Shown here piece after piece: positions 1 to 64,000 of a DNA stretch of 64,000 nucleotides; position 1 is the stretch's first letter, and every line of letters starts with the position of its first letter. The DNA is from Nitrospira sp. (lineage in GTDB: Bacteria > Nitrospirota > Nitrospiria > Nitrospirales > Nitrospiraceae), in NCBI GenBank assembly GCA_023248215.1, contig JAHFEW010000013.1:1-64000 (forward strand), written 5' to 3'. A program made the translations under genes and the position numbers. The notes under the pieces were generated by a model. The model did not search any database. It was not told the origin of the DNA and saw only the letters and a list, made by a program, of their open reading frames with translations.

Positions 1-34
1 GCAGAGAGTCAGAATTGCGGAACAAGTGACGGCG

Positions 35-946
35 CTAGTCGGCGCGTTTGAGCCGCGCCGACTGCCACCCGACCAGCCAGACACCGGCGAGGATGAGGAC
101 AATTCCCACGACCTCCCGCACCCCGATCGCTTCATCCAACACCAAAGCCGACAAGAGCAGCGCCGACACCGGAATGAGATTGACGAACACCCCAGCCCGG
201 GAAGGCCCCACCCCCTTTACTCCATACAGCCAGGCTTGTTGCCCCAAGGCAGTCGCAAACACAATGAGATAAAGCAAGGCCAGCCAGCCGGAGAATGGCA
301 CCACAGCAGGCCCGGACAGCAGCAGTTTCTGATCGGTCCAGAGAAGAGGAATCTGCGGCAGCAAAGAGAACAACAACGTCGTCCAGTTGACGGTCAGCGG
401 AGACAGCCGCTCCATCACCTGTCGGCCCCCAATGGAATACAGTGCCCAGCTGACAAGTCCCAACAGTACCAATATGCCGCCTAACCAGGGGTTTTCCCCG
501 CTCGGCGCGCTCCCTCCAACACCGGACACGAGGGCCACACCCGCGAAGGATACCGCGCAACCGGCCGCGACCGTCCTAAAGGGAATGTCACGCACGAATA
601 GAGAGGAGAGCAAGGCCGTAATGACCGGGCTGGCGCCGATAATGACCCCGGCGGTGGAGGCGCCGACGTAGCGGAGCCCGAACAACGTCAGGAGGTGGTT
701 GCCGAGCACTCCGAACCCCAACAGAGATAGAAGCCTGAGGTCGCGAGTCGTGAATGTGGTGCGGCTGCCTTCGGTCCACCACCAAAGAGGAATCAAGATC
801 GCCAGCGCGCCGACTCCACGCAGGACAGACGTCTCCACCGTCGAGAATGCCCCGAGCGCCAGCTTTTGCCCCACGATCGAACCGCCCCACACCAGCGCCG
901 ATATGGTGAGGGCGGCGTAGGCTGCGAACGCCGTCGGTTTCTCCAT
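35..946 (-). CDS. DMT-family transporter (EamA)
   Basis: Inner-membrane permease of the drug/metabolite transporter superfamily, probably exporting a small metabolite; the substrate cannot be read from sequence. About 303 residues, almost entirely hydrophobic, with roughly ten predicted helices in two EamA repeats (about residues 8-135 and 150-290) and a short basic cytoplasmic tail ending KRAD. The ATG at 946 has AAGGGA eight bases upstream and is preferred over an in-frame GTG at 952. It lies about 20 bases downstream of the O-methyltransferase gene on the same strand, so the two are probably co-transcribed. Confidence 0.85.
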   Translation of the reverse strand: MEKPTAFAAYAALTISALVWGGSIVGQKLALGAFSTVETSVLRGVGALAILIPLWWWTEGSRTTFTTRDLRLLSLLGFGVLGNHLLTLFGLRYVGASTAGVIIGASPVITALLSSLFVRDIPFRTVAAGCAVSFAGVALVSGVGGSAPSGENPWLGGILVLLGLVSWALYSIGGRQVMERLSPLTVNWTTLLFSLLPQIPLLWTDQKLLLSGPAVVPFSGWLALLYLIVFATALGQQAWLYGVKGVGPSRAGVFVNLIPVSALLLSALVLDEAIGVREVVGIVLILAGVWLVGWQSARLKRAD

Positions 947-966
947 ACGCACGATCCCTTAGCCGC

Positions 967-1629
967 TCACGACGGTTTCTGCGGGGTCGGCGTCGGTGTG
1001 ATCACCCAAATCCCGTCTCGGATGGTCGCCAACACGGCGGTCACACGAGAATCGCCTGCCACCACTCGATTGAGCTGCTGAATCGCCGCAGTACGGTCGT
1101 CCGGCGGGGGATCGCGCAGCACCTCTCCGTCCCATAACACGTTGTCGATGAGGATCACTCCGCGAGGGGACACCAACTCCATTGCGCGATGATAATAATT
1201 CACATAATTCTGTTTGTCGGCATCGATAAAAATCAGGTCGAAGGCCCCCTCTAACTCACCCATCGTTTCCAAGGCCGGCCCCATGCGGACCTCGATCTTG
1301 CGGCCATGCGGCGATTGTGTGAAGAATCGACGGGCAACGGCGGCAGATTCCTCATCCACTTCGCACGTGACCACGCGGCCCTGCTCGGGCAGCGCTTCGG
1401 CAAAACAGAGCGCGCTGTATCCCGTAAACATGCCGATTTCCAACACCCGCGTGGCCTGCACCAGGCGGGTCATCATATGCAAAAACGCACCTTCCAGCGG
1501 GCCGACGAGCATGCGGGCGAATTCCATCGTCCGTTCCGTTTCCTCGCGTAGCGCCAAGCGAATCGGGGATTCCGGCAAGGAATGGGCGGCGGCATAGGCG
1601 TCAATCTTCGGCAGAACTAGATCGGCCAT
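967..1629 (-). CDS. SAM-dependent O-methyltransferase, CCoAMT-like
   Basis: Class I methyltransferase of the caffeoyl-CoA/catechol O-methyltransferase family (220 residues, usual size), transferring methyl from SAM to a catechol-type hydroxyl. The SAM-binding stretch VLEIGMFTGYSALCFAEAL is followed by the acidic segment CEVDEES; the metal-site motif DLIFIDADKQNYVNYY and the later IDNVLWDG are typical of the divalent-metal-dependent group. An upstream in-frame ATG at 1683 exists, but the ATG at 1629 has GGAG at good spacing and gives the usual N-terminus. It is divergent from the M32 peptidase gene. The natural acceptor is unknown. Confidence 0.85.
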   Translation of the reverse strand: MADLVLPKIDAYAAAHSLPESPIRLALREETERTMEFARMLVGPLEGAFLHMMTRLVQATRVLEIGMFTGYSALCFAEALPEQGRVVTCEVDEESAAVARRFFTQSPHGRKIEVRMGPALETMGELEGAFDLIFIDADKQNYVNYYHRAMELVSPRGVILIDNVLWDGEVLRDPPPDDRTAAIQQLNRVVAGDSRVTAVLATIRDGIWVITPTPTPQKPS

Positions 1630-1715
1630 CGATTTCACTCCGTGAGAGAGTTGTGCGACAATTCGCCTCAGCCGCGGGATCATAACACGGTCTTACCGGG
1701 AGAAGGAGCGAGAAG

Positions 1716-3248
1716 GTGAAGACACTGACGACATTGGAACCACTGACGATTCGACTATTGGAAATCCGACGTATCCAGAGCGCCGCTTCGGTGTTGTCGT
1801 GGGACCAGGAAACCTACATGCCCGCAGGCGGCGGCGCCGCTCGAGCCGAACAGATTGCCACCCTCGAAGGCCTCGCGCATCAGAAACTCGTGTCCGACGA
1901 GGTCGAGCGTCTGCTGGGCAAGTGGATTGATCCCGCCACCGGCGAGGCCGCCGAAAGCCCGACCGAAAGTTGGGATGAACCGTCGCGGGCACTTTTGAGG
2001 GAAATCTGGCGCGATTTCAGCCGCGCCAAGAAACTCCCGTCGGACTTCGTGATCCGCCTGAGTCGCGAGTGTTCCTTGGCCCAACAGGCCTGGGTGACGG
2101 CACGAGAAGAGAGCCGCTTCTCAAAGTTTCTGCCGTCGCTGAAGACGGTGCTCGACCTCAAACGCGACGAGGCTCGGTATTTGGGCTACCGGGATTCACC
2201 CTATGATGCGCTGATGGATACCTACGAGCCTGGAGCGACCATCGCCCAGCTCACACCGCTGTTTGCTCGACTGCGGGAACGTCTCGTCCCGCTTTTGAAG
2301 CGCGTGCAGGCCAGTGCCGTCACCATCGACGACAGCTGCCTGCACCAGAGCTTCGACCAGTCACGGCAGCTTGAGTTTGGACGGCTCGTCCTTGTAGCCA
2401 TGGGGTACGATTTCGAGCGTGGCCGTCTCGACCTGTCGGCCCATCCGTTCACGACCTCTTTTCATCCCACCGATGTCCGCGTGACGACGCGTGTCTTCGA
2501 AAAGGATCTACCCTCCTGCCTGTTCAGTTGCATTCATGAAGGTGGCCACGGCCTGTACGATCAGGGGCTGGATCCTCGTTACTATGGCACGCCCCTCGGC
2601 GAATCCCTTTCACTCGGTTTCCATGAAAGCCAGTCGCGACTCTGGGAGAATTGTGTGGGCCGGTCGCACGCGTTCTGGCGTTGTTTCTATCCGATCTTGC
2701 AGCAGACCTTTCGGCAGCAGCTGACAGATGTGCCTCTCGATAGGTTCTATGCCGCGATCAACCGGGCCGCCCCGACGCTGATCCGCGTCGAAGCAGACGA
2801 ACTGACCTATAACCTACACATTATGCTACGCGTCGAAATCGAACAGGCCCTCATCGAGGGGCGGGCGCAACCTGAGGACTTACCCGGCCTATGGAATGAG
2901 AAGATGCAATCCTATCTGGGCATCGTGCCCGAGCGGGATGCCGATGGCGTTCTCCAGGACGTGCACTGGTCGATGGGGGCCTTTGGGTACTTCCCGACCT
3001 ATACCTTAGGCAATCTCTACTCCGTACAGTTTTTCGAGCAAGCGAAACAGGAACTTCCGCAGTTGGACGAGGACATGGCAACAGGGCAGTTGCTGCCGCT
3101 CAGACGATGGCTGGAACAGAAAATCCACCGGTGGGGACGCATGTTCACCCCCGATCATCTGGCTCGGCGTGTGACTGGGTCCGGGGTGAACCCGGAGCCG
3201 TTTCTGCACTATCTCGAAGAGAAGTATGGAGCGCTGTATCGGCTCTGA
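1716..3248 (+). CDS. Carboxypeptidase Taq, M32 family
   Basis: Cytosolic zinc carboxypeptidase of family M32 (510 residues, normal for the family) that removes C-terminal residues from peptides. The zinc motif HEGGH is at about residues 274-278, and the third ligand is expected at Glu304 in HESQSR. The family motifs SWDQETYMP (N-terminus) and DELTYNLHI (about residue 353) are present, and there is no signal peptide. The start is a GTG preceded by GAAGGAG. It stands alone: the upstream gene is divergent and 450 bases without a gene follow. Confidence 0.93.
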   Translation: MKTLTTLEPLTIRLLEIRRIQSAASVLSWDQETYMPAGGGAARAEQIATLEGLAHQKLVSDEVERLLGKWIDPATGEAAESPTESWDEPSRALLREIWRDFSRAKKLPSDFVIRLSRECSLAQQAWVTAREESRFSKFLPSLKTVLDLKRDEARYLGYRDSPYDALMDTYEPGATIAQLTPLFARLRERLVPLLKRVQASAVTIDDSCLHQSFDQSRQLEFGRLVLVAMGYDFERGRLDLSAHPFTTSFHPTDVRVTTRVFEKDLPSCLFSCIHEGGHGLYDQGLDPRYYGTPLGESLSLGFHESQSRLWENCVGRSHAFWRCFYPILQQTFRQQLTDVPLDRFYAAINRAAPTLIRVEADELTYNLHIMLRVEIEQALIEGRAQPEDLPGLWNEKMQSYLGIVPERDADGVLQDVHWSMGAFGYFPTYTLGNLYSVQFFEQAKQELPQLDEDMATGQLLPLRRWLEQKIHRWGRMFTPDHLARRVTGSGVNPEPFLHYLEEKYGALYRL

Positions 3249-3705
3249 TCACACCGACCTCTCTTCTCAGCTAGCACCGCCCCTGCCCCAGCCTTGCCCG
3301 AGATGGTCATCCGATAAACCTTCCAGGGCCCCTGACCATTCCAGGTTCTCACCCTAGCAATCTAACCTGGGTCGCACTAGAGCCGATCAGCTCTATGTCA
3401 TGCATCGACACATCTGCTATATGTCACGCACGTTCTCGTAAGGGTCTCCCCTGAGGTACAAACTAGCTGGGTGACCGACTGATTCTCAGTGTGCCGACAA
3501 ATCCCTCCGACACCTACCTTGGCCGGGAGGGGATGTTGTGGAAGCGCACGGCCTTGCCTTCGCTGCCCCTTCCACACAGAGAACATCAGGAGCAACAGCT
3601 CGACCTCGGTCGGGTTTCAAATCGTGAGAGACCACGGTGAGGACCGGTCAAGACAGGTCCGTGCTATGCGCAAAGAGAATTCATAAGTTGGAATCGTTCC
3701 AGGAT
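3249..3705. other. Intergenic stretch without a recognised gene
   Basis: I see no convincing coding region in either strand. It holds a small inverted repeat (TAGAGC/GCTCTA, 3378-3395) followed by two imperfect direct copies of CTATGTCA. No clear promoter or terminator was recognised. It may be degenerate sequence next to the broken response-regulator gene. Confidence 0.4.
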
Positions 3706-4373
3706 ATGAGCCCTCTCCGATCTGACATCAGTATTTTGATCGCGGATGATCACGCGCTGGTCCGTCGAGGCCTGAGAGAGTTCCTCCGGGACTTCTTCGT
3801 CGAGGACGGGTTGGCGCCCCATATCATAGAAACGGGCTCGGCCCAGAATGCCATTGCGCAGATCCGCGCAACCGCCTGGGATCTCGTCATTCTAGATCTG
3901 AACTTGCCTGACATGCCGGGACTGGAGATTCTGCGCATTCTCAAATCTCTGCAACCCACGGCAGCCGTGCTGGTTGTGAGCATCTATGCCGAAGAACACT
4001 ATGCCACTCGTGCGGTTCGGGCCGGCGCACTCGGCTACCTGACGAAAGACACAGGCCCGCAGGAACTCCGCACAGCAGTCTCGGCCTCCTGCAAGATGAA
4101 CACTATCTCCGCTCTCATGGAACCGAACGCATACTGGACACAGTGCCGAACCGGAATGCCCCGTGCGCCGACGCCCTTCCGGCAGTGCTGTTGGACTGAG
4201 AGGTTGAGGTTCTCCAATGGATTGCACCGGGGCGACGTTTGACCGACATTGCAGAGCACCTGAACTTGAGCATCAAAACGGTGAGCACCTCTCGCACGCG
4301 GCTGCGCATCAAGCTCGGGCTGAGAACCACCGCGGAGCTGATTCGGTACGCCCTGGATCAACAATTAGTCTGA
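3706..4373 (+). pseudogene. NarL/FixJ-type response regulator, frameshifted with an internal stop
   Basis: The N-terminal receiver is intact in frame from ATG 3706: acidic pair in LIADDHALVRRG, phospho-acceptor Asp in LVILDLNLPDMPG, Lys in GYLTKD. Just after LRTAV (about 4075-4090) the reading continues one frame away, as after a 1-base loss: the second frame gives LLQDEHYLRSHGTERILDTV and then a complete LuxR-type HTH (EVEVLQWIAPGRRL, DIAEHLNLSIKTVS, TAELIRYAL) to a stop at 4371-4373. In that frame an in-frame TGA at 4197-4199 stands where the family has Arg (CGA) before EVEVL. So there are two separate lesions. The truncated open frame would give only the receiver plus junk. No partner histidine kinase is adjacent. 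Confidence 0.85.
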
Positions 4374-4509
4374 CGCTAGATCGTAATCGTGAGGAAGAGC
4401 CCATTCGCCAGGACAGACCCCTTCAAATCGGGCTGGCACCTGTGATCGGTTCAATGACGGCCGCACAGTCGTCGCTCACCATGAACCACGACCCTCGTTT
4501 TGGAGAATT

Positions 4510-4896
4510 ATGGCCAATATCCTCGTCGTGAACGCTGACCCGAACCTGAAGCGACTCATCAAGCTGGCCCTGCCGGGGATGGAACACTTTGTCCGACACA
4601 GTGCCACCTTGCAGACGGCCCACGTTCAGCCCTTGTCATCCAAACTCGACCTCGTCATCGCCCGTCTCGTGGCGGAGGACGATCAAGGCCCGGAGAACCT
4701 TGTGGAACTCCGACAGACCTTCCCGACCGCTCGCCTGATCGTCACGGCTGCGCTCCACGATCCCGCCCAGGAAGGTGAAAAGTTTCAGCGCGTCGTACGC
4801 GAGCTCCAGATCGAGTACTGCTTGCTCGAACCGGTTGCGACAGACTCGATCTTACACACCATTCAGGCGGCACTCGCTCTCCCCAGGCGCGCCTAA
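4510..4896 (+). CDS. Receiver-like protein lacking the phosphorylation site
   Basis: A 128-residue single-domain protein with the hydrophobic pattern of a CheY-like receiver (MANILVVNADPN, then KLDLVIARLV, then ARLIVTAAL, then CLLEPV). The first acidic patch is reduced to one Asp, the usual phospho-acceptor Asp after the third strand is replaced (IARL instead of LLDL), and the conserved Lys before Pro is Glu. It is therefore unlikely to be phosphorylated normally and may be a protein-binding pseudo-receiver. No output domain. It lies between two LuxR-type regulators, one of them broken. Function unknown. Confidence 0.6.
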   Translation: MANILVVNADPNLKRLIKLALPGMEHFVRHSATLQTAHVQPLSSKLDLVIARLVAEDDQGPENLVELRQTFPTARLIVTAALHDPAQEGEKFQRVVRELQIEYCLLEPVATDSILHTIQAALALPRRA

Positions 4897-5209
4897 CCCA
4901 GATTCCTTCGATCCAATGGTGAGCCACGCTCCCGAAGAGATCGCACGCCACTGGCTTCCATTAAAACAGAGGCTACAGTCGTCGGCCGGCCCGCGTCCTG
5001 AATAAACATCACCGGCTCAATGGCATGCGCCCCGACGACCCGCACCCACCTCTCTCCCCATGGCTGAATTCATGCGGCCATTTGCATAGTAGCCAACAGG
5101 CTAGCTATACATACGTACGCTTTTTGTTGACACGGCAACCAGACCTCTCCCTAATTTAAGTACGGCTTGGGATCTGATACAGTATCTCTGACAAGAAGGT
5201 GATCAGACA
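4897..5209. other. Non-coding gap before the LuxR-type gene
   Basis: No gene recognised in most of this stretch. Its right part carries the putative promoter, a small palindrome GATACAGTATC (5176-5186) and a near-perfect Shine-Dalgarno for the next gene. Confidence 0.5.
5127..5157 (+). promoter_or_regulatory. Putative sigma-70-type promoter
   Basis: TTGACA at 5127-5132 and TAATTT at 5152-5157 (spacer 19, or 18 to CTAATT), upstream of the LuxR-type gene. The long spacer makes this tentative. Confidence 0.4.
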
Positions 5210-5557
5210 GTGATCCCCTCTTGTCCAAAACAGACAACTGTCAGAGCCACGGTTCAATTTCCTCGCCGACTGCAGCTTATGGCCAACCCAGTTCGCCGCT
5301 CCAAAACACGACCATCCCGGGTTGCCGCCGCACCCCTTTCGCCCTATCAACGGCCGATCGGATTGACCAAACGCGAGCAGATGATTCTTAACCACGTGTG
5401 GCTGGGCGCCCAAAATCAGGACATCGCCGAGGAACTCCGTATCAGCGTCCGCACCGTGGAAGCTCACCGTGCCATGATTATGAGAAAGTTCGGTGTGACG
5501 AACGTGGCGCAACTGCTTCGTGCCGCCTTGCTGGGCGGAGTACTCGAACTCCGATAG
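5210..5557 (+). CDS. Orphan LuxR/GerE-type HTH regulator
   Basis: A 115-residue DNA-binding protein with no receiver or ligand domain. A basic, probably disordered N-terminus of about 50 residues is followed by a GerE-type HTH: LTKREQMILNHVWLGAQNQD, IAEELRISVRTVEAHR, then LLRAAL. The GTG at 5210 is supported by AAGAAGGTGATC at 5193-5204, which differs from the full anti-SD complement by one base; the in-frame ATG at 5279 has no Shine-Dalgarno. Being HTH only, it could bind DNA constitutively or pair with a separate receiver such as the pseudo-receiver protein upstream. That pairing is inference only. Confidence 0.8.
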   Translation: MIPSCPKQTTVRATVQFPRRLQLMANPVRRSKTRPSRVAAAPLSPYQRPIGLTKREQMILNHVWLGAQNQDIAEELRISVRTVEAHRAMIMRKFGVTNVAQLLRAALLGGVLELR

Positions 5558-5589
5558 TCTGACGAGCTGCCTCTTCGGCAGAATCCGCG

Positions 5590-6153
5590 TCAATAGCCCA
5601 TCGCGAGATTCAACTTGACTGAGTGGCTCGCCGGCAGGGTGAATTCAGTCGGCACTTCGATCCGGGCAGGAACCAATAAGGTCGTATGAAACACGATGTC
5701 GCGGATCGGAATCTTGAATTCCGGTTGTTGCGGCGTACTCAACTCGACCGATTCGACGGATTGCGTGATAGCGGTGACATCCTGCGGCCCGTAGGTAGTG
5801 ATCACCGCCTGCATGAGATCCCGCACCTTCTCGTTGGTGTCGTTCCCTTCAACCCCTTTCATCAGCAGCGGAATGACTTCGTCGCGGACCTGGTCGGAAG
5901 GACTAAAGTTCTCGATCCGTTCCTTGCGCCGAAGAGACGTCAGATCATTGTCGAGATCTCTACTGAATGCGCCATAGGCAAAACGAACAAACTCGAAATG
6001 AAACCCCTTCACGCCCTTCCCGAACATCTGGAGCTCGCAGAGAAAACACAGCTGCTGGAGTTTGACATCACTCAGCAGTCCGTACGGCTCGGCCAGCGAC
6101 AACACATAGAGGAGCAACGCCCGATCGACCGTCATTTCATGAGGTTTCCGCAC
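5590..6153 (-). CDS. Panacea/DUF4065 (SocA-like) domain protein
   Basis: A 187-residue soluble protein whose first 90 residues fit the SocA/DUF4065 'Panacea' pattern: LYVLSLAEPYGLLSDVKLQQ, then FCELQMFGKGV, then FEFVRFAYGAFS, then DLDNDLTSL. In other bacteria this domain acts as an antitoxin-like or proteolysis-adaptor module. No toxin-like ORF is adjacent, so a toxin-antitoxin role is not supported here. The C-terminal half is not recognised. The start is GTG 6153 with AAGGAG upstream. It is divergent from fur. Confidence 0.6.
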   Translation of the reverse strand: MRKPHEMTVDRALLLYVLSLAEPYGLLSDVKLQQLCFLCELQMFGKGVKGFHFEFVRFAYGAFSRDLDNDLTSLRRKERIENFSPSDQVRDEVIPLLMKGVEGNDTNEKVRDLMQAVITTYGPQDVTAITQSVESVELSTPQQPEFKIPIRDIVFHTTLLVPARIEVPTEFTLPASHSVKLNLAMGY

Positions 6154-6251
6154 GTGCCGATTCTCCTTCGATCTTCTGCAACCGGATAGGACTATAGACG
6201 CGTGAATTTCTATTCGTCAATCGAGGATCGCCCGTTTTCTCTTCACACCTC

Positions 6252-6281
6252 TTGACCCATTGAGGCACTTTCGTCTTTAAT
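6252..6281 (+). promoter_or_regulatory. Putative fur promoter
   Basis: TTGACC (6252-6257) and TTTAAT (6276-6281) with an 18-base spacer, 28 bases before the fur ATG. No convincing Fur box overlaps it. Confidence 0.5.
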
Positions 6282-6309
6282 GAGGTTCTTTTAGCCCTGT
6301 CCATTCGCC

Positions 6310-6741
6310 ATGAGTAAAGACCTCAAAGAAATGGAAGTGCTTCGCCAGCACCTGGCGAAGCATCAACTCAAGCTGACCCGCCAGCGGGAACTGATCCTGA
6401 CGGCCTTCTTGCGGCAGGAACACGTCACGGCTGAAGTCATGTATCACCAACTCGCCAAGAAGGATCCCCATCTGGGTCTCGCCACCATCTACCGCACACT
6501 GAACCTATTCTGCGAAGCAGGCATGGCCCAGGCCCGGCATTTTGGCTCGCAGACTCAATACGACAATATCTCGCACAAGGGCCATCACGATCACCTCATC
6601 TGTACCGGGTGCGGAACGATTGTGGAGTTCGAGAATTGCGAGATCGAACGGTTGCAGGAGGAGGTGGCGACTAAAAACGGCTTCGTCATCCAAACCCACC
6701 GACTGGAACTGTACGGCCTCTGTTCCCGTTGCCGCCATTGA
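6310..6741 (+). CDS. fur: Fur-family ferric uptake regulator
   Basis: A 143-residue metal-dependent repressor. An N-terminal winged helix (residues about 8-85, with the recognition segment HLGLATIYRTLNLF) is followed by a dimerisation/metal domain with the His cluster HKGHHDHLICTGCG and two CxxC pairs (C98/C101 and C138/C141) for structural zinc. The family includes Fur, Zur and PerR. The neighbourhood (ferric ABC importer directly downstream, TonB system, two bacterioferritins, Fur-box-like sites) supports an iron sensor. It probably controls the operon starting at 14393. Confidence 0.88.
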   Translation: MSKDLKEMEVLRQHLAKHQLKLTRQRELILTAFLRQEHVTAEVMYHQLAKKDPHLGLATIYRTLNLFCEAGMAQARHFGSQTQYDNISHKGHHDHLICTGCGTIVEFENCEIERLQEEVATKNGFVIQTHRLELYGLCSRCRH

Positions 6742-6793
6742 CGAACCGCTTCCTGATCCAGTATCATCTTGAGACGGTTTATCAATTTCAAAT

Positions 6794-6815
6794 AGGACAG
6801 CCTGCGGGCTGTCCT
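6794..6815. other. Perfect 9-bp hairpin between fur and the ferric-binding protein gene
   Basis: AGGACAGCC / GGCTGTCCT arms with a TGCG loop. There is no U-run after it on the plus strand, so it is not a typical intrinsic terminator. It lies just upstream of the Shine-Dalgarno GGAGG (6823-6827) and could affect mRNA stability or act as a weak terminator for fur. Confidence 0.5.
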
Positions 6816-6835
6816 CAGACGTGGAGGCATGCCGC

Positions 6836-7867
6836 ATGGCTTCATTCCCTCGCGCAATCTTGGCTCTGACTTTTGTCCTCGGAGCACTGGGTGTATCCCA
6901 ACTCACCACGGCTACCGCGGCCGCTGCCGACAAACTCGTCGTGTACTCGGGTCGCGCGGAACGGCTCATCAAACCTGTTTTGGACGAATTCCAATCGAAA
7001 AGCGGCATCCAGATCGAACTCCTGTCCTCCGGAACGACCGAGTTGGTCAACCGATTGCAGGCTGAAGGTGACCACACCCCAGCCGACGTGTTCCTGACGA
7101 ACGATGCCGGCAGCCTCGAACATGCGCGAGAACTCAAACTGCTCAGGCCCATGAATATGCGGGAGGTCGAACGGGCCATTCCCTCGCAATTCCGCGCGCC
7201 CGACAACAGCTGGATCGGCCTTTCCGGCCGATTCTGGATTATCGTCTACAACACGACCTTGGCGAAGCCTGCTCAGATCAAGTCACTGCTTGATCTTTCC
7301 CAACCACAATGGAAAGACAAAATTGCCATTCCCAATTCCGGCAGCGAGTATCTGCAAGCAGGCGTGTCGGTCATCAAGGCGACCTTCGGAGACGAGCGGA
7401 CGAAACAATTTCTCCAAGGCCTCAAGACCAACGCGGGCACGCAGGTGTATCAGAAAAGCTCGCAGATCGTGGAGGCTGTGGCCAAAGGACAAGTTGCGGT
7501 AGGAATCGTAAACCACTACTACATTTATCGCCATCTCGCCACACAACCGACGGCGCCGATCGCAGCCTTAATGCCCGATCAGCAAGAAGGCGGCATGGGC
7601 GCTATTATGAATGTGTCCGGAATTGGGGTCACACGCGCCTCGAAACACGTCGACAGCGCCAAACTCCTCATTGAATTCCTGGTCGCCCAAGCCGGCCAGA
7701 AATTGTTTGCCGACCTTGATAAAGAGTATCCTCTGCATCCGGATGTGAAAGCCGACCCGGCGCTCGTCGACCGGCATGCCTTCCGTGCTGCACTCGTTCC
7801 ACTGGCCCGACTCGCCGAATTGCGCGAGCCGACCCTCACCCTGATCGAGCAGGTCGGCCTTCGCTGA
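6836..7867 (+). CDS. fbpA: Ferric iron ABC transporter, periplasmic binding protein (FbpA/FutA type)
   Basis: Periplasmic Fe(III)-binding protein of 343 residues that delivers iron to the permease encoded next. It has a signal peptide over residues 1 to about 30 (hydrophobic ALTFVLGALGV, cleavage near TAAAA), then the family start KLVVYSGRAERLIKPVLDEF. The segment VAVGIVNHYYIYRHL contains the Tyr-Tyr pair used for Fe(III) coordination in FbpA/FutA proteins. ATG 6836 has GGAGG at good spacing. It is followed closely by permease and ATPase genes, forming fbpABC. Confidence 0.9.
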   Translation: MASFPRAILALTFVLGALGVSQLTTATAAAADKLVVYSGRAERLIKPVLDEFQSKSGIQIELLSSGTTELVNRLQAEGDHTPADVFLTNDAGSLEHARELKLLRPMNMREVERAIPSQFRAPDNSWIGLSGRFWIIVYNTTLAKPAQIKSLLDLSQPQWKDKIAIPNSGSEYLQAGVSVIKATFGDERTKQFLQGLKTNAGTQVYQKSSQIVEAVAKGQVAVGIVNHYYIYRHLATQPTAPIAALMPDQQEGGMGAIMNVSGIGVTRASKHVDSAKLLIEFLVAQAGQKLFADLDKEYPLHPDVKADPALVDRHAFRAALVPLARLAELREPTLTLIEQVGLR

Positions 7868-7882
7868 ACTCGTCCATTGATT

Positions 7883-9487
7883 ATGGTCACCGCCACCAGG
7901 TTCAACGCACCTTCTCCGTTGCAGTGGATCAGTCTGATCACCGCAGCATGCCTGGTCTTGCCCACGTGCTATATCATCTATGTGGCGCTGACCGCTGCGC
8001 CAGCCGTGTGGAGCCGCCTCTGGTCGACCCGCATCCCTGAGCTTCTGTGGAACACCCTGTCCCTTGCCACGAGCGTGGCCATGACCACCTTAGTGCTCGG
8101 CGTGTCCCTGGCCTGGATCATGGTTCGATATGAATTTCCCGGCCGTCGAATCTGGGAATGGGCGATCGTCCTTCCCCTCGCGATGCCGACATATGTGCTC
8201 GCCTACGTGTACGCCCATCTCTTCGGCATGGGGGGCCCCGCAGAGCAGTGGTGGCAGGCCTTCCTGGGTTCGGAAGCCCGGCTACTCTCACCCCAAAGCT
8301 TCTCCGGCGTCACGCTGATCATGGCCCTCGACACCTTTCCTTTTGTCTACCTGCTGGCTCGAAGCGCACTCCTGAATCTCAATGTCTCCTTTGAAGAAGT
8401 GGCACGCGCCTGCGGCGTGCCTCCCTGGGCCGCACTCTGGCGAGTCACTCTGCCGCTCATTCGTCCCGCCATTGCAGCAGGGCTCGCACTCGTGATTTTG
8501 TATGTCGTCTCGGACTTTGGGGCCGTCTCTCTTCTCCGTTACCAAACACTCACCTATGCAGTCTACCAACAGATGACCGGCCGCTACGACCAGAGCGCCG
8601 CCAGCATCCTGAGCCTGCTGCTCGTGGTCATGGCCATCATCTTTCTCGTGACGGAACGATGGTTCCGCCAACGCAGTCGCTTCTATCAAACATCCGGCCG
8701 ATACCGCACATCGACTCGTCGTCGCGAGGGCCTCGTGGGCACCACCCTCCTTACGACCTACGTGGTGCTGGTCTTCGGGGCCTCCTTCGGTATTCCGGCC
8801 GTCATGCTGATTCAGTGGAGCATCGCTGCCCTTTCCCAAGGAGCGCTGGATGCCCGATTTTTCACCTTCGTCTGGAATAGCAGCTTTCTGTCCGCTCTGG
8901 CGGCTGGCGGTGCCGTCCTGATCGGTCTCCCGCTGGCCTACCTGGCCAGCCGCCGACCTTCGCGGCTCAATCTCGCCTGTCTCCAAGCCGCATACGCCGG
9001 CTACGCCCTGCCCGGCCCGGTCACCGCCCTCGCGGTCCTTGTGCTCTTCACCCACTTCGTACCGGCCTTGTACGGCTCGGTGGTCGTACTGCTCATCGCC
9101 TACGTCCTGCATTTCATCCCCGTGGGACTGCAATCCATGGAGCCGGCGCTGCAACAGGTGACCCCCAATGTGGAAGAGGTAGCACGAACCTTAGGCTGCA
9201 CGACTCGACAGACCCTCCGGCGTGTCACCCTGCCGCTTATTCAAAATGGTTGTGTCACCGCATGGGTCTTGATGTTTCTGCAGACCATGAAGGAACTTCC
9301 AGCCACCTTACTGTTGCGTCCGGTTGGATTTGATACACTGGCGATTCGTGTCTGGCTGGAAGCCAGTGAGGAGTATTATCAGCTGGCAGCGCCTTCCGCC
9401 CTGCTGATTGTCCTGCTAAGCGTGCCGGCGCTGCTGTTGCTGGTCTCCAAGGATTGGCGGGGGCGTCATCAGGGGGTCGTCACATGA
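7883..9487 (+). CDS. fbpB: Ferric iron ABC transporter permease (FbpB type)
   Basis: Large inner-membrane permease of about 534 residues made of two fused BPD-type halves, as in FbpB/SfuB. Each half has an EAA loop: EEVARACGVPPWAALWRVTL (about residue 172) and EEVARTLGCTTRQTLRRVTL (about residue 430), which contact the ATPase. About twelve helices are predicted. ATG 7883 is chosen over an in-frame TTG at 7877. Its stop overlaps the ATG of the ATPase gene (ATGA), suggesting translational coupling. Confidence 0.92.
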   Translation: MVTATRFNAPSPLQWISLITAACLVLPTCYIIYVALTAAPAVWSRLWSTRIPELLWNTLSLATSVAMTTLVLGVSLAWIMVRYEFPGRRIWEWAIVLPLAMPTYVLAYVYAHLFGMGGPAEQWWQAFLGSEARLLSPQSFSGVTLIMALDTFPFVYLLARSALLNLNVSFEEVARACGVPPWAALWRVTLPLIRPAIAAGLALVILYVVSDFGAVSLLRYQTLTYAVYQQMTGRYDQSAASILSLLLVVMAIIFLVTERWFRQRSRFYQTSGRYRTSTRRREGLVGTTLLTTYVVLVFGASFGIPAVMLIQWSIAALSQGALDARFFTFVWNSSFLSALAAGGAVLIGLPLAYLASRRPSRLNLACLQAAYAGYALPGPVTALAVLVLFTHFVPALYGSVVVLLIAYVLHFIPVGLQSMEPALQQVTPNVEEVARTLGCTTRQTLRRVTLPLIQNGCVTAWVLMFLQTMKELPATLLLRPVGFDTLAIRVWLEASEEYYQLAAPSALLIVLLSVPALLLLVSKDWRGRHQGVVT

Positions 9488-10632
9488 ATCGTGCGAACGC
9501 ATCGGAAACCGATAAGCAACAGTGCCAACCTGCAGCCCCCGCACTCGAGGGCGAAGATTTGACCGTCTCCCGTTCACCCGTTCTTGAACTGCGCGAGGTC
9601 TCCTGTGCCTACGAGCCGAACCGGCCAGCCGTCGAACAGATCACGTTCACGGTCCACCAGGGAGAAATCCTCTGTCTCTTGGGCCCCTCCGGATGCGGCA
9701 AAACCACCATTCTTCGCGCGATCGCGGGGTTTGAGCGGGTGATCGCCGGCAAGATTGCGCTCTCGGGGCAACTCGTTTCTTCGAGGGACACCATGGTCCC
9801 CACGGAACAACGGCACATCGGTATGGTCTTTCAGGAATATGCCCTGTTTCCCCACCTGCGCGTCGACAAGAATATCGCCTTCGGCCTCAGCCATCTCTCA
9901 CGGATCCAACAGAAGGCCATCGTTGATGATCTCCTGGCCCTCACCGGGTTACACGGTCTAGAACACCGGTACCCCCACGAGCTGTCCGGTGGTCAACAGC
10001 AACGCGTCGCGCTGGCTCGCGCGCTGGCCCTGCGCCCAGTGCTGCTGCTGCTCGACGAACCCTTCAGCAATCTCGATCCCGATATGGCCAGCCGCATGCG
10101 ACAAGACCTCCACGCACTGCTGCGACAAACCAAGACGACGGCGATTCTGGTCACCCATGACCACGATGAAGCCTTTGCCATGGCGGACCGAGTGGCGGTC
10201 TTGAACCGTGGCCGGCTGGAACAATTCGACACGCCCGAAGCGATTTACCACCTGCCGACCACACCGTTCGTCGCCGACTTCGTTGGGCAGGCGGATTTCA
10301 TTTCCGGCATCGTAACGAACGACCTGGTCACCACCGAAATCGGTGAATTTCCCAATACCAGGAATCTCCCCACAGGCACCAACGTGGTCGTGATGATTCG
10401 CCCCGACGATATTCATATCGTGCCGACCAAGGGAGCAGATGCCCACATTCTGGGAAGGCAATTCAAAGGATCCGAGAATGTGTATACAATCCAGCTCCCC
10501 TCCGGACAAATCGTGCACAGCAGCGAATCGTCCTTAAGCATTTATCACGTGGGAACGGCGATTGCCCTGCGAGTGGTGGCGACACATACCGTGCTGTTCC
10601 CTCAACAGCCCGGACCACGAGCGGACACGTAG
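9484..10632 (+). CDS. fbpC: Ferric iron ABC transporter ATP-binding protein (FbpC type)
   Basis: Cytoplasmic ATPase of 382 residues powering the importer. It shows Walker A GPSGCGKT (about 67-74), Q-loop VFQEYALFP, signature LSGGQQQR, Walker B LLLLDEP and the switch His in LVTHDHDEA. The C-terminal 100 residues form a TOBE-like domain (VMIRPDDIHIV). An N-terminal extension of about 30 residues precedes the ATPase fold. ATG 9484 overlaps the permease stop by four bases. No terminator is seen before exbB, so read-through into the TonB system is possible. Confidence 0.93.
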   Translation: MNRANASETDKQQCQPAAPALEGEDLTVSRSPVLELREVSCAYEPNRPAVEQITFTVHQGEILCLLGPSGCGKTTILRAIAGFERVIAGKIALSGQLVSSRDTMVPTEQRHIGMVFQEYALFPHLRVDKNIAFGLSHLSRIQQKAIVDDLLALTGLHGLEHRYPHELSGGQQQRVALARALALRPVLLLLDEPFSNLDPDMASRMRQDLHALLRQTKTTAILVTHDHDEAFAMADRVAVLNRGRLEQFDTPEAIYHLPTTPFVADFVGQADFISGIVTNDLVTTEIGEFPNTRNLPTGTNVVVMIRPDDIHIVPTKGADAHILGRQFKGSENVYTIQLPSGQIVHSSESSLSIYHVGTAIALRVVATHTVLFPQQPGPRADT

Positions 10633-10753
10633 GCGGGCCGTGGGGAGGCTCAGGCCCCATGACGCTCCGGCGCAGGTCCAGACATGCCTGCCGAGATCAA
10701 GACGGAGTTCTCCGCCAACACAGAACCAACATTGAGAGGTGGAGGATCGACGA

Positions 10754-11179
10754 ATGGACGTGCTGAAAAATGCGGTTGAATATGGAATCATCGGATTACT
10801 GGTCGCATTGAGCGTATGGTCGGTCGCGGTCGCGGTCGAGCGGTGGCTCTACTATCGACGCGTGGATCTGTCGCAATTTTCCGACGTGCAGACCTTTGAA
10901 ATGGCGCTGACCAAACGGCTGGTCATCATCGGCACGGTCGCCGCCAATGCCCCTTATATTGGATTGCTGGGCACTGTCCTGGGAATTATGATGACCTTCC
11001 ACACGATGGGAACATCCGGCACAATGGCCGTCAATACCATCATGATCGGCTTGAGTTTGGCGCTGAAGGCGACCGCCGTCGGCTTGCTCGTCGCCATTCC
11101 CTGCGTCGTCATGAACAACGTCTTACGCCGCCGCGTGGCGGAACTTCTGACCACGTATAGGACCCAACATGGAACGTGA
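10754..11179 (+). CDS. exbB: ExbB/TolQ-type proton channel subunit, short form
   Basis: Inner-membrane motor protein of the TonB system. At 141 residues it is the short ExbB form (as in epsilonproteobacteria) rather than the roughly 240-residue enteric form. It has three hydrophobic helices: residues 8-30, then the conserved block AANAPYIGLLGTVLGIMMTF, then LALKATAVGLLVAIP with the conserved Thr. ATG 10754 follows GGTGGAGGA. Its end overlaps exbD, and it energises outer-membrane transport together with ExbD and TonB. Confidence 0.9.
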   Translation: MDVLKNAVEYGIIGLLVALSVWSVAVAVERWLYYRRVDLSQFSDVQTFEMALTKRLVIIGTVAANAPYIGLLGTVLGIMMTFHTMGTSGTMAVNTIMIGLSLALKATAVGLLVAIPCVVMNNVLRRRVAELLTTYRTQHGT

Positions 11180-11543
11180 GGTTAATCAGATCAATGTGAT
11201 CCCACTGGTGGACGTGATGCTGGTGCTGCTCGTCATCGTGCTGACCACCGCAACCTTCATCAGCACCGGCCAGATACCAGTGAATCTCGCGAAAGCGAAG
11301 GAAGCCGGGGATCGCAAAGATGTGCCCGTCGTCGTTACGCTGACAGCGAACGGCGAACTCTTTCTGAACGACCGGCCGATTCCGGCGGACGGGCTCAAAA
11401 CCGTTCTCCTGGCGCACCCGCGCGAATCCCTGGTCGTCGTGCGGGCCGACAAAGTTACCCTACTGGAGCGGTTCGTCTCGGTCGTAGACGAGATACGTGG
11501 ATTGGGATTTCAATCTGTCAGTCTGGAGGTTGTACGGTTGTGA
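11169..11543 (+). CDS. exbD: ExbD/TolR-type biopolymer transport protein
   Basis: A 124-residue single-pass inner-membrane protein with a periplasmic domain. The N-terminus INVIPLVDVMLVLLVIVL carries the essential channel Asp in the membrane helix. The periplasmic part (SLVVVRADK... VVDEIRGLGF) matches the ExbD/TolR fold. It overlaps exbB by 11 bases and tonB by four (GTGA), so exbB-exbD-tonB is one tightly coupled unit. Confidence 0.92.
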   Translation: MEREVNQINVIPLVDVMLVLLVIVLTTATFISTGQIPVNLAKAKEAGDRKDVPVVVTLTANGELFLNDRPIPADGLKTVLLAHPRESLVVVRADKVTLLERFVSVVDEIRGLGFQSVSLEVVRL

Positions 11544-12502
11544 CCACCCGTCATGCCGGCATACCCGGCGAATTCTTCCGCCTCCGTACGAGCGGGTGGA
11601 TCGTCTCGTTGTGCCTGCATGGCAGCCTCATCTTCTTAACTGGGCTCCTCGTCGCCAAAATCGGCCTGGCCCCGCCGTCACCCCTGTTTCATTGGGATGT
11701 GACGGTCATCGACCCTCCCAACTCGTCACCGACTCCCCCGGCATCTCCTGAAGTGCCCGTGGCTTCTTCGAAAGTCACCAAGCCTATTCTACGCAGCACT
11801 CCATCGAGCGCAGCCGGCAACAGGCGGTTCCTCGCACCGCTCCGGACCGCGCCAGCACCGACCTCAACAGCCGCGGCGACAGACCACCAAACTGTCGATT
11901 CAGTCCTCACCCAGCACCACCAAGACCCCCAGCGGACACTTGAGCACATCGCTGCTGTCCCTCTTCACGAACAGCAGGAATCAGCAAGTGAGCAGAGCGT
12001 CCAGCATCATGCGGCCTTGGTGCCGGCGGAAACACCTATAGAACCACACGCTCCACAGCTGGCGCCGGTGCCGCCAGAGGCTGCGGCTCCTCCTGCGTCA
12101 GAACCGTCATCGCATTCGCTTGCCCCACAGCACGTGCTTGAGACTGCAACCACTCCGGCCCAAGTGGCGTCGCTCACCCCCTCGACCGCCACGACTCCGG
12201 TCGCCCGGAAACCGGACTATGGGTGGCTCGCAGACACCCTCCTGCATCGCATTGAAGCGCTGAAACGATATCCCGCTTCGGCACGGCTGGATCGTCTGGA
12301 AGGACGCGTGATAGTGCGGATTGTGATCGAAGAAGACGGGCAGATCGCGTCAGTCGCTATCGCAAAAAGTTCCGGCCATGACGTACTGGATCAGGCGGCA
12401 CTGGAGACCCTTCGAGAGGCATCGCCGATCGCACTGACGCGGCCGCTCGAAAAATCCCCGGTGACGATTCAGATTCCCCTCAGTTATCGCCTTGGCCGGT
12501 AG
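11540..12502 (+). CDS. tonB: TonB energy-transducing protein
   Basis: A 320-residue protein anchored by one N-terminal helix (about residues 18-40). A long Pro/Ala/Thr-rich periplasmic spacer (about 50-220) is followed by the C-terminal TonB fold: ALKRYPASARLDRLEGRVIV, VIEEDGQIASVAIAKSSGHD, then LDQAALETLREASP. It couples the ExbBD motor to outer-membrane receptors. GTG start overlapping the exbD stop. No TonB-dependent receptor gene is in this window, so its client is encoded elsewhere. Confidence 0.93.
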   Translation: MTTRHAGIPGEFFRLRTSGWIVSLCLHGSLIFLTGLLVAKIGLAPPSPLFHWDVTVIDPPNSSPTPPASPEVPVASSKVTKPILRSTPSSAAGNRRFLAPLRTAPAPTSTAAATDHQTVDSVLTQHHQDPQRTLEHIAAVPLHEQQESASEQSVQHHAALVPAETPIEPHAPQLAPVPPEAAAPPASEPSSHSLAPQHVLETATTPAQVASLTPSTATTPVARKPDYGWLADTLLHRIEALKRYPASARLDRLEGRVIVRIVIEEDGQIASVAIAKSSGHDVLDQAALETLREASPIALTRPLEKSPVTIQIPLSYRLGR

Positions 12503-12586
12503 GCCTGGGATCTTATCGGTGACAGGACGACTTCAGCCAGACGGATAGGATCGCACCAACCTTGATGGCTAAGACGGCTCGTTGAA

Positions 12587-13615
12587 TTATTCACCGCCCT
12601 CATTGATTCGGACCCTTCCTTTGAGATACGAGGAAATCCAAACCTTACCGTCGCGATCTACTATGATCGCGCCGACCCCCGGAAGCCGTTCGATTAATGC
12701 CAGCCCCCGTTTTCGCCCCATCACAAAGACTCCAGTATCCAAGCCATCCGCCGTCACCCCATCACGGGCCACTACCGTGACACTTTGGCAGTCACGCGCC
12801 GGTTGCAATGTCACCGGATCAAGAATGTGATGGTACCGCACGCCGTCCCGTTCGAAATAACGCTCATAGTCCCCCGCTGTCGAAATCGCCTCATCCTGAA
12901 GATCGACAAACGCCAGCACCGCGTCCTCGCGCCGCGGATGCCGAATGCCGAAGGGAAACTTCGTGCCGCCTGGAAGCTGACCGAACGTCCTCATGTCGCC
13001 AGACAAAGCAACAACCCCTGCGGCTGCTCCGGCCTTCTGCATCGCCGCTACGGCCATGTCCGCTGCAAACCCCTTACCGATACCCCCAACATCCACCCGC
13101 ATACCGGCCTTGGCCAAATAGGCCGACCCTTGTACTTTATTAAGATGGAGCGCTCTCAGATCCGTGAGCGGGCGAACCGCCTGTAACGCCTCATCCGGTG
13201 GAACCTGTTGTCGATCCAAGACGCTCCATGCCTCGACTGCCGGGCCCACAAGAATATTGAAGCCTCCGTCCGTCAACCGAGCCATCTCAATCGAGGCTTC
13301 CAAAATACTCATCGTATCAGGACTGATTGCAATGGCCTTCCTGCCGGCCGCTGCATTGACTTGCGAGAGTTCGCTGGTCGCGATCCAGGTACTGAGCAAC
13401 TCTTCTAAACGATGGATCTCTTGAAATCCGGCCGATGCCGCCTCCTGTGCCATCGGCCGACTTGGTGCGACAGCCGTCACGGTCACCAGTGTCCCCATGT
13501 GCATCTGCGTCCGCTTCACGACTACAGGAGCGGTCGCAACGCCCCCCCCTACACACCCCGCCCCAAACAACAGAGCGATGAAGAGACCACCCATGATTGC
13601 AATGCGATATCCCAT
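12587..13615 (-). CDS. apbE: FAD:protein FMN transferase (ApbE), lipoprotein
   Basis: Exported enzyme that attaches FMN covalently to Thr/Ser of FMN-binding proteins using FAD. 342 residues with a lipoprotein signal (LFGAGC lipobox near residue 20). Family landmarks are QMHMGTLVTVTAV, VDVGGIGKGFAADMAV, ALSGDMRTFG, FGIRHPRRED, STAGDYERYF, HHILDP and DGLDTGVFVMG. AGGAG precedes the ATG at 13615; an ATG at 13636 also exists but overlaps the upstream lipoprotein gene. A probable substrate, the SGAT-bearing FMN-binding protein, is encoded about 3 kb away in the divergent operon. Confidence 0.93.
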   Translation of the reverse strand: MGYRIAIMGGLFIALLFGAGCVGGGVATAPVVVKRTQMHMGTLVTVTAVAPSRPMAQEAASAGFQEIHRLEELLSTWIATSELSQVNAAAGRKAIAISPDTMSILEASIEMARLTDGGFNILVGPAVEAWSVLDRQQVPPDEALQAVRPLTDLRALHLNKVQGSAYLAKAGMRVDVGGIGKGFAADMAVAAMQKAGAAAGVVALSGDMRTFGQLPGGTKFPFGIRHPRREDAVLAFVDLQDEAISTAGDYERYFERDGVRYHHILDPVTLQPARDCQSVTVVARDGVTADGLDTGVFVMGRKRGLALIERLPGVGAIIVDRDGKVWISSYLKGRVRINEGGE

Positions 13616-13625
13616 CCACAGACTC

Positions 13626-14252
13626 CTACCAGACATGACGCTGAAAATACTTTGGGTATCGAGGATAGGGCAAGACCTCGTACAGCCGAGTCTCTGTCTC
13701 TGCGGGGAGAGGAATGACCGTCATCAGGGATTCCCCCGCGAGGGCCGGAAACTGCTCTCGAATCTTGTCTTCCGCCTGTTGTCGTGCGTCGTTTTCAGAA
13801 ACCATTGACACGAGCACCATGCGTCCATAACGAGGCGAATCAACTCCAAAACGCCAGGTCCCCACATAAGCGATGGGTTCGTCTCCCACCGAAAACGAAG
13901 AAGAGAGCTGAGCCATTGAGAGAAATGGACCTTCGCTGATTTGCACTCGCGTGATTTCGTACGCTCCCGCGGGAAGAAAAAAGGCAAAGGCCTTATCGTT
14001 TGCCTCAACTGTCACACTGTATCGGACGTCTGTCTGACGATGCAGCAGTTCCACCTGACGAACCTCCGGCCCAAACCGTCTCTCCCGGTCCCCGGTAATC
14101 ACTGCGACCGCTCGGCCTGCGACGAGAATCATCCGAGCATCCACTGGCTGTGGGACGGTCGGCGCCTCTGTGACACACCCCCATAAGCCGGTGAGCCATA
14201 ATGTCCCTACTACCCCCGCCAGGCGGAAGGTATTTAGAGAGGCTCGTCTCAT
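13626..14252 (-). CDS. Putative lipoprotein of unknown function beside apbE
   Basis: A 208-residue exported protein: N-terminus MRRASLNTF, hydrophobic segment, then LTGLWGC as a plausible lipobox. The mature part looks all-beta: RMILVAGRAVAVI, then FAFFLPAGAYEITRVQI, then AYVGTWRFGV. The 'LPAGAYEI' segment recalls PEGA or carboxypeptidase-regulatory-like folds, but I cannot assign a family. It immediately precedes apbE in the same direction and diverges from the Fur-box operon. It may be a surface or periplasmic accessory of the flavin/iron system (inference). Confidence 0.65.
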   Translation of the reverse strand: MRRASLNTFRLAGVVGTLWLTGLWGCVTEAPTVPQPVDARMILVAGRAVAVITGDRERRFGPEVRQVELLHRQTDVRYSVTVEANDKAFAFFLPAGAYEITRVQISEGPFLSMAQLSSSFSVGDEPIAYVGTWRFGVDSPRYGRMVLVSMVSENDARQQAEDKIREQFPALAGESLMTVIPLPAETETRLYEVLPYPRYPKYFQRHVW

Positions 14253-14323
14253 GAGGCAATTATAGGTAACCGGGCAGGGGGAATGCACGCGAGCAGCACC
14301 GCACAGAGACCGACAATCTACGC

Positions 14324-14353
14324 TTGACATTCCGACCCCTATCGAGATATTAA
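14324..14353 (+). promoter_or_regulatory. Sigma-70-type promoter of the Com-like/porin operon
   Basis: TTGACA at 14324-14329 and TATTAA at 14348-14353, spacer 18. The -10 element is overlapped by the Fur-box-like sequence, the expected arrangement for iron-dependent repression. Confidence 0.6.
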
Positions 14354-14365
14354 TAATCGTTCTCA
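14351..14365. promoter_or_regulatory. Fur box (12 of 14 matches to the 7-1-7 consensus)
   Basis: Read on the minus strand the site is TGAGAACGATTATTA; against TGATAAT-N-ATTATCA it mismatches at two positions in the first half and one in the second, so 11-12 of 14 match depending on how the half-sites are scored. It overlaps the -10 region of the rightward promoter and may also affect leftward transcription of the lipoprotein-apbE pair. Confidence 0.6.
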
Positions 14366-14392
14366 ATTTCATTAATAAATCTATTCTCCACC

Positions 14393-14572
14393 ATGATTGC
14401 AAGCAAAACTCCGACTTCCCCTTCCTGCCAGAACAGCGAGACTCGTTGCGAATGCGGACAACTCATCGCCAAGGTTTGCGAGCAAGGCCTTGAGGTCAAG
14501 TGCAAGCGCTGCAAACGCATCGTAGTGATCCCATTCATCTCAATCGAAGGCTGGGGCAGCGTCACAGCATGA
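14393..14572 (+). CDS. Com-like zinc-ribbon mini-protein (59 residues)
   Basis: A short ORF with the pattern TRCECGQLIAKVCEQGLEVK followed by CKRCKRIVVI, that is CxC...CxxC (Cys at about 19, 21, 37 and 40). This matches the Mu Com family, small zinc-finger proteins of which phage Mu Com is a translational activator that binds mRNA. It is the first gene after the Fur-box promoter, and its stop overlaps the start of the next ORF (ATGA). No strong Shine-Dalgarno is visible before its ATG. I infer a possible RNA-binding or translational role for this operon. Confidence 0.65.
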   Translation: MIASKTPTSPSCQNSETRCECGQLIAKVCEQGLEVKCKRCKRIVVIPFISIEGWGSVTA

Positions 14573-14709
14573 TTCGAGTTACGAAAGGAGGCCTCGTCAC
14601 CGGCAAAGATCCAGGACTTCGATCTTACACACTTGTTTTCCCTACAGACCAGAGACCCTTGAGTCCCGAGTCAAACCACAACCTTACTCGCGATGGAGGA
14701 TACCGATGA
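14569..14709 (+). CDS. 46-residue ORF bridging the Com-like gene and the porin gene
   Basis: It starts with ATGA overlap on the Com-like gene and ends with ATGA overlap on the porin gene, so the three frames form an unbroken chain. The protein begins MIRVTKGGLVTGKDPGL and ends NLTRDGGYR; no family recognised, no signal peptide, no membrane segment. It may be a real small protein or a coupling ORF whose translation delivers ribosomes to the porin start, possibly under Com-like control. Confidence 0.4.
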   Translation: MIRVTKGGLVTGKDPGLRSYTLVFPTDQRPLSPESNHNLTRDGGYR

Positions 14710-16181
14710 AGATACGGTCAATCCTCGGGGCTCTCGTCCTGGCCAGTTTACCGGCGATGCCGGCGTTGGCTGAAAACATGACCCCGGAGGACATCAAAAA
14801 GCTGGTCGATGAAGCGGTGGAGAAACGGTTGCAAGAACACGAACGGCGCGAAGGTACTGCTGAACGTCGGGAGCGTCCCACCATGCCTGAGGAAGAACCA
14901 GGAATAGGTTCTCTTCCTGAGGTTGGACGGGAACGCCGAACTGAAACGCAACCAGCCCTCTCCTTCGGATCGACCGGATCAGGGCGTTTAGTGTATGCCA
15001 AACCGTTCGTCTCAGCACCAAAAGCTATTGTCGGTGGCTATTTTGACATCCAATACCGTTCGCATCGCAAAGGCGTCCTAGAAACCGGCGGATTTGGCAA
15101 CGGGACGACGAATGGATTCGACCAGCAACGATTTGTACCCTTCATTTACGCAGACATTACAGAGCATGTGAAGTTTGCCTCTGAAATTGAGATCGAGCAC
15201 GGGATTAGAGAAACCAGTGACAACGAAATCAGCCTGGAATTTGCCCATATGGACTATCTCGTGCATGAACCCTTCAACATTCGGGCAGGGATTCTGCTTA
15301 TCCCCATCGGCAAGTTCAACTTGCTGCACGACTCGCCGTTGAACGACTTGACCGATCGGCCGCTTGTCAGCCGGCTGATCATCCCGACAACCATGGCCGA
15401 GACAGGCGTGGGGTTCTATGGCACCCTCTATCCTGGCCGCACGAGCAAACTGGATTATGAGTTCTACGTGACGACCGGTCCTTGCGGATATAACCAAGAC
15501 GGCTCCCCACGTGTCAGTGAGGAAAACGGCACGAAAAACTCCCGGCAACGGAAATGCGCATCCGATGACGGGTTGGACATTAATAACGGGAAAGCGGTCT
15601 CAGGTCGTGTGGCCTTCAGCCCGATGCTCGGCGTAGAAGTCGCAGGATCGAGCTATTACGGTAATCAATCTGCCACCAGCTATAACCCCTTGAGTATCAC
15701 GGCAATTGACTGGACGCTCCAAAAAGGACCGTTTGAGATCCTCGGCGAAGCTGCGTGGGCCTATGCCAGAGGAAACTCCCGGGCGATTCAAGGAGCTACA
15801 TTTGCCACCCCTGGGACACTGCTGAGCGGTCTCAATACGTTGAATTCCTTTGCTGCTCCCCCACAACGGATGCAGGGATTCTATATTCAAGGTAACTACC
15901 ACTTCATGCCGGCGTTCCTGACCAAATTCTCGCCGAAGCGGTTCGGTGAAGGGTCCACGTTTACTGCCGTCGTCCGGTATGACCGCGTAAATTTGAATCG
16001 GGATAACCGAGGCGAAAGTGAGGGCCAACTTGAACAGATCTCCTTTGGCTTGAATTATCGGCCCGTCGAGGATGCTGTCTTTAAGATCAGCTATCAATAC
16101 ATGCCGAAGGCGTTTAACGCGAACACCGGAGAACGGATTCACGACAGTGCTGTTGTTCTCTCAGCCGCAACGTATTTCTGA
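14706..16181 (+). CDS. Outer-membrane porin (phosphate-selective-porin-like)
   Basis: A 491-residue outer-membrane beta-barrel protein. It has a signal peptide (to about residue 22, PAMPALA), then a charged helical segment (about 25-60, EDIKKLVDEAVEKRLQEH) likely to form a coiled coil or reach the peptidoglycan, then alternating beta-strand sequence to a C-terminal Phe (AATYF), the usual barrel end. It resembles OprO/OprP-type porins in general pattern. Two Cys about 24 residues apart (near 260-285) could close a loop disulfide. It is not a TonB-dependent receptor: no plug or TonB box. Start supported by GGAGG. Confidence 0.75.
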   Translation: MKIRSILGALVLASLPAMPALAENMTPEDIKKLVDEAVEKRLQEHERREGTAERRERPTMPEEEPGIGSLPEVGRERRTETQPALSFGSTGSGRLVYAKPFVSAPKAIVGGYFDIQYRSHRKGVLETGGFGNGTTNGFDQQRFVPFIYADITEHVKFASEIEIEHGIRETSDNEISLEFAHMDYLVHEPFNIRAGILLIPIGKFNLLHDSPLNDLTDRPLVSRLIIPTTMAETGVGFYGTLYPGRTSKLDYEFYVTTGPCGYNQDGSPRVSEENGTKNSRQRKCASDDGLDINNGKAVSGRVAFSPMLGVEVAGSSYYGNQSATSYNPLSITAIDWTLQKGPFEILGEAAWAYARGNSRAIQGATFATPGTLLSGLNTLNSFAAPPQRMQGFYIQGNYHFMPAFLTKFSPKRFGEGSTFTAVVRYDRVNLNRDNRGESEGQLEQISFGLNYRPVEDAVFKISYQYMPKAFNANTGERIHDSAVVLSAATYF

Positions 16182-16191
16182 TTCGAGCACG

Positions 16192-16222
16192 GGCGATCCT
16201 TCTCTGCTAGAGAGGGATCGCC
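16192..16222. other. Intercistronic hairpin after the porin gene
   Basis: Arms GGCGATCCTTCTCT and AGAGAGGGATCGCC pair over 14 bases with a single G-U, loop of three. No U-run follows, so it is more likely an mRNA-stabilising or processing hairpin than a terminator; it would allow a high porin to downstream-gene ratio. Confidence 0.6.
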
Positions 16223-16239
16223 GTGTACGAGAAGGAGTA

Positions 16240-16713
16240 ATGGTTACCGTGTCGACCTCACGTATAGCAGTGATAGCCCTCATCATCCTCTCTGCAGGGT
16301 GCGCTTCTTTCAGCGGAAGCCGAGACCAATATTATGTTTGTTCCTATGACACCGTCTGGGACGCCACGTTCGAAATCATGAAGGGACAATCCGTCACTTC
16401 ATCCGACAAGGGGACGGGGTTGATCGAAACAGCTTGGATGGACGTCGCCCCGCTCACGGAACGCTCCTTCGGGATTTTCGCACGTGAAGGCTTTGGGAAT
16501 AGAGAACGCGCACGCATGAGCGTTTCCGTCAAACGAATGAATGATGTGGCCGCGGTGAGCGTATTGGAAACCCGGCAACGATGGCACTCGCAGGGCGGAG
16601 TTACTTCACAAGCCACCAAATGGTGGCCCATAGAACCATCGCAAGATATGACGAATGACGTCGTTGATCGGATCAACTCAAAGTTAAAGGAACAAGGATG
16701 TCTGCCCACATGA
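16240..16713 (+). CDS. Small lipoprotein of the porin/FMN-binding operon
   Basis: A 157-residue exported protein with a clear lipobox (LIILSAGC, Cys near residue 20). The mature part begins with YYVCSYDTVWDATFEIMKG and contains VTSSDKGTGLIETAW, a pattern seen in small periplasmic lipoproteins with a beta-alpha fold (DUF4136/BamC-like look), but I cannot name the family. Start ATG 16240 with GAAGGAG. Its stop overlaps an in-frame ATG of the FMN-binding gene. Confidence 0.7.
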   Translation: MVTVSTSRIAVIALIILSAGCASFSGSRDQYYVCSYDTVWDATFEIMKGQSVTSSDKGTGLIETAWMDVAPLTERSFGIFAREGFGNRERARMSVSVKRMNDVAAVSVLETRQRWHSQGGVTSQATKWWPIEPSQDMTNDVVDRINSKLKEQGCLPT

Positions 16714-17387
16714 TCGCTCGCCTGCTGGTCTTCTCACTAATGTTGCTGTTCTCACTATCCCCAGTCCTCGTCAGGGCCGAACGTGTTTGGGACAATGAAC
16801 TCAAACGCTATTTGACAGAACAAGAGATGACGATGGCCGAAGTCTTTCTGACCGAAGAGGACGCGGTAAAGCTGATGTTCCCGAAATCCGAACGTATCAG
16901 AAAGGAACTGTTAAGAGTCCCAATGGACAAAAAAGCCGTGATCGAGAGCCGTATCGGCTGGAAATTTCCTGAGGACTCTTTTGAGGTCTATATAGGCGAG
17001 ACCAGTGAGCACATCGACGGCTACGCCTTCGTGCAGAATACCATCGGCAAACACAAACCCATGACCTATATGGTCGGAGTTGACGCGCAGGGACTGGTGT
17101 CGAATGTGGAACTACTCGTTTTTCGAGAAGCGCGTGGGAGTGAGGTGCGAACCAAGCGTTTCAACGTACAATATGAAGGCAAATCGGTACTGGATCCGGT
17201 GCGCATCAATAAAGATATCATCAATATCAGCGGAGCTACTATGTCGGTCCGTTCAATGACCGCCGGGATTAAGCGGGTTCTGGTGCTCGTCGATGAATTC
17301 TACTTGAAACCGCTGGGCCAAGGCAGCGACACTATGACCGCCCAAAAATCCGAGAAGGGCTTCTTCAAATCTATTTTCGGGAACTGA
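16698..17387 (+). CDS. Exported FMN-binding domain protein (ApbE substrate)
   Basis: A 229-residue protein with a signal peptide (hydrophobic LLVFSLMLLFSLSPVLVRA) and a C-terminal FMN_bind domain of the NqrC/RnfG/NosR type. The motif ISGATMSV places the flavin-accepting Thr at about residue 181. The usual Asp three residues before the S/T-G-A-T is not conserved. It probably carries covalent FMN in the periplasm and passes electrons. ATG 16698 has AAGGA upstream; ATG 16710 overlaps the previous stop (ATGA) and would also give a complete signal peptide. Confidence 0.85.
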   Translation: MSAHMIARLLVFSLMLLFSLSPVLVRAERVWDNELKRYLTEQEMTMAEVFLTEEDAVKLMFPKSERIRKELLRVPMDKKAVIESRIGWKFPEDSFEVYIGETSEHIDGYAFVQNTIGKHKPMTYMVGVDAQGLVSNVELLVFREARGSEVRTKRFNVQYEGKSVLDPVRINKDIINISGATMSVRSMTAGIKRVLVLVDEFYLKPLGQGSDTMTAQKSEKGFFKSIFGN

Positions 17388-17399
17388 GCCCCACCAGAG

Positions 17400-17918
17400 A
17401 TGCGCAATTTCAACTCCCGTTTTCGGCTCCGCGACTCGGATCGCCATATCCGACTGGTGTACACTTTTTTCCTCTGCTTGATGCTGGCTGGCTTTACCTT
17501 TTCCTTCTTCTGGGCTCACAGCATGACGGGGTTGTCGCCACAAGGAATTGCCGATCACTACCGAGGTTCCAATGCGACATTTGGCGAACCGATGTCGTTC
17601 CGTGAACTTGCTGAGATTACACACTTTCATTTGTTTACGATGCCCGTTGTGTTCATTATCCTGGTGCATGTGCTCTATCTCACCAATACCAGCAACCGAC
17701 TAAAGGTGGTCACGACCTGGATCTCATTTGGCGGAGTCATCCTGGACTTGCTGTCCCCGTGGCTGATTAGTTATGTCTCTCCTATTTTTGTCTTAACCAT
17801 GCTCACGGGGGATACTTTCATGACGGTTGGCTTCTTGATCATGATGGCGATCCCTCTTTATGAGATGTGGGTACTGAAACAACCGTTGATGGCGGGAAAG
17901 CGCGCAGAACACGGGTGA
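17400..17918 (+). CDS. Four-helix membrane protein with conserved-looking His residues
   Basis: A 172-residue inner-membrane protein with four predicted helices (about 19-42, 72-93, 100-120 and 126-150). Helix 2 and its edge carry THFHLFTMPVVFIILVHVL, with three His spaced so that two lie on one face; together with His in WAHSM they could hold heme or metal. Family not recognised. Being last in the operon, directly after the FMN-binding protein, it is a candidate quinol- or heme-linked electron donor to that protein (inference). Confidence 0.65.
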   Translation: MRNFNSRFRLRDSDRHIRLVYTFFLCLMLAGFTFSFFWAHSMTGLSPQGIADHYRGSNATFGEPMSFRELAEITHFHLFTMPVVFIILVHVLYLTNTSNRLKVVTTWISFGGVILDLLSPWLISYVSPIFVLTMLTGDTFMTVGFLIMMAIPLYEMWVLKQPLMAGKRAEHG

Positions 17919-17969
17919 GCTAGCAGGTAGCCGAATTTCGACTTAGAGTGCGGCCAGAGGTTGTCAGCC

Positions 17970-18013
17970 CAGAGCCCGAGATCGTTCAACACGGTCTTGG
18001 GCTCTGTTTTTTT
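17970..18013 (+). terminator. Strong intrinsic terminator
   Basis: Arms CAGAGCCCGAGATCG and CGGTCTTGGGCTCTG (15 bp, two G-U type mismatches) followed by seven T (18007-18013). It closes the porin/FMN operon. The T-run directly touches the Shine-Dalgarno of the next gene. Confidence 0.85.
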
Positions 18014-18022
18014 GGAGGAACC

Positions 18023-18781
18023 ATGAACCCATCGATGGTGCCGATCAACTGCATGACGCGGCTCATCCAGGAAGTCACGCGGCAGCTTGCCGCGCTGAAT
18101 TCGCTGCAACTCCCTGATGGATCGTTGCAAGAGGTTCGCCTGCGTCAACTCCGACGCCTGGCACGGCGAATCGAAGCTTCGTTCCCGGAGCATTTCGGGC
18201 ACGGTGAGCGCACGGCGCACTATGCCCTCTTGCTTGCCCAGGCCATCGGTTTGACCCAAGGACAGCTGACCAATTTGCACTATGCGGCGCTGCTGCACGA
18301 CATCGGGCTTTTGACCATCCCCGGTGAACTCCTTGACGATGCGGCTCCCCTCACATTGGACGAGTATGCCCTCGTCCAGAGTCATCCCCGGGCAGGGGCA
18401 GCGCTGTTGAGTCCCTACAGCTTCCTCTCTGAGCCGGCCCGTCTGATTGCACACCACCATGAACGCTGGGATGGAGCAGGCTATCCATATGGCCTCCGGG
18501 GTAACTACATCCCTTTATCGGCCAGAATTCTCGCCATCGCGGATGTGTTCGACGCCATAGCCTCACGATCGGAATCATTCCACGCTGCACTGCGAACCAT
18601 TCGTGCATCATCGGGCTCGCAGTTCGACCCGAATCTCCTCGCAACGTTCTGTTTATTGTTCGACGATCAAGAGCACAGCCGCCAGTTCCCATTCGATCCC
18701 TCGATGGCAGCCGCCGTCGTTTCACCAAGGGCGACAATAGCCCCTCACAACGACACCTATGACCTGAGACCTCAGCAATAG
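18023..18781 (+). CDS. HD-GYP domain protein, probable cyclic-di-GMP phosphodiesterase
   Basis: A 252-residue protein consisting mainly of an HD-GYP domain. Visible motifs are HGERTAHYALLLAQ, LLHDIG, SHPRAGAALL, HHHERWDGAGYPYGL, IPLSARILAIADVFDAI. The Lys that normally follows HDIG is Leu here, so activity may be altered. No sensor domain or receiver is fused; the N-terminal 50 residues are helical. ATG 18023 follows GGAGG (18014-18018), which abuts the upstream terminator. Followed after seven bases by an AraC-type gene. Confidence 0.85.
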   Translation: MNPSMVPINCMTRLIQEVTRQLAALNSLQLPDGSLQEVRLRQLRRLARRIEASFPEHFGHGERTAHYALLLAQAIGLTQGQLTNLHYAALLHDIGLLTIPGELLDDAAPLTLDEYALVQSHPRAGAALLSPYSFLSEPARLIAHHHERWDGAGYPYGLRGNYIPLSARILAIADVFDAIASRSESFHAALRTIRASSGSQFDPNLLATFCLLFDDQEHSRQFPFDPSMAAAVVSPRATIAPHNDTYDLRPQQ

Positions 18782-18788
18782 CTCCTCT

Positions 18789-19343
18789 ATGAAGACCAAG
18801 CCGACGACCCCACTTATTTCCCTCGATCGTCTGGAAGTTCTTTCGTCCGAACTCCGACCGCACGCACCGCAATGGGCTGATCGTCTTGCCCAAGCCCGAT
18901 CGAAACAGGAATTGCTCAATCTCGTGTGCCATCTCTTCAACCTGTCTTATTTGGTGACACCTAGGAAGAGCCCGGCGCTCAAGACCGAGGCGCTATGCGC
19001 CCAAATCACACTCTATATCAGTAAAAATCTCCATCGGGGATTAACGCTCAAAGTGTTGGCGAACTTCCTCGGCTACTCGGAAAAGTATTGCTCCGACCTG
19101 TTTCACCGCATCATGGGCGAATCGTTTTCCGGCTATGTCAGACAACAAAAAGTCGAACGTGCCAGTTTCCTGCTGACCACGACTGGTCAAACGCTGGCAG
19201 AAATCGCGACGGCATTGGGGTTCAGCGATCAATTCGCCTTCAGCCATTTTTTCAAACGTGCCACCGGGCACACTCCCATAGGATTTCGAACTCAGCAGGG
19301 TCGCCGGTTACATCGACAACCCGTCCATTCTCCCCAGAGATAA
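18789..19343 (+). CDS. AraC-type HTH regulator
   Basis: A 184-residue DNA-binding protein. The C-terminal 100 residues are a double HTH of the AraC/XylS type: LTLKVLANFLGYSEKYCSDL, then FSGYVRQQKVERASFLL, then TLAEIATALGFSDQFAFSHF followed by FKRATGHTPIGFR. The N-terminal 75 residues are not a recognised ligand domain. It is seven bases after the HD-GYP gene and probably co-transcribed. Target genes are unknown; the iron genes on both sides are candidates. Confidence 0.85.
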   Translation: MKTKPTTPLISLDRLEVLSSELRPHAPQWADRLAQARSKQELLNLVCHLFNLSYLVTPRKSPALKTEALCAQITLYISKNLHRGLTLKVLANFLGYSEKYCSDLFHRIMGESFSGYVRQQKVERASFLLTTTGQTLAEIATALGFSDQFAFSHFFKRATGHTPIGFRTQQGRRLHRQPVHSPQR

Positions 19344-19575
19344 CTGGAGGCTCCAGACTCCCCATACGCGAGAGGGACCTGTTTTGTTCTCCCCCCCCCG
19401 CCTCACGCCGGGTGCCTACAATTAGCCCCTTTGGCAATACATAGAACGCTCGGAGACCTACAAAATCTCCAACTCGAAGAACTAACCGTGACCGATGAGA
19501 CGCTGGCTCCTGACGCTCTTTTCCTAGAATGGTGAGCGAGGGGCCCAATGGGCCATCCCGATCAATGGAAGGCAT
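19252..19575 (-). CDS. Doubtful ORF, possible fragment interrupted at a G9 tract
   Basis: A 107-codon frame starting MPSIDRDGPLGPSLTIL behind AGGAGGTCACC. The first 60 residues (LVLRVGDFVGLRAFYVLPKG) look protein-like and faintly recall the start of an FHA domain. After the G9 tract (19391-19399) the sequence loses protein character, and it runs antisense into the AraC gene. Likely a decayed fragment or a short gene; none of the three frames after the tract stays open for long. Confidence 0.25.
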   Translation of the reverse strand: MPSIDRDGPLGPSLTILGKERQEPASHRSRLVLRVGDFVGLRAFYVLPKGLIVGTRREAGGGEQNRSLSRMGSLEPPVISGENGRVVDVTGDPAEFEILWECARWHV

Positions 19576-19855
19576 CGGTGACCTCCTGGAAGGGGAATGA
19601 CTTGGCTATGGTTGAATCAACGTGTGCGCCCGGGCGTGACCCCTACAACATGACAGGGTAACAGCAAAGTGAGCGATTACTTAGGGAGGACCACAGGAGA
19701 GAGTATGCGTAATTTCAACCGAATCGTAACCTCACCTCGCGCACAGTGGTGAGGGAGAGAACGCCAGGCCCGATGGAAAGTTGAAGCTGGCCGGCGCCCC
19801 CGATACGAGCGAGGCGGCCGGCCTTGGTACAGATCGGTCGATCAAGACTCGCCGG
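19344..19855. other. Long intergenic region with a C9 tract
   Basis: No solid gene. It contains a nine-base C run (19391-19399), a possible minus-strand ORF with a strong Shine-Dalgarno (see separate entry), a 15-codon ORF at 19705-19752 preceded by AGGAGAGAG (not believed), and a GC-rich hairpin (19789-19823) downstream of the bacterioferritin genes that has no U-run. Confidence 0.5.
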
Positions 19856-20320
19856 TTAAATGTGCTCTGCCAGATACACCGCTAATCCCACCTGATCAAT
19901 GGTCCGCAGCTGCGTCTCGAACCAATCGATATGCTCTTCAGTATCGATGATCATGTGTTCAAGCAAGTGCCGCGTCGTAAAATCACCCACCTTGGAACAG
20001 TGGGTGATACCCTTTCGGAGCAGCTCCGCATCGTCACGCTCAAATTCAAGATCCGCCTTGAAGAGATCCGCGACCGTACGCCCCACTCCGACCTGATCGA
20101 GATGCTCGACATCCGGGGTGCCCTCCAGATAGAGAAGGTGATTGATCAGACCTGAGGAATGGCCGACCTCCTCATTGGCCAGATGGCTAAAATGCTCATG
20201 GAGCCGCGCATAACCCCAATTCTTGCACATGGCCGCATGGAGCAGGTATTGATGAACAGCCGTCAACTCCGCCTTCAATACCTGATTCAAAACCTCAAGG
20301 ACCCCTTCTTTTGCTTTCAT
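19856..20320 (-). CDS. bfr: Bacterioferritin, ferroxidase-type subunit
   Basis: A 154-residue four-helix ferritin that stores iron. Aligned without gaps to E. coli Bfr, it keeps Glu18, Glu51, His54, Glu94 and His130 of the di-iron ferroxidase centre (position 127 is Thr, with Glu128 next to it), but position 52, the heme-ligating Met, is Val. It therefore looks like the catalytic partner of a heteropolymer. The gene starts nine bases after the stop of the second bfr gene on the same strand, so both are one transcript. Confidence 0.93.
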   Translation of the reverse strand: MKAKEGVLEVLNQVLKAELTAVHQYLLHAAMCKNWGYARLHEHFSHLANEEVGHSSGLINHLLYLEGTPDVEHLDQVGVGRTVADLFKADLEFERDDAELLRKGITHCSKVGDFTTRHLLEHMIIDTEEHIDWFETQLRTIDQVGLAVYLAEHI

Positions 20321-20328
20321 AATCCTGT

Positions 20329-20805
20329 TCAGCTTTCTTTCTTGATCTGCTCAGCGAGGTACATTTCAAGACCTACCTGTTTAATCGTCTCCATCTGCGT
20401 CTCAATCCAATCGATGTGCTGATCGACGTCTTTGACCATATCTTCAAACATATGACGGGTCGTGAAGTCGCCGACCTTTGCACAGTGCACGACCCCCTCA
20501 CTCAAGAGGCTCAGCATCTCCTGCTCAGCCTTCAGGTCCGCCTTGAACTGTTCAGGCACGGTTTCTCCAACGTGCACCGTATTCATACGCTGCAAGTTGG
20601 GCACACCTTCCAAATACAGGATATGCTCGATCAATTCCTCAGCATCCTTCATTTCATCGAATGAACGCTGCCTGACATGATGATGCAAACGGTCATAGCC
20701 CCAATTCGAACACATCTTGGCATGCACAAAATATTGGTTAATGGCGGTCAGATCCGCCGTGAGAATTTTATTAAGGACTTCAATCACACCCTGTTTCGCT
20801 TTCAT
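20329..20805 (-). CDS. bfr: Bacterioferritin, heme-binding-type subunit
   Basis: A 158-residue bacterioferritin paralogue. It keeps the heme ligand Met52 (SFDEMKDAEE) but the ferroxidase site is eroded: Glu18 is Asp, His54 is Asp, position 127 is Val; Glu51, Glu94 and His130 remain. This is the complement of its neighbour, as in two-subunit bacterioferritins. ATG 20805 follows GGAAGGAGGG; an in-frame ATG further upstream (20829) is less likely. First gene of the bfr pair. Confidence 0.93.
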   Translation of the reverse strand: MKAKQGVIEVLNKILTADLTAINQYFVHAKMCSNWGYDRLHHHVRQRSFDEMKDAEELIEHILYLEGVPNLQRMNTVHVGETVPEQFKADLKAEQEMLSLLSEGVVHCAKVGDFTTRHMFEDMVKDVDQHIDWIETQMETIKQVGLEMYLAEQIKKES

Positions 20806-20891
20806 CGCTCCCTCCTTCCGACAGAACAATTATCGCATCGCGAGCGACCTCCTCGATGGCTCGCTGCAGTGAGACGTAAACCCACATTCTA

Positions 20892-20921
20892 TGTGTATGA
20901 AGAACCCTGGGTCATTGTCAA
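20892..20921 (-). promoter_or_regulatory. Putative promoter of the bacterioferritin pair
   Basis: On the minus strand TTGACA (20916-20921) and TACACA (20892-20897), spacer 18, about 87 bases before the first bfr ATG. Confidence 0.45.
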
Positions 20922-20940
20922 GCTAAAAGATACGTATATT

Positions 20941-20955
20941 TGACTACCATTCTCA
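20941..20955. promoter_or_regulatory. Weak Fur-box-like site upstream of the bfr promoter
   Basis: Minus-strand TGAGAATGGTAGTCA matches the 7-1-7 Fur consensus at about 10 of 14 positions and shares its first half with the site at 14351-14365. It lies upstream of the -35, a position that would suit activation rather than repression. Confidence 0.3.
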
Positions 20956-21108
20956 ACTTCGCTGAAAACGGATCTCATTGTCGATTAATTCCGGATATCC
21001 GGCCTGCTGAAGCAACAATAGATAGAGAATCTTTGCCGGGGCAAGACGAACGGGCGAGATCTGCGTGGTGGCAACTATAGATGGACGAAAATTAGCAGTG
21101 CGGACAGA
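20956..21108. other. Non-coding gap between topA and the bfr promoter
   Basis: Together with the bfr promoter segment this makes about 300 bases without a gene. No terminator for topA was recognised. Confidence 0.4.
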
Positions 21109-23445
21109 TCAACCGGCGTCGCGATAGCCGCACTCTTCGTCACGGCATTGCACGGAACGTCCGGCTTGTTTACTGACTTTCTCGACCAGGAATGGGGCCT
21201 GGCAGGTGGGGCAGGGTTTGTTGATGGGCCGATCCCATAGAGCATATTCACATTGCGGATAGCGGCTGCAGGAGTAGAAATTCCGCCCTTTTTTCGTGCG
21301 CTTCTGAACCAGATCTCCACCGCACCCAGCTTGGGGGCACTTCACCCCCAAGGCGATCGGTTTGGTCGTCTTGCAGTCTGGATAGGCGGAACAGGCCAGG
21401 AACTTGCCGAAGCGTCCCGTTTTCACAACCATGGGGCTCGAGCATTTCTCACACTTCTCGTCCGTCGTCTCTTCCAATTTAGGAACAATCTTGATCGTCC
21501 CATCCGACAACTTTTCAAAGTTTTGCGTATTTTTGCAGGGAGGATCGTCCTTATAACCGGGACAAGCCAGGAACTTGCCATTCCGCCCCCACTTAATCTC
21601 CAACATGCGGCCGCATTTTTCACAGGGAAGGTTCGTAGGTGGCTCGACGATATCCTTCGGTCCAGGGATACTCTGAGCCAACTCCAGGTCTTTCACAAAG
21701 GGGGTATAAAACTCCCGGACAGCCGCGACCCATGGCTTCGTACCCTCTTCCACCTCATCAAGCTGTTCTTCCATATGGGAGGTAAATTCGGTATCCAGGA
21801 GATCCGGGAATCCCTTCAGCAGAAACTCGTTGACCGTCCGCCCCGTTTCCGTGGGAAGGAATCGTCCCTCAACCTTCTCGACGTATTTACGATCTTGAAT
21901 CGTGGATATGATCGACGCGTATGTGGAAGGGCGTCCAATGCCTTTTTCTTCCAACTCCCGAATCAGCAGCGCTTCATTGTAGCGTGGAGGCGGCTGAGTG
22001 AAATGCTGTTTCGAGATAAATCCGGGCAAGGTCTGGCCTTCCTGGACCACGAGACGCAACCCTTCGCCTTCTCTGAGCGCGGGAAGCTGGCGGTCCGATT
22101 CGTCATCAGCCTGCTGCTCACTCTTGGGCTTCTGCGACGGCAGTTCTTTGTCCGTTCCCTCCAAATATACCGCCGTATGGCCGGCGAACTTGACCACAGT
22201 GCCCGTCGTACGAAACACGTATCGATCGTGCGTTCCCACTGGAGCCGAGTCCACACGTGTCACATCCAGAATCGCCGGCACCATTTGTGAGGCGATGAAT
22301 CGATTCCAGATCAATTTGTACAGCTGATATTGATCCTGCTCGAGATATTGCCGGATCGTCTCCGGATCTCGACCAGCCGAGGTCGGCCGAATGGCTTCAT
22401 GCGCTTCTTGCGCGGCTTTTTGCGTTTTGTAGACGTTGGGCATGGCGGGCAGATACTCCACGCCAAAGCGCTCCCGGATCACCACCCTGGCATCTTCCAT
22501 CGCCTCTTGCGAAATGCGCGGGGAGTCCGTCCTCATATACGTAATAAGACCCGTGGCACCTTCCGATCCGATCTCGATCCCTTCGTACAGCTGCTGGGCA
22601 AGGGTCATGGTCTTTTTCGGCGTAAAATGCAGTTTTCTGGCAGCCTCCTGCTGAAGCCGGCTGGTGATGAACGGTGCGACGGGATTCCGCTTCTTCTCTT
22701 TGCGCTCAATCGATTGGACAACGAAGGGCTTGCCTTGTACGGCATTGAGAATCTGCTGTGCCTGCTCACCCGTTCCGATATCAGCATCCTGTCCGTTGAC
22801 GGAATGCAACTTCGCTTCAAAGGCCGGCGGATTGTCTCCGACCAACAGGGCCACGATCGACCAGTATTCTTCCGCCCGGAACGCTTCCCGTTCTTTTTCC
22901 CGATCGCAAATCAACCGCACCGCCACGGATTGGACACGGCCCATGCTGAGACCACGCCGTACCTTTTTCCACAGCAGCTGACTGCCTTGATACCCGACGA
23001 TGCGATCGAGCACACGCCGCGCCTGTTGAGCCTGCACGAGCTTCAGGTCGATTTCACCGGGGGACTTCAGCGCGCGCTTGATCGCAGATTCCGTAATCTC
23101 ATTGAAGAGCACACGAAAGATTTTGCTGCCCTTCTTCTTTCCTTTGCCATGCAGTTCCTGTGCGATATGCCAGGCAATCGCCTCGCCTTCGCGGTCAGGG
23201 TCCGGCGCCAAGAAGACCGTATCGACTTCTTGCGCCTTCTTCTTGATGTCTGCGAGCACCTTTGATTTCCCCTTGATCGTCACGTACTGCGGCTCAAAAT
23301 CGTGCTCGAGATCAACGCCCAACTTGCTGGTCGGTAAGTCTTTGACGTGTCCGACGGACGCCATGACAGAGTAGCCACGGCCGAGATACTTGGTGATCGT
23401 TCGCGCCTTGGTGGGGGACTCAACGATGATCAGAGATTTAGCCAT
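21109..23445 (-). CDS. topA: DNA topoisomerase I
   Basis: Type IA topoisomerase that relaxes negative supercoils, 778 residues. N-terminal TOPRIM domain (about 3-115; LAPDPDREGEAIAWH), then the strand-passage domains with catalytic Tyr303 in GLITYMRTDSPR. The C-terminal third carries three C4 zinc ribbons (CEKCGRMLEI..., CEKCSSPMVV..., CPQAGCGGDL...) and a further degenerate one ending CRDEECGYRDAG. Cytoplasmic, essential in most bacteria. Upstream of it on the same strand is dprA, a common neighbour order. Confidence 0.97.
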   Translation of the reverse strand: MAKSLIIVESPTKARTITKYLGRGYSVMASVGHVKDLPTSKLGVDLEHDFEPQYVTIKGKSKVLADIKKKAQEVDTVFLAPDPDREGEAIAWHIAQELHGKGKKKGSKIFRVLFNEITESAIKRALKSPGEIDLKLVQAQQARRVLDRIVGYQGSQLLWKKVRRGLSMGRVQSVAVRLICDREKEREAFRAEEYWSIVALLVGDNPPAFEAKLHSVNGQDADIGTGEQAQQILNAVQGKPFVVQSIERKEKKRNPVAPFITSRLQQEAARKLHFTPKKTMTLAQQLYEGIEIGSEGATGLITYMRTDSPRISQEAMEDARVVIRERFGVEYLPAMPNVYKTQKAAQEAHEAIRPTSAGRDPETIRQYLEQDQYQLYKLIWNRFIASQMVPAILDVTRVDSAPVGTHDRYVFRTTGTVVKFAGHTAVYLEGTDKELPSQKPKSEQQADDESDRQLPALREGEGLRLVVQEGQTLPGFISKQHFTQPPPRYNEALLIRELEEKGIGRPSTYASIISTIQDRKYVEKVEGRFLPTETGRTVNEFLLKGFPDLLDTEFTSHMEEQLDEVEEGTKPWVAAVREFYTPFVKDLELAQSIPGPKDIVEPPTNLPCEKCGRMLEIKWGRNGKFLACPGYKDDPPCKNTQNFEKLSDGTIKIVPKLEETTDEKCEKCSSPMVVKTGRFGKFLACSAYPDCKTTKPIALGVKCPQAGCGGDLVQKRTKKGRNFYSCSRYPQCEYALWDRPINKPCPTCQAPFLVEKVSKQAGRSVQCRDEECGYRDAG

Positions 23446-23527
23446 GGGGTTCCATGTTCATCAACACCTGCCTGCACCCTATCATACCCACTATAACAAA
23501 TATCGAGCGCCTGTCAGCCCTAATCTC

Positions 23528-24664
23528 TCAAAGCGTCCCGCGCGAGTGACACACATACTCATTGCCCGGCAACTGGCGAATACAGTTCTTCAATTCCAAT
23601 GAGAGCAAGACCGCCGTCACGCGAGAGGGCGCGAGCCCAGTGCGTCGAATCACCTCATCCACCGACTGCGGCACCACGCCAAGGGCATCATACACCAGCG
23701 TCTCCTCTGATCCCAACTGAACGTGCGCCTGCTCATCGGCATCCACTCGCGCGTCAAGCCGGCCGCGAAATGCCGCATCGAGCTGCGGCCGCAATTCGTC
23801 GAGCACATCATGGGCGGACTCTACCAGTCTGGCGCCGTCCCTGATCAGACTGTTCGGCCCGCGACTGCTGTCGGCCTTCACGAAGCCTGGCACCGCGAAT
23901 ACCTCCCGCCCCTGCTCACCCGCCAATCGCGCCGTGATGAGTGATCCGCTCTCGATGGTGGCCTCCGTCACAACGACGCCCAACGCCAGTCCGCTGATGA
24001 TGCGATTACGTCGAGGAAAATGATAACTGTGCGGCGCCGCCCCCAGCGGGAGTTCGGACAGCACAGCCCCCTGCCGCTCGATAGCCTGTCGCAGTTGCCG
24101 ATGGTCCGCCGGATAGGTGCGATCCAGCCCGCACCCCATCACCGCGAGCGTCCGCCCCTGCCCTGCAAGGGCACCACGATGCGCAGCCGCATCGACCCCG
24201 CGTGCTAACCCGCTGACAATTGTGAACCCCATTACCGCCAGCTCGCGGGCCAATTCCTCGGCCAGGATCCGTCCCGCGGCGCTGACCTTCCTCGTCCCGA
24301 CGATAGCCACGGCATGACGATCGGTCTCCAACAATGAACCCTGGAGATACAACAGAGGAGGAGGATCCGGAATCGTTCGGAGCAGCGCCGGATACTGCGT
24401 ATCCAGATATGTCAGCACCGCCACCTGCCGGCGTTCCAATTGCGTCAATTCTTGGTCGAGTTGCCGGACGGCCTCCGCATCAGGACCACGTCGAATGGCC
24501 TCGATCAAAGGAGGGCGGCATCCGATCTCTTCCAATGCCGTCGGCGTCGCCGCGAGGACGGATTCCGGGGTACCGAACGACTGCACGAGCTTGAGCAGAA
24601 TGGCATCCCCCACGCCGGGGATGGCGCGCAGCATAAACCAGGGGCGGAGAGATCGGCTGCTCAC
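23528..24664 (-). CDS. dprA: DNA processing protein DprA
   Basis: A 378-residue protein that loads RecA on incoming single-stranded DNA during transformation. N-terminal helix-hairpin-helix-like segment (about 10-60), Rossmann-like DprA core (AVAIVGTRKVSAAGRILAEE, FTIVSGLARGVDAAAHRGAL, PRRNRIISGLALGVVVTEA), C-terminal winged helix (QSVDEVIRRTGLAPSRVTAV). GTG start. It lies upstream of topA in the same direction. Confidence 0.95.
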   Translation of the reverse strand: MSSRSLRPWFMLRAIPGVGDAILLKLVQSFGTPESVLAATPTALEEIGCRPPLIEAIRRGPDAEAVRQLDQELTQLERRQVAVLTYLDTQYPALLRTIPDPPPLLYLQGSLLETDRHAVAIVGTRKVSAAGRILAEELARELAVMGFTIVSGLARGVDAAAHRGALAGQGRTLAVMGCGLDRTYPADHRQLRQAIERQGAVLSELPLGAAPHSYHFPRRNRIISGLALGVVVTEATIESGSLITARLAGEQGREVFAVPGFVKADSSRGPNSLIRDGARLVESAHDVLDELRPQLDAAFRGRLDARVDADEQAHVQLGSEETLVYDALGVVPQSVDEVIRRTGLAPSRVTAVLLSLELKNCIRQLPGNEYVCHSRGTL

Positions 24665-24839
24665 TATCGTCTCAGCTCATTACACGTCGTCGGTGCGACG
24701 CCAGGAACCATGGTGCTGGGAAAAAGACCGCGCTCAGAAGCGAGCCATCCGCGTGGGACTACCCGATCCACCGACCCGACCGCCTCCATTCACCTATCTC
24801 CCGAGCGGTCGCGCCAGCCAGAACGCTACGCAAATCGAG

Positions 24840-26351
24840 CTACATCACCACCAGATCAAACTGCTCCAGGTGCAGCCGCTCATCGGAGGTGACCAAAATT
24901 TTCGCGCCATACCGCCGCTCGAGTTCCTCGACTCCAGGCTGCTCCTGTTCTTGCAGGAGTAGGGCGACAGCCGGATGCGCCCCCACCACGACGCGTTGCT
25001 GCTCGATCTCGTGGCCGAGCCGCCGCACTTCGCGAAAAATTTCATAGGCCACCGACATGGGGGACTTGGTATACCCACGCCCATCGCAATAGTGGCAGGG
25101 CTCAGAGAGCGACCGCAACAGGTCCTCCCGGACGCGCTCTCGAGAAATTTCGATCAAGCCGAGATCGGATACTCTGGAAATCCTGGTGCGGGCTTTGTCC
25201 GAGGACATGGCATCCACCAGTGCATGATAGACCTTGTCGCGATTCTTCTCCCGCTCCATGTCGATGAAATCCACGATGATGATGCCGCCGATACCCCGCA
25301 ACTTAACCTGGTAGGCGATTTCCCGTGCGGCTTCCAAATTGTTTCGCAGAATCGTTTCCTCCTGATCGCGCTTGCCGACAAACCGGCCCGTATTGACGTC
25401 GATGACCGTCATCGCCTCGGTGTGATCGATCACCAGATACCCGCCAGACTTGAGCCACACTTTACGGCTCATGGCACGGGCGATTTCCTGCTCCACGCCC
25501 AGGTAATCGAACAGGCTCTCCTCTTTGTCGTAAAAATGGATGCGGGACGTTTGTTCCGGCGAAAACCGTTGAACGAAGTTCTTGATCGCGTTGTACTCCT
25601 CGCGGGAATCGATCAAGAGCCGATCGACCCGGCGGCCAAAGAGATCCCGCACCACGCGAAAACTCAAACTCAAGTCACTGTGCAAGAGGCTGGGGGCCGG
25701 TTGCTGATCACGTTTTGTCAACACGTCCTGCCACAAGACATGAAGAAACTCGACATCGGACCGAAGCTCCTCTTCCTTCACGCCTTCACTGACCGTCCGA
25801 ACTATATACCCGAACCCCGGACGCCGCGCACGTTTCATGATTTCTTTCAGCCGAGCCCGCTCTTCGTCACGAGGAATACGGCGGGACACGCCGATATGCT
25901 CGACCGTCGGCATGAACACCAGATACCGCCCAGGCAAGGACACGTAGGTCGTCACCCGCGATCCTTTGGTGCCGATCGGCCCTTTGGAAATTTGCACCAT
26001 CACTTCCTGTCCTTCGGACAGCAACTCTTCAATGGGCTTTGAGTTTTGGCGTTTCGGCTTAGGGACCTCCGAGTCCTTGTTATCGTCATCGTCACCCTCC
26101 ACAAGAGTATCCCCGGACTCCAGATCCATGGAGAGATCAGACACGTGCACAAACGCCGCCTTTTCCAATCCGATATCGATGAATGCGGCCTGCATGCCCG
26201 GCAACACCTTCGCCACACGCCCCTTGTAAATGTTTCCAACGAAATCTTGGTCTTTGGCTCGGTCGCCGTAGAGGTCCGTGACGACTCCATTATCAAGCAC
26301 CGCCACGCGGGTTTCTTCCCGCGCTATACTAATCGCTATCTCGACACCCAT
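24840..26351 (-). CDS. rng: Ribonuclease G/E family endoribonuclease
   Basis: A 503-residue single-strand endoribonuclease close in length to E. coli RNase G, so without the RNase E C-terminal scaffold. S1 domain near residues 35-130 (FVGNIYKGRVAKVLPGMQAA), with an acidic insert rich in Asp (GDDDDNKDSEV). Catalytic-site segment VIDVNTGRFVGKRD and DFIDMEREKNRD supply the metal-binding Asp residues; CHYCDGRGY is the zinc-link. Follows rodA on the same strand, the usual position next to the mre genes. Confidence 0.93.
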   Translation of the reverse strand: MGVEIAISIAREETRVAVLDNGVVTDLYGDRAKDQDFVGNIYKGRVAKVLPGMQAAFIDIGLEKAAFVHVSDLSMDLESGDTLVEGDDDDNKDSEVPKPKRQNSKPIEELLSEGQEVMVQISKGPIGTKGSRVTTYVSLPGRYLVFMPTVEHIGVSRRIPRDEERARLKEIMKRARRPGFGYIVRTVSEGVKEEELRSDVEFLHVLWQDVLTKRDQQPAPSLLHSDLSLSFRVVRDLFGRRVDRLLIDSREEYNAIKNFVQRFSPEQTSRIHFYDKEESLFDYLGVEQEIARAMSRKVWLKSGGYLVIDHTEAMTVIDVNTGRFVGKRDQEETILRNNLEAAREIAYQVKLRGIGGIIIVDFIDMEREKNRDKVYHALVDAMSSDKARTRISRVSDLGLIEISRERVREDLLRSLSEPCHYCDGRGYTKSPMSVAYEIFREVRRLGHEIEQQRVVVGAHPAVALLLQEQEQPGVEELERRYGAKILVTSDERLHLEQFDLVVM

Positions 26352-26496
26352 ACAGACTCCTTTGCACTCAGATCGGGCGGATCGGCAGACGAACGCGGAC
26401 GCAGAGCCCGGGTTCTTTCTCGTCTCGCCGTTGGTCCGGCGCCGGTCTGATTCCTATGGTTATTTCATATCAAGTCGGCCCCTGTCCAGGCATTGC

Positions 26497-27618
26497 CTAG
26501 TAGAACAGGGTCAACCGTCGTCGCTTCACGTTCAACAACAACCCTAACGAGGCCATGGTCATGATGGTCGCACTGCCTCCGTAACTGACCAACGGAAGCG
26601 GGATCCCGACGATGGGAAACATGCCCGCGGTCATCCCGATATTGACCACCACGCAAAAACACAACATCGCCACAATGCCGGCCGCCAGCAAGGCGCCCAG
26701 CGTGTCTTTCGCACGCGCGGCAATTTCCAGCGAGACCCATATCAGCGCAATAAAGAGGGCCAACAACACCAGCACCCCGACAAAGCCCCACTCCTCGGCA
26801 TATACGGCAAACACAAAATCGGTATGTCCTTCCGGAAGAAACTTCAGTTGGCTCTGCGTGCCGCCATAGAGGCCTTTTCCAGACAACTCTCCTGAGCCGA
26901 TGGCGATCTTGGATTGCAACGCGTGATAGCCTTTTCCTCCCGGATCGTAGTCCGGATCGACAAACGCCATGACGCGCTGCCGTTGATAATCGTGCAACGA
27001 GGCCCAGACCATCTCCCACACAAACGGGAAGAGCATGACCGAGAGCAGTAGAATGATGCCCAGGGCTTTCGACCGTACCCCGACCATCAGCAGCATCGCC
27101 GCGTAGACCGCAAGAAAACTCAACCCGCTGCCCAAGTCCGGCTGCTTCAGGATCAGCAACAGCCCCGGCAGCACAATCAAGCCCGGCAAGACCACACGCT
27201 GTAGCCACCCCACGCGGGATACTCTGGAGTAATAATTTGCCAGGACCAATACCAGCACCAGCTTGGCAAACTCGGAGGGCTGAAACGCAAAGGGTCCGAT
27301 CGGAATCCATCGCTGCGCCCCTCGACTGGACTTGCCCATGACCAGCACGACCGCCAGCAAAATCAGGATCACCGCGTAGGTCGGATAGGCCAGGCGAGCA
27401 ATCTTGTGGTAATCCGACAGATACATCACCAAGAACGCGACCGTTCCCAAGAGAATCCACACGAGTTGTTTCAGATAAAAGGGAAAGGCGGTGTCTTGAG
27501 AGTGTGTCACGCTATAGATCGACAACACCCCAACGGACAGGATGACCGCGATCAATCCCATGAAGCGGAGATCGAAACTATCTAACCCTCGGCTGTCGAT
27601 CACACGATCAATCATCAC
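26497..27618 (-). CDS. rodA: Rod-shape peptidoglycan polymerase RodA
   Basis: SEDS-family inner-membrane glycosyltransferase, 373 residues, about ten helices. Conserved SEDS segments include WIPIGPFAFQPSEFAKL and LKQPDLGSGLSFLAVY, then FLPEGHTDFVFAVYAEEWGF and the C-terminal GIPLPLVSYGGSATI. It extends glycan strands during elongation together with PBP2. Its start overlaps the end of mrdA by four bases. Confidence 0.96.
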   Translation of the reverse strand: MMIDRVIDSRGLDSFDLRFMGLIAVILSVGVLSIYSVTHSQDTAFPFYLKQLVWILLGTVAFLVMYLSDYHKIARLAYPTYAVILILLAVVLVMGKSSRGAQRWIPIGPFAFQPSEFAKLVLVLVLANYYSRVSRVGWLQRVVLPGLIVLPGLLLILKQPDLGSGLSFLAVYAAMLLMVGVRSKALGIILLLSVMLFPFVWEMVWASLHDYQRQRVMAFVDPDYDPGGKGYHALQSKIAIGSGELSGKGLYGGTQSQLKFLPEGHTDFVFAVYAEEWGFVGVLVLLALFIALIWVSLEIAARAKDTLGALLAAGIVAMLCFCVVVNIGMTAGMFPIVGIPLPLVSYGGSATIMTMASLGLLLNVKRRRLTLFY

Positions 27619-29492
27619 GTCTTCGGCCGCGATCCGGCGGCCAAGGCAGGCGATTTCGTCCGGCCACCGGCAGGCGCTCCGTTGAGTACCTGGGGATAAG
27701 CTTTGACGTATGCCTCAATGACATCCTTCGCCAAGGGTGCGGCAGCAGACCCGCCGTGGCCCATATGTTCGGCCAGGACGGCCACGGCAATGCGCGGTGC
27801 CTCGACTGGGGCAAAGGCGACAAACCACGCATGGTCCCGGAATTTCTTCGGGATATCTTTCTCCGGACCGGTGCGCAGAGCCGCCGTCTGGGCCGTCCCG
27901 GTTTTTCCGGCAATCGTCACCAAAGATGACTTGGCCCGCGTCGCGGTCCCTTTCGTCACCACGTCGGCCAACGCCTCTTTGATCAAGGCGATGGTCGCCG
28001 GTTTGACCGCCACTTTGCCACGAACCGTGGGCGGAAACTCGGCACGCTCTCCGGTTGCGCGATTCATCACGGCCTGCACCAACCGCGGCCTCACTGCCAC
28101 ACCGTCGTTCGCCACCGTGCCGATCACGCTCGCCATCTGCAAGGGCGTCACCGTGACATACCCTTGACCGATCGCAGCGGAAATGGTTTCACCCGGATAC
28201 CACGGCTGATTTCTCGCTTTCTGCTTCCAGGCCGTGGAGGGGACGATCCCCACACGCTCAGACGGCAATTCGACTCCGGTCTCCTGTCCGAGACCGAACT
28301 GCTTCGCATACTCGGCAATCGTATCGATCCCCATCCGCTGGCCGACGGTATAGAAATACACGTCGCAGGAATGGATCAATGCCTGATTCATGTCGACCGA
28401 TCCATGCCCGCCCGGCTTCCAATCGTGAAACAACCGATTGCCGAATTGGTAGCCTCCGTTGCACCGGACCATCGTCGTGGGCGTCACCGTATTGGACTCG
28501 AGGGCCGCGGCGGCCATGACCACTTTGAAGGTCGAGCCCGGGGGATACTGGCCTTGCGTCGCGCGGTTGTTCAGCGGCCGTCCCTCATTTTGAACGATTT
28601 CGACCCATTGTTTGTTCGTCAATTCTTTCGACAACATATTCGGATCGAACCCCGGACGGCTTGCCATCGCCAGGACGTCGCCGGTGGTTGGGTCTAAGGC
28701 CACGATAGCACCCGATTCCTCCCCTAAGAGATCCTCGGCAGTTTTTTGCAGGCGAATATCGATGGTGAGATAGAGGTCGTCGCCCGCCACCGGCTTCTCT
28801 GCCACCACGGCACGTTTTTCGTGGCCGAGCGCATCGACCTCGACACTCTTCTGTCCCGCACGCCCGCGCACCTGCCGGTCGAATGTCTTTTCCACTCCAT
28901 ACTGTCCCACGATGCTGCCTTGATGGAGATCCGCAAAGTCCGCCCTCTCGAGCTGATCCGCCGACACTTCCCCGACGTACCCCAGCAGGTGCGCCGCCAC
29001 CACCCCGCCAGGGTAGTTCCGTTGCGACTCCACCTGGATCATCACACCGGGCAGATCCAACCGGTGGGACTCGATCAACGTCGCCTCGCGCAGCGTCAGC
29101 CGATCCTTGATCTTGCGGGGCTGCAGCTTGCCCCCTTTTCCGATCGACAGCTTCTTCTGAATGACCTCTGGGTCCAGGCTGAGCAGCGAGGCCAGCTGTG
29201 CGACCAGTCCCGGGCGATCCTTCACGTCTTCCAACGTGACATACAATGCGAAACTCGGCACATTGTTCGCCAGCAAGATGCCATTCCGGTCGAAAATGAG
29301 GCCACGAGCCGGTTCAAGCACCACCGAGCGCGTCCGATTGTTCTCAGAGAGATCGCGATAATACGGCCCCTCCCGGATTTGAAGGTGCCACAGTCGCAAG
29401 GCCAGCAGCGCTACTACCAGCAGAAGGCCCACGCGCAAGATGACCAATCGCCGCTGGAGGTCGAGGAGGTCGGAATCGTTAAATCCTATCAC
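27615..29492 (-). CDS. mrdA: Penicillin-binding protein 2 (transpeptidase)
   Basis: Class B PBP that cross-links elongation peptidoglycan, 625 residues. One N-terminal membrane anchor (about 14-36), PBP dimer domain (about 55-225), transpeptidase domain with active-site Ser320 in PGSTFK, SxN-type motif HSCDVYF, and KTG in IAGKTGTAQ. Forms the elongasome core with RodA and MreBCD, whose genes surround it. Confidence 0.97.
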   Translation of the reverse strand: MIGFNDSDLLDLQRRLVILRVGLLLVVALLALRLWHLQIREGPYYRDLSENNRTRSVVLEPARGLIFDRNGILLANNVPSFALYVTLEDVKDRPGLVAQLASLLSLDPEVIQKKLSIGKGGKLQPRKIKDRLTLREATLIESHRLDLPGVMIQVESQRNYPGGVVAAHLLGYVGEVSADQLERADFADLHQGSIVGQYGVEKTFDRQVRGRAGQKSVEVDALGHEKRAVVAEKPVAGDDLYLTIDIRLQKTAEDLLGEESGAIVALDPTTGDVLAMASRPGFDPNMLSKELTNKQWVEIVQNEGRPLNNRATQGQYPPGSTFKVVMAAAALESNTVTPTTMVRCNGGYQFGNRLFHDWKPGGHGSVDMNQALIHSCDVYFYTVGQRMGIDTIAEYAKQFGLGQETGVELPSERVGIVPSTAWKQKARNQPWYPGETISAAIGQGYVTVTPLQMASVIGTVANDGVAVRPRLVQAVMNRATGERAEFPPTVRGKVAVKPATIALIKEALADVVTKGTATRAKSSLVTIAGKTGTAQTAALRTGPEKDIPKKFRDHAWFVAFAPVEAPRIAVAVLAEHMGHGGSAAAPLAKDVIEAYVKAYPQVLNGAPAGGRTKSPALAAGSRPKT

Positions 29493-29543
29493 TGCCCTGC
29501 TCCTCAGACCTTCGCCGATTCTCGTCGCGAGATCTGCATGCGC

Positions 29544-30044
29544 TTACAGCGCCCCCTCCGTCACCATTCGATCATCCGACCAGCGTCGCCGAAACACCAG
29601 GTACAAGCCCGCCCCGATGGCGGCGTCGAACCCGGCCTGTACCAGGACGGTTGAGCGCACCCCCATCCAGATCTCATCAATGCTTGCCGGATTCATCGCA
29701 TAGAGGAACACTCCGCTGGACAGGCAGGAGATAATCACCAAGCCCACGGTCAACACGGCCGGCGTAATATGGGCCATATGGCGACCGGCCAGTCCGGCGA
29801 GAAACCCGGCCCCCCCCTTCGTCACCACGTTGATCCAGAGATCCCCGGCGGACAGCATATCTTGGAAGCAACCCAAAATTAGGCCGAGGATCAAACCATC
29901 AAGCTCTCCGCCCAGAAAACCCACGAGGCAGGCCGCTACCAGACCGAGATCAGGACGCACGCCGAGGATACTGACGTAATGCAGCAAGGTCGTTTGCAAG
30001 GGCACCACCACCAGCGCCAGCAGGGTGTACAACAGAAACTTCAT
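29544..30044 (-). CDS. mreD: Rod shape-determining protein MreD
   Basis: A 166-residue inner-membrane protein with about five helices (LLYTLLALVVVPLQTTLLHY; LGLVAACLVGFLGGELDGLI). It overlaps mreC by four bases and links MreBC to the PBP2-RodA enzymes. Sequence is weakly conserved in this family, so the call rests partly on gene order mreB-mreC-mreD-mrdA-rodA. Confidence 0.92.
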   Translation of the reverse strand: MKFLLYTLLALVVVPLQTTLLHYVSILGVRPDLGLVAACLVGFLGGELDGLILGLILGCFQDMLSAGDLWINVVTKGGAGFLAGLAGRHMAHITPAVLTVGLVIISCLSSGVFLYAMNPASIDEIWMGVRSTVLVQAGFDAAIGAGLYLVFRRRWSDDRMVTEGAL

Positions 30045-30928
30045 GGCTTCTTTCGATCTCCGTGGATCTCCTGCAATAGTTTCTGGGCGGCGTCGGCATC
30101 TTCATAGGGCGCCGTAATGACCAATACTTCGTCTAGCTTCGACAGATCGACTTCCGGCTGGATTTCCGCGGACTGAAACAAGTCTCCCTCTGACTTTTCC
30201 ACCTGCGTCAGCCCGCCGATTGCCAAGCCCCGCGGAAAGGCGCCCGTCAGCCCCGAAGTGACAACTCGGTCGCCGGGCTGGACCCGTGACAGGAGAGGAA
30301 TATACTTGAGCCGCGCGCGGCCATGGCTGGTTCCTTCGACGATGCCTTCGTCGCGGGTCCGCTGCACCAGACCCGCAATGGCATTGTTCGGATCGGTCAC
30401 CAGCAAAACCACCGACGACGTGGAGTTGGTTTTCACGATTCGTCCGACGACACCGGCGGGTGTGACTACACCCATTTCCGGACGCACTCCATCACTCTCA
30501 CCTTTGTTGAGAATCACGCCTCGATACCAGTTCGTGGCGTCCCTCCCGATCACTTGAGCTGCCACGGTGCGGGAGGACGATTGCTGTTTGAAGTTCAACA
30601 AGGTCTCATATCGCTGCGTTGCCGTCACGGAGTCACGCAGCTGATTATTCTGTCCTTTGAGCCATTCGATATCGCGACGGAGCTGGCGGTTCTCTTCACG
30701 GACGCCCTGCAAGGCGAGGTAGCCGTCCCAGGTTTCGGAAATGCCGTGATCGAGAGAGGAGAACGCGGCGAGCGGAAGACTGAGGATCTGTCCAAGCGGT
30801 CCACCGACGTACTGCAGCAACCCCTGACTTTGACTAGGAAGAAGGAAGAGGGCGGCGAGCAGGAGGGCGAACAGCACTATGGCGAGACGCCGGGTGCCGT
30901 ATGTCGAGCGCGATATAGCCATCCACAC
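30041..30928 (-). CDS. mreC: Rod shape-determining protein MreC
   Basis: A 295-residue bitopic protein: N-terminal helix (about 14-34), coiled coil (about 60-100, REENRQLRRDIEWLKGQNNQ), then the periplasmic beta-barrel MreC core (DATNWYRGVILNKGESDGVR, VVTPAGVVGRIVKTN, VTSGLTGAFPRGLAIG). It is translated just after mreB and overlaps mreD. Confidence 0.95.
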   Translation of the reverse strand: MWMAISRSTYGTRRLAIVLFALLLAALFLLPSQSQGLLQYVGGPLGQILSLPLAAFSSLDHGISETWDGYLALQGVREENRQLRRDIEWLKGQNNQLRDSVTATQRYETLLNFKQQSSSRTVAAQVIGRDATNWYRGVILNKGESDGVRPEMGVVTPAGVVGRIVKTNSTSSVVLLVTDPNNAIAGLVQRTRDEGIVEGTSHGRARLKYIPLLSRVQPGDRVVTSGLTGAFPRGLAIGGLTQVEKSEGDLFQSAEIQPEVDLSKLDEVLVITAPYEDADAAQKLLQEIHGDRKKP

Positions 30929-30940
30929 TCAGGATGGAGC

Positions 30941-32020
<1,080 letters not shown>

Positions 32021-32039
32021 TCAGCAGCGACCGATTCAT

Positions 32040-32522
32040 TCAATCCGGCACATCCAGCTGTCCACTCTCAAGCACTTGGGTCTTTGCGATCTCGTCGCCC
32101 AGTCGCCGGCCCTGCTCATTCCCGATCACCAATAACGCTTCAAGCGAAAGCACCGCGCCCCACCCGATCCATCCCACATAGGGTATTTCGAACGCCAATT
32201 GGGCAAGGCCACAGGGCAGATTGCGGATAATCGACTCTCGAAATCCAGCAGGCTCCCGTGTGCGGGGCACAATAGTTTGCAGCCCGATCAGCCGCTTCCC
32301 GACACTTCGACCGCCCCCAAAGCCGTCGGCCAGCAATATGTAGGCAAGTCCGGCAAGGACACCGACCGGAGGGACCAGTTTACTCGCCGCGGCCACGATC
32401 AGGAGGTCGATCACTTTGGCGATGAATCGGTTCAGCACCTGGGCTTTCGGATAGACGCCCAGTTCGAACGGGCTTTGCCCGGTTGCCTCCTCCGCCAATG
32501 AAGATCTCCCCGATTGGTTCAC
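32040..32522 (-). CDS. RDD family membrane protein
   Basis: A roughly 160-residue inner-membrane protein with the RDD domain: VLNRFIAKVIDLLIVAAASK, then GKRLIGLQTIVPRTREPAGF, then about three helices. RDD proteins of this size are poorly characterised (some act in sodium/proton exchange). The GTG at 32522 is a likely start, although the frame stays open to an ATG at 32648. A zinc-ribbon-free, unremarkable member; function unknown. Confidence 0.75.
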   Translation of the reverse strand: MNQSGRSSLAEEATGQSPFELGVYPKAQVLNRFIAKVIDLLIVAAASKLVPPVGVLAGLAYILLADGFGGGRSVGKRLIGLQTIVPRTREPAGFRESIIRNLPCGLAQLAFEIPYVGWIGWGAVLSLEALLVIGNEQGRRLGDEIAKTQVLESGQLDVPD

Positions 32523-32598
32523 ACTATAGCAAATCTCTCTGATCTGCACAAACAAAGTCGCAATCTTCCCGCACACACAAACGCCCTTCTTCCTCCTC

Positions 32599-32628
32599 TT
32601 GCCTTTATTGTCGGCGCTTGAGTAGAAT
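32599..32628 (+). promoter_or_regulatory. Putative promoter of the PpiD-like gene
   Basis: TTGCCT (32599-32604) and TAGAAT (32623-32628) with an 18-base spacer, 32 bases before the ATG. Confidence 0.5.
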
Positions 32629-32660
32629 CCACGAAACCTTGCCGACAAGAGGCGATCTCG

Positions 32661-33359
32661 ATGCTTAAACTGTTACGCGAAGCAGCGCACGACTACCCGT
32701 GGTTTCTCAAATCCATCATGGGCGTTCTCGCCCTCGCGTTTATCATTACCATGGGATGGTGGGGATTTGGCCAGCAGAGCGGCAACATTGTCGCCTCTGT
32801 CGGGGACCAGTCCGTCCCGCTGGATGAGTTCCGTCGCGCCTACGAAAATACGTACCGCTTCTATAAAGACAAGGGGCAGACCGACATCAAGGATGAATTC
32901 CTCAAGCAATTTGTGCTGGAGCAACTCATCGACAACCGCATGTGGCTGCACGTGGCGAAGGACATGGGACTCACCGTCTCCGACGAAGATTTACGTAAAG
33001 CGATCATGCAACGAGCGGAGTTCCAACGGAACGGCACCTTCGACCCCGAGGCCTATCGCAGGCTGCTGGCCGCGAATCGCTTGACACCCTCGTCCTTTGA
33101 AGCCATGGAAGCGAAGGATATTCTCACCAACAAAGCGCGGTTGGTCATCATGGATGCGGTCGCCCTCACGCCGTCTGAATATTCGGAGGCACAGGCCCTC
33201 GTCTCCCGCCAGGGGGAAACAGATCCCGCCAAGGCCGATGCTGCCAAGGAACGGATTTTCCAGAGCTTCCTCTTTCAGAAGCAGCAGCGGGCCCTGATGG
33301 CCTATACTGAATCGATGAAGAGCAAGGTGCCCGTCAAGATTCATAAAGAGCTCATGTAG
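32661..33359 (+). CDS. PpiD/SurA-N-like periplasmic chaperone without PPIase domain
   Basis: A 232-residue protein with one N-terminal membrane anchor (about 17-40, SIMGVLALAFIITMGWWGFG), then a SurA_N-type helical chaperone domain (VASVGDQSVPLDEFRRAYEN, LKQFVLEQLIDNRMWLHVAK, GTFDPEAYRRLL). The parvulin rotamase domain found in full-length PpiD/SurA is missing, and the protein ends after the helical return segment. Probably an inner-membrane-anchored periplasmic holdase. AAGAGG precedes the ATG. It converges with queA, overlapping by eight bases. Confidence 0.8.
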   Translation: MLKLLREAAHDYPWFLKSIMGVLALAFIITMGWWGFGQQSGNIVASVGDQSVPLDEFRRAYENTYRFYKDKGQTDIKDEFLKQFVLEQLIDNRMWLHVAKDMGLTVSDEDLRKAIMQRAEFQRNGTFDPEAYRRLLAANRLTPSSFEAMEAKDILTNKARLVIMDAVALTPSEYSEAQALVSRQGETDPAKADAAKERIFQSFLFQKQQRALMAYTESMKSKVPVKIHKELM

Positions 33360-34392
33360 CGCCGTCCCATCCCGTCCCGATCAGCATCGCATCGCCATAA
33401 CTATAGAACCGGTACCGTTGCGCCACCGCCTCTTCATAGGCGGCCCGGAGCGGGCCTATTCCCATCAGGGCCGAGACCAGCATCAACAATGTGGTTCGCG
33501 GCAGGTGAAAGTTTGTCACGAGCGCATCGATGACCTGGAACTCAAACCCGGGTGTGATGAATAGCTCGGCAGGCCCCTGAAACGGTACGATGCCGGTCCC
33601 GCCTCGCGCCGCCGTTTCCAGCGCGCGCACCACGGTCGTTCCGACCGCTACAACACGGTGTCCCCGCTCCCGCACCCGGCGAATCTGTTCCACGGTGTGA
33701 GCGGACACCTCGACTCGTTCGGGCAGCATGCGGTGATCTTCTATCCGCTCGCTCTTCACGCTTCGAAATGTGCCGGGGCCGACGTGCAAAGTGACCTGCG
33801 CCAGCTCAATCCCTCTCCCAATCAAGGCCTGCACTAATTCACGTGTAAAATGCAGGCCGGCAGTGGGGGCAGCGATGGCCCCCTCATGCTGAGCGAACAT
33901 GGTTTGGTACCACTGCAGATCGTCCTGCGTCGGCAGGCGTTTGATGTAGGGGGGGAGCGGCATTGTGCCGGCTGCCTGCATAAGATCGTACACGCTCGAC
34001 GCGCCCGTGACCTTCAGCGTGGTTCGTGTCTGGCTACGCTCCAGAATCTCTCCGTAGCCGCCGTCTGGAAACTCGATCATGGAGCCAGGCCGGAATCGTC
34101 CCTTGATGAGCACCTCCCACACAGCCTGTCCGAGATCCTGAACGAACAGCAGATCGATCAGTTTGCCCGACGAGCGAACGTGGGCAGGGACTCGTGCCGG
34201 CATGACCTTGGTATTATTGACCACCACGAGGTCGCCCTGTTGCAGCAGCGATGGAAGATCGGCGATCTGGCGATGCGTCCGTGCCCCGCTCGCACGCTCC
34301 ACCACCAGCAACCGTGCGCGATCGCGCGGGATGACCGGATGATCGGCCACCAACGTTGGGTCAAAGGGAAAATCGAACTCGCTGAGCAGCAT
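33352..34392 (-). CDS. queA: S-adenosylmethionine:tRNA ribosyltransferase-isomerase
   Basis: Queuosine pathway enzyme, 346 residues (normal), which moves the ribosyl part of SAM onto preQ1 in tRNA. Family signatures: FDFPFDPTLVADHPVIPRDR at the N-terminus, VVNNTKVMPARV, AAPTAGLHFT, LHVGPGTFRSV, NFHLPRTTLLMLVSAL. Its ATG shares one base with the stop of the SpoIID-like gene. Other queuosine genes are not in this window. Confidence 0.96.
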   Translation of the reverse strand: MLLSEFDFPFDPTLVADHPVIPRDRARLLVVERASGARTHRQIADLPSLLQQGDLVVVNNTKVMPARVPAHVRSSGKLIDLLFVQDLGQAVWEVLIKGRFRPGSMIEFPDGGYGEILERSQTRTTLKVTGASSVYDLMQAAGTMPLPPYIKRLPTQDDLQWYQTMFAQHEGAIAAPTAGLHFTRELVQALIGRGIELAQVTLHVGPGTFRSVKSERIEDHRMLPERVEVSAHTVEQIRRVRERGHRVVAVGTTVVRALETAARGGTGIVPFQGPAELFITPGFEFQVIDALVTNFHLPRTTLLMLVSALMGIGPLRAAYEEAVAQRYRFYSYGDAMLIGTGWDGAT

Positions 34393-35651
34393 CAGGGGGT
34401 TGGAATGGCCGGTGTCATCAATTGCGACAGGGCCGCGTTGTGCAACTCAGTCCCTGGATAGTAGTACTGGAGAATACTGTTGTACGCATAGCCGAGCTCC
34501 GCCAACTCTTTCGCGCCCCATTGGCAGAGCCCGACGGCATGGCCCGCTCCGTAGCCGGTAAATACCACCTCGGCACCGATCGATTCGACCTCGAACTGGG
34601 TACTCGGAATGACGGTATACCCCACCGCCTTGCGAAGGTCCTCTCCTCGCAACACCGTTTCGCCGCCCGAGTGCAAGATCCGCAGCCGCGCCACCCGGCC
34701 GGCACGGCTATAGGCAGTCGGGGTGATGGTCGCGATCGTCCCGACGGAAAATCCCTGGCGCCGCAAGTTCTGCTCCAGCTGATCGATCTTCACGCTGGCT
34801 TTCCATTGGTAGTACGGCGACTCGATATCGAACGGACATTCGACACCCTTAAGGTAGGGGAGGTCTTTGTTCGCCCACACGTTGACGGCATCTTCAGTCG
34901 GACCCGCTGCGGTGGACGAAAAGGCGGCATAAATGGGCGCCTGTTGATGCGTGACGACTATGCCTCTGGTCGATTCCACGGCCGCTTCTATGCGGTGATC
35001 AACGCCGGAGCGCCCACGATAGACCTGGTCCTGGATGGTGGACATCACATCGTATTCCCTCGCGGCACTCAGCATCTTGTTATACAGCGCATACGTCCGT
35101 GCCGCCACCGCCTGCACCTTCAACATTTCCGGATGCCAGGCGGAGCTGACCTCCGCGGGCACCACACCCTTCACATACTCTTCCAAATCAACCTGGTTCA
35201 CGACGGAGAGCGTATGCCCCTTGCGCGACACCCGCACGACTCCGCTGACCGAGAGCGTGGGCCCCTGAGCACTACCGACGCCGTTCTGTCCCAACGATCC
35301 AGGCCGAGCTCCTACTCCACTCTCGCTGGCTTGAGTCATCACCAGCGAGAGATTGTTTCGGAGAGGCCGAATGACTATCTGCCCCCCCATCACGCGCCGA
35401 CTGTCCACGTGCAGTCCATCTGCTCGTGATGAGACATGGATCGGGGATCGCAACATTTTCGTCTCGCCCGCCTCAGTCACGATGGCCAGTTCACCGTCAG
35501 AACTCACCTCCAGGAGCAGGACTTCTTGAGCCAACAACACGCGAATGGATTCGGCAGAGACGGACTGCGCACAGCCAAGGGAAAAGAGCAGGATGCCCGC
35601 GATAACAGGCAGGCCACTAAGAATGTGTCGAGTCAGCGGCGAAAGAGCCAT
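34392..35651 (-). CDS. SpoIID/LytB-domain protein
   Basis: An exported protein of 419 residues; N-terminal hydrophobic segment ends GCAQSVSA, possibly a lipoprotein or cleaved signal. The SpoIID domain covers about 170-400: NQVDLEEYVKGVVPAEVSSA, LKVQAVAARTYAL, YAAFSSTAAGPTEDA, then GHAVGLCQWGAKELAELGY. SpoIID proteins are lytic transglycosylase-like enzymes acting on denuded peptidoglycan. In a non-sporulating bacterium it probably works in wall remodelling. Overlaps DUF2905 upstream and queA downstream. Confidence 0.88.
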   Translation of the reverse strand: MALSPLTRHILSGLPVIAGILLFSLGCAQSVSAESIRVLLAQEVLLLEVSSDGELAIVTEAGETKMLRSPIHVSSRADGLHVDSRRVMGGQIVIRPLRNNLSLVMTQASESGVGARPGSLGQNGVGSAQGPTLSVSGVVRVSRKGHTLSVVNQVDLEEYVKGVVPAEVSSAWHPEMLKVQAVAARTYALYNKMLSAAREYDVMSTIQDQVYRGRSGVDHRIEAAVESTRGIVVTHQQAPIYAAFSSTAAGPTEDAVNVWANKDLPYLKGVECPFDIESPYYQWKASVKIDQLEQNLRRQGFSVGTIATITPTAYSRAGRVARLRILHSGGETVLRGEDLRKAVGYTVIPSTQFEVESIGAEVVFTGYGAGHAVGLCQWGAKELAELGYAYNSILQYYYPGTELHNAALSQLMTPAIPTP

Positions 35652-35887
35652 GAGAGGACAGAGAGAACAAGGCTCAGCAGAATGCTGAGCACGAGACTGG
35701 TCGCGATCGGGATATAGACACTGAATTGCTCTCGTGTGATCGAGAGATCGCCCGGTAATTTACCAATCCAGCTGAACGCGGAACCGAAGCCAGGCCATTT
35801 TTCCGCCAGCGTCAGAAGGACCCCAAACACGGCTATGACCAGTCCCACGACAATCAACCATCGCCCCACGCCGTTCCACGCTGCCAT
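35633..35887 (-). CDS. DUF2905 small membrane protein
   Basis: An 84-residue protein with two helices (about 10-30 and 52-80) and the typical linker GSAFSWIGKLPGDLSI. Widespread conserved family of unknown function, often near queA, ruv or asd genes. Sits between asd (stop four bases away) and the SpoIID-like gene, which it overlaps by 19 bases. Confidence 0.85.
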   Translation of the reverse strand: MAAWNGVGRWLIVVGLVIAVFGVLLTLAEKWPGFGSAFSWIGKLPGDLSITREQFSVYIPIATSLVLSILLSLVLSVLSWLFRR

Positions 35888-35890
35888 TGT

Positions 35891-36910
35891 TCATTGTATC
35901 AGACATTCGGCAATTTGAACGGCATTAAGGGCAGCGCCCTTCCGGAGATTATCGCTCACGACCCAGAGATTCAATCCATTGGTGATGGACTCATCCTCGC
36001 GGATCCGTCCGACGTAGACCTCGTCTTTTCCCGATACGTCGAACGGCATGGGATACAATTTTTTCAGGGGGTCGTCATAGACGATGACTCCGGGCATCTC
36101 CGCGAGAGCGGCCCGCGCATCGTTCGCCTTCAGCGGCCGTTCAAGTTCGACATTGATGGCCTCGGAGTGACATCGCAACACCGGCACCCGCACCGTGGTC
36201 GCCGTCACCCGTAGCGAAGGCATCTCAAGAATTTTTCTGGTCTCTTGAACGATCTTCACCTCTTCCGAGCAATCGCCGCCCTCGCCGAACGAGCCGACGG
36301 CCGGCAAGAGGTTGAACGCGATTTGATAGGGATAGACCTGCACCTTCACGTCTTGAAAAGAGATCAACGCCTTCGTTTGGTCGACCAATTCATCCATGGC
36401 GGCAGACCCGGTGCCGGACACCGATTGAAAGGTCGTCACCACGACCCGCTTGATGCCAGCGGCATCGCGAAGCGGCTTGAGCGCCATGACGAGCGGGGTA
36501 GTCGTGCAGTTGGGAATGGCCACAATCCCTCGCTTCATCGATCGCAGGGCGGACGCGTTGACCTCGGGTACCACGAGCGGCACATCAGGATCCATGCGAA
36601 AGACTGCACTGTCATCGATGACGACGACGCCTGCCGCACCCAATCGTGCGCCGTAGTCCCGGCTGATGGCATCCGTCGCTGACACAAAGGCAATGTCCAC
36701 CCCGGCAAAGGAAGAGGCTTCTGTCAGCTCCTCCACCTTGTACTCCTTACCCTGGCAGGACAGGACCTCGCCCGCCGACCGTTTCGACGAAAACAAGCGT
36801 AGCGTCTCAAGGGGAAAGTTGCGTTCTTCTAGAATCTCGAGACTTTCCTTCCCAACGGCCCCGGTCGCTCCAAGCACCGCCACCGTGTAGACCTTTTTCT
36901 TCTTCAACAT
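35891..36910 (-). CDS. asd: Aspartate-semialdehyde dehydrogenase
   Basis: Makes aspartate semialdehyde for lysine, threonine and methionine synthesis and for diaminopimelate; 339 residues. NADP-binding N-terminus VAVLGATGAVGKESLEIL, active-site Cys about residue 135 in IPNCTTTP, and SVSGTGSAAMDELVDQ. ATG 36910 has GAGGA at good spacing; an upstream TTG (36928) would overlap the NHL gene. Part of the leucine T-box operon. Confidence 0.95.
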   Translation of the reverse strand: MLKKKKVYTVAVLGATGAVGKESLEILEERNFPLETLRLFSSKRSAGEVLSCQGKEYKVEELTEASSFAGVDIAFVSATDAISRDYGARLGAAGVVVIDDSAVFRMDPDVPLVVPEVNASALRSMKRGIVAIPNCTTTPLVMALKPLRDAAGIKRVVVTTFQSVSGTGSAAMDELVDQTKALISFQDVKVQVYPYQIAFNLLPAVGSFGEGGDCSEEVKIVQETRKILEMPSLRVTATTVRVPVLRCHSEAINVELERPLKANDARAALAEMPGVIVYDDPLKKLYPMPFDVSGKDEVYVGRIREDESITNGLNLWVVSDNLRKGAALNAVQIAECLIQ

Positions 36911-36920
36911 GATGCCGTCC

Positions 36921-38132
36921 TCATGCAATCGCTGTCAGAGCCCTGATGCGGTGGTTGAATGTATCCGCGATATAGATGGTCCCGGTCGCATCGACCGCCA
37001 CGCCGAATGGAAAACTAAGACTGCCTGCCAGGGCATCGCCGCCGTCTCCGCAGAACTGCGCAACGCCGGTCCCGGACAGGCGCCTAATGGTCTTCGTCCG
37101 CCCGTCCCACACCCGAATCAAATGGCTGTCCGAATCCGTCATGTAGAGTTTCCCGTCGTGACCGACGGCGATAGCTGCAGGCCTGGAGAGACTTTGCGAA
37201 CAGGGTTCATCCGGTCCCTGATAGCGGTATATTCCTCCGTCTCCCGCCACGGTCGCTATTTGTCCAGTCGTCGCATCGACGGATCGTATCCGGCTATTGA
37301 AAGTATCGGCCACATACAACAACCCGTCTCCCGTTAAGGCCACGCCGCTTGGTCCTGACAGACTGGCCTGAGCGGCCGGAGCCTGATCTCCGCTATATGC
37401 GGCCGTTCCATCTCCGGCAACGGTCGTGATTACCCCGGTAGCGAGCTGCACCCTACGCACACGATTGTTGCTCTGGTCGGCAATGTACAGCGCGTCGTCA
37501 CTGACGGCCAGACCGGTCGGCTCATTGAGCGCCGCAAGGACCGCCGGACCGTCATCGCCGGAATAACGCGCCTGGCCGGTCCCCGCGATGGTCGAGATCA
37601 CTCCGGTGGCTGCATCGACCTTTCTCACCCGATGGTTCATCGTATCGGCAATGTACAGGTTCCCGAATCGATCGATGGCCACGGCGCTGGGAAAGTTCAA
37701 CCTTGCTTGACGGGCAGGGCCGCCATCTCCAGAATCGTGCTCTATGGTGAGCCGTCCCCCAGTCACGTAGCGCACCGTTCCACTGACATCGGTGACTTGG
37801 GAGTAGGCCTTCGTGGTATCCGTAGACGCGTCGGCAAAAGGATCATCTTCTTCCTCCACCGGCACTTCCAAAGCCTCTTGCGACGGAACAGGTCCGGTCA
37901 TACCCGCTGGACAGACTCCGGCCACAGTCGTGATCACCCCCGTCGCCCGATCGACGCGACGCACGACATGATTTTCGGAATCCGCGATGTACAGATTCCC
38001 CTCATGGTCCACGCAGAGACCTTTCGGTTCGTTCAGCGAAGCCGCGCCGGCCGGCCCGCCATCTCCAGCGTAGCCCGACTCGCCATTCCCTGCCACTGTC
38101 TCAATAATTCCGGATTGTGCTGCGCGTGTCAT
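36921..38132 (-). CDS. NHL-repeat beta-propeller protein
   Basis: A 403-residue protein made of about six NHL repeats, each about 50-60 residues, with a recurring pattern such as GDGGPA(G/R)xAxLNxPxG followed by NLYIADSENHVVRRVD. No signal peptide or membrane helix is seen, so it appears cytoplasmic, unlike many exported NHL proteins. An irregular acidic insert (about 75-110) interrupts the first and second repeats. Probably a binding scaffold. Its place between leuB and asd, within 20 bases of both, is unexpected; no biosynthetic role is evident. Confidence 0.8.
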   Translation of the reverse strand: MTRAAQSGIIETVAGNGESGYAGDGGPAGAASLNEPKGLCVDHEGNLYIADSENHVVRRVDRATGVITTVAGVCPAGMTGPVPSQEALEVPVEEEDDPFADASTDTTKAYSQVTDVSGTVRYVTGGRLTIEHDSGDGGPARQARLNFPSAVAIDRFGNLYIADTMNHRVRKVDAATGVISTIAGTGQARYSGDDGPAVLAALNEPTGLAVSDDALYIADQSNNRVRRVQLATGVITTVAGDGTAAYSGDQAPAAQASLSGPSGVALTGDGLLYVADTFNSRIRSVDATTGQIATVAGDGGIYRYQGPDEPCSQSLSRPAAIAVGHDGKLYMTDSDSHLIRVWDGRTKTIRRLSGTGVAQFCGDGGDALAGSLSFPFGVAVDATGTIYIADTFNHRIRALTAIA

Positions 38133-38138
38133 CGTGAC

Positions 38139-39215
38139 TCACGAGGCGAGATTGCGCACAATGGCATCGCCCATCTCGGTGGTGCCGACTAGCCGCATAC
38201 CCTCGGCATGAATATCCTTGGTGCGAAGCCCTTGCTCGAGGGTTTTTAGAATCGCCTGCTCGATCGCTTCCGCCTCTTTCTCAAGCCGGAAGGCGTAAGA
38301 CAACATCATCGCGGCGGATGCAATCGTCGCAATCGGATTGGCGATATTTTTCCCGGCGATGTCGGGCGCGCTGCCGTGAATCGGCTCGAAGAGACCCACC
38401 TTGGCCCCGATGCTGGCGGAGGGCAGCATGCCAATCGAACCGGTGAGCATCGCCGCTTCGTCGCTGAGAATATCGCCGAAGATGTTGTTACACAGCAAGA
38501 CGTCGAATTGCCGGGGATTGCGCACCAGCTGCATCGCGCAATTGTCGACATAGATGTGGCTCAAGGCCACGTCGGCATAGTCTTTCTGAACTTCCGTCAC
38601 CACCCGCCGCCACAGCTCTGAAGACTCCAGCACATTGGCCTTGTCTACCGAGGTGACTTTCTTGCGGCGCTTGCGGGCCGCTTCAAACGCCACCACGGCG
38701 ATGCGACGAATTTCCTCAGTCGTGTAGACTTCCGTATTGAACCCGCGTTCTCCGCCGCCGGGCATTTTTTCGATTCCCTTCGGCTTGCCGAAATAAATTC
38801 CCCCGGTCAGCTCGCGAATGACGAGCATGTCGATCCTCTCAATAACATCTCGCCGCAGGGTGGAGGCATCGGCGAGCATGGGGTAGAGCTTGGCAGGACG
38901 CAAATTGGCATAGAGCCCGAGTTGTTCCCGCAAGCCGAGCAAGGCCCGCTCGGGTCGAAGGCTGTACTCCAACCCTTCCCATTTCGGACCACCGACTGCG
39001 CCGAGCAAGACGGCGTCGCTTTGTTTCGCAATCGACAGTGTTTCCTGCGGCAATGGAACGCCGACTTTATCGATGGCATGACCTCCGACATCGCCGGCTA
39101 CAAACTCAAAGCTATGGCCGTATCGCGCGGCGACCGCTTTCAAGACCTTCACGGCTTCCGGGACAATTTCGCGGCCGACTCCGTCTCCGGCCAAGACAGC
39201 GATTCTCGCTTTCAC
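38139..39215 (-). CDS. leuB: 3-isopropylmalate dehydrogenase
   Basis: Leucine biosynthesis enzyme, 358 residues, oxidatively decarboxylates 3-isopropylmalate with NAD. N-terminal [20 protein letters not shown], substrate loop [13 protein letters not shown], metal/NAD part [15 protein letters not shown]. Follows leuA and the cupin gene. Confidence 0.97.
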
Positions 39216-39233
39216 GTGTGCATCTCCTCTCCA

Positions 39234-39596
39234 CTAGTCAACGACTGCCTCGTGCTCCGGTGTCCAGGCTGGATCGACCAGGCAGAGAAATTCAATCGGG
39301 TCCGTTCCGTTATTCAGCAACGATTGCTTGGCCCCCGGCGGCACATAGATCACCGAGCCAGCCTCCACCGCCAGGGTTTCCGCCTCTACGTTCATCACGC
39401 CACGACCGGCGATGAAATAGTACACCTCCGAAGATTTCAAGCGATGCCAGAGGGACTGCTTGCCCGGATCGAGAAGTCCGTGCGCCAGGCTATAGCCTAA
39501 GGCAAGGGATGCCTTCGCAGGGTGAAGCAGTTCCCGCAGCCTCGTATGGTCTCCCGCCAAAAATTCAGGACATCGCTGAAGATGCGTACCCAGCAT
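39234..39596 (-). CDS. Cupin-domain protein
   Basis: A 120-residue single cupin fold: LLDPGKQSLWHRLKSSEVYY gives motif 1 (His and Glu ligands), IYVPPGAKQSLLNNGTDPIE motif 2. Probably binds a metal; substrate unknown. ATG 39596 is chosen; the frame is open to 39671. It lies between leuB and leuA in the same direction, so may act on a sugar- or amino-acid-related ligand, but no function can be assigned. Confidence 0.75.
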   Translation of the reverse strand: MLGTHLQRCPEFLAGDHTRLRELLHPAKASLALGYSLAHGLLDPGKQSLWHRLKSSEVYYFIAGRGVMNVEAETLAVEAGSVIYVPPGAKQSLLNNGTDPIEFLCLVDPAWTPEHEAVVD

Positions 39597-39707
39597 CGTG
39601 CACCGTTTCGCACATAATCCTCGATAGGAACAGCGAGAGGCGTCGCCCAGTCCAAGCTGGTGCGGATGCACCGGCGAGGACTGAGAAATCTACCTTGCTG
39701 CCGCAGA

Positions 39708-41255
39708 TCAAATCAAGCTGACCTTCTGACCCCCTTCTGCTTGTTTGGAAGCAAAATAGGCCAGCTTATTGAGGGCATTCAGATAGGCTCGTGCCGCGGC
39801 GGTAATGATATCCGTATCGGCTCCATGTCCGGATACCGTGCGACCGTCTTCCTCCACCCGCACAGAGACTTCCCCTTGTGCGTCCGTGCCACCGGTAATG
39901 GCCTTGACCCCGAACATCAGCAACTTGCTCTTCGTATGGGTCATGGCGGCGATCGTCCGATAGACCGCATCCACTGGGCCATCACCGGTTCCGCTGTGGG
40001 TCACCAGCTTCCCGTCGATTTCCAACTCGACCGTGGCCTTGGGCACCATGTGGGTCCCGCTTTCGACGTGAAACGACTTCAGGGCCACCCGCTCCGACAT
40101 TTTGGCGACTTCTTCGGACACGATCACTTCGAGGTCTTCCTCGTAAATCTCTTTCTTCTGGTCCGCCAGCCGCTTGAACCGTTCAAAGGCGTGGTTGATC
40201 TCCTCTTCCGTCAGCTTGTAGCCCAAGTCCTCCAGTCGCTGACGAAACGCATGCCGCCCGGACAACTTGCCCATCACCAGCTTGTTCTGCTCAAGGCCGA
40301 TGGATTCCGGCCGCATGATCTCATAGGTCGTTTTATCTTTAAGCAACCCGTCCTGGTGAATGCCCGACGTATGGGCGAACGCATTGGCCCCGACGATCGC
40401 CTTGTTCGGCTGAATCACCATGCCGGTGATCTTGCTCACGAGGCGGCTGGTTTTTGAGATTTCCTCGGTGACGACCTTGGTATCAGCCCCGTACCAATCC
40501 TTGCGCGTCCGGAGACCCATCACGATCTCTTCGAGCGAGGTGTTTCCGGCCCGTTCGCCGATGCCATTGATCGTACATTCCACTTGGCCGGCCCCCGCCA
40601 TTACCGCAGCGAGGCTATTGGCGACAGCCAACCCCAAATCGTTATGACAGTGGACGGAAATCACGGCTTGCCCGCTGTTCGGCACGCTGTCCTTGATTCT
40701 CTTGATCAGGCCACCGAACTCCTCAGGATTGGCATAGCCCACCGTGTCGGGAATATTGACCGTCCCAGCCCCTGCCGCAATAACCGCTTCAATCACTTCA
40801 CACAGGTAGGCCGGATCGGACCGACTGGCATCCATCGGAGAAAACTCGACATCCTCCACATAGGTGCGGGCCAATTGCACCATCTCCACGGCACGCCGCA
40901 TCGCTTCCTCCCGCGTCATCCTGAATTGGTGCTTGAGGTGGATGTCCGATGTGGAGAGAAAGGTATGGATGCGGACCTTTGGCGCGCCCTTCAATGCTTC
41001 CGAAGCTCGCGCAATGTCCTCCGGTCTGGCTCGAGCGAGACTGCAGACCACCGGTCCTTCGACTTCCTGTGCAATCCGGCGAACCGCCTCGAAGTCTCCA
41101 GGCGAACTATAGGCGAAGCCGGCTTCAATGATATCCACGCCGAGGCGAGCCAGCTGCTTGGCGATCATGAGTTTCTCTTCGACGTTCATGCTCGCCCCCG
41201 GCGACTGCTCGCCGTCCCGCAACGTCGTGTCGAATATTCTGATCATCCGAGTCAT
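39708..41255 (-). CDS. leuA: 2-isopropylmalate synthase
   Basis: First committed enzyme of leucine synthesis, condensing acetyl-CoA with 2-ketoisovalerate; 515 residues. Catalytic HMGL-like barrel with [20 protein letters not shown], metal His in [18 protein letters not shown], and [13 protein letters not shown]-terminal regulatory domain (about 390-510, leucine feedback). Preceded by a leucine T-box leader, so both transcription and activity are likely leucine-controlled. Confidence 0.97.
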
Positions 41256-41401
41256 GACTTACCTCCTCTGTCCTGCAGATTGCTCAAAAATGTTTCCCAG
41301 CCATGCCGAAAGGAGCGAAGTCCCCGACGCGCATTGGCGGCTATATGGAGGGGAGAGGGGCGACGGAACACATCGCCGGAGGCTCTTGAGCAACCTGAAA
41401 T

Positions 41402-41440
41402 AAAAAAAGCCTTCTCCCCGTGGACAGGGACGAAGGCCTT
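41402..41440 (-). terminator. T-box terminator hairpin
   Basis: On the minus strand AAGGCCTTCGTCCCTG ... CGGGGAGAAGGCTT then a run of T ending near 41402. Mutually exclusive with the T-box antiterminator next to it. Confidence 0.85.
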
Positions 41441-41656
41441 GCGAGCTTCGTGGTACCACCCTGATTCAGCAGCGGATGAAGAATCGTCCCATCCTACTGC
41501 CCTTGATTCAATCCGTGACGTGGACAACCCGGGACTCACTACCACCACAGGGGCTTCACGAGTCCAGCTCAGAGGCGAGTTCGGCAGATAACCGGCTGGT
41601 TCGCACCATCCACCAGCTCTCTCAGTTCGGTCAATTCCGCCTACTACTCCTCATCA
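41402..41656 (-). promoter_or_regulatory. Leucine-type T-box leader (riboswitch) of leuA
   Basis: Minus-strand leader with all T-box landmarks. Stem I begins GATGAGGAGTAGTAG (AGUA loop-E strand); distal AGAGAG plus GGTGCGAACC; specifier region GAA-CUC-G (CTC at 41577-41579, Leu) followed by CCTCTGAGC; a GGACTC/GAGTCC stem; the T-box AGGGTGGTACCACG at 41449-41462, whose bulge UGGU fits an A-CCA tRNA end as in tRNA-Leu. The competing terminator follows. It senses uncharged tRNA-Leu to allow leuA transcription. Confidence 0.93.
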
Positions 41657-41665
41657 CAGCTATTC

Positions 41666-42466
41666 CTACTCTCTCGAATCCAATACCGGCGCATCGGTCT
41701 TCGCAGCCTGTTTGCCGGTACTCTTGGCCACCATCGTCCAGAGGCGCGCAACTGGGCCGGACAAGGCGTATCCAGCGAAAGTCACGAATAGCATAGCCTG
41801 TGGCCAGGCTACGATCAACATCAGGGCGAGAATGCCCCACACCAGATAGGTAAAGTGATCGCCTCGCCTGAACTTCATGTCCTTGAAGCTGCGGTATTTG
41901 ATCGTGCTCACCATCAGAAACGCCAGCGCGAACGTGATCACCAAAATCAACAACGGCTTTCCTTCGGCCCCCATCTGGGTGATGTGAAGATCGAAGATCA
42001 CCAACGATGCGATGACGCCGGCCGCCGCCGGAATGGCCAACCCTGTGAAATACTTGCTGTCGGACGTGCTCACCGTGGCGTTGAACCGAGCCAGCCGAAC
42101 CGCCCCCATGGCAACATAGGCAAACATGACCGCCACCCCGAACATACCCTGCCCACTCAACGCATAGGAATAGATGAGGACGCCCGGCGCGACGCCGAAC
42201 GACACCACATCGGACAAGGAGTCATATTCGATGCCGAACTGGCCGGTACTGTTCGTTAGTCGGGCCAACTTCCCGTCTAACATGTCGAAGATCATCCCAA
42301 CCAAGATTGCGATGGCCGCGGCCAGATGCTGACCATTGAATACCGACAAAATTGCAAAGACTCCGCAAAACAAATTTCCCGTCGTGCACAGGTTGGGAAT
42401 CAGGTACATGGCCTGTCGCTTTCGATGACCTTTGGCGAACGGAGCCCGCATGGCTGGTGATTTCAT
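41666..42466 (-). CDS. pssA: CDP-diacylglycerol-serine O-phosphatidyltransferase
   Basis: Membrane enzyme making phosphatidylserine, 266 residues from ATG 42466. Carries the CDP-alcohol phosphotransferase signature DMLDGKLARL...GIEYDSLSDVVSFG and about seven helices. The ATG overlaps the psd stop by four bases (ATGA), pairing the two steps of phosphatidylethanolamine synthesis. Confidence 0.95.
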   Translation of the reverse strand: MKSPAMRAPFAKGHRKRQAMYLIPNLCTTGNLFCGVFAILSVFNGQHLAAAIAILVGMIFDMLDGKLARLTNSTGQFGIEYDSLSDVVSFGVAPGVLIYSYALSGQGMFGVAVMFAYVAMGAVRLARFNATVSTSDSKYFTGLAIPAAAGVIASLVIFDLHITQMGAEGKPLLILVITFALAFLMVSTIKYRSFKDMKFRRGDHFTYLVWGILALMLIVAWPQAMLFVTFAGYALSGPVARLWTMVAKSTGKQAAKTDAPVLDSRE

Positions 42467-43113
42467 CGGAGTTCCCCCACGATGGTTTCTCCACCTTTGA
42501 CACGATCGCCCACCGCAACACGAATCTTGGAACCAAGCGGAAGAAAGGTATCCATCCGCGAGCCAAACCGTATCAATCCAAACCGTTCTCCCCGCTGCAC
42601 GCGCTCCCCCTGCCGGACCCAACATACGATCCGACGGGCAATCAAGCCAGCAACTTGCACGCAGAGCACTTTCGCCCCTGACTCTGCCTTCATCATCACG
42701 GCGTTTTGTTCGTTACGGAGCGTCGCCTCCGGCTTGCTGGCCACGAGAAACTGGCCGGGCTGATAACTGATTCCCTCCACGGTCCCCGCGCAGGGCATTC
42801 GATTCACATGCACGTCGAACACATTCAAAAATACAGTAAGCCTGATACTTTTTTCTTTCAAATAACGCGGCTCAAACTCTTCTTCAATCGCGATCACTTT
42901 GCCGTCCCCGGACGCCACCACCACATTGGGTTCCTGGGGGATGACCCGCCTGGGATTCCGGAAAAACCAGGCGGTAAAGAGCATGAAGCCACCTACCACT
43001 CCCGCTGGAATGATCCATCCAGCCAAGCCAAAGAGCAGGGCAGCGCCTCCCAGACCGCCGACGAACGGCAACCCTTCCTTTACGATCGGTATCCCAACGG
43101 CTCGATCAGCCAT
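42463..43113 (-). CDS. psd: Phosphatidylserine decarboxylase, short type
   Basis: Pyruvoyl enzyme converting phosphatidylserine to phosphatidylethanolamine; 216 residues, the compact archaeal-type Psd. Membrane-spanning N-terminus (about 15-45), core with VVASGDGKVIAIEE and VFLNVFDVHVNRMPCAG, and the self-cleavage segment LIRFGSRMDTFLP near the C-terminus (Ser becomes the pyruvoyl). ATG 43113 is chosen; a TTG further up (43134) is possible. Confidence 0.95.
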   Translation of the reverse strand: MADRAVGIPIVKEGLPFVGGLGGAALLFGLAGWIIPAGVVGGFMLFTAWFFRNPRRVIPQEPNVVVASGDGKVIAIEEEFEPRYLKEKSIRLTVFLNVFDVHVNRMPCAGTVEGISYQPGQFLVASKPEATLRNEQNAVMMKAESGAKVLCVQVAGLIARRIVCWVRQGERVQRGERFGLIRFGSRMDTFLPLGSKIRVAVGDRVKGGETIVGELR

Positions 43114-43163
43114 AGACCTCCAGGCACTCTTCAAATGCTACCACGAAGAGCCCGGTTGAGGTG

Positions 43164-44180
<1,017 letters not shown>

Positions 44181-44244
44181 TCACTCCTGAATGTTCATAG
44201 GGCACATGGGTGGAAACGACGGCCGCACACAGAGGATGAGCGAG

Positions 44245-44763
44245 CTATTCTCGAACGACTTTTTTGGGTTGGCTGACGGCCGGCCTGATCGCCTCACGCG
44301 CAATCGCCACGCGCCCGGTCCGAATCAGCTCCTTGATGCCCAGCGGTTGCAGCAAATTGATGATGGCCTCGATCTTCTTGGGATCGCCCGTCACTTCGAT
44401 GGTGTAGGTCGAGGGCGTCGAATCGATGACGTTCGCTCGAAAAATATCCGCGATCCTGAGGGCTTCCGCCCGGTCCTCGGATTTTGTGTGGACCTTGATC
44501 AGCGCCGTCTCCCTGGAGACGAATTCGCTCTCATTGAGATCCACGACCTTGATGACATCGATCAGCTTGTTCAGCTGCTTAACGATTTGCTCCACGATCC
44601 GGTCGTCCCCCGACGTGACAATGGTCATCTGTGACATGGACGGATCGAGTGTCGGCGCAACCGACAAGCTTTCGATATTGAAACCGCGACCGCTGAACAG
44701 CCCGGCCACGCGGGATAAGACGCCGAACTTATTTTCTACGGTGACCGAAATAATGTGTTCCAT
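44245..44763 (-). CDS. ilvN: Acetolactate synthase small (regulatory) subunit
   Basis: A 172-residue regulatory subunit: N-terminal ACT domain (ISVTVENKFGVLSRVAGLFS, GFNIESLSVAP, valine site) and the conserved C-terminal domain (IDSTPSTYTIEVTGDPKKIE). Binds and activates IlvB, and conveys branched-chain amino-acid feedback. About 110 bases separate it from ilvB. Confidence 0.96.
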   Translation of the reverse strand: MEHIISVTVENKFGVLSRVAGLFSGRGFNIESLSVAPTLDPSMSQMTIVTSGDDRIVEQIVKQLNKLIDVIKVVDLNESEFVSRETALIKVHTKSEDRAEALRIADIFRANVIDSTPSTYTIEVTGDPKKIEAIINLLQPLGIKELIRTGRVAIAREAIRPAVSQPKKVVRE

Positions 44764-44871
44764 TGAGTTACGAAGAGCGAATAGCCAATAACAGATGGCC
44801 GGTGGTCGAAGAGAACTGAGCTTCCCGATCTTCCATCCTGCTATACGCTATTTGCCATCAGCTCTTTCTCC

Positions 44872-46650
44872 CTACGCTGTAAGAATCGTGTCCTTATCTT
44901 CGTTAGACCCGGTACTGGGAGCCCCGGCCATCCTTCTCTTCAACTCAGGCGGATCTTCGAGAATCATCTCGTGGTTGCAACCACCCGCCGGAATCATCGG
45001 ATAACAATTCTCATAGGGGTATGTGGGCACATCGACGACGACCGGCTTGTCGGTGGCGATGGCTTCCTTCAGCACGGCATCCAGATCGCCGACCTTGTTC
45101 GCACGCAGGCCCACCGCCCCATAGGCTTCGGCCAACTTCACGAAATCCGGCGTGGTGTCGAGATAGCTGGAGGCATAGCGTCCTTCATAGAACAAGTCCT
45201 GCCATTGGCGGACCATGCCATGGAAACGATTATTCAGAATGATCACCTTCACCGGCAATTTCGACACGACGGCAGTGGCCATTTCCTGCATATTCATTTG
45301 CACGCTACCGTCGCCGGCGACACAGAGCACCAACCGGTTTCTGAACGCCGCCTGCGCACCCATGGCAGCGGGAAACCCGAACCCCATTGTGCCCAAACCG
45401 CCCGAGGTCAACCAACGGTTCGGCTTGGCGAGCTTGAAATACTGGGCCGTCCACATCTGGTGCTGGCCAACATCTGTCGAGACAATCGGATCCCGGTCCT
45501 TGGTCAATTCATACAATCTCTTAACCACATGTTGCGGCTTAATTGCCCCTTCAGGCTCCTGCTGGTAGACCAACGGATGAGCCTGTTGCCAGTCGCGGAT
45601 TTGATCCCACCAAGGTTTGCGAAGGTCTCTCTGGTCCCCGTTGGCAGTCGCCTTGAGGATCTGATTCAACTCCCGCAAGACCGCCTTGCAGTCGCCCACA
45701 ATCGGGATATCGACATGGATGTTTTTTCGGATCGAGGTCGGATCGATATCGATATGGATCACCTTGGCGTATGGGCAGAACTCTGAGACCTTGCCCGTCA
45801 CGCGGTCATCGAATCGCGCCCCCACCGCAATCACCAAATCGGAGTAATGTACCGCCATATTGGCGCAGTAAGTGCCGTGCATGCCCATCATGCCCATCGA
45901 CTGCGGATGTTCGCCCGGGAACGCGCCGAGCCCCATCAACGTCATATCCACAGGAATCTGTGTCATCTCCGCCAATTCCAGCAATTCCTTGGAGGCGGCT
46001 GAAAACACGACGCCCCCGCCGACATACAGAATCGGCTTCTTTGCCTTCATAATGGCTTCGGCGGCCTGCTTGATCTGCCACTTGTTGCCTTCGTACGTCG
46101 GATTGTACCCACGGATCGCTACCGAGCTGGGATAGGTAAACTCAGCTTTGGCCATGGACACATCTTTGGGAATGTCTACCAGGACCGGTCCAGGCCGTCC
46201 TGTCGTCGCGATATAGAAGGCTTCCTTGATGGTCGTCGCCAGGTCGTTCACATCCTTCACGAGAAAGTTGTATTTCGTGCAGGGTCGGCTGAGGCCGATG
46301 TTGTCGGCTTCCTGAAACGCATCGTTGCCAATCAAACTCGTGGATACCTGCCCGCTGAAACAGACCAGCGGAACCGAATCCATATAGGCATCGGCCAGCG
46401 CGGTAATCACGTTGGTCATTCCAGGCCCGGAGGTTACCAAGCAGACACCGGCCTTGCCGGTGGCTTTGGCATAGCCTTCAGCCATATGACCGGCGCCTTG
46501 CTCGTGTCGGGTCAGAACGACTTCAATGTCTTTTTGCTGATGGAGCATGTCGAAGATCTTCAGCACGACACCGCCCGGCAGGGCAAAAATCGTTTTCACA
46601 CCTTCGCATTTCAAGCATTCGATCAGGATTTCTGATCCGGTGAGCTTCAT
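44872..46650 (-). CDS. ilvB: Acetolactate synthase large (catalytic) subunit
   Basis: Thiamine-diphosphate enzyme making acetolactate; 592 residues. Catalytic Glu in TRHEQGAGHMAEGYA, three TPP-family domains, and the TPP/Mg motif AGDGSVQMNMQEMATAV with a following NN. ATG 46650 follows GGAGG; an upstream in-frame start at 46674 is less likely. First gene of ilvB-ilvN-ilvC. Confidence 0.97.
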   Translation of the reverse strand: MKLTGSEILIECLKCEGVKTIFALPGGVVLKIFDMLHQQKDIEVVLTRHEQGAGHMAEGYAKATGKAGVCLVTSGPGMTNVITALADAYMDSVPLVCFSGQVSTSLIGNDAFQEADNIGLSRPCTKYNFLVKDVNDLATTIKEAFYIATTGRPGPVLVDIPKDVSMAKAEFTYPSSVAIRGYNPTYEGNKWQIKQAAEAIMKAKKPILYVGGGVVFSAASKELLELAEMTQIPVDMTLMGLGAFPGEHPQSMGMMGMHGTYCANMAVHYSDLVIAVGARFDDRVTGKVSEFCPYAKVIHIDIDPTSIRKNIHVDIPIVGDCKAVLRELNQILKATANGDQRDLRKPWWDQIRDWQQAHPLVYQQEPEGAIKPQHVVKRLYELTKDRDPIVSTDVGQHQMWTAQYFKLAKPNRWLTSGGLGTMGFGFPAAMGAQAAFRNRLVLCVAGDGSVQMNMQEMATAVVSKLPVKVIILNNRFHGMVRQWQDLFYEGRYASSYLDTTPDFVKLAEAYGAVGLRANKVGDLDAVLKEAIATDKPVVVDVPTYPYENCYPMIPAGGCNHEMILEDPPELKRRMAGAPSTGSNEDKDTILTA

Positions 46651-46778
46651 ATCAACCTCCCCTTCGCAATCCATAGCGAAGGACTGTATATCTCAACTGA
46701 GAACAATCCTCTCCCTGCATCACATGCGGGACACAGGTTGATACATTCTTACTGAAAAAACAATGGGTAAGATGGCGG

Positions 46779-46808
46779 ATGGTATCACCAGATCTCACGT
46801 GAGGTCAA
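46779..46808 (-). promoter_or_regulatory. Putative ilvB promoter with palindrome in the spacer
   Basis: Minus-strand TTGACC (46803-46808) and TACCAT (46779-46784), spacer 18. The palindrome CTCACGTGAG (46794-46803) lies within the spacer and -35 edge, a plausible operator. A leader of about 120 bases follows; no T-box is recognisable there. Confidence 0.5.
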
Positions 46809-46902
46809 GAGAGCGAGCTCAACAACTTCCTTGCGCGAGGCTGGTACTCACTCCTTGCCTATGGTATAGGGAGGCCCGCTCATTTCATCAATTGTGGGAC
46901 TT

Positions 46903-47208
46903 ATGAATCCCCTTCTCGTCACGATTGTCTCCCGTCACGATTGCCATCTCTGTCGGGTGGTCTACCGCGTGGCTGAGCAGATACAACCGGACATCTCGTT
47001 CGACCTAGTCGCGGTGGACATTGACAGCGACCAGCGTCTCCTCGCGCAATACGGAGATCGCGTGCCGGTGGTCCTCATCAATGGGCGGGAAACCCTTTCT
47101 GGCAAGGTGACTGGGGGAGAGCTGCGCGAAGCGATTAAAAAAGCGCGTTGGAGAAACCCTGTAAGCCGGATTCTGTCCCGCGTGAAACTTGCGCTCACGC
47201 GAGGGTGA
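46903..47208 (+). CDS. Glutaredoxin-like thiol protein (DUF836 type)
   Basis: A 101-residue thioredoxin-fold protein. CxxC is CHLC (Cys14 and Cys17) in VSRHDCHLCRVVYR; the cis-Pro segment is DRVPVVLINGRETL. The last 22 residues (WRNPVSRILSRVKLALTRG) go beyond the usual fold and are encoded opposite the 3' end of the RNase P RNA. ATG 46903 is preferred over a GTG at 46894. Divergent from ilvB. Role: probably thiol redox, partner unknown. Confidence 0.8.
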   Translation: MNPLLVTIVSRHDCHLCRVVYRVAEQIQPDISFDLVAVDIDSDQRLLAQYGDRVPVVLINGRETLSGKVTGGELREAIKKARWRNPVSRILSRVKLALTRG

Positions 47209-47578
47209 TCATTTCTCTGGGACTCGAGTTACCTCGAGCCTCAAGCAACCTACCCGAGGACCTCGGCCGGGCCGGCCTTTCTGCTGAGCTCTTGCGAGCG
47301 CCGCAGGCGTCCCCCTATTTGGTCTTGCTCCGGACGACGCTTACCGTGCCGTTGATGTCGCCATCACCGCGGTGGGCTCTTACCCCACCGTTTCACCCTT
47401 ACCTGAGCCGACGCGATCGACCTATGTCCACCGCACCGGCCATCGGCGGTCTATTCTCTGTGGTGCTGGTGTCGGATCGCTCCGCCTGGACGTTATCCAG
47501 CGTCCTTGCCCTTGGAGTCCGGACTTTCCTCTCGTCGAGCAAGCTCAACGAGCGAGCACCCGTGCCCCCCCAGCGCGC
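47143..47578 (-). ncRNA. rnpB: RNase P RNA, bacterial type A
   Basis: Minus-strand catalytic RNA. Signatures read 5' to 3': GAGGAAAGTCCGGACTCC, later GGTAAGGGTGAAACGGTGGG with GTAAGAGCCCACCG, and ACAGAATCCGGCTTA near the 3' end. The outer ends pair as P1 (GCGCGCTGGGGGG at the 5' end with TTCTCCAACGCGC at the 3' end, one mismatch plus G-U), which sets the limits given. T6 at 47137-47142 follows. The 3' 66 bases overlap the glutaredoxin-like CDS on the other strand. Confidence 0.95.
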
Positions 47579-47772
47579 ACCATCACTATAAGTGCGGAGG
47601 CACAAGGATTCAAGACTCCTTCACAAGCCGTTCGAAAAGCCGCCAGGTTACCGGCTTCTCAGCTCTGGTCGGCGCGGTCCCGAAGCAAGCGGCATGGTAA
47701 ATCGCAATTGGGACGCTATGGTCATCAGAGCAGGGGCAGGCACCAGCACTTGAGCGAATGCAGGCTTGAATT

Positions 47773-48666
47773 TTATCGCAGGGGAGGCAGCTCCCCGTTG
47801 GGAGCCGGTGGTTTCGACTGGTAGATCGGCATGGCTTCGGCCATCCACTCTTCGAGTTGCTGGATTCTGGTTTCATGGCTGGGGTGGGTGGACATGAATT
47901 CCGACGATTCCTTGCCGCCAGAGAGCTCGCCCATTCGCGTCCAGAGCCGAATCGATTCTCGAGGGTCATACCCCGCCTCAGCCGCGAGCAATACCCCGAC
48001 ATAGTCGGCTTCCGACTCGTGTTTCCGACTGAACGGGAGCAATACCCCTACCTGAGCCCCGACTCCCAACGCCGCCATTCCCGCTTGCGAGAGAACTGGA
48101 TTGGCTCCACTCACCCCAAGCGCGATGCCGATAGCTTGGAGCGTTGTCTGAGCCAAGGTGTTTTGACTCATCCGCTCTCCGCCATGCCGCGCCAGCGCAT
48201 GCACGACTTCATGGCCCATGACGGCGGCGAGTCCCGCTTCTGTCTTGGCAACGGGGAAAATACCGGTGTAGACGGCAATCTTTCCGCCCGGCAGGGCAAA
48301 CGCATTCATGGTCTTGTCATCCTTGATGACCGTCACTTCCCACTCGAATTGATTCGCCATCTCGCTGTATTTGGATCGTTTGGCAGCCTCGATCACGCGC
48401 GCCGCCACTCGCTTCACCGGTTCAATCTCTCGTGGATCGGTCGACGGCTTCATTTTGGGATCGCTCTTCACTTGTGAATAGGCCTGCGCGCCCATCTGCA
48501 CTTCTTGGGACATCGGCACCATCATCAGCTGCCAGCGTCCGGTGTAAGGATTGGTTTGACAGCCCGTCGTCGTCACCATCATGGCCACGACACCACAGAC
48601 CAGCCACAAGATGTTCGTGGGCATCATGGACACCCGTTTCGTGACCATATTGTTTCGAGTCTCCAT
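47773..48666 (-). CDS. M48 family metallopeptidase, lipoprotein
   Basis: Exported zinc protease of the BepA/LoiP type, 297 residues. Signal with lipobox VTTTGCQTN (Cys near residue 30). Zinc motif HEVVHALARHGGERMS, with the third ligand in KHESEADYVGVLLAAEAGYD. The C-terminal STHPSHETRIQQLEEW is the usual M48 tail. Probably acts in outer-membrane or periplasmic protein quality control. Divergent from the RNase HIII gene. Confidence 0.9.
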   Translation of the reverse strand: METRNNMVTKRVSMMPTNILWLVCGVVAMMVTTTGCQTNPYTGRWQLMMVPMSQEVQMGAQAYSQVKSDPKMKPSTDPREIEPVKRVAARVIEAAKRSKYSEMANQFEWEVTVIKDDKTMNAFALPGGKIAVYTGIFPVAKTEAGLAAVMGHEVVHALARHGGERMSQNTLAQTTLQAIGIALGVSGANPVLSQAGMAALGVGAQVGVLLPFSRKHESEADYVGVLLAAEAGYDPRESIRLWTRMGELSGGKESSEFMSTHPSHETRIQQLEEWMAEAMPIYQSKPPAPNGELPPLR

Positions 48667-48701
48667 TGCACGCCTCCGCAAATTGACCGGCCTTCTGAGC
48701 T

Positions 48702-49427
48702 TTGGTAGATTACCGCGCCGCCACGCCGGTTTCCACCTGGGAGTTTCACCGAGTGCCTGCCGCAACAAACCTGTCAGCTCTGGACCGTATAGGAATCGAC
48801 GAATCCGGCAAGGGGGACTATTTCGGCCCACTGGTCATCGCCGCCGTGTTTGTGACGCCACCCACACAACGGGATCTCGCCCTCATGCAGGTCCGCGACA
48901 GCAAGAAAATCTCCGATGGACGGATTCTGGAAATGGCTCCCGACATCCGTCTGCTCTGCCCGCACAGCATCGTGGCCATCGGGCCACAGCGGTACAACGA
49001 GCTGTATGCCAAGATCAGGAATTTGAATCGACTGTTGGCCTGGGGCCATGCCAGGGCACTGGAAAACCTGCTCCAGCAGGTGGATTGCGACCTGGCCATA
49101 GCAGACCAGTTCGGCGATGAACGTTTAATCCTGAATGCGCTCCAGGAGAAGGGCAAGCAGATCCGATTAGTACAACGGACGAAGGCCGAATCTGATGTGG
49201 CCGTGGCGGCCGCCTCGATCCTTGCCCGAGCAGAATTTCTTCAGCGCCTGCAGAGGCTGTCTCAAGAGCTGAACACGACCCTACCCAAGGGTGCCTCCCC
49301 CGCCGTGGAGCTTGCCGGAAGGATGGTAATCAAGAAGTACGGGCGGGACCGATTAAGCACGGTCGCGAAACTGCACTTCAAAACGACGAAGCAAGTCTTA
49401 GGGGAAGGCGACCAGGCTGGTGAATAA
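48702..49427 (+). CDS. rnhC: Ribonuclease HIII
   Basis: RNase H2-fold enzyme cutting RNA in RNA-DNA hybrids; about 240 residues. Catalytic start IGIDESGKGDYFGPLVIAA is the HIII form (ESGKGD), DSKKISDGRI follows, and DLAIADQFG and ESDVAVAAASILARAEF give the other acidic residues. The N-terminal substrate-binding domain usual in RNase HIII is nearly absent. The TTG at 48702 is uncertain; a GTG at 48753 is an alternative. Confidence 0.88.
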   Translation: MVDYRAATPVSTWEFHRVPAATNLSALDRIGIDESGKGDYFGPLVIAAVFVTPPTQRDLALMQVRDSKKISDGRILEMAPDIRLLCPHSIVAIGPQRYNELYAKIRNLNRLLAWGHARALENLLQQVDCDLAIADQFGDERLILNALQEKGKQIRLVQRTKAESDVAVAAASILARAEFLQRLQRLSQELNTTLPKGASPAVELAGRMVIKKYGRDRLSTVAKLHFKTTKQVLGEGDQAGE

Positions 49428-49611
49428 CTATTTTCGAGGCGCTTGGAGACCATGACCTCGACTGTGCGGGACTACGAGAAACCTACCCGCAGGATGGTCA
49501 AAATGGATGCCCAACGCGGCCGCAGCAAACGAAAAGGCGAAGCCGTACTCTTCCGTACGTTGAGCCTCGGACCGCGCGAGAACAACGCTGGCGGACATTT
49601 TCAGCATATTG

Positions 49612-50445
49612 CTAGACTGATTCGCCGATTTCGAAATTCTGGGCCTGATCGTGGTTGGCAGCCCCCTTCACTTCCGTGGCAGGCTCCCCTTCCCAATAGA
49701 GCATTCTGTAGCAGTAGGGGCAGGTGTGCACGTCTTGGGCACGCTTGACCTGAGAAACGAGTTGTGGTGGCAGTTGAAGTCGACAGCCCAAACAAATTCC
49801 ATCCTTGACCAATGCCAAGGCCTGGTCCTTCCTCGTCGTCTTCAACTTGTTGTATCGCGCCAGGAGCGCCTTCTCTACCTGTCCGGACAACTGCTTCTGC
49901 TGAATGTCCAAGTTCGCCAATTCCGCAGAGAGGGCTTGATCGCGCGCGTCTAGTGTCGCTTTCTCCTTCGTGAACACAGCCTCTGACTCCTTGAGCTTCG
50001 CCTGCGCGTCCGCCATAACCCGCTGGGTCTGTTCTATCCGCTCCATCGCCAGCAGGATTTTCTCCTCGATCTCGCCCTTTTTCTTGTTGGCCAACTCCAC
50101 TTCGAAGAGATGCGCTTGGTATTCCTGATTGGTTTTGAGTTGAGCGGCGCGATCTTTCATCTTACCGATGCGATCTTCATGCGCCTCAAGGTCCTTTTCC
50201 TGGCTGCGGCGCTCCTTGATCAGTGCTTCGGTAGAAGCCGAGGCCTCCTGCAACACTCGCTTCGCCTCGCGGAGAGGCACTTCGTTCATTTCAAGCCGTT
50301 CTGGTATTTTTCGCCGCTGCTCTTTGAGTTCGGCGATTCGGAGATCGATTTTCTGCAATTCAATGAGGGGAGAGAGCTGTAGGTTCAACGGGCTCCTTAT
50401 GGGTGGCGGGACGGCATCGTCACACGACGCCTCTCGCACCGGCAT
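49612..50445 (-). CDS. Coiled-coil zinc-ribbon protein (C4-type, CdsZ/CT398-like)
   Basis: A 277-residue soluble protein: a long helical hairpin coiled coil (about 30-200, rich in Glu/Lys/Arg) followed by a C4 zinc ribbon (about 218-250; DGICLGCRLQLPPQL, then HTCPYCYRMLYWEGE). Conserved family of uncertain role, proposed in some bacteria to act as a nucleic-acid or protein adaptor. Directly downstream of a tRNA gene, so may be read from the rpoD-tRNA transcript. Confidence 0.85.
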   Translation of the reverse strand: MPVREASCDDAVPPPIRSPLNLQLSPLIELQKIDLRIAELKEQRRKIPERLEMNEVPLREAKRVLQEASASTEALIKERRSQEKDLEAHEDRIGKMKDRAAQLKTNQEYQAHLFEVELANKKKGEIEEKILLAMERIEQTQRVMADAQAKLKESEAVFTKEKATLDARDQALSAELANLDIQQKQLSGQVEKALLARYNKLKTTRKDQALALVKDGICLGCRLQLPPQLVSQVKRAQDVHTCPYCYRMLYWEGEPATEVKGAANHDQAQNFEIGESV

Positions 50446-50464
50446 CTTCGTGAGGTACTCAGGC

Positions 50465-50541
50465 TGGTGGGCCCACTAGGACTTGAACCTAGGACCAGCT
50501 GATTATGAGTCAGCCGCTCTAACCACCTGAGCTATGGGCCC
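50465..50541 (-). tRNA. tRNA with CAU anticodon (probably Ile2, else Met)
   Basis: A 77-base cloverleaf on the minus strand: acceptor GGGCCCA/TGGGCCC, D-arm AGCTCAGGTGGTTAGAGC, anticodon loop CTCATAA, T-arm CCTAGGTTCAAGTCCTAG, encoded CCA. CAU may be elongator Met or Ile2 (lysidine-modified C); the acceptor and G-rich stem resemble E. coli tRNA-Ile2 more than tRNA-Met. Not an initiator by acceptor pairing (G1-C72). Confidence 0.9.
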
Positions 50542-50694
50542 AGCCCTGCGAGCCATGGCCGGCTCTCGGACTTCGTCATGACACCGGTTGTGGCAACCGA
50601 TCACAACACGCGCTCGGCTCTTCCGCGCCCGATTCGAACGGTTGATTTTAGGCTGCCGGTCAGGCAGAGTCAAACAGCGCTCGACTAAATTGCC

Positions 50695-52503
50695 TTAGAG
50701 GCTCTCGACAAAACTGCGCAACTTTTTGCTGCGGCTCGGATGCCGAAGTTTGCGCAAGGCTTTGGCCTCGATTTGCCGGATGCGCTCGCGAGTCACCTCG
50801 AAGTCCTGCCCCACTTCCTCGAGTGTATGGTCGGTGGCCTCGCCGATACCGAACCGTTTACGCAAGACCTTTTCCTCTCGGGGTGTGAGCGTTTCCAGTG
50901 CGCCGTTGATCTGGCGCTGCAAGTCGTAGCGAATGGCGGCTTCCAACGGCGATACCGCTTTCTTGTCTTCGATGAAGTCCCCTAAATGACTGTCTTCCTC
51001 CTCGCCGATCGGGGTTTCGAGAGAAATCGGTTCGCGCGCGATTTTTAGGATCTTTCGAACCTTGTCGAGCGGCAAATCCATGCGCTCCGCAATTTCTTCT
51101 GGAGTCGGTTCTCGGCCGAGCTTTTGCACCAGATGGCGCGAGGTCCGGATGAGTTTATTGATCGTTTCGATCATGTGGACCGGAATGCGGATGGTCCGGG
51201 CCTGGTCGGCAATCGCGCGGGTAATCGCCTGCCTGATCCACCAGGTCGCATAGGTGCTGAATTTGTACCCGCGCTTGTACTCGAACTTGTCGACCGCCTT
51301 CATGAGGCCGATATTGCCCTCTTGAATCAGATCCAGGAACTGCAGCCCGCGGTTCGTGTACTTCTTGGCAATACTCACGACCAAACGCAAGTTGGCCTCG
51401 ACGAGTTCAGCCTTGCCTCGCTTGACCTTTTCTTCGGCTACGTCGAGATGCTTGACCGCGTCCCTGATCTCTTCGGCAGACACCAAGGCCTCTTCCGCCT
51501 CGAGCTGGCGAATCCGGCCTTTAGCCGCCTGATAGTGTTTCTTGATGTCTTGCAACACCTCTTCGGAGAGCCCGGTCCTCCGCTTGACGGCCAGGAGATC
51601 CTTGTGGGTTCGGCACAAGCGCCGCAGGAGTTCTGCGCCTGCTTCGCCGCCCACTCCCAGACGACGTTGACAGCTCGTCACTTCCCGTTCCGCCGTGCGA
51701 AAAAGCAGATTGAGGTCGCGGACCCGCTGCGTCATCCGGTCTTTCAAGACGCCGTGCAAATTCACCGATTCCATCTTGTCGACGACCTGCCCACGCACCG
51801 TATCGATTTGTTTACGGAGGCGTTTCAGTTTCTCGGGATCGGCGCCGACATGGCGGGCCTTGTCGTACAAGTCCTTGAGCGAGGCGGAGACCTTGCGAAC
51901 CGCATTCAAGGAGTCCAACGTTTTGACCCGCAGCTCTTCGTAGTCTTTCTCGACGGCCTCTTCCTCGAAGTCTTCTTCTGTTTCGACCACCGGCACGATC
52001 TCCCGCACATCGATCTTGCCGTTCTTCAGCTGGTCGCGAAGGTTCAGGACGAACTCCAAGGTCATCGGCAGCCCATAGACGACCGTGGCGATATCTTTCT
52101 TTCCCTCCTCGATGCGCTTGGCGATTTCGATCTCACCTTCCCGGCTCAGCAGCGCCACACTTCCCATTTCCTTCAGGTACAGCCTGACCGGATCGTCGGT
52201 CCGACTGAGCGCACCTGGTGTGAGATCGATCTCCTTTTCGCTTTCCTCCGGAGCCTCGCCTTCCTCGCTTTCCTCGATGGCCTCTTCGCCATCGGCGGCG
52301 GCCTTCGGGGCGCGCTCGGTCTCGGCGGACTCCACAATCTCGATGTCCATTTCGCCGAACATCGTCATGATCGTGCTGAATTGGTCCGACGAGACAACAT
52401 CCGCCGGCAAGGTGCTGTTGAGATCGTCGTACGTGAGAAAGCCCTTCTCTTTTCCGAGGTTAATGAGCTTCTTCACCTCGCCGAGTAATTCTTGTTTCGG
52501 CAT
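50695..52503 (-). CDS. rpoD: RNA polymerase primary sigma factor RpoD
   Basis: Vegetative sigma-70, 602 residues. Region 1.1 at the N-terminus, acidic stretch about 70-95, regions 1.2-2.4 with [20 protein letters not shown] and [20 protein letters not shown], region 3 and 4.2 ([20 protein letters not shown]). Start is two bases from the dnaG stop, the classic dnaG-rpoD pair. Confidence 0.98.
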
Positions 52504-52505
52504 AC

Positions 52506-54350
52506 CTACTCCTTCACCGCAGACGTCAGCGCAGCCGGCGCCACGCCGGCTTTCCGAATCCGCATATCGTTAATCTGTCTATTCAGGCGATGCACATCAT
52601 CCTCTCGCCGTTCACGCTCTGCCGCCTTCAATTCCTGAATCAGTGCGCCCAAGCTCCGCTCGCGGCCTCTCCGCTCAAGCGTCTCCAAACATCCGGCAAT
52701 ATGCGCCGGAACGTCATCATAGTGTTGCTCCGACATCGACAATTCCGTCACCAGCGGACCGCACTCCTGATCGTTGATCAGGTCGTCCAGCAGACCCTGA
52801 ACGGACACCCGCCCGTCCTGTCCGAGATGCTGCAATGCACATGTAATAAGCCGGCGATAGGCCGGGGCCGAAAAGGCGTCCGGCGACAATTTACGAAGGT
52901 CCGCGGGTGACAAGCTCCCTTGCACCAGCAGATGCGCCAAATCACGCTCTTCTGGATTGCCTTTCGGTTTCGACGGAGCGGCAGGGGACGGGGCCGGTGT
53001 GCTTATCGAGTTCCGCCGCTGGTCTTCAGACGCGAGGGTCGGATAACGATCAATCAACCGCTGCTGGCTGAGCCCCAGCCGTTCCGCCACGAGACGAATC
53101 CGCTCTTCCCGCTCAATGGGATGTGCACTCTTCTGAAGAATGCGCAGCACAGCATCCACGGCCCGAATGCGATCTTCGATTGTTCCCGACTCAGCCGTCC
53201 GCAGGCTGTGCTCCACTGCAAAATCCAGCAGGCTTGGCGCTGTTCGATGCAGAGATGTAAATCCATCGGCACCAAATTGCCGAACGTAGGTATCGGGATC
53301 TTCTCCCTCCGGCAGCGAGACCACCTTGACACTGAGGCCGCTATTGACGAACAAGTCGAGCGTTCGTAACGCAGCCCGGACTCCGGCCTGGTCTGGGTCG
53401 AACAGCAACACGACATTCGAGGCGAACCGCCTGATAATGGTGATGTGCTCGGCCGTCAAGGCCGTCCCCAAGGTAGCGGCCACATGACGAATGCCGGCTT
53501 GGTGCAACGCGACGGCGTCGAAATACCCCTCGACAATGATCAAGGTCTGGTGCTGCCCAGCCGCTTCGCGGGCCGCATCCATCGCGAACAGCGTCTGCCC
53601 TTTCTTAAATAACGGGGTCTCAGGAGAATTCAAATACTTAGGCGTCCCCTCTCCAAGAATCCGCCCGCCGAACGCCACGACCCGCTTGCGCAAATCCAGG
53701 ATCGGAAACATCACCCGAGAGCGAAAGCGATCGTAGTGTCCTGCCAAGTTGCTTTTCTGCTGCCCACTCTGATCTCGCGGAATGGACAAACCTGCCGCGA
53801 CAAGATCCGCAGCAGCGAAGCCTTCTTTCAGCATGGCTTTGGTGAGCCCATCCCACTCGGGCGGCGCATACCCCAATTGGAACTGCATGGTCGTGTCAGG
53901 GTGAATGCCGCGCACACCAAGATAGGCCCGGGCATGAGCTCCTCCCGCCTCCTCCGTCAGCATTCGCTGGTACCAAGTTCCGGCCGCGACATTGAGCTGC
54001 TCCAAGCGTCCAAGCTGCGTGCGTTCATGGCTGGAATAACCACCGCTCGATTCAGGAACATCCACCCCCACTTTGCGCCCCAGGTCCCGGACAATCTCAG
54101 GAAAGCCGGCCCCTGTCAATTTCATGAGAAACGTATACACATTGCCGCCGGCTCCGCACCCAAAACAGTGGAAGATCTGTCGCGAAGAACTGACCGTGAA
54201 GGAGGGAGACTTTTCCTGATGGAACGGACACAAGCCCTTAAGATTCTGGCCAGCCCTGGTCAAAGCCACATGTTGGCCGACGATCTCCGCGATGTCCACT
54301 CGGTCTCTGATTTGGTTGATGACGTCGTCCGAAATCAGGCCTTGGCCCAC
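52506..54350 (-). CDS. dnaG: DNA primase
   Basis: Makes RNA primers for replication; about 614 residues from GTG 54350, which has GAGGA upstream (an in-frame TTG at 54383 is weaker). CHC2 zinc finger [16 protein letters not shown]...HCFGCGAGG, catalytic TOPRIM core ([33 protein letters not shown]), and a DnaB-binding C-terminal helical part. Co-transcribed with rpoD. Confidence 0.96.
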
Positions 54351-54485
54351 GGCGGTCCTCGCTTGCACCCGCAGGAAGTCCAACCACCCATGAATCTTGG
54401 CTGGAATGTAATGAATGCGATTGAAAATTGACCGTTCAGCTTAACAAACGGTTTGTACGAGTGTCAATCGATTGGAACGGGCAGA

Positions 54486-54830
54486 TTACCCTGGAGGCCA
54501 TGCCATGTGCCTCCCGCCGAGCACGTGAAAATGGAGATGAAACACGGTCTGCCCGCCATCCGTTCCAGTGTTCGTCACGACCCGATAGCCGGATTCGGCT
54601 AGATTTTTCATCCGCGCAACCTTCGAACAGGTCAACAGAAGATGGCCAAGCAGCGCCTGGTCCCTCTCCTGGCAATCCTGGACAGACGCCACATGGCGCT
54701 TCGGAATCACCAGGAGATGCACGGGTGCCTGGGCATTGCGGTCTTCGAATGCCAGCGCCTGCTCATCCTGATACACAATTTTCGCAGGAATGCCGCCTTC
54801 AACAAGGCGGCAGAAAATGCAGCTACTCAC
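54486..54830 (-). CDS. HIT-family nucleotide hydrolase (HinT)
   Basis: A 114-residue histidine-triad protein with the motif FHLHFHVLGGRHMAW near the C-terminus and CIFCRLVEGGIPAKIVYQDE at the start (HinT type, CxxC kept). Probably a purine nucleoside phosphoramidase. Overlaps hisIE by eight bases, so it belongs to the his transcript end. Confidence 0.93.
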   Translation of the reverse strand: MSSCIFCRLVEGGIPAKIVYQDEQALAFEDRNAQAPVHLLVIPKRHVASVQDCQERDQALLGHLLLTCSKVARMKNLAESGYRVVTNTGTDGGQTVFHLHFHVLGGRHMAWPPG

Positions 54831-55521
54831 GCGATCCTCCCTCCGGCGGCGGTCGCAGTCCGGACTTCCCGAAGCGGTTCCCCAATTCGCGATACACCTC
54901 TCCGAGCGTCACGTCGTGATACCCGAGCACCAGCAGCGTGTGAAAGAGCAGGTCGGCCGTCTCATAGATGATCTCATCCCGCTTCTGGTTCTTCGCGGCA
55001 ATGATCACCTCACCTGCTTCTTCGGCGACCTTTTTCAGAATGCGATCAGGTCCGCCCTGCAACAGCTTCGAGACATAGGAGTCAGGCTGCGGGGCGGCCT
55101 TGCGCGCGAGAATGGCCTGATAGATACGCTCCAGAATACCGCCGGCGGCATCCTGGGTCTTGTCCTCCCCGGCGTGCCCTTCCTCCGTCATCCGGACAAA
55201 AAAGCAGGCCCGCTCGCCTGTATGGCAGGTTGGGCCAACCGGTTCGGCCTTCACGAGAATCGTATCGCGATCACAATCGACAAACAGATCCTTGACTCGA
55301 AGGAAATGGCCGGAGGTTTCGCCCTTTTCCCACAGTTTCTGGCGCGAGCGGCTCCAAAAGTGGACTGACCGCGTCTGAAGAGTTTTGATGAGAGCGTCTT
55401 GATTCATGTAGCCCAGCATCAAGACCGTCCCGTCGAGCCAATCCTGGATCACAGCAGGAATCAGCCCCTGTCCGTCAAACGTCATACTTGGACTGTCCTT
55501 CGACATCGCGTCCTGCTCCAT
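54823..55521 (-). CDS. hisI: Bifunctional phosphoribosyl-AMP cyclohydrolase / phosphoribosyl-ATP pyrophosphatase
   Basis: HisIE fusion of 232 residues. N-terminal PRA-CH part (VLMLGYMNQDALIKT, WSRSRQKLWEKGETSG, DCDRDTILVKAEPVGPTCHT with metal Cys), C-terminal PRA-PH helical part (KVAEEAGEVIIAAKNQKRDE). Catalyses steps 2 and 3 of histidine synthesis. Starts immediately after the hisF stop. Confidence 0.96.
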   Translation of the reverse strand: MEQDAMSKDSPSMTFDGQGLIPAVIQDWLDGTVLMLGYMNQDALIKTLQTRSVHFWSRSRQKLWEKGETSGHFLRVKDLFVDCDRDTILVKAEPVGPTCHTGERACFFVRMTEEGHAGEDKTQDAAGGILERIYQAILARKAAPQPDSYVSKLLQGGPDRILKKVAEEAGEVIIAAKNQKRDEIIYETADLLFHTLLVLGYHDVTLGEVYRELGNRFGKSGLRPPPEGGSRE

Positions 55522-56292
55522 CTAGGCCGCCCCCAACCGAACCGGCACCCCGCGGTCACGCAGATAGGTCTTCGCCTGTTGAACTGTATGGGTCCGAAAG
55601 TGAAAAATCGAAGCGGCCAGCACGGCGTCCGCCCTGCCTTTCACCAACCCATCGTACAAATGCTCCAACGTTCCCACCCCCCCAGATGCAATCACCGGAA
55701 TCGTCAGACGCTCCGACACCGCCGCGGTCAATGCCAGATCGTACCCGTTCTGGCGACCATCCTGATCCATGCTGGTCAGGAGGATCTCTCCGGCCCCGTA
55801 CTGTTCCATACGTTGCGCCCATTCGATCGCATCGAGACCAGTCGGCTTGCGGCCGCCATGGGTGAAGACCTCCCAGTGCCCGGCTTGCGCCGATCGTTTG
55901 GCATCGATCGCCACGACGATACACTGCGTGCCGAAACGCTGCGCGGCCTCTCGCACGAACTCGGGCTGTTGCACCGCTGTGGTGTTGATACTGACTTTGT
56001 CGGCTCCGGCATTGAGTAACGCCCGAATGTCCTCCAGCGTCCGCACGCCGCCGCCGACCGTGAGAGGCATGAAGACCCGGGCCGCCGTTTGCTCCACCAC
56101 ATCAATGATGGTCTTGCGGTTTTCGTGCGACGCAGTGATGTCCAGAAAGCACAACTCGTCCGCACCTTCACGGTCATAGATGGTTGCCACCTCGACCGGA
56201 TCGCCGGCATCCCGCAGGTTGACGAAACTCACTCCCTTGACGACTCGACCGTCCTTGACGTCCAAACAGGGAATGATGCGTTTGGTCAACAT
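55522..56292 (-). CDS. hisF: Imidazole glycerol phosphate synthase cyclase subunit
   Basis: A (beta-alpha)8 barrel, 256 residues from ATG 56292: [20 protein letters not shown], catalytic Asp at position 11 and later [15 protein letters not shown]. Works with HisH to close the imidazole ring and release AICAR. Confidence 0.96.
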
Positions 56293-56320
56293 GAGCACCC
56301 TGACGCGTTCTCCTCCACGC

Positions 56321-57046
56321 TCATCCCTTACTGAGCGAAGCGAGCGCCTCGCGATAGTCCAGCTTGCCGTCATAGAGAGCCTTCCCGACGATGGCCCCCT
56401 CCACCCGCGGACCAAGTGATTGAACCGCCTGCAGGTCTTCCACACGCGTGATTCCCCCGGACGCGATGACCGGAAACGATGACAGCTCGACCACTTCCCG
56501 CAGGGCTACCAGATTCGGCCCGCTCAACATGCCGTCCCGCGCAATGTCAGTATAAATGACGGCGCCCAGCTCAAGCCCGGCAAGTTCCTTAAGGAGATCG
56601 GTGGCTTTCGTCGCGGAGACGCTGGTCCATCCCTTCACAGCCACCTTACCGTCCCGCGCATCGAGGCCCAACAAGATACGCCGGGGAAACTCCTGACAGG
56701 CCTGCGCCAGAAACCCTCGATCCGTGAGTGCGGCTGTTCCCAACACGACACGCGCCACACCCGCCTGAAGATACCGTCGCACCGTGTCGATGGTGCGGAT
56801 GCCGCCCCCCACTTGAACCTTCACGCTGACCGTCTTCATGACCGCTTCGATCTGCGGAAGATTCTTCGGTTCACCATCAACAGCGCCGTTCAGATCCACC
56901 ACATGAATAAGATCGGCCCCCTGCTGCTGCCAGCGTCGAGCCACCGACGGAACGTCCTCGGAATAGACGGTTTCAGCGGCCATGTCACCTTGTCGCAACC
57001 GCACGCACCGGCCGTCTTTCAGATCGATCGCAGGAATCACATGCAT
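56321..57046 (-). CDS. hisA: ProFAR isomerase
   Basis: A 241-residue (beta-alpha)8 barrel: [20 protein letters not shown], Asp at position 8 as catalytic acid/base, [20 protein letters not shown] and GVIASGGI-like end ([20 protein letters not shown]). Fourth step of histidine synthesis. ATG 57046 gives the normal N-terminus. Confidence 0.95.
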
Positions 57047-57078
57047 GGAGACACCCTGTCGCAAGACATTCATTTAGA

Positions 57079-57804
57079 CTACTCGGTTGCGCCGCCAAAC
57101 GGAAATGCGTTCGCCAATTCAGCGGCCCCATAGGCCGCCAACTCCTCAGCGGTCACAAACATCCCGTAACGCTGGATAAAGCCCACAAAATCTTCGGTCA
57201 TCGGCCTCTGCTTCTCATAGTAATTGCCCTCCCACAGGACGACCCCATCCGGAGCCACCAATTTCACCTCAAATCCCACGACAGCGGGAGGATCCGCCCC
57301 TAGCCGGCTGCCAACACGCTCCTGATACACGAGCACTTTACCGCTGAGCGCCGCATCGGCCGCAAGACGCTGCGCAATCTTATGGGCCGGTACTGTTCCC
57401 GGCGCAGCCCCTCCCACAGGTTCCCGTGCCACCACTGCAGCTTCTTTTGGGGAGAGCACTTGCAACCCGGCGCGTGTCTTGAGCTTGGCCCACATGAGTT
57501 CCGTGATTTTCTCACCAGCAGCCGGCGGAACAAGATGGGTCCGTCGCGCATACTGGTCGGTCGTCGGGGAAACGGCGACGGACATATCGGATCGCCGCGC
57601 GCCGGAAGGCACGGGAAAAGACGGCCAGGACGACTCCACTACTTGAGGAGTCGTCATCGTTTCAAACGGGATGATGGCGATCTTCTGTACCTGATATTTG
57701 CCCAGGTGCGATGAGGCCTTGGTTGTGACTTTCGTCCCGCTGCAGCCCGCCAAGAGCAACACAACCATCGAGACCAACAAGATACGTGGAAGCCAGGCCC
57801 TCAC
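57079..57804 (-). CDS. Putative lipoprotein inserted in the his operon
   Basis: A 241-residue exported protein: hydrophobic segment and lipobox LLLAGCSG (Cys near residue 21). The mature part has KIAIIPFETMTTPQVVESSW, a stretch seen in periplasmic lipoproteins of the DUF799/GNA1162-like type, then VLSPKEAAVVAREP. The rest is beta-rich (VGFEVKLVAPDGVVLWEGNY). Function unknown. Its start overlaps the hisH end by four bases, so it is translated with the histidine genes. Confidence 0.75.
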   Translation of the reverse strand: MRAWLPRILLVSMVVLLLAGCSGTKVTTKASSHLGKYQVQKIAIIPFETMTTPQVVESSWPSFPVPSGARRSDMSVAVSPTTDQYARRTHLVPPAAGEKITELMWAKLKTRAGLQVLSPKEAAVVAREPVGGAAPGTVPAHKIAQRLAADAALSGKVLVYQERVGSRLGADPPAVVGFEVKLVAPDGVVLWEGNYYEKQRPMTEDFVGFIQRYGMFVTAEELAAYGAAELANAFPFGGATE

Positions 57805-58409
57805 GTCCAGGCCCCAAAATTCTTGATGATCTGAAGCCCGACGGCTTGGCTCTTTTCAGGATGGAACTGGCAGGCGACGACGTTCCCTTTCCACACAGCA
57901 GAGGCAAATGGGTGGCCGTACTCGGTCACCGCGGCAACGACGCCGGAATCAACAGGCTCGACATAATATGAGTGCACAAAATAACAATGACTGCCGGTCT
58001 TGACCCCTTCGAGAGGAGGCGCAGGCCGCACGATTTCAATTTCATTCCACCCCATATGCGGCACCTTCAACGCCGGGTCCACGGCGAACTTTCGCACCCG
58101 GCCAGGAATGATACCGAGTCCCTTGTGAGTCCCGAATTCTTCACTCTCCGTGAACAGCAATTGCAAACCCAGGCAGATGCCCAAAAATGGTTTGCCGGAT
58201 TGAATGGCGGCATGGATCGGCGGTATGAGCTCATACCGTTCCAGATTCGCCATGCAATCTCCAAACGCCCCGACGCCCGGCAACACAACGTGACTGGCGT
58301 CGGCGATCGCACGAGCATCACGTGTCACCACCGCCTGATGCCCCACCGCCTCGAAAGCCTTGTGGACGCTCCGAAGGTTGCCCATGCCATAGTCGATGAT
58401 GGCGATCAT
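57801..58409 (-). CDS. hisH: Imidazole glycerol phosphate synthase glutamine amidotransferase subunit
   Basis: A 202-residue class I glutamine amidotransferase. Catalytic Cys in GKPFLGICLGLQLLF, and His/Glu in ACQFHPEKSQAVGLQI. Supplies ammonia to HisF. Followed by the overlapping lipoprotein gene, then hisA and hisF. Confidence 0.97.
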   Translation of the reverse strand: MIAIIDYGMGNLRSVHKAFEAVGHQAVVTRDARAIADASHVVLPGVGAFGDCMANLERYELIPPIHAAIQSGKPFLGICLGLQLLFTESEEFGTHKGLGIIPGRVRKFAVDPALKVPHMGWNEIEIVRPAPPLEGVKTGSHCYFVHSYYVEPVDSGVVAAVTEYGHPFASAVWKGNVVACQFHPEKSQAVGLQIIKNFGAWT

Positions 58410-58495
58410 GATACCGTTAGGAGGTAACCCATCGAGATCTGGTGAGTAGTGAGACGGCGGGGTCTCTACTTACCCCTTCACGTCACAAGTTTCGC

Positions 58496-59101
58496 TTAGA
58501 GACTTCCTTTGGTCGACAGCACTGCCCCCGACAGCCGCTCCTCCAACATCGTGGCCTGATCCAGCGCTTTGGCCAGCGCCTTGAAGATGGCTTCCATGAT
58601 GTGATGTGGATTGCGTCCGTACTGGAGATTGACGTGGAGATTCAGCCCGCCGTGCGTCACAAACGCTTGGAAAAAATCCTCGAACAAGCCCAGATCGAAC
58701 GTTTTGATCTTTCGATCCGGTAAATTCACGTTGTAAACCAGGTACGGACGCCCGCTGAGATCCACCGTCACCTGCGCGAGGGTTTCATCCAATGGCACCG
58801 AAGCCCACCCGAATCGCTTGATTCCCGCCTTCTCGCCCAGCGCCTGGTGCAAGGCCTTGCCCATGACGATACCGACATCTTCCACGGTGTGATGCTCGTC
58901 GATATCGATATCCCCTTTGGCCTGAATGGTCAGGTCGAAGAACCCATGCTTGGCCAGGAGATCCAGCATGTGGTCGAAGAACCGGATGGATGTGTCGATC
59001 TTCCCCTGCCCGCTGCCGTCCAGGATCCATTCGACGCGAATATCGGTTTCTTTGGTGGCACGGTGAAGCGAGGCCTGCCTTGGGGCTCCGTTTTTTTTCA
59101 T
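58496..59101 (-). CDS. hisB: Imidazoleglycerol-phosphate dehydratase
   Basis: Monofunctional IGPD, 201 residues, without the phosphatase half found in enteric HisB. Metal-binding pattern [36 protein letters not shown] and [20 protein letters not shown]. Sixth step of histidine synthesis. Overlaps hisD by four bases. Confidence 0.97.
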
Positions 59102-60381
59102 GAGAACCTGCTTTGGGCTGATTTGGCGTGCGCATCGAAGCCCTCGATATGCGCCAATCGGACGATATGATCTTTGGCTTTCGTCAACTCTTCCTTGGTG
59201 TAATGCACGATGTTGCTTACTTTCACATAGTCGCTCACTGATAGCGGAGAGAAGAAGCGAGCGGTCGCGCCGGTCGGCAACACATGGTTCGGACCGGCCA
59301 CGTAATCCGCCACGGCCGGCGGCGTGTACCGGCCCAAAAACAATGCCCCGGCATGGCGAATCTGCTCCAGATAATCGAACGGCCGATCGACCGAGAGGGT
59401 CAGGTGTTCAGGCGCAATGTCATTGGCCACCTCGATGGCCGCATCCATGGTCGGCACAACAAACGCCACAAAGTGCCGCGCAATCGATTTTGCCGCAATC
59501 CTTTCTCGTTGCAGCCCTTTCAATTGCACCTGGATCAATCGCACCACTTCTTTGGCGAGTGTGGCTGAGGTCGTGACCAGATAGACCTGCGCATCTTCGT
59601 CATGTTCTGCTTCGCAAAGCAGGTCCGCGGCCACATGCGCCGGCTTGGCCTCGTTGTCCGCTACCACCAACAATTCACTGGGGCCAGCCACCATATCGAT
59701 CCCGACGGTGCCATACAGCAAGCGCTTTGCCGTCGCGACAAAGATATTCCCGGGCCCCACGATCTTATCGACCTTGGTGATGGTCTTCGTACCGAACGCC
59801 ATGGCGCCAATCGCTTGCACTCCACCCACACGATAAATTTCATCGACACCCGCGATATCCGCGGCCACCAACAGATAGGGATTGATCTCCCCTTTCGGGG
59901 TCGGTGTGCACATGACGATCCGCCGCACCCCTGCCACCTTCGCAGGAATGGCGCACATCAGCACCGACGAGGGATAGACGGCCTTGCCGCCAGGCACATA
60001 GACGCCGACCGCATCAAGGGGCGTGACCATCTGGCCGAGCGTTGCCGTCTGCTCCTGGTACATCCAGGTCTTGGTACGCTGTCGCTCGTGGAATTGCCGT
60101 ACGCGTTCTGCGGCATACCGGAGGGAGTCACCCTCATCCTTGCGGATATGGTAATAGGCTTCCTTGATCTCCTCCGAGGTCACACGCACGTGATCGAGTT
60201 TCAAGGAAAGCCGATCGAACTTCTTCGTATAACGCAGCACCGCACGGTCCCCGCCTCGTTCGACTGCTTGGAGAATCGCGCGTACGCTCTTCTCGACGCT
60301 TGCGCCTTGAGATCGCGAGCGGGTCACGATTTTTCGCAACGCCTTGGCAAAAGTTCGATCGGTACTCGCAATAATAGTCAT
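59098..60381 (-). CDS. hisD: Histidinol dehydrogenase
   Basis: A 427-residue zinc enzyme for the last two steps of histidine synthesis. [45 protein letters not shown] and [13 protein letters not shown] with His/Glu metal ligands; [20 protein letters not shown]. Upstream of hisB in the same transcript. Confidence 0.97.
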
Positions 60382-60449
60382 GTCATCAGTCCTGCTGCTG
60401 CCGTGACAATCGCCTGACGTGGCACCGTTTGGGGAGAACGCACGGCTAC

Positions 60450-61148
60450 CTACGTAGAGCTGGTTGGCCGTGCTGCTCCCCCAGCCACCGCTGCCCGCAA
60501 CTGTTCAATCAACGCCGTCAACGGTTCGTGTTTCAATTTCAGACTGGCTCGATTCACAATCAGCCGGGCGGTTGAGTAGGTAATCACCTCGACCTCTGCC
60601 AGATCATGCGCCTTCAGGGTGCTGCCAGTTTCGACCAGATCGACGATTCGGTCGGCTAATCCGACAATCGGAGCCAGTTCGATAGATCCGTACAGTTTTA
60701 CAATCTCAACCGGAACCCCACGCTGGTTGAAATAGCGTTCGGTGACGTTGGGATACTTTGTGGCCACCCGAATCTTCGACGACCACCGGTCCGGCGAAGC
60801 CTGCCCCTGCAACGCGGCGACGGAGATTCTACACGCCCCTACCTTCAAATCCAACGGCTCATAGACGTCACTATCCTGCTCCAGCAACACATCTTTGCCG
60901 ACCACTCCGACATCGGCCGCCCCATGCTCGACATAGGTCGGCACATCGGTCGGCCTGACGATCAAGAACGTGGCATCCTTGGACGAACAGGCGAACACCA
61001 ACTTCCGACTCTCGGCAGACAGCCCTGGACTGTAGTACCCGGCCTGCTTCAGGAGATGCAGCACCGGCCCCAGTAATTTTCCCTTGGACAGCGCGATCGT
61101 CAGGCCCTGCGGCATCTCGTTCTGCGATCCCCTCGCCCTCACAGTCAC
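60450..61148 (-). CDS. hisG: ATP phosphoribosyltransferase, short (HisG-S) form
   Basis: First enzyme of histidine synthesis; 232 residues, lacking the C-terminal regulatory domain, so it is the short form that needs HisZ, which is not encoded here. ALSKGKLLGPVLHLLKQAGY, RPTDVPTYVEHGAADVGVVG, and the PRPP motif DLVETGSTLKAHDLAEVE. GTG 61148 overlaps the murA stop; ATG 61115 would give the more common N-terminus. Confidence 0.93.
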   Translation of the reverse strand: MTVRARGSQNEMPQGLTIALSKGKLLGPVLHLLKQAGYYSPGLSAESRKLVFACSSKDATFLIVRPTDVPTYVEHGAADVGVVGKDVLLEQDSDVYEPLDLKVGACRISVAALQGQASPDRWSSKIRVATKYPNVTERYFNQRGVPVEIVKLYGSIELAPIVGLADRIVDLVETGSTLKAHDLAEVEVITYSTARLIVNRASLKLKHEPLTALIEQLRAAVAGGAARPTSST

Positions 61149-62401
61149 TTCCCCTTTCTCCGTTCCACGCTAGCTCCCAGCGCCCGGAACTTTTCTTCGA
61201 GACGCTCGTAGCCCCGATCGAGGTGGTAGACACGCGAGACTTCGGTCGTTCCCTCGGCGGCGAGCCCGGCCACGATGAGTCCGGCACTGGCTCGAAGGTC
61301 CGACGCCATGACAGGCGCTCCCGTCAACCGTTCCTTGCCGGTGACCACGACCCGGTTTCCTTCGACTCGAATATCCGCGCCCATGCGGCGCAATTCCTCC
61401 ACGTGCATGAACCGGCTTTCAAAGATGGTTTCCGTGACGACGCTGGTCCCTTCGGCCACTGCCATGAGCGCGACAAACTGCGCCTGCATGTCGGTGGGAA
61501 ACCCAGGGTGCGGACTGGTGCGGACATTCGTCCCCTTCAAGCGCCCGGTGACCTTCAAGCGAACCCGTTCCTTTTCCTCAGTCAGCTCGACGCCGCTCTC
61601 GCGTAATTTAACCAGCAAGGGCTCCATGTGTTCCGGCCGACAACGCTCGACCACCACCTGGCCGGCAGTAATGGCTCCTGCTACCAAGTAGGTCCCGGCC
61701 TCGATCCGATCCGGGATCACTTCATGATCCGCACCATGCAGCGCCGTCACTCCCTCAATCGTAATCATGTCCGTTCCCGCCCCAGCTATGCGCGCGCCGC
61801 GCTTGATGAGGAACGCCGCCAGGTCGGTAATCTCCGGTTCCTTGGCCGCATTTTCGAGCACCGTGGTGCCCTCAGCAAGTACGGCCGCCATCATGAGATT
61901 TTCGGTACCGGTCACGCTGGGCGTGTCAAAATAAATTCGGCACCCTTTCAAGCGGCGCGCCGTCGCCTTGATATAGCCGTGCTCGATTTCGACGGTGGCT
62001 CCCATTTTCTCTAGTCCTGCCAGGTGAAAATTCACCGGCCGAGACCCAATGGCACAGCCACCGGGAAGAGATACCTTGGCCTCTCCTAACCGGGCCACCA
62101 GAGGGCCCAACACCAATACGGACGCCCGCATCGTTCGGACGAGATCGTAGGGCGCCTCGGAAGCAGCAACAGTTTGGGCCTGCACCACCGTGTGGTCGCC
62201 CTCGTGAGTAACGGCAATCCCCAACATGCCGAGCAGCTTCCCCATCGTCAGCACGTCAACGACCCGGGGCATATTCGACAGCACACACTCCCCGCCCCCG
62301 AGAATCGTCGAGGCCAAAATAGGCAGCGCCGCATTCTTCGCCCCGCTTGTGCGGACCTCACCTCGGAGCGGCCTTCCACCTTGAATAACGATTTGATCCA
62401 T
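61145..62401 (-). CDS. murA: UDP-N-acetylglucosamine 1-carboxyvinyltransferase
   Basis: First committed peptidoglycan enzyme; 418 residues. [20 protein letters not shown], active-site Cys in [18 protein letters not shown] (fosfomycin target), [17 protein letters not shown] near the end. Overlaps hisG by four bases and lies five bases from prmC. Confidence 0.97.
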
Positions 62402-62406
62402 CGGAT

Positions 62407-63372
62407 CTAGGAGTGACGATTGAGCTCTGCTAACTGCGTGGGCGCGCCGCAGCTCTGAAGCTTCAGTCCACCGCTCTTCCTTTCAAGACAGACGACGCGG
62501 TCGATCCCGCCTTCATCCCGCAGAACATCACAGGTGCGAAACCATCCGCCCCCTTCGGCCTGGCGGCAGACAGAGTCTGCTTGGCCAAATCCCACTTCCA
62601 TCAGCAGGACGCCCCCGGGCTTGAGATAGGCCGGAGCTTGCTGCAGGAGCCGCCGATGCAGATCCATACCGTCTCGACCTCCGGCCAATGCTAAACGCGG
62701 CTCGAAACATCGGACTTCCGGCTGGAGCGTCATCCAATCAGATTCTTCAATATAAGGGGGATTGGAGAGAATCACATCCACCTGGTTCGCCGGAATATGC
62801 TCCCACAGTGGGGACAAGAGATCCCCACAGAAGCATTCGATTCGCCCTTCCACCCCATGTTGCACCATATTGACTCGCGCCACCGCTAAGGCCTCGGGCG
62901 ACACATCGATCGCCAGGACGCGCGCTGTCGGCAACGCTGCAGCCACCGACACGGCCAGACAACCAGAACCGGTGCCCACCTCCACCACTGTTGCCCGGAA
63001 ATTCTCTTTGCACCGGCGGACTGTCTCCTCGACCAACAACGCACTCTCCGGTCGAGGAATCAACACGGATGGTGTGACACGAAATTCCCGCCCGCAAAAC
63101 TCCTGTGTGCCGAGCACATACTGAAGCGGTTCACGATTGGCGCGCCGCGCGACCAGTGCCTGCACGCTCGTCCATTCTGCCGCCGTCACCTGACGTTCCG
63201 GTTTCACCCGCTGTTTGAGCGGCGACAGATCGAGGACATGCTCCAACAACCAGGCTGACTCCAGCGTCGGCTGTTCAATGCCGGCCTCTTTCAGGCAGCC
63301 TTCGGCTTCAGCCAGCAATAGGCCAACCGTAGGAACGGGAACGTCGGCGATTCCAAGCCCTCGCACGGTCAT
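62407..63372 (-). CDS. prmC: Release factor glutamine methyltransferase
   Basis: A 321-residue SAM methyltransferase modifying Gln of the GGQ motif in RF1/RF2. N-terminal helical domain, SAM site [20 protein letters not shown], substrate-binding NPPYIEES. Overlaps prfA, the usual prfA-prmC order. A tail of about 25 residues after [10 protein letters not shown] is extra. Confidence 0.96.
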
Positions 63373-64000
63373 CGAGACTCCATGGTGGCCAGATGCTCAT
63401 AGTGAGCACGCAACGCCTGAACGATCTCTTCCAGATCGCCGGCCAGCACCTGATCCAGCTTATGCACCGTCAAGCCGATGCGATGATCGGTCACACGGTT
63501 TTGAGGGAAATTGTACGTACGGATCTTTTCACTGCGGTCACCCGTTCCAACCTGCGCCTTTCGGTTTTGCGCGATTTCCGCGTCCTGTTTTTCTCGTTCG
63601 GCGTCGACAATGCGCGCTCGCAAGGTCCGCATGGCTTTGGTCCGGTTCTTGAGCTGCGATCGCTCATCCTGACAGCTGACGACGACACCGGTCGGGATGT
63701 GCGTAATCCTAACCGCTGAATAGGTTGTATTGACACTTTGGCCACCGGCCCCAGACGAACAAAATGTATCGATGCGCAAATCCTTCGGATCGATGTTGAC
63801 TTCGACCTCATCGACCTCCGGCATCACCGCCACCGTCACGGTGGAAGTATGAATTCTTCCGCTGGCCTCCGTCGCGGGAACACGCTGGACGCGATGCACA
63901 CCGCTCTCATAGCGGAGCCGCCCATAGGCCCCTTTCCCTTCGAGCAGAGCAATCACTTCCCGGTACCCACCGATACCGGTTTCGGATGCCTCGACCACTT
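63369..64000 (-). CDS. prfA: Peptide chain release factor 1 (C-terminal part, cut by window edge)
   Basis: The frame continues beyond the window; about 210 of the usual 360 residues are visible. It contains the GGQ peptidyl-hydrolysis loop [20 protein letters not shown], preceded by [20 protein letters not shown] and followed by the typical [20 protein letters not shown]. Stops codon reading at UAA/UAG. Precedes prmC. Confidence 0.96.

Follow-up and report, generated by a model that had tools for sequence, protein, structure and literature searches.

The gene cluster described here is best read as encoding an assimilatory ferric reductase that resides in the cell envelope and is repressed by Fur, a reading that we consider reasonably probable. 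At its center lies a four-helix membrane protein, here termed TM4. We incline slightly toward a view in which TM4 defines a previously unrecognized family of membrane electron-transfer proteins that serve flavinylated carriers, and might act as a dimeric b cytochrome with two hemes. On this view it is also central to a Fur-controlled iron-reduction system, as yet without a name, that Nitrospirales carry as standard and that Manganitrophus, Methylomirabilota and Tectomicrobia share.

The window, meaning the entire 64,000-nucleotide stretch analyzed, belongs to contig C115 of a Nitrospira genome of 4.69 Mb. ORF and family searches returned the gene identities, order and strands of the candidate system as a first-pass annotation had assigned them: a lipoprotein gene and apbE diverge on the minus strand, FbpABC and TonB/ExbBD genes lie upstream, joined there by a gene for Fur itself and recurring in relatives, and a terminator closes the operon. 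The features are as follows.

6310-6741, + strand: Fur-family regulator (PF01475, E 4e-34), which adjoins the cluster in distant relatives too
6839-7867, + strand: FbpA-like ferric-binding protein (SBP_bac_6, E 5e-20); its NHYYIYRH segment retains the Tyr pair
7877-9487, + strand: FbpB-like ABC permease, by family matches; a neighbor of the cluster in relatives
9454-10632, + strand: FbpC-like ABC ATPase with a TOBE domain, by family matches
10754-11179, + strand: ExbB-like ORF, kept in relatives
11169-11543, + strand: ExbD-like ORF, kept in relatives
11540-12502, + strand: TonB (TonB_C, E 4e-18)
12587-13615, - strand: ApbE FMN transferase with a lipoprotein-like signal (PF02424, E 5e-78)
13626-14252, - strand: lipoprotein A, known from its translation, of unknown family (no Pfam family)
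14324-14351, + strand: sigma-70-like promoter, TTGACA-16-GATATT; TTGAC is kept in relatives
14346-14364, + strand: putative Fur box GATATTAATAATCGTTCTC, 15/19 against the consensus, overlapping the -10 element
14393-14572, + strand: 59-aa Zn-ribbon protein (CxCG...CxxC), Com-like; C19, C21, C37 and C40 are invariant in 19 relatives
14569-14709, + strand: 46-codon ORF, probably no conserved gene (no Pfam match; short gap in L057)
14706-16181, + strand: outer-membrane porin, an OprP/OprO-like beta barrel by AlphaFold, Foldseek and Porin_O_P matches in relatives
16240-16713, + strand: lipoprotein B, weakly DUF3576/NlpB-like by weak family matches, kept in Nitrospirales
16698-17387, + strand: exported FMN_bind protein (PF04205) with an SGAT motif that is retained in relatives
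17400-17918, + strand: TM4, four-helix membrane protein with invariant E72, H75, H77 and H90
17970-18006, + strand: intrinsic terminator, 16 pairs and a T run

Control by Fur was proposed from a Fur-box-like site over the -10 element, and the site withstands scrutiny. It overlaps a promoter that runs from TTGACA (14324) to GATATT (14351), is the top-scoring Fur site across the 64 kb window, and has a score (at least 15) that Markov shuffling of the intergenic region equaled or exceeded just 11 times in 5000. In an alignment of 31 relatives, each centered on its own box, the box columns show 91% agreement versus 51-52% in either flank, these relatives being mostly Nitrospira and hence related to one another. 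The distant loci L046, L064 and L047 carry 16/19 boxes that differ in sequence, and in distant classes the Fur gene itself sits within the gene run. In some distant loci, for instance L045 and L053, the Zn-ribbon gene is not the first of its run, and no box was found ahead of it. The conserved box at the promoter leads us to predict that Fur represses the operon.

A Fur box would also suit an iron-sparing role, in which, under iron starvation, a flavin protein together with TM4 stands in for a heme or iron-sulfur branch of the respiratory chain in the periplasm, much as flavodoxin replaces ferredoxin, so that iron is the signal and not the substrate. The suggestion that flavinylation is advantageous in iron-poor settings (PMC8238504) is consistent with such a role, as is the existence of related proteins of 236-268 aa that combine a TM4-like domain with CxxCH. 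Nevertheless, the cluster travels with Fbp or FTR1 importers and a porin rather than with respiratory enzymes, and we regard this explanation as unlikely, albeit the strongest of the rivals.

The protein that had been described as exported, FMN-binding and SGAT-bearing possesses that motif and an FMN_bind domain scoring 31-34 bits against a curated cut-off of 22. It is the sole PF04205 protein of this genome and ApbE the sole PF02424 protein, their genes being approximately 3 kb apart, such that their designation as a dedicated pair holds. Among 137 related FMN_bind sequences, 128 contain [ST]GA[ST]; the remainder are fragments, AGAT or GGAT variants, or a motif-less paralogue from L055.

Evidence that the two proteins act together also comes from how they are delivered, as judged by simple signal rules. 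In Nitrospirales, an exported and mostly lipoprotein-like ApbE is paired with a Sec-type substrate. In seven sampled Nitrospirota genomes outside that order, ApbE and FMN_bind occupy one long frame, in which no signal is present on the ApbE part and the FMN domain follows a Tat-like signal (RRxFL); in Methylomirabilota and Tectomicrobia, a signal-less ApbE accompanies a Tat-type substrate as a separate gene. ApbE and its substrate therefore switch compartment in concert, a pattern with no easy explanation if ApbE does not act on the FMN_bind protein, and the SGAT protein probably carries covalent FMN. Fusion of ApbE to a substrate is known from a trypanosomatid fumarate reductase and a cytosolic ApbE from Klebsiella (PMC12052999), while a literature search found no description of the pairing of signal-less ApbE with a Tat substrate. 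These two modes of delivery, in which an exported ApbE goes with a Sec-type substrate or an unexported, often fused ApbE with a Tat-type one, represent a separate testable point.

The AlphaFold model of TM4 comprises four long helices (mean pLDDT 88.5), and charge-based topology places the N terminus, like the C terminus, inside. Among 38 members scanned, no Pfam family was matched, and NCBIfam likewise yielded none; at E values up to 0.1 there was no Pfam match to NapH, MsrQ, PepSY, DsbD, NQR/RNF or DUF4405. A sequence search of the PDB gave nothing meaningful. In fold searches, Foldseek returned no significant match, only common helical bundles, and the best VIA hit, cytochrome oxidase subunit I at Z 7.8, is within the range of such bundles. 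Five membrane partner classes, together with DUF4405/FezC, have been described for flavinylated carriers (PMC8238504, PMC11334425), and TM4 appears, from its sequence, to belong to none of them.

TM4 does possess a set of fixed residues: E72, H75, H77, H90, G56, K102 and W121 are invariant down to approximately 30% identity, the three His across 38 sequences. On predicted helix 2, H75 and H77 are located toward the periplasmic end and H90, 13-15 residues away (13 for H77-H90), close to the cytoplasmic one. This spacing is close to that of the His pairs in the helices of two-heme cytochromes b, and suggests that TM4 may bind heme. Because each chain has one such helix, two hemes would need a TM4 dimer; heme sites formed by dimerization have been reported for FezC (PMC11334425). 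Since TM4 lacks a homologue of known function, the heme, the quinol and the direction of electron flow are features that we infer.

The first-pass annotation had proposed a search for co-occurrence of the set across genomes, and co-conservation turned out to be wide. TM4 is present in 39 of 41 genomes of a close set. In a sample of 296 genomes of the phylum, FMN_bind and TM4 occur together in 85 Nitrospirales genomes and are both missing from 14, while none has one alone; at class level, the two occur in the same eight genomes, and two further TM4 matches (G166 and G253) are of the longer paralogue type. The 14 genomes that have neither comprise eight without any ApbE, four with only a higher-scoring ApbE type that is found outside the cluster in G082 and G038 too, and two in which contig ends break the cluster. 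The latter two, G003 and G237, were considered as cases where ApbE was kept while FMN_bind and TM4 were lost; we rejected this, the contig edge being just past ApbE.

More broadly, a scan of named genomes recovered 187 loci, including some from Candidatus Manganitrophus, Troglogloeales, Methylomirabilota, Tectomicrobia, Oligoflexia and Myxococcales. FMN_bind lies no more than 400 nt from TM4 in 130 of 139 cases. Named loci longer than 12 kb number 43: FMN_bind is present in all of them, the porin in 41, ApbE in 37 and the Zn ribbon in 36. Even at approximately 30% identity, relatives from Manganitrophus/Troglogloeales, Methylomirabilota and Tectomicrobia have their FMN_bind and TM4 genes in the vicinity of Fur, FbpABC or FTR1.

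Homologues in unrelated, non-iron settings would speak against a role in iron metabolism, and the surroundings of these 43 loci point the other way: 37 have one or more genes for iron uptake or the TonB system in the neighborhood, a count in which the single-round FbpC search may take in other ABC ATPases, and six have none of the tested iron genes. Counting Fur, FbpA, FbpB or FTR1 only, the figure is 14 of the 43, limited by 7 kb flanks; distant loci with long flanks nearly all have Fur plus FbpB/C or FTR1.

The identity of the importers bears on the direction of electron flow. FbpABC is a classical Fe(III) importer, so a reducing step ahead of it needs justification, and elsewhere FTR1 is generally associated with the oxidation of Fe(II). 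FTR1 (157-168 bits) occurs in the gene runs of L045, L054, L059 and L069, the first three of which also encode Cupredoxin_1 proteins. One could therefore envisage a ferroxidation-type uptake partner, with inward flow, where FMN and TM4 take electrons as Fe(II) is oxidized for FTR1 or FbpABC; the Tyr pair retained by FbpA, typical of Fe(III) binding, would fit. On the other hand, FTR1 was not found in Nitrospirales loci, and known flavinylated systems near iron transporters have been proposed as reductases (PMC8238504). We consider inward flow improbable. As for other routes of uptake, the genome has eight TonB-dependent receptors and no convincing FeoB, its apparent FeoB matches being weak and, by score, looking like other GTPases.

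A further option is that the substrate is not iron at all, but copper, manganese oxides or a chelator, whose reduction is merely co-regulated with iron uptake. At L055, TM4-like and motif-less FMN_bind-like genes stand beside a copper-type P-type ATPase, and the porin has an OprP-like fold: its AlphaFold model (pLDDT 76) matches OprP (2o4v) at E 2e-12 by Foldseek. Porin_O_P (PF07396) is recognized in 17 of 27 porin relatives at E up to 0.1, the window member having no match, and a PDB sequence search with the porin gave nothing meaningful. Against this option, the conserved core cluster adjoins Fur, Fbp or FTR1; of the alternatives, we rate it marginally the least probable.

Under the ferric-reductase reading, iron scarcity would cause Fur to leave the promoter at 14324-14364, and the lipoprotein ApbE would flavinylate the Sec-exported FMN_bind protein, linking FMN to the Thr of its SGAT motif. 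TM4 would draw electrons from the membrane, with quinol as their probable source and b heme between two TM4 subunits as their probable route, and hand them to the periplasmic FMN, which would in turn reduce ferric iron or ferric chelates in the periplasm. These may enter via the porin or TonB-dependent receptors, the eight receptors of this genome suggesting that iron could use them as well as the OprP-like porin. Released iron would be imported by FbpABC here and by FTR1 in some relatives. The covalent FMN, the heme, the quinol donor, the ferric acceptor and the porin's role are presumptive elements of this scheme. Extracellular dissimilatory iron reduction was also entertained and then dismissed, as the cluster showed no multiheme partner and control by Fur accords with assimilation.

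That flavinylated carriers occur near iron transporters is established, and the locus shares with the ApbE-flavinylated FMN_bind clusters described to date both the placement of apbE beside an exported [ST]GAT FMN_bind protein and a membrane protein, and the links to iron transporters (PMC8238504, PMC11334425). It differs from them in a TM4 that falls, by Pfam, outside NapH, MsrQ, PepSY, DsbD, NQR/RNF and DUF4405, and in a conserved Fur gene and box, porin and Zn-ribbon protein. DUF4405/FezC cytochromes resemble TM4 as small membrane proteins with conserved His and links to flavinylation and iron, but there is no Pfam sequence match between them, and TM4 has four predicted helices where DUF4405 has six. 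P19/FTR1 clusters with FMN_bind are echoed in L045, L054 and L069, where FTR1 and FMN_bind share a cluster; however, the proteins scanned here include cupredoxins, not P19, TM4, porin and Fur are added, and Nitrospirales have FbpABC where those clusters have FTR1. PepSY ferrisiderophore reductases of the FoxB/FpvG type provide a Fur-linked precedent for periplasmic ferric reduction before import; unlike them, the present set has no PepSY domain, and its proposed electron path runs via covalent FMN. Our literature search, with subscription papers and supplements outside its reach, found no published description of this gene set.

Nitrite-oxidizing and comammox Nitrospira have a high iron need and inhabit oxygenated, pH-neutral settings in which iron does not dissolve, and to our knowledge their route of iron uptake is poorly known. 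If our reading is correct, a conserved Fur-controlled flavin reductase, found in 85 of the 99 Nitrospirales genomes sampled, would directly explain how Nitrospira take up iron, and flavinylation-based electron transfer would gain a new membrane partner.

From the proposal of flavin-based ferric reduction with which this analysis began, Fur control, the ApbE/FMN_bind pair, the iron context and the co-conserved set all stand; the 46-codon ORF as one of its parts does not. In L057 the Zn-ribbon gene and the porin gene are only approximately 90 nt apart, so this ORF cannot be a conserved separate gene. The gene called Com-like does encode a Zn ribbon, although its likeness to Mu Com is weak, Zn_ribbon_Com being matched by 3 of 19 relatives with a best E of 0.017. 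Lipoprotein A, for which Pfam and NCBIfam gave no family, is present in a minority of relatives.

Fusion of the flavin-attachment machinery recurs among the relatives' loci, with ApbE and FMN_bind joined in a single frame at L044, L045, L046, L053, L054 and others, and with the Tat-like RRxFL signal lying internally in these proteins. At L077:5287-7014, from an Oligoflexia record, the fusion order is inverted, FMN_bind preceding ApbE, and GGAT replaces SGAT.

Nitrospirota also encode longer proteins (236-268 aa) that combine a CxxCH heme-c-like segment and a TM4-like domain in one chain. The TM4-like domain retains the His-x-His pair and lacks the third His (H90 of TM4), and comparison of these proteins with Pfam returned no family. 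Their genes are:
L043:664-1374, CxxCH-TM4-like protein
L052:6006-6812, CxxCH-TM4-like protein
L055:5124-5849, CxxCH-TM4-like protein

The last of these belongs to a group of three genes (L055:3928-5849), alongside one gene that is TM4-like and one that is FMN_bind-like but has no flavinylation motif; a copper-type P-type ATPase gene adjoins the group.

Further genes accompany the cluster. A putative HD-domain gene, so assigned by sequence likeness (window 17948-18781), overlaps the terminator and extends past it, and is kept as a neighbor of TM4 across many Nitrospira loci. Two more genes, cupredoxin-like, lie immediately 3' of TM4 at L045:6164-7136, and likewise in L054, L059, and L060. In two Nitrospira genomes, a gene sits between TonB and ApbE:
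L140:4979-5401, small lipoprotein-like gene
L141:956-1270, small lipoprotein-like gene

A paralogous porin (L142:6929-8425) is encoded by the sampled genome G200 in the absence of TM4, FMN_bind, and ApbE; the porin family therefore has another role too.
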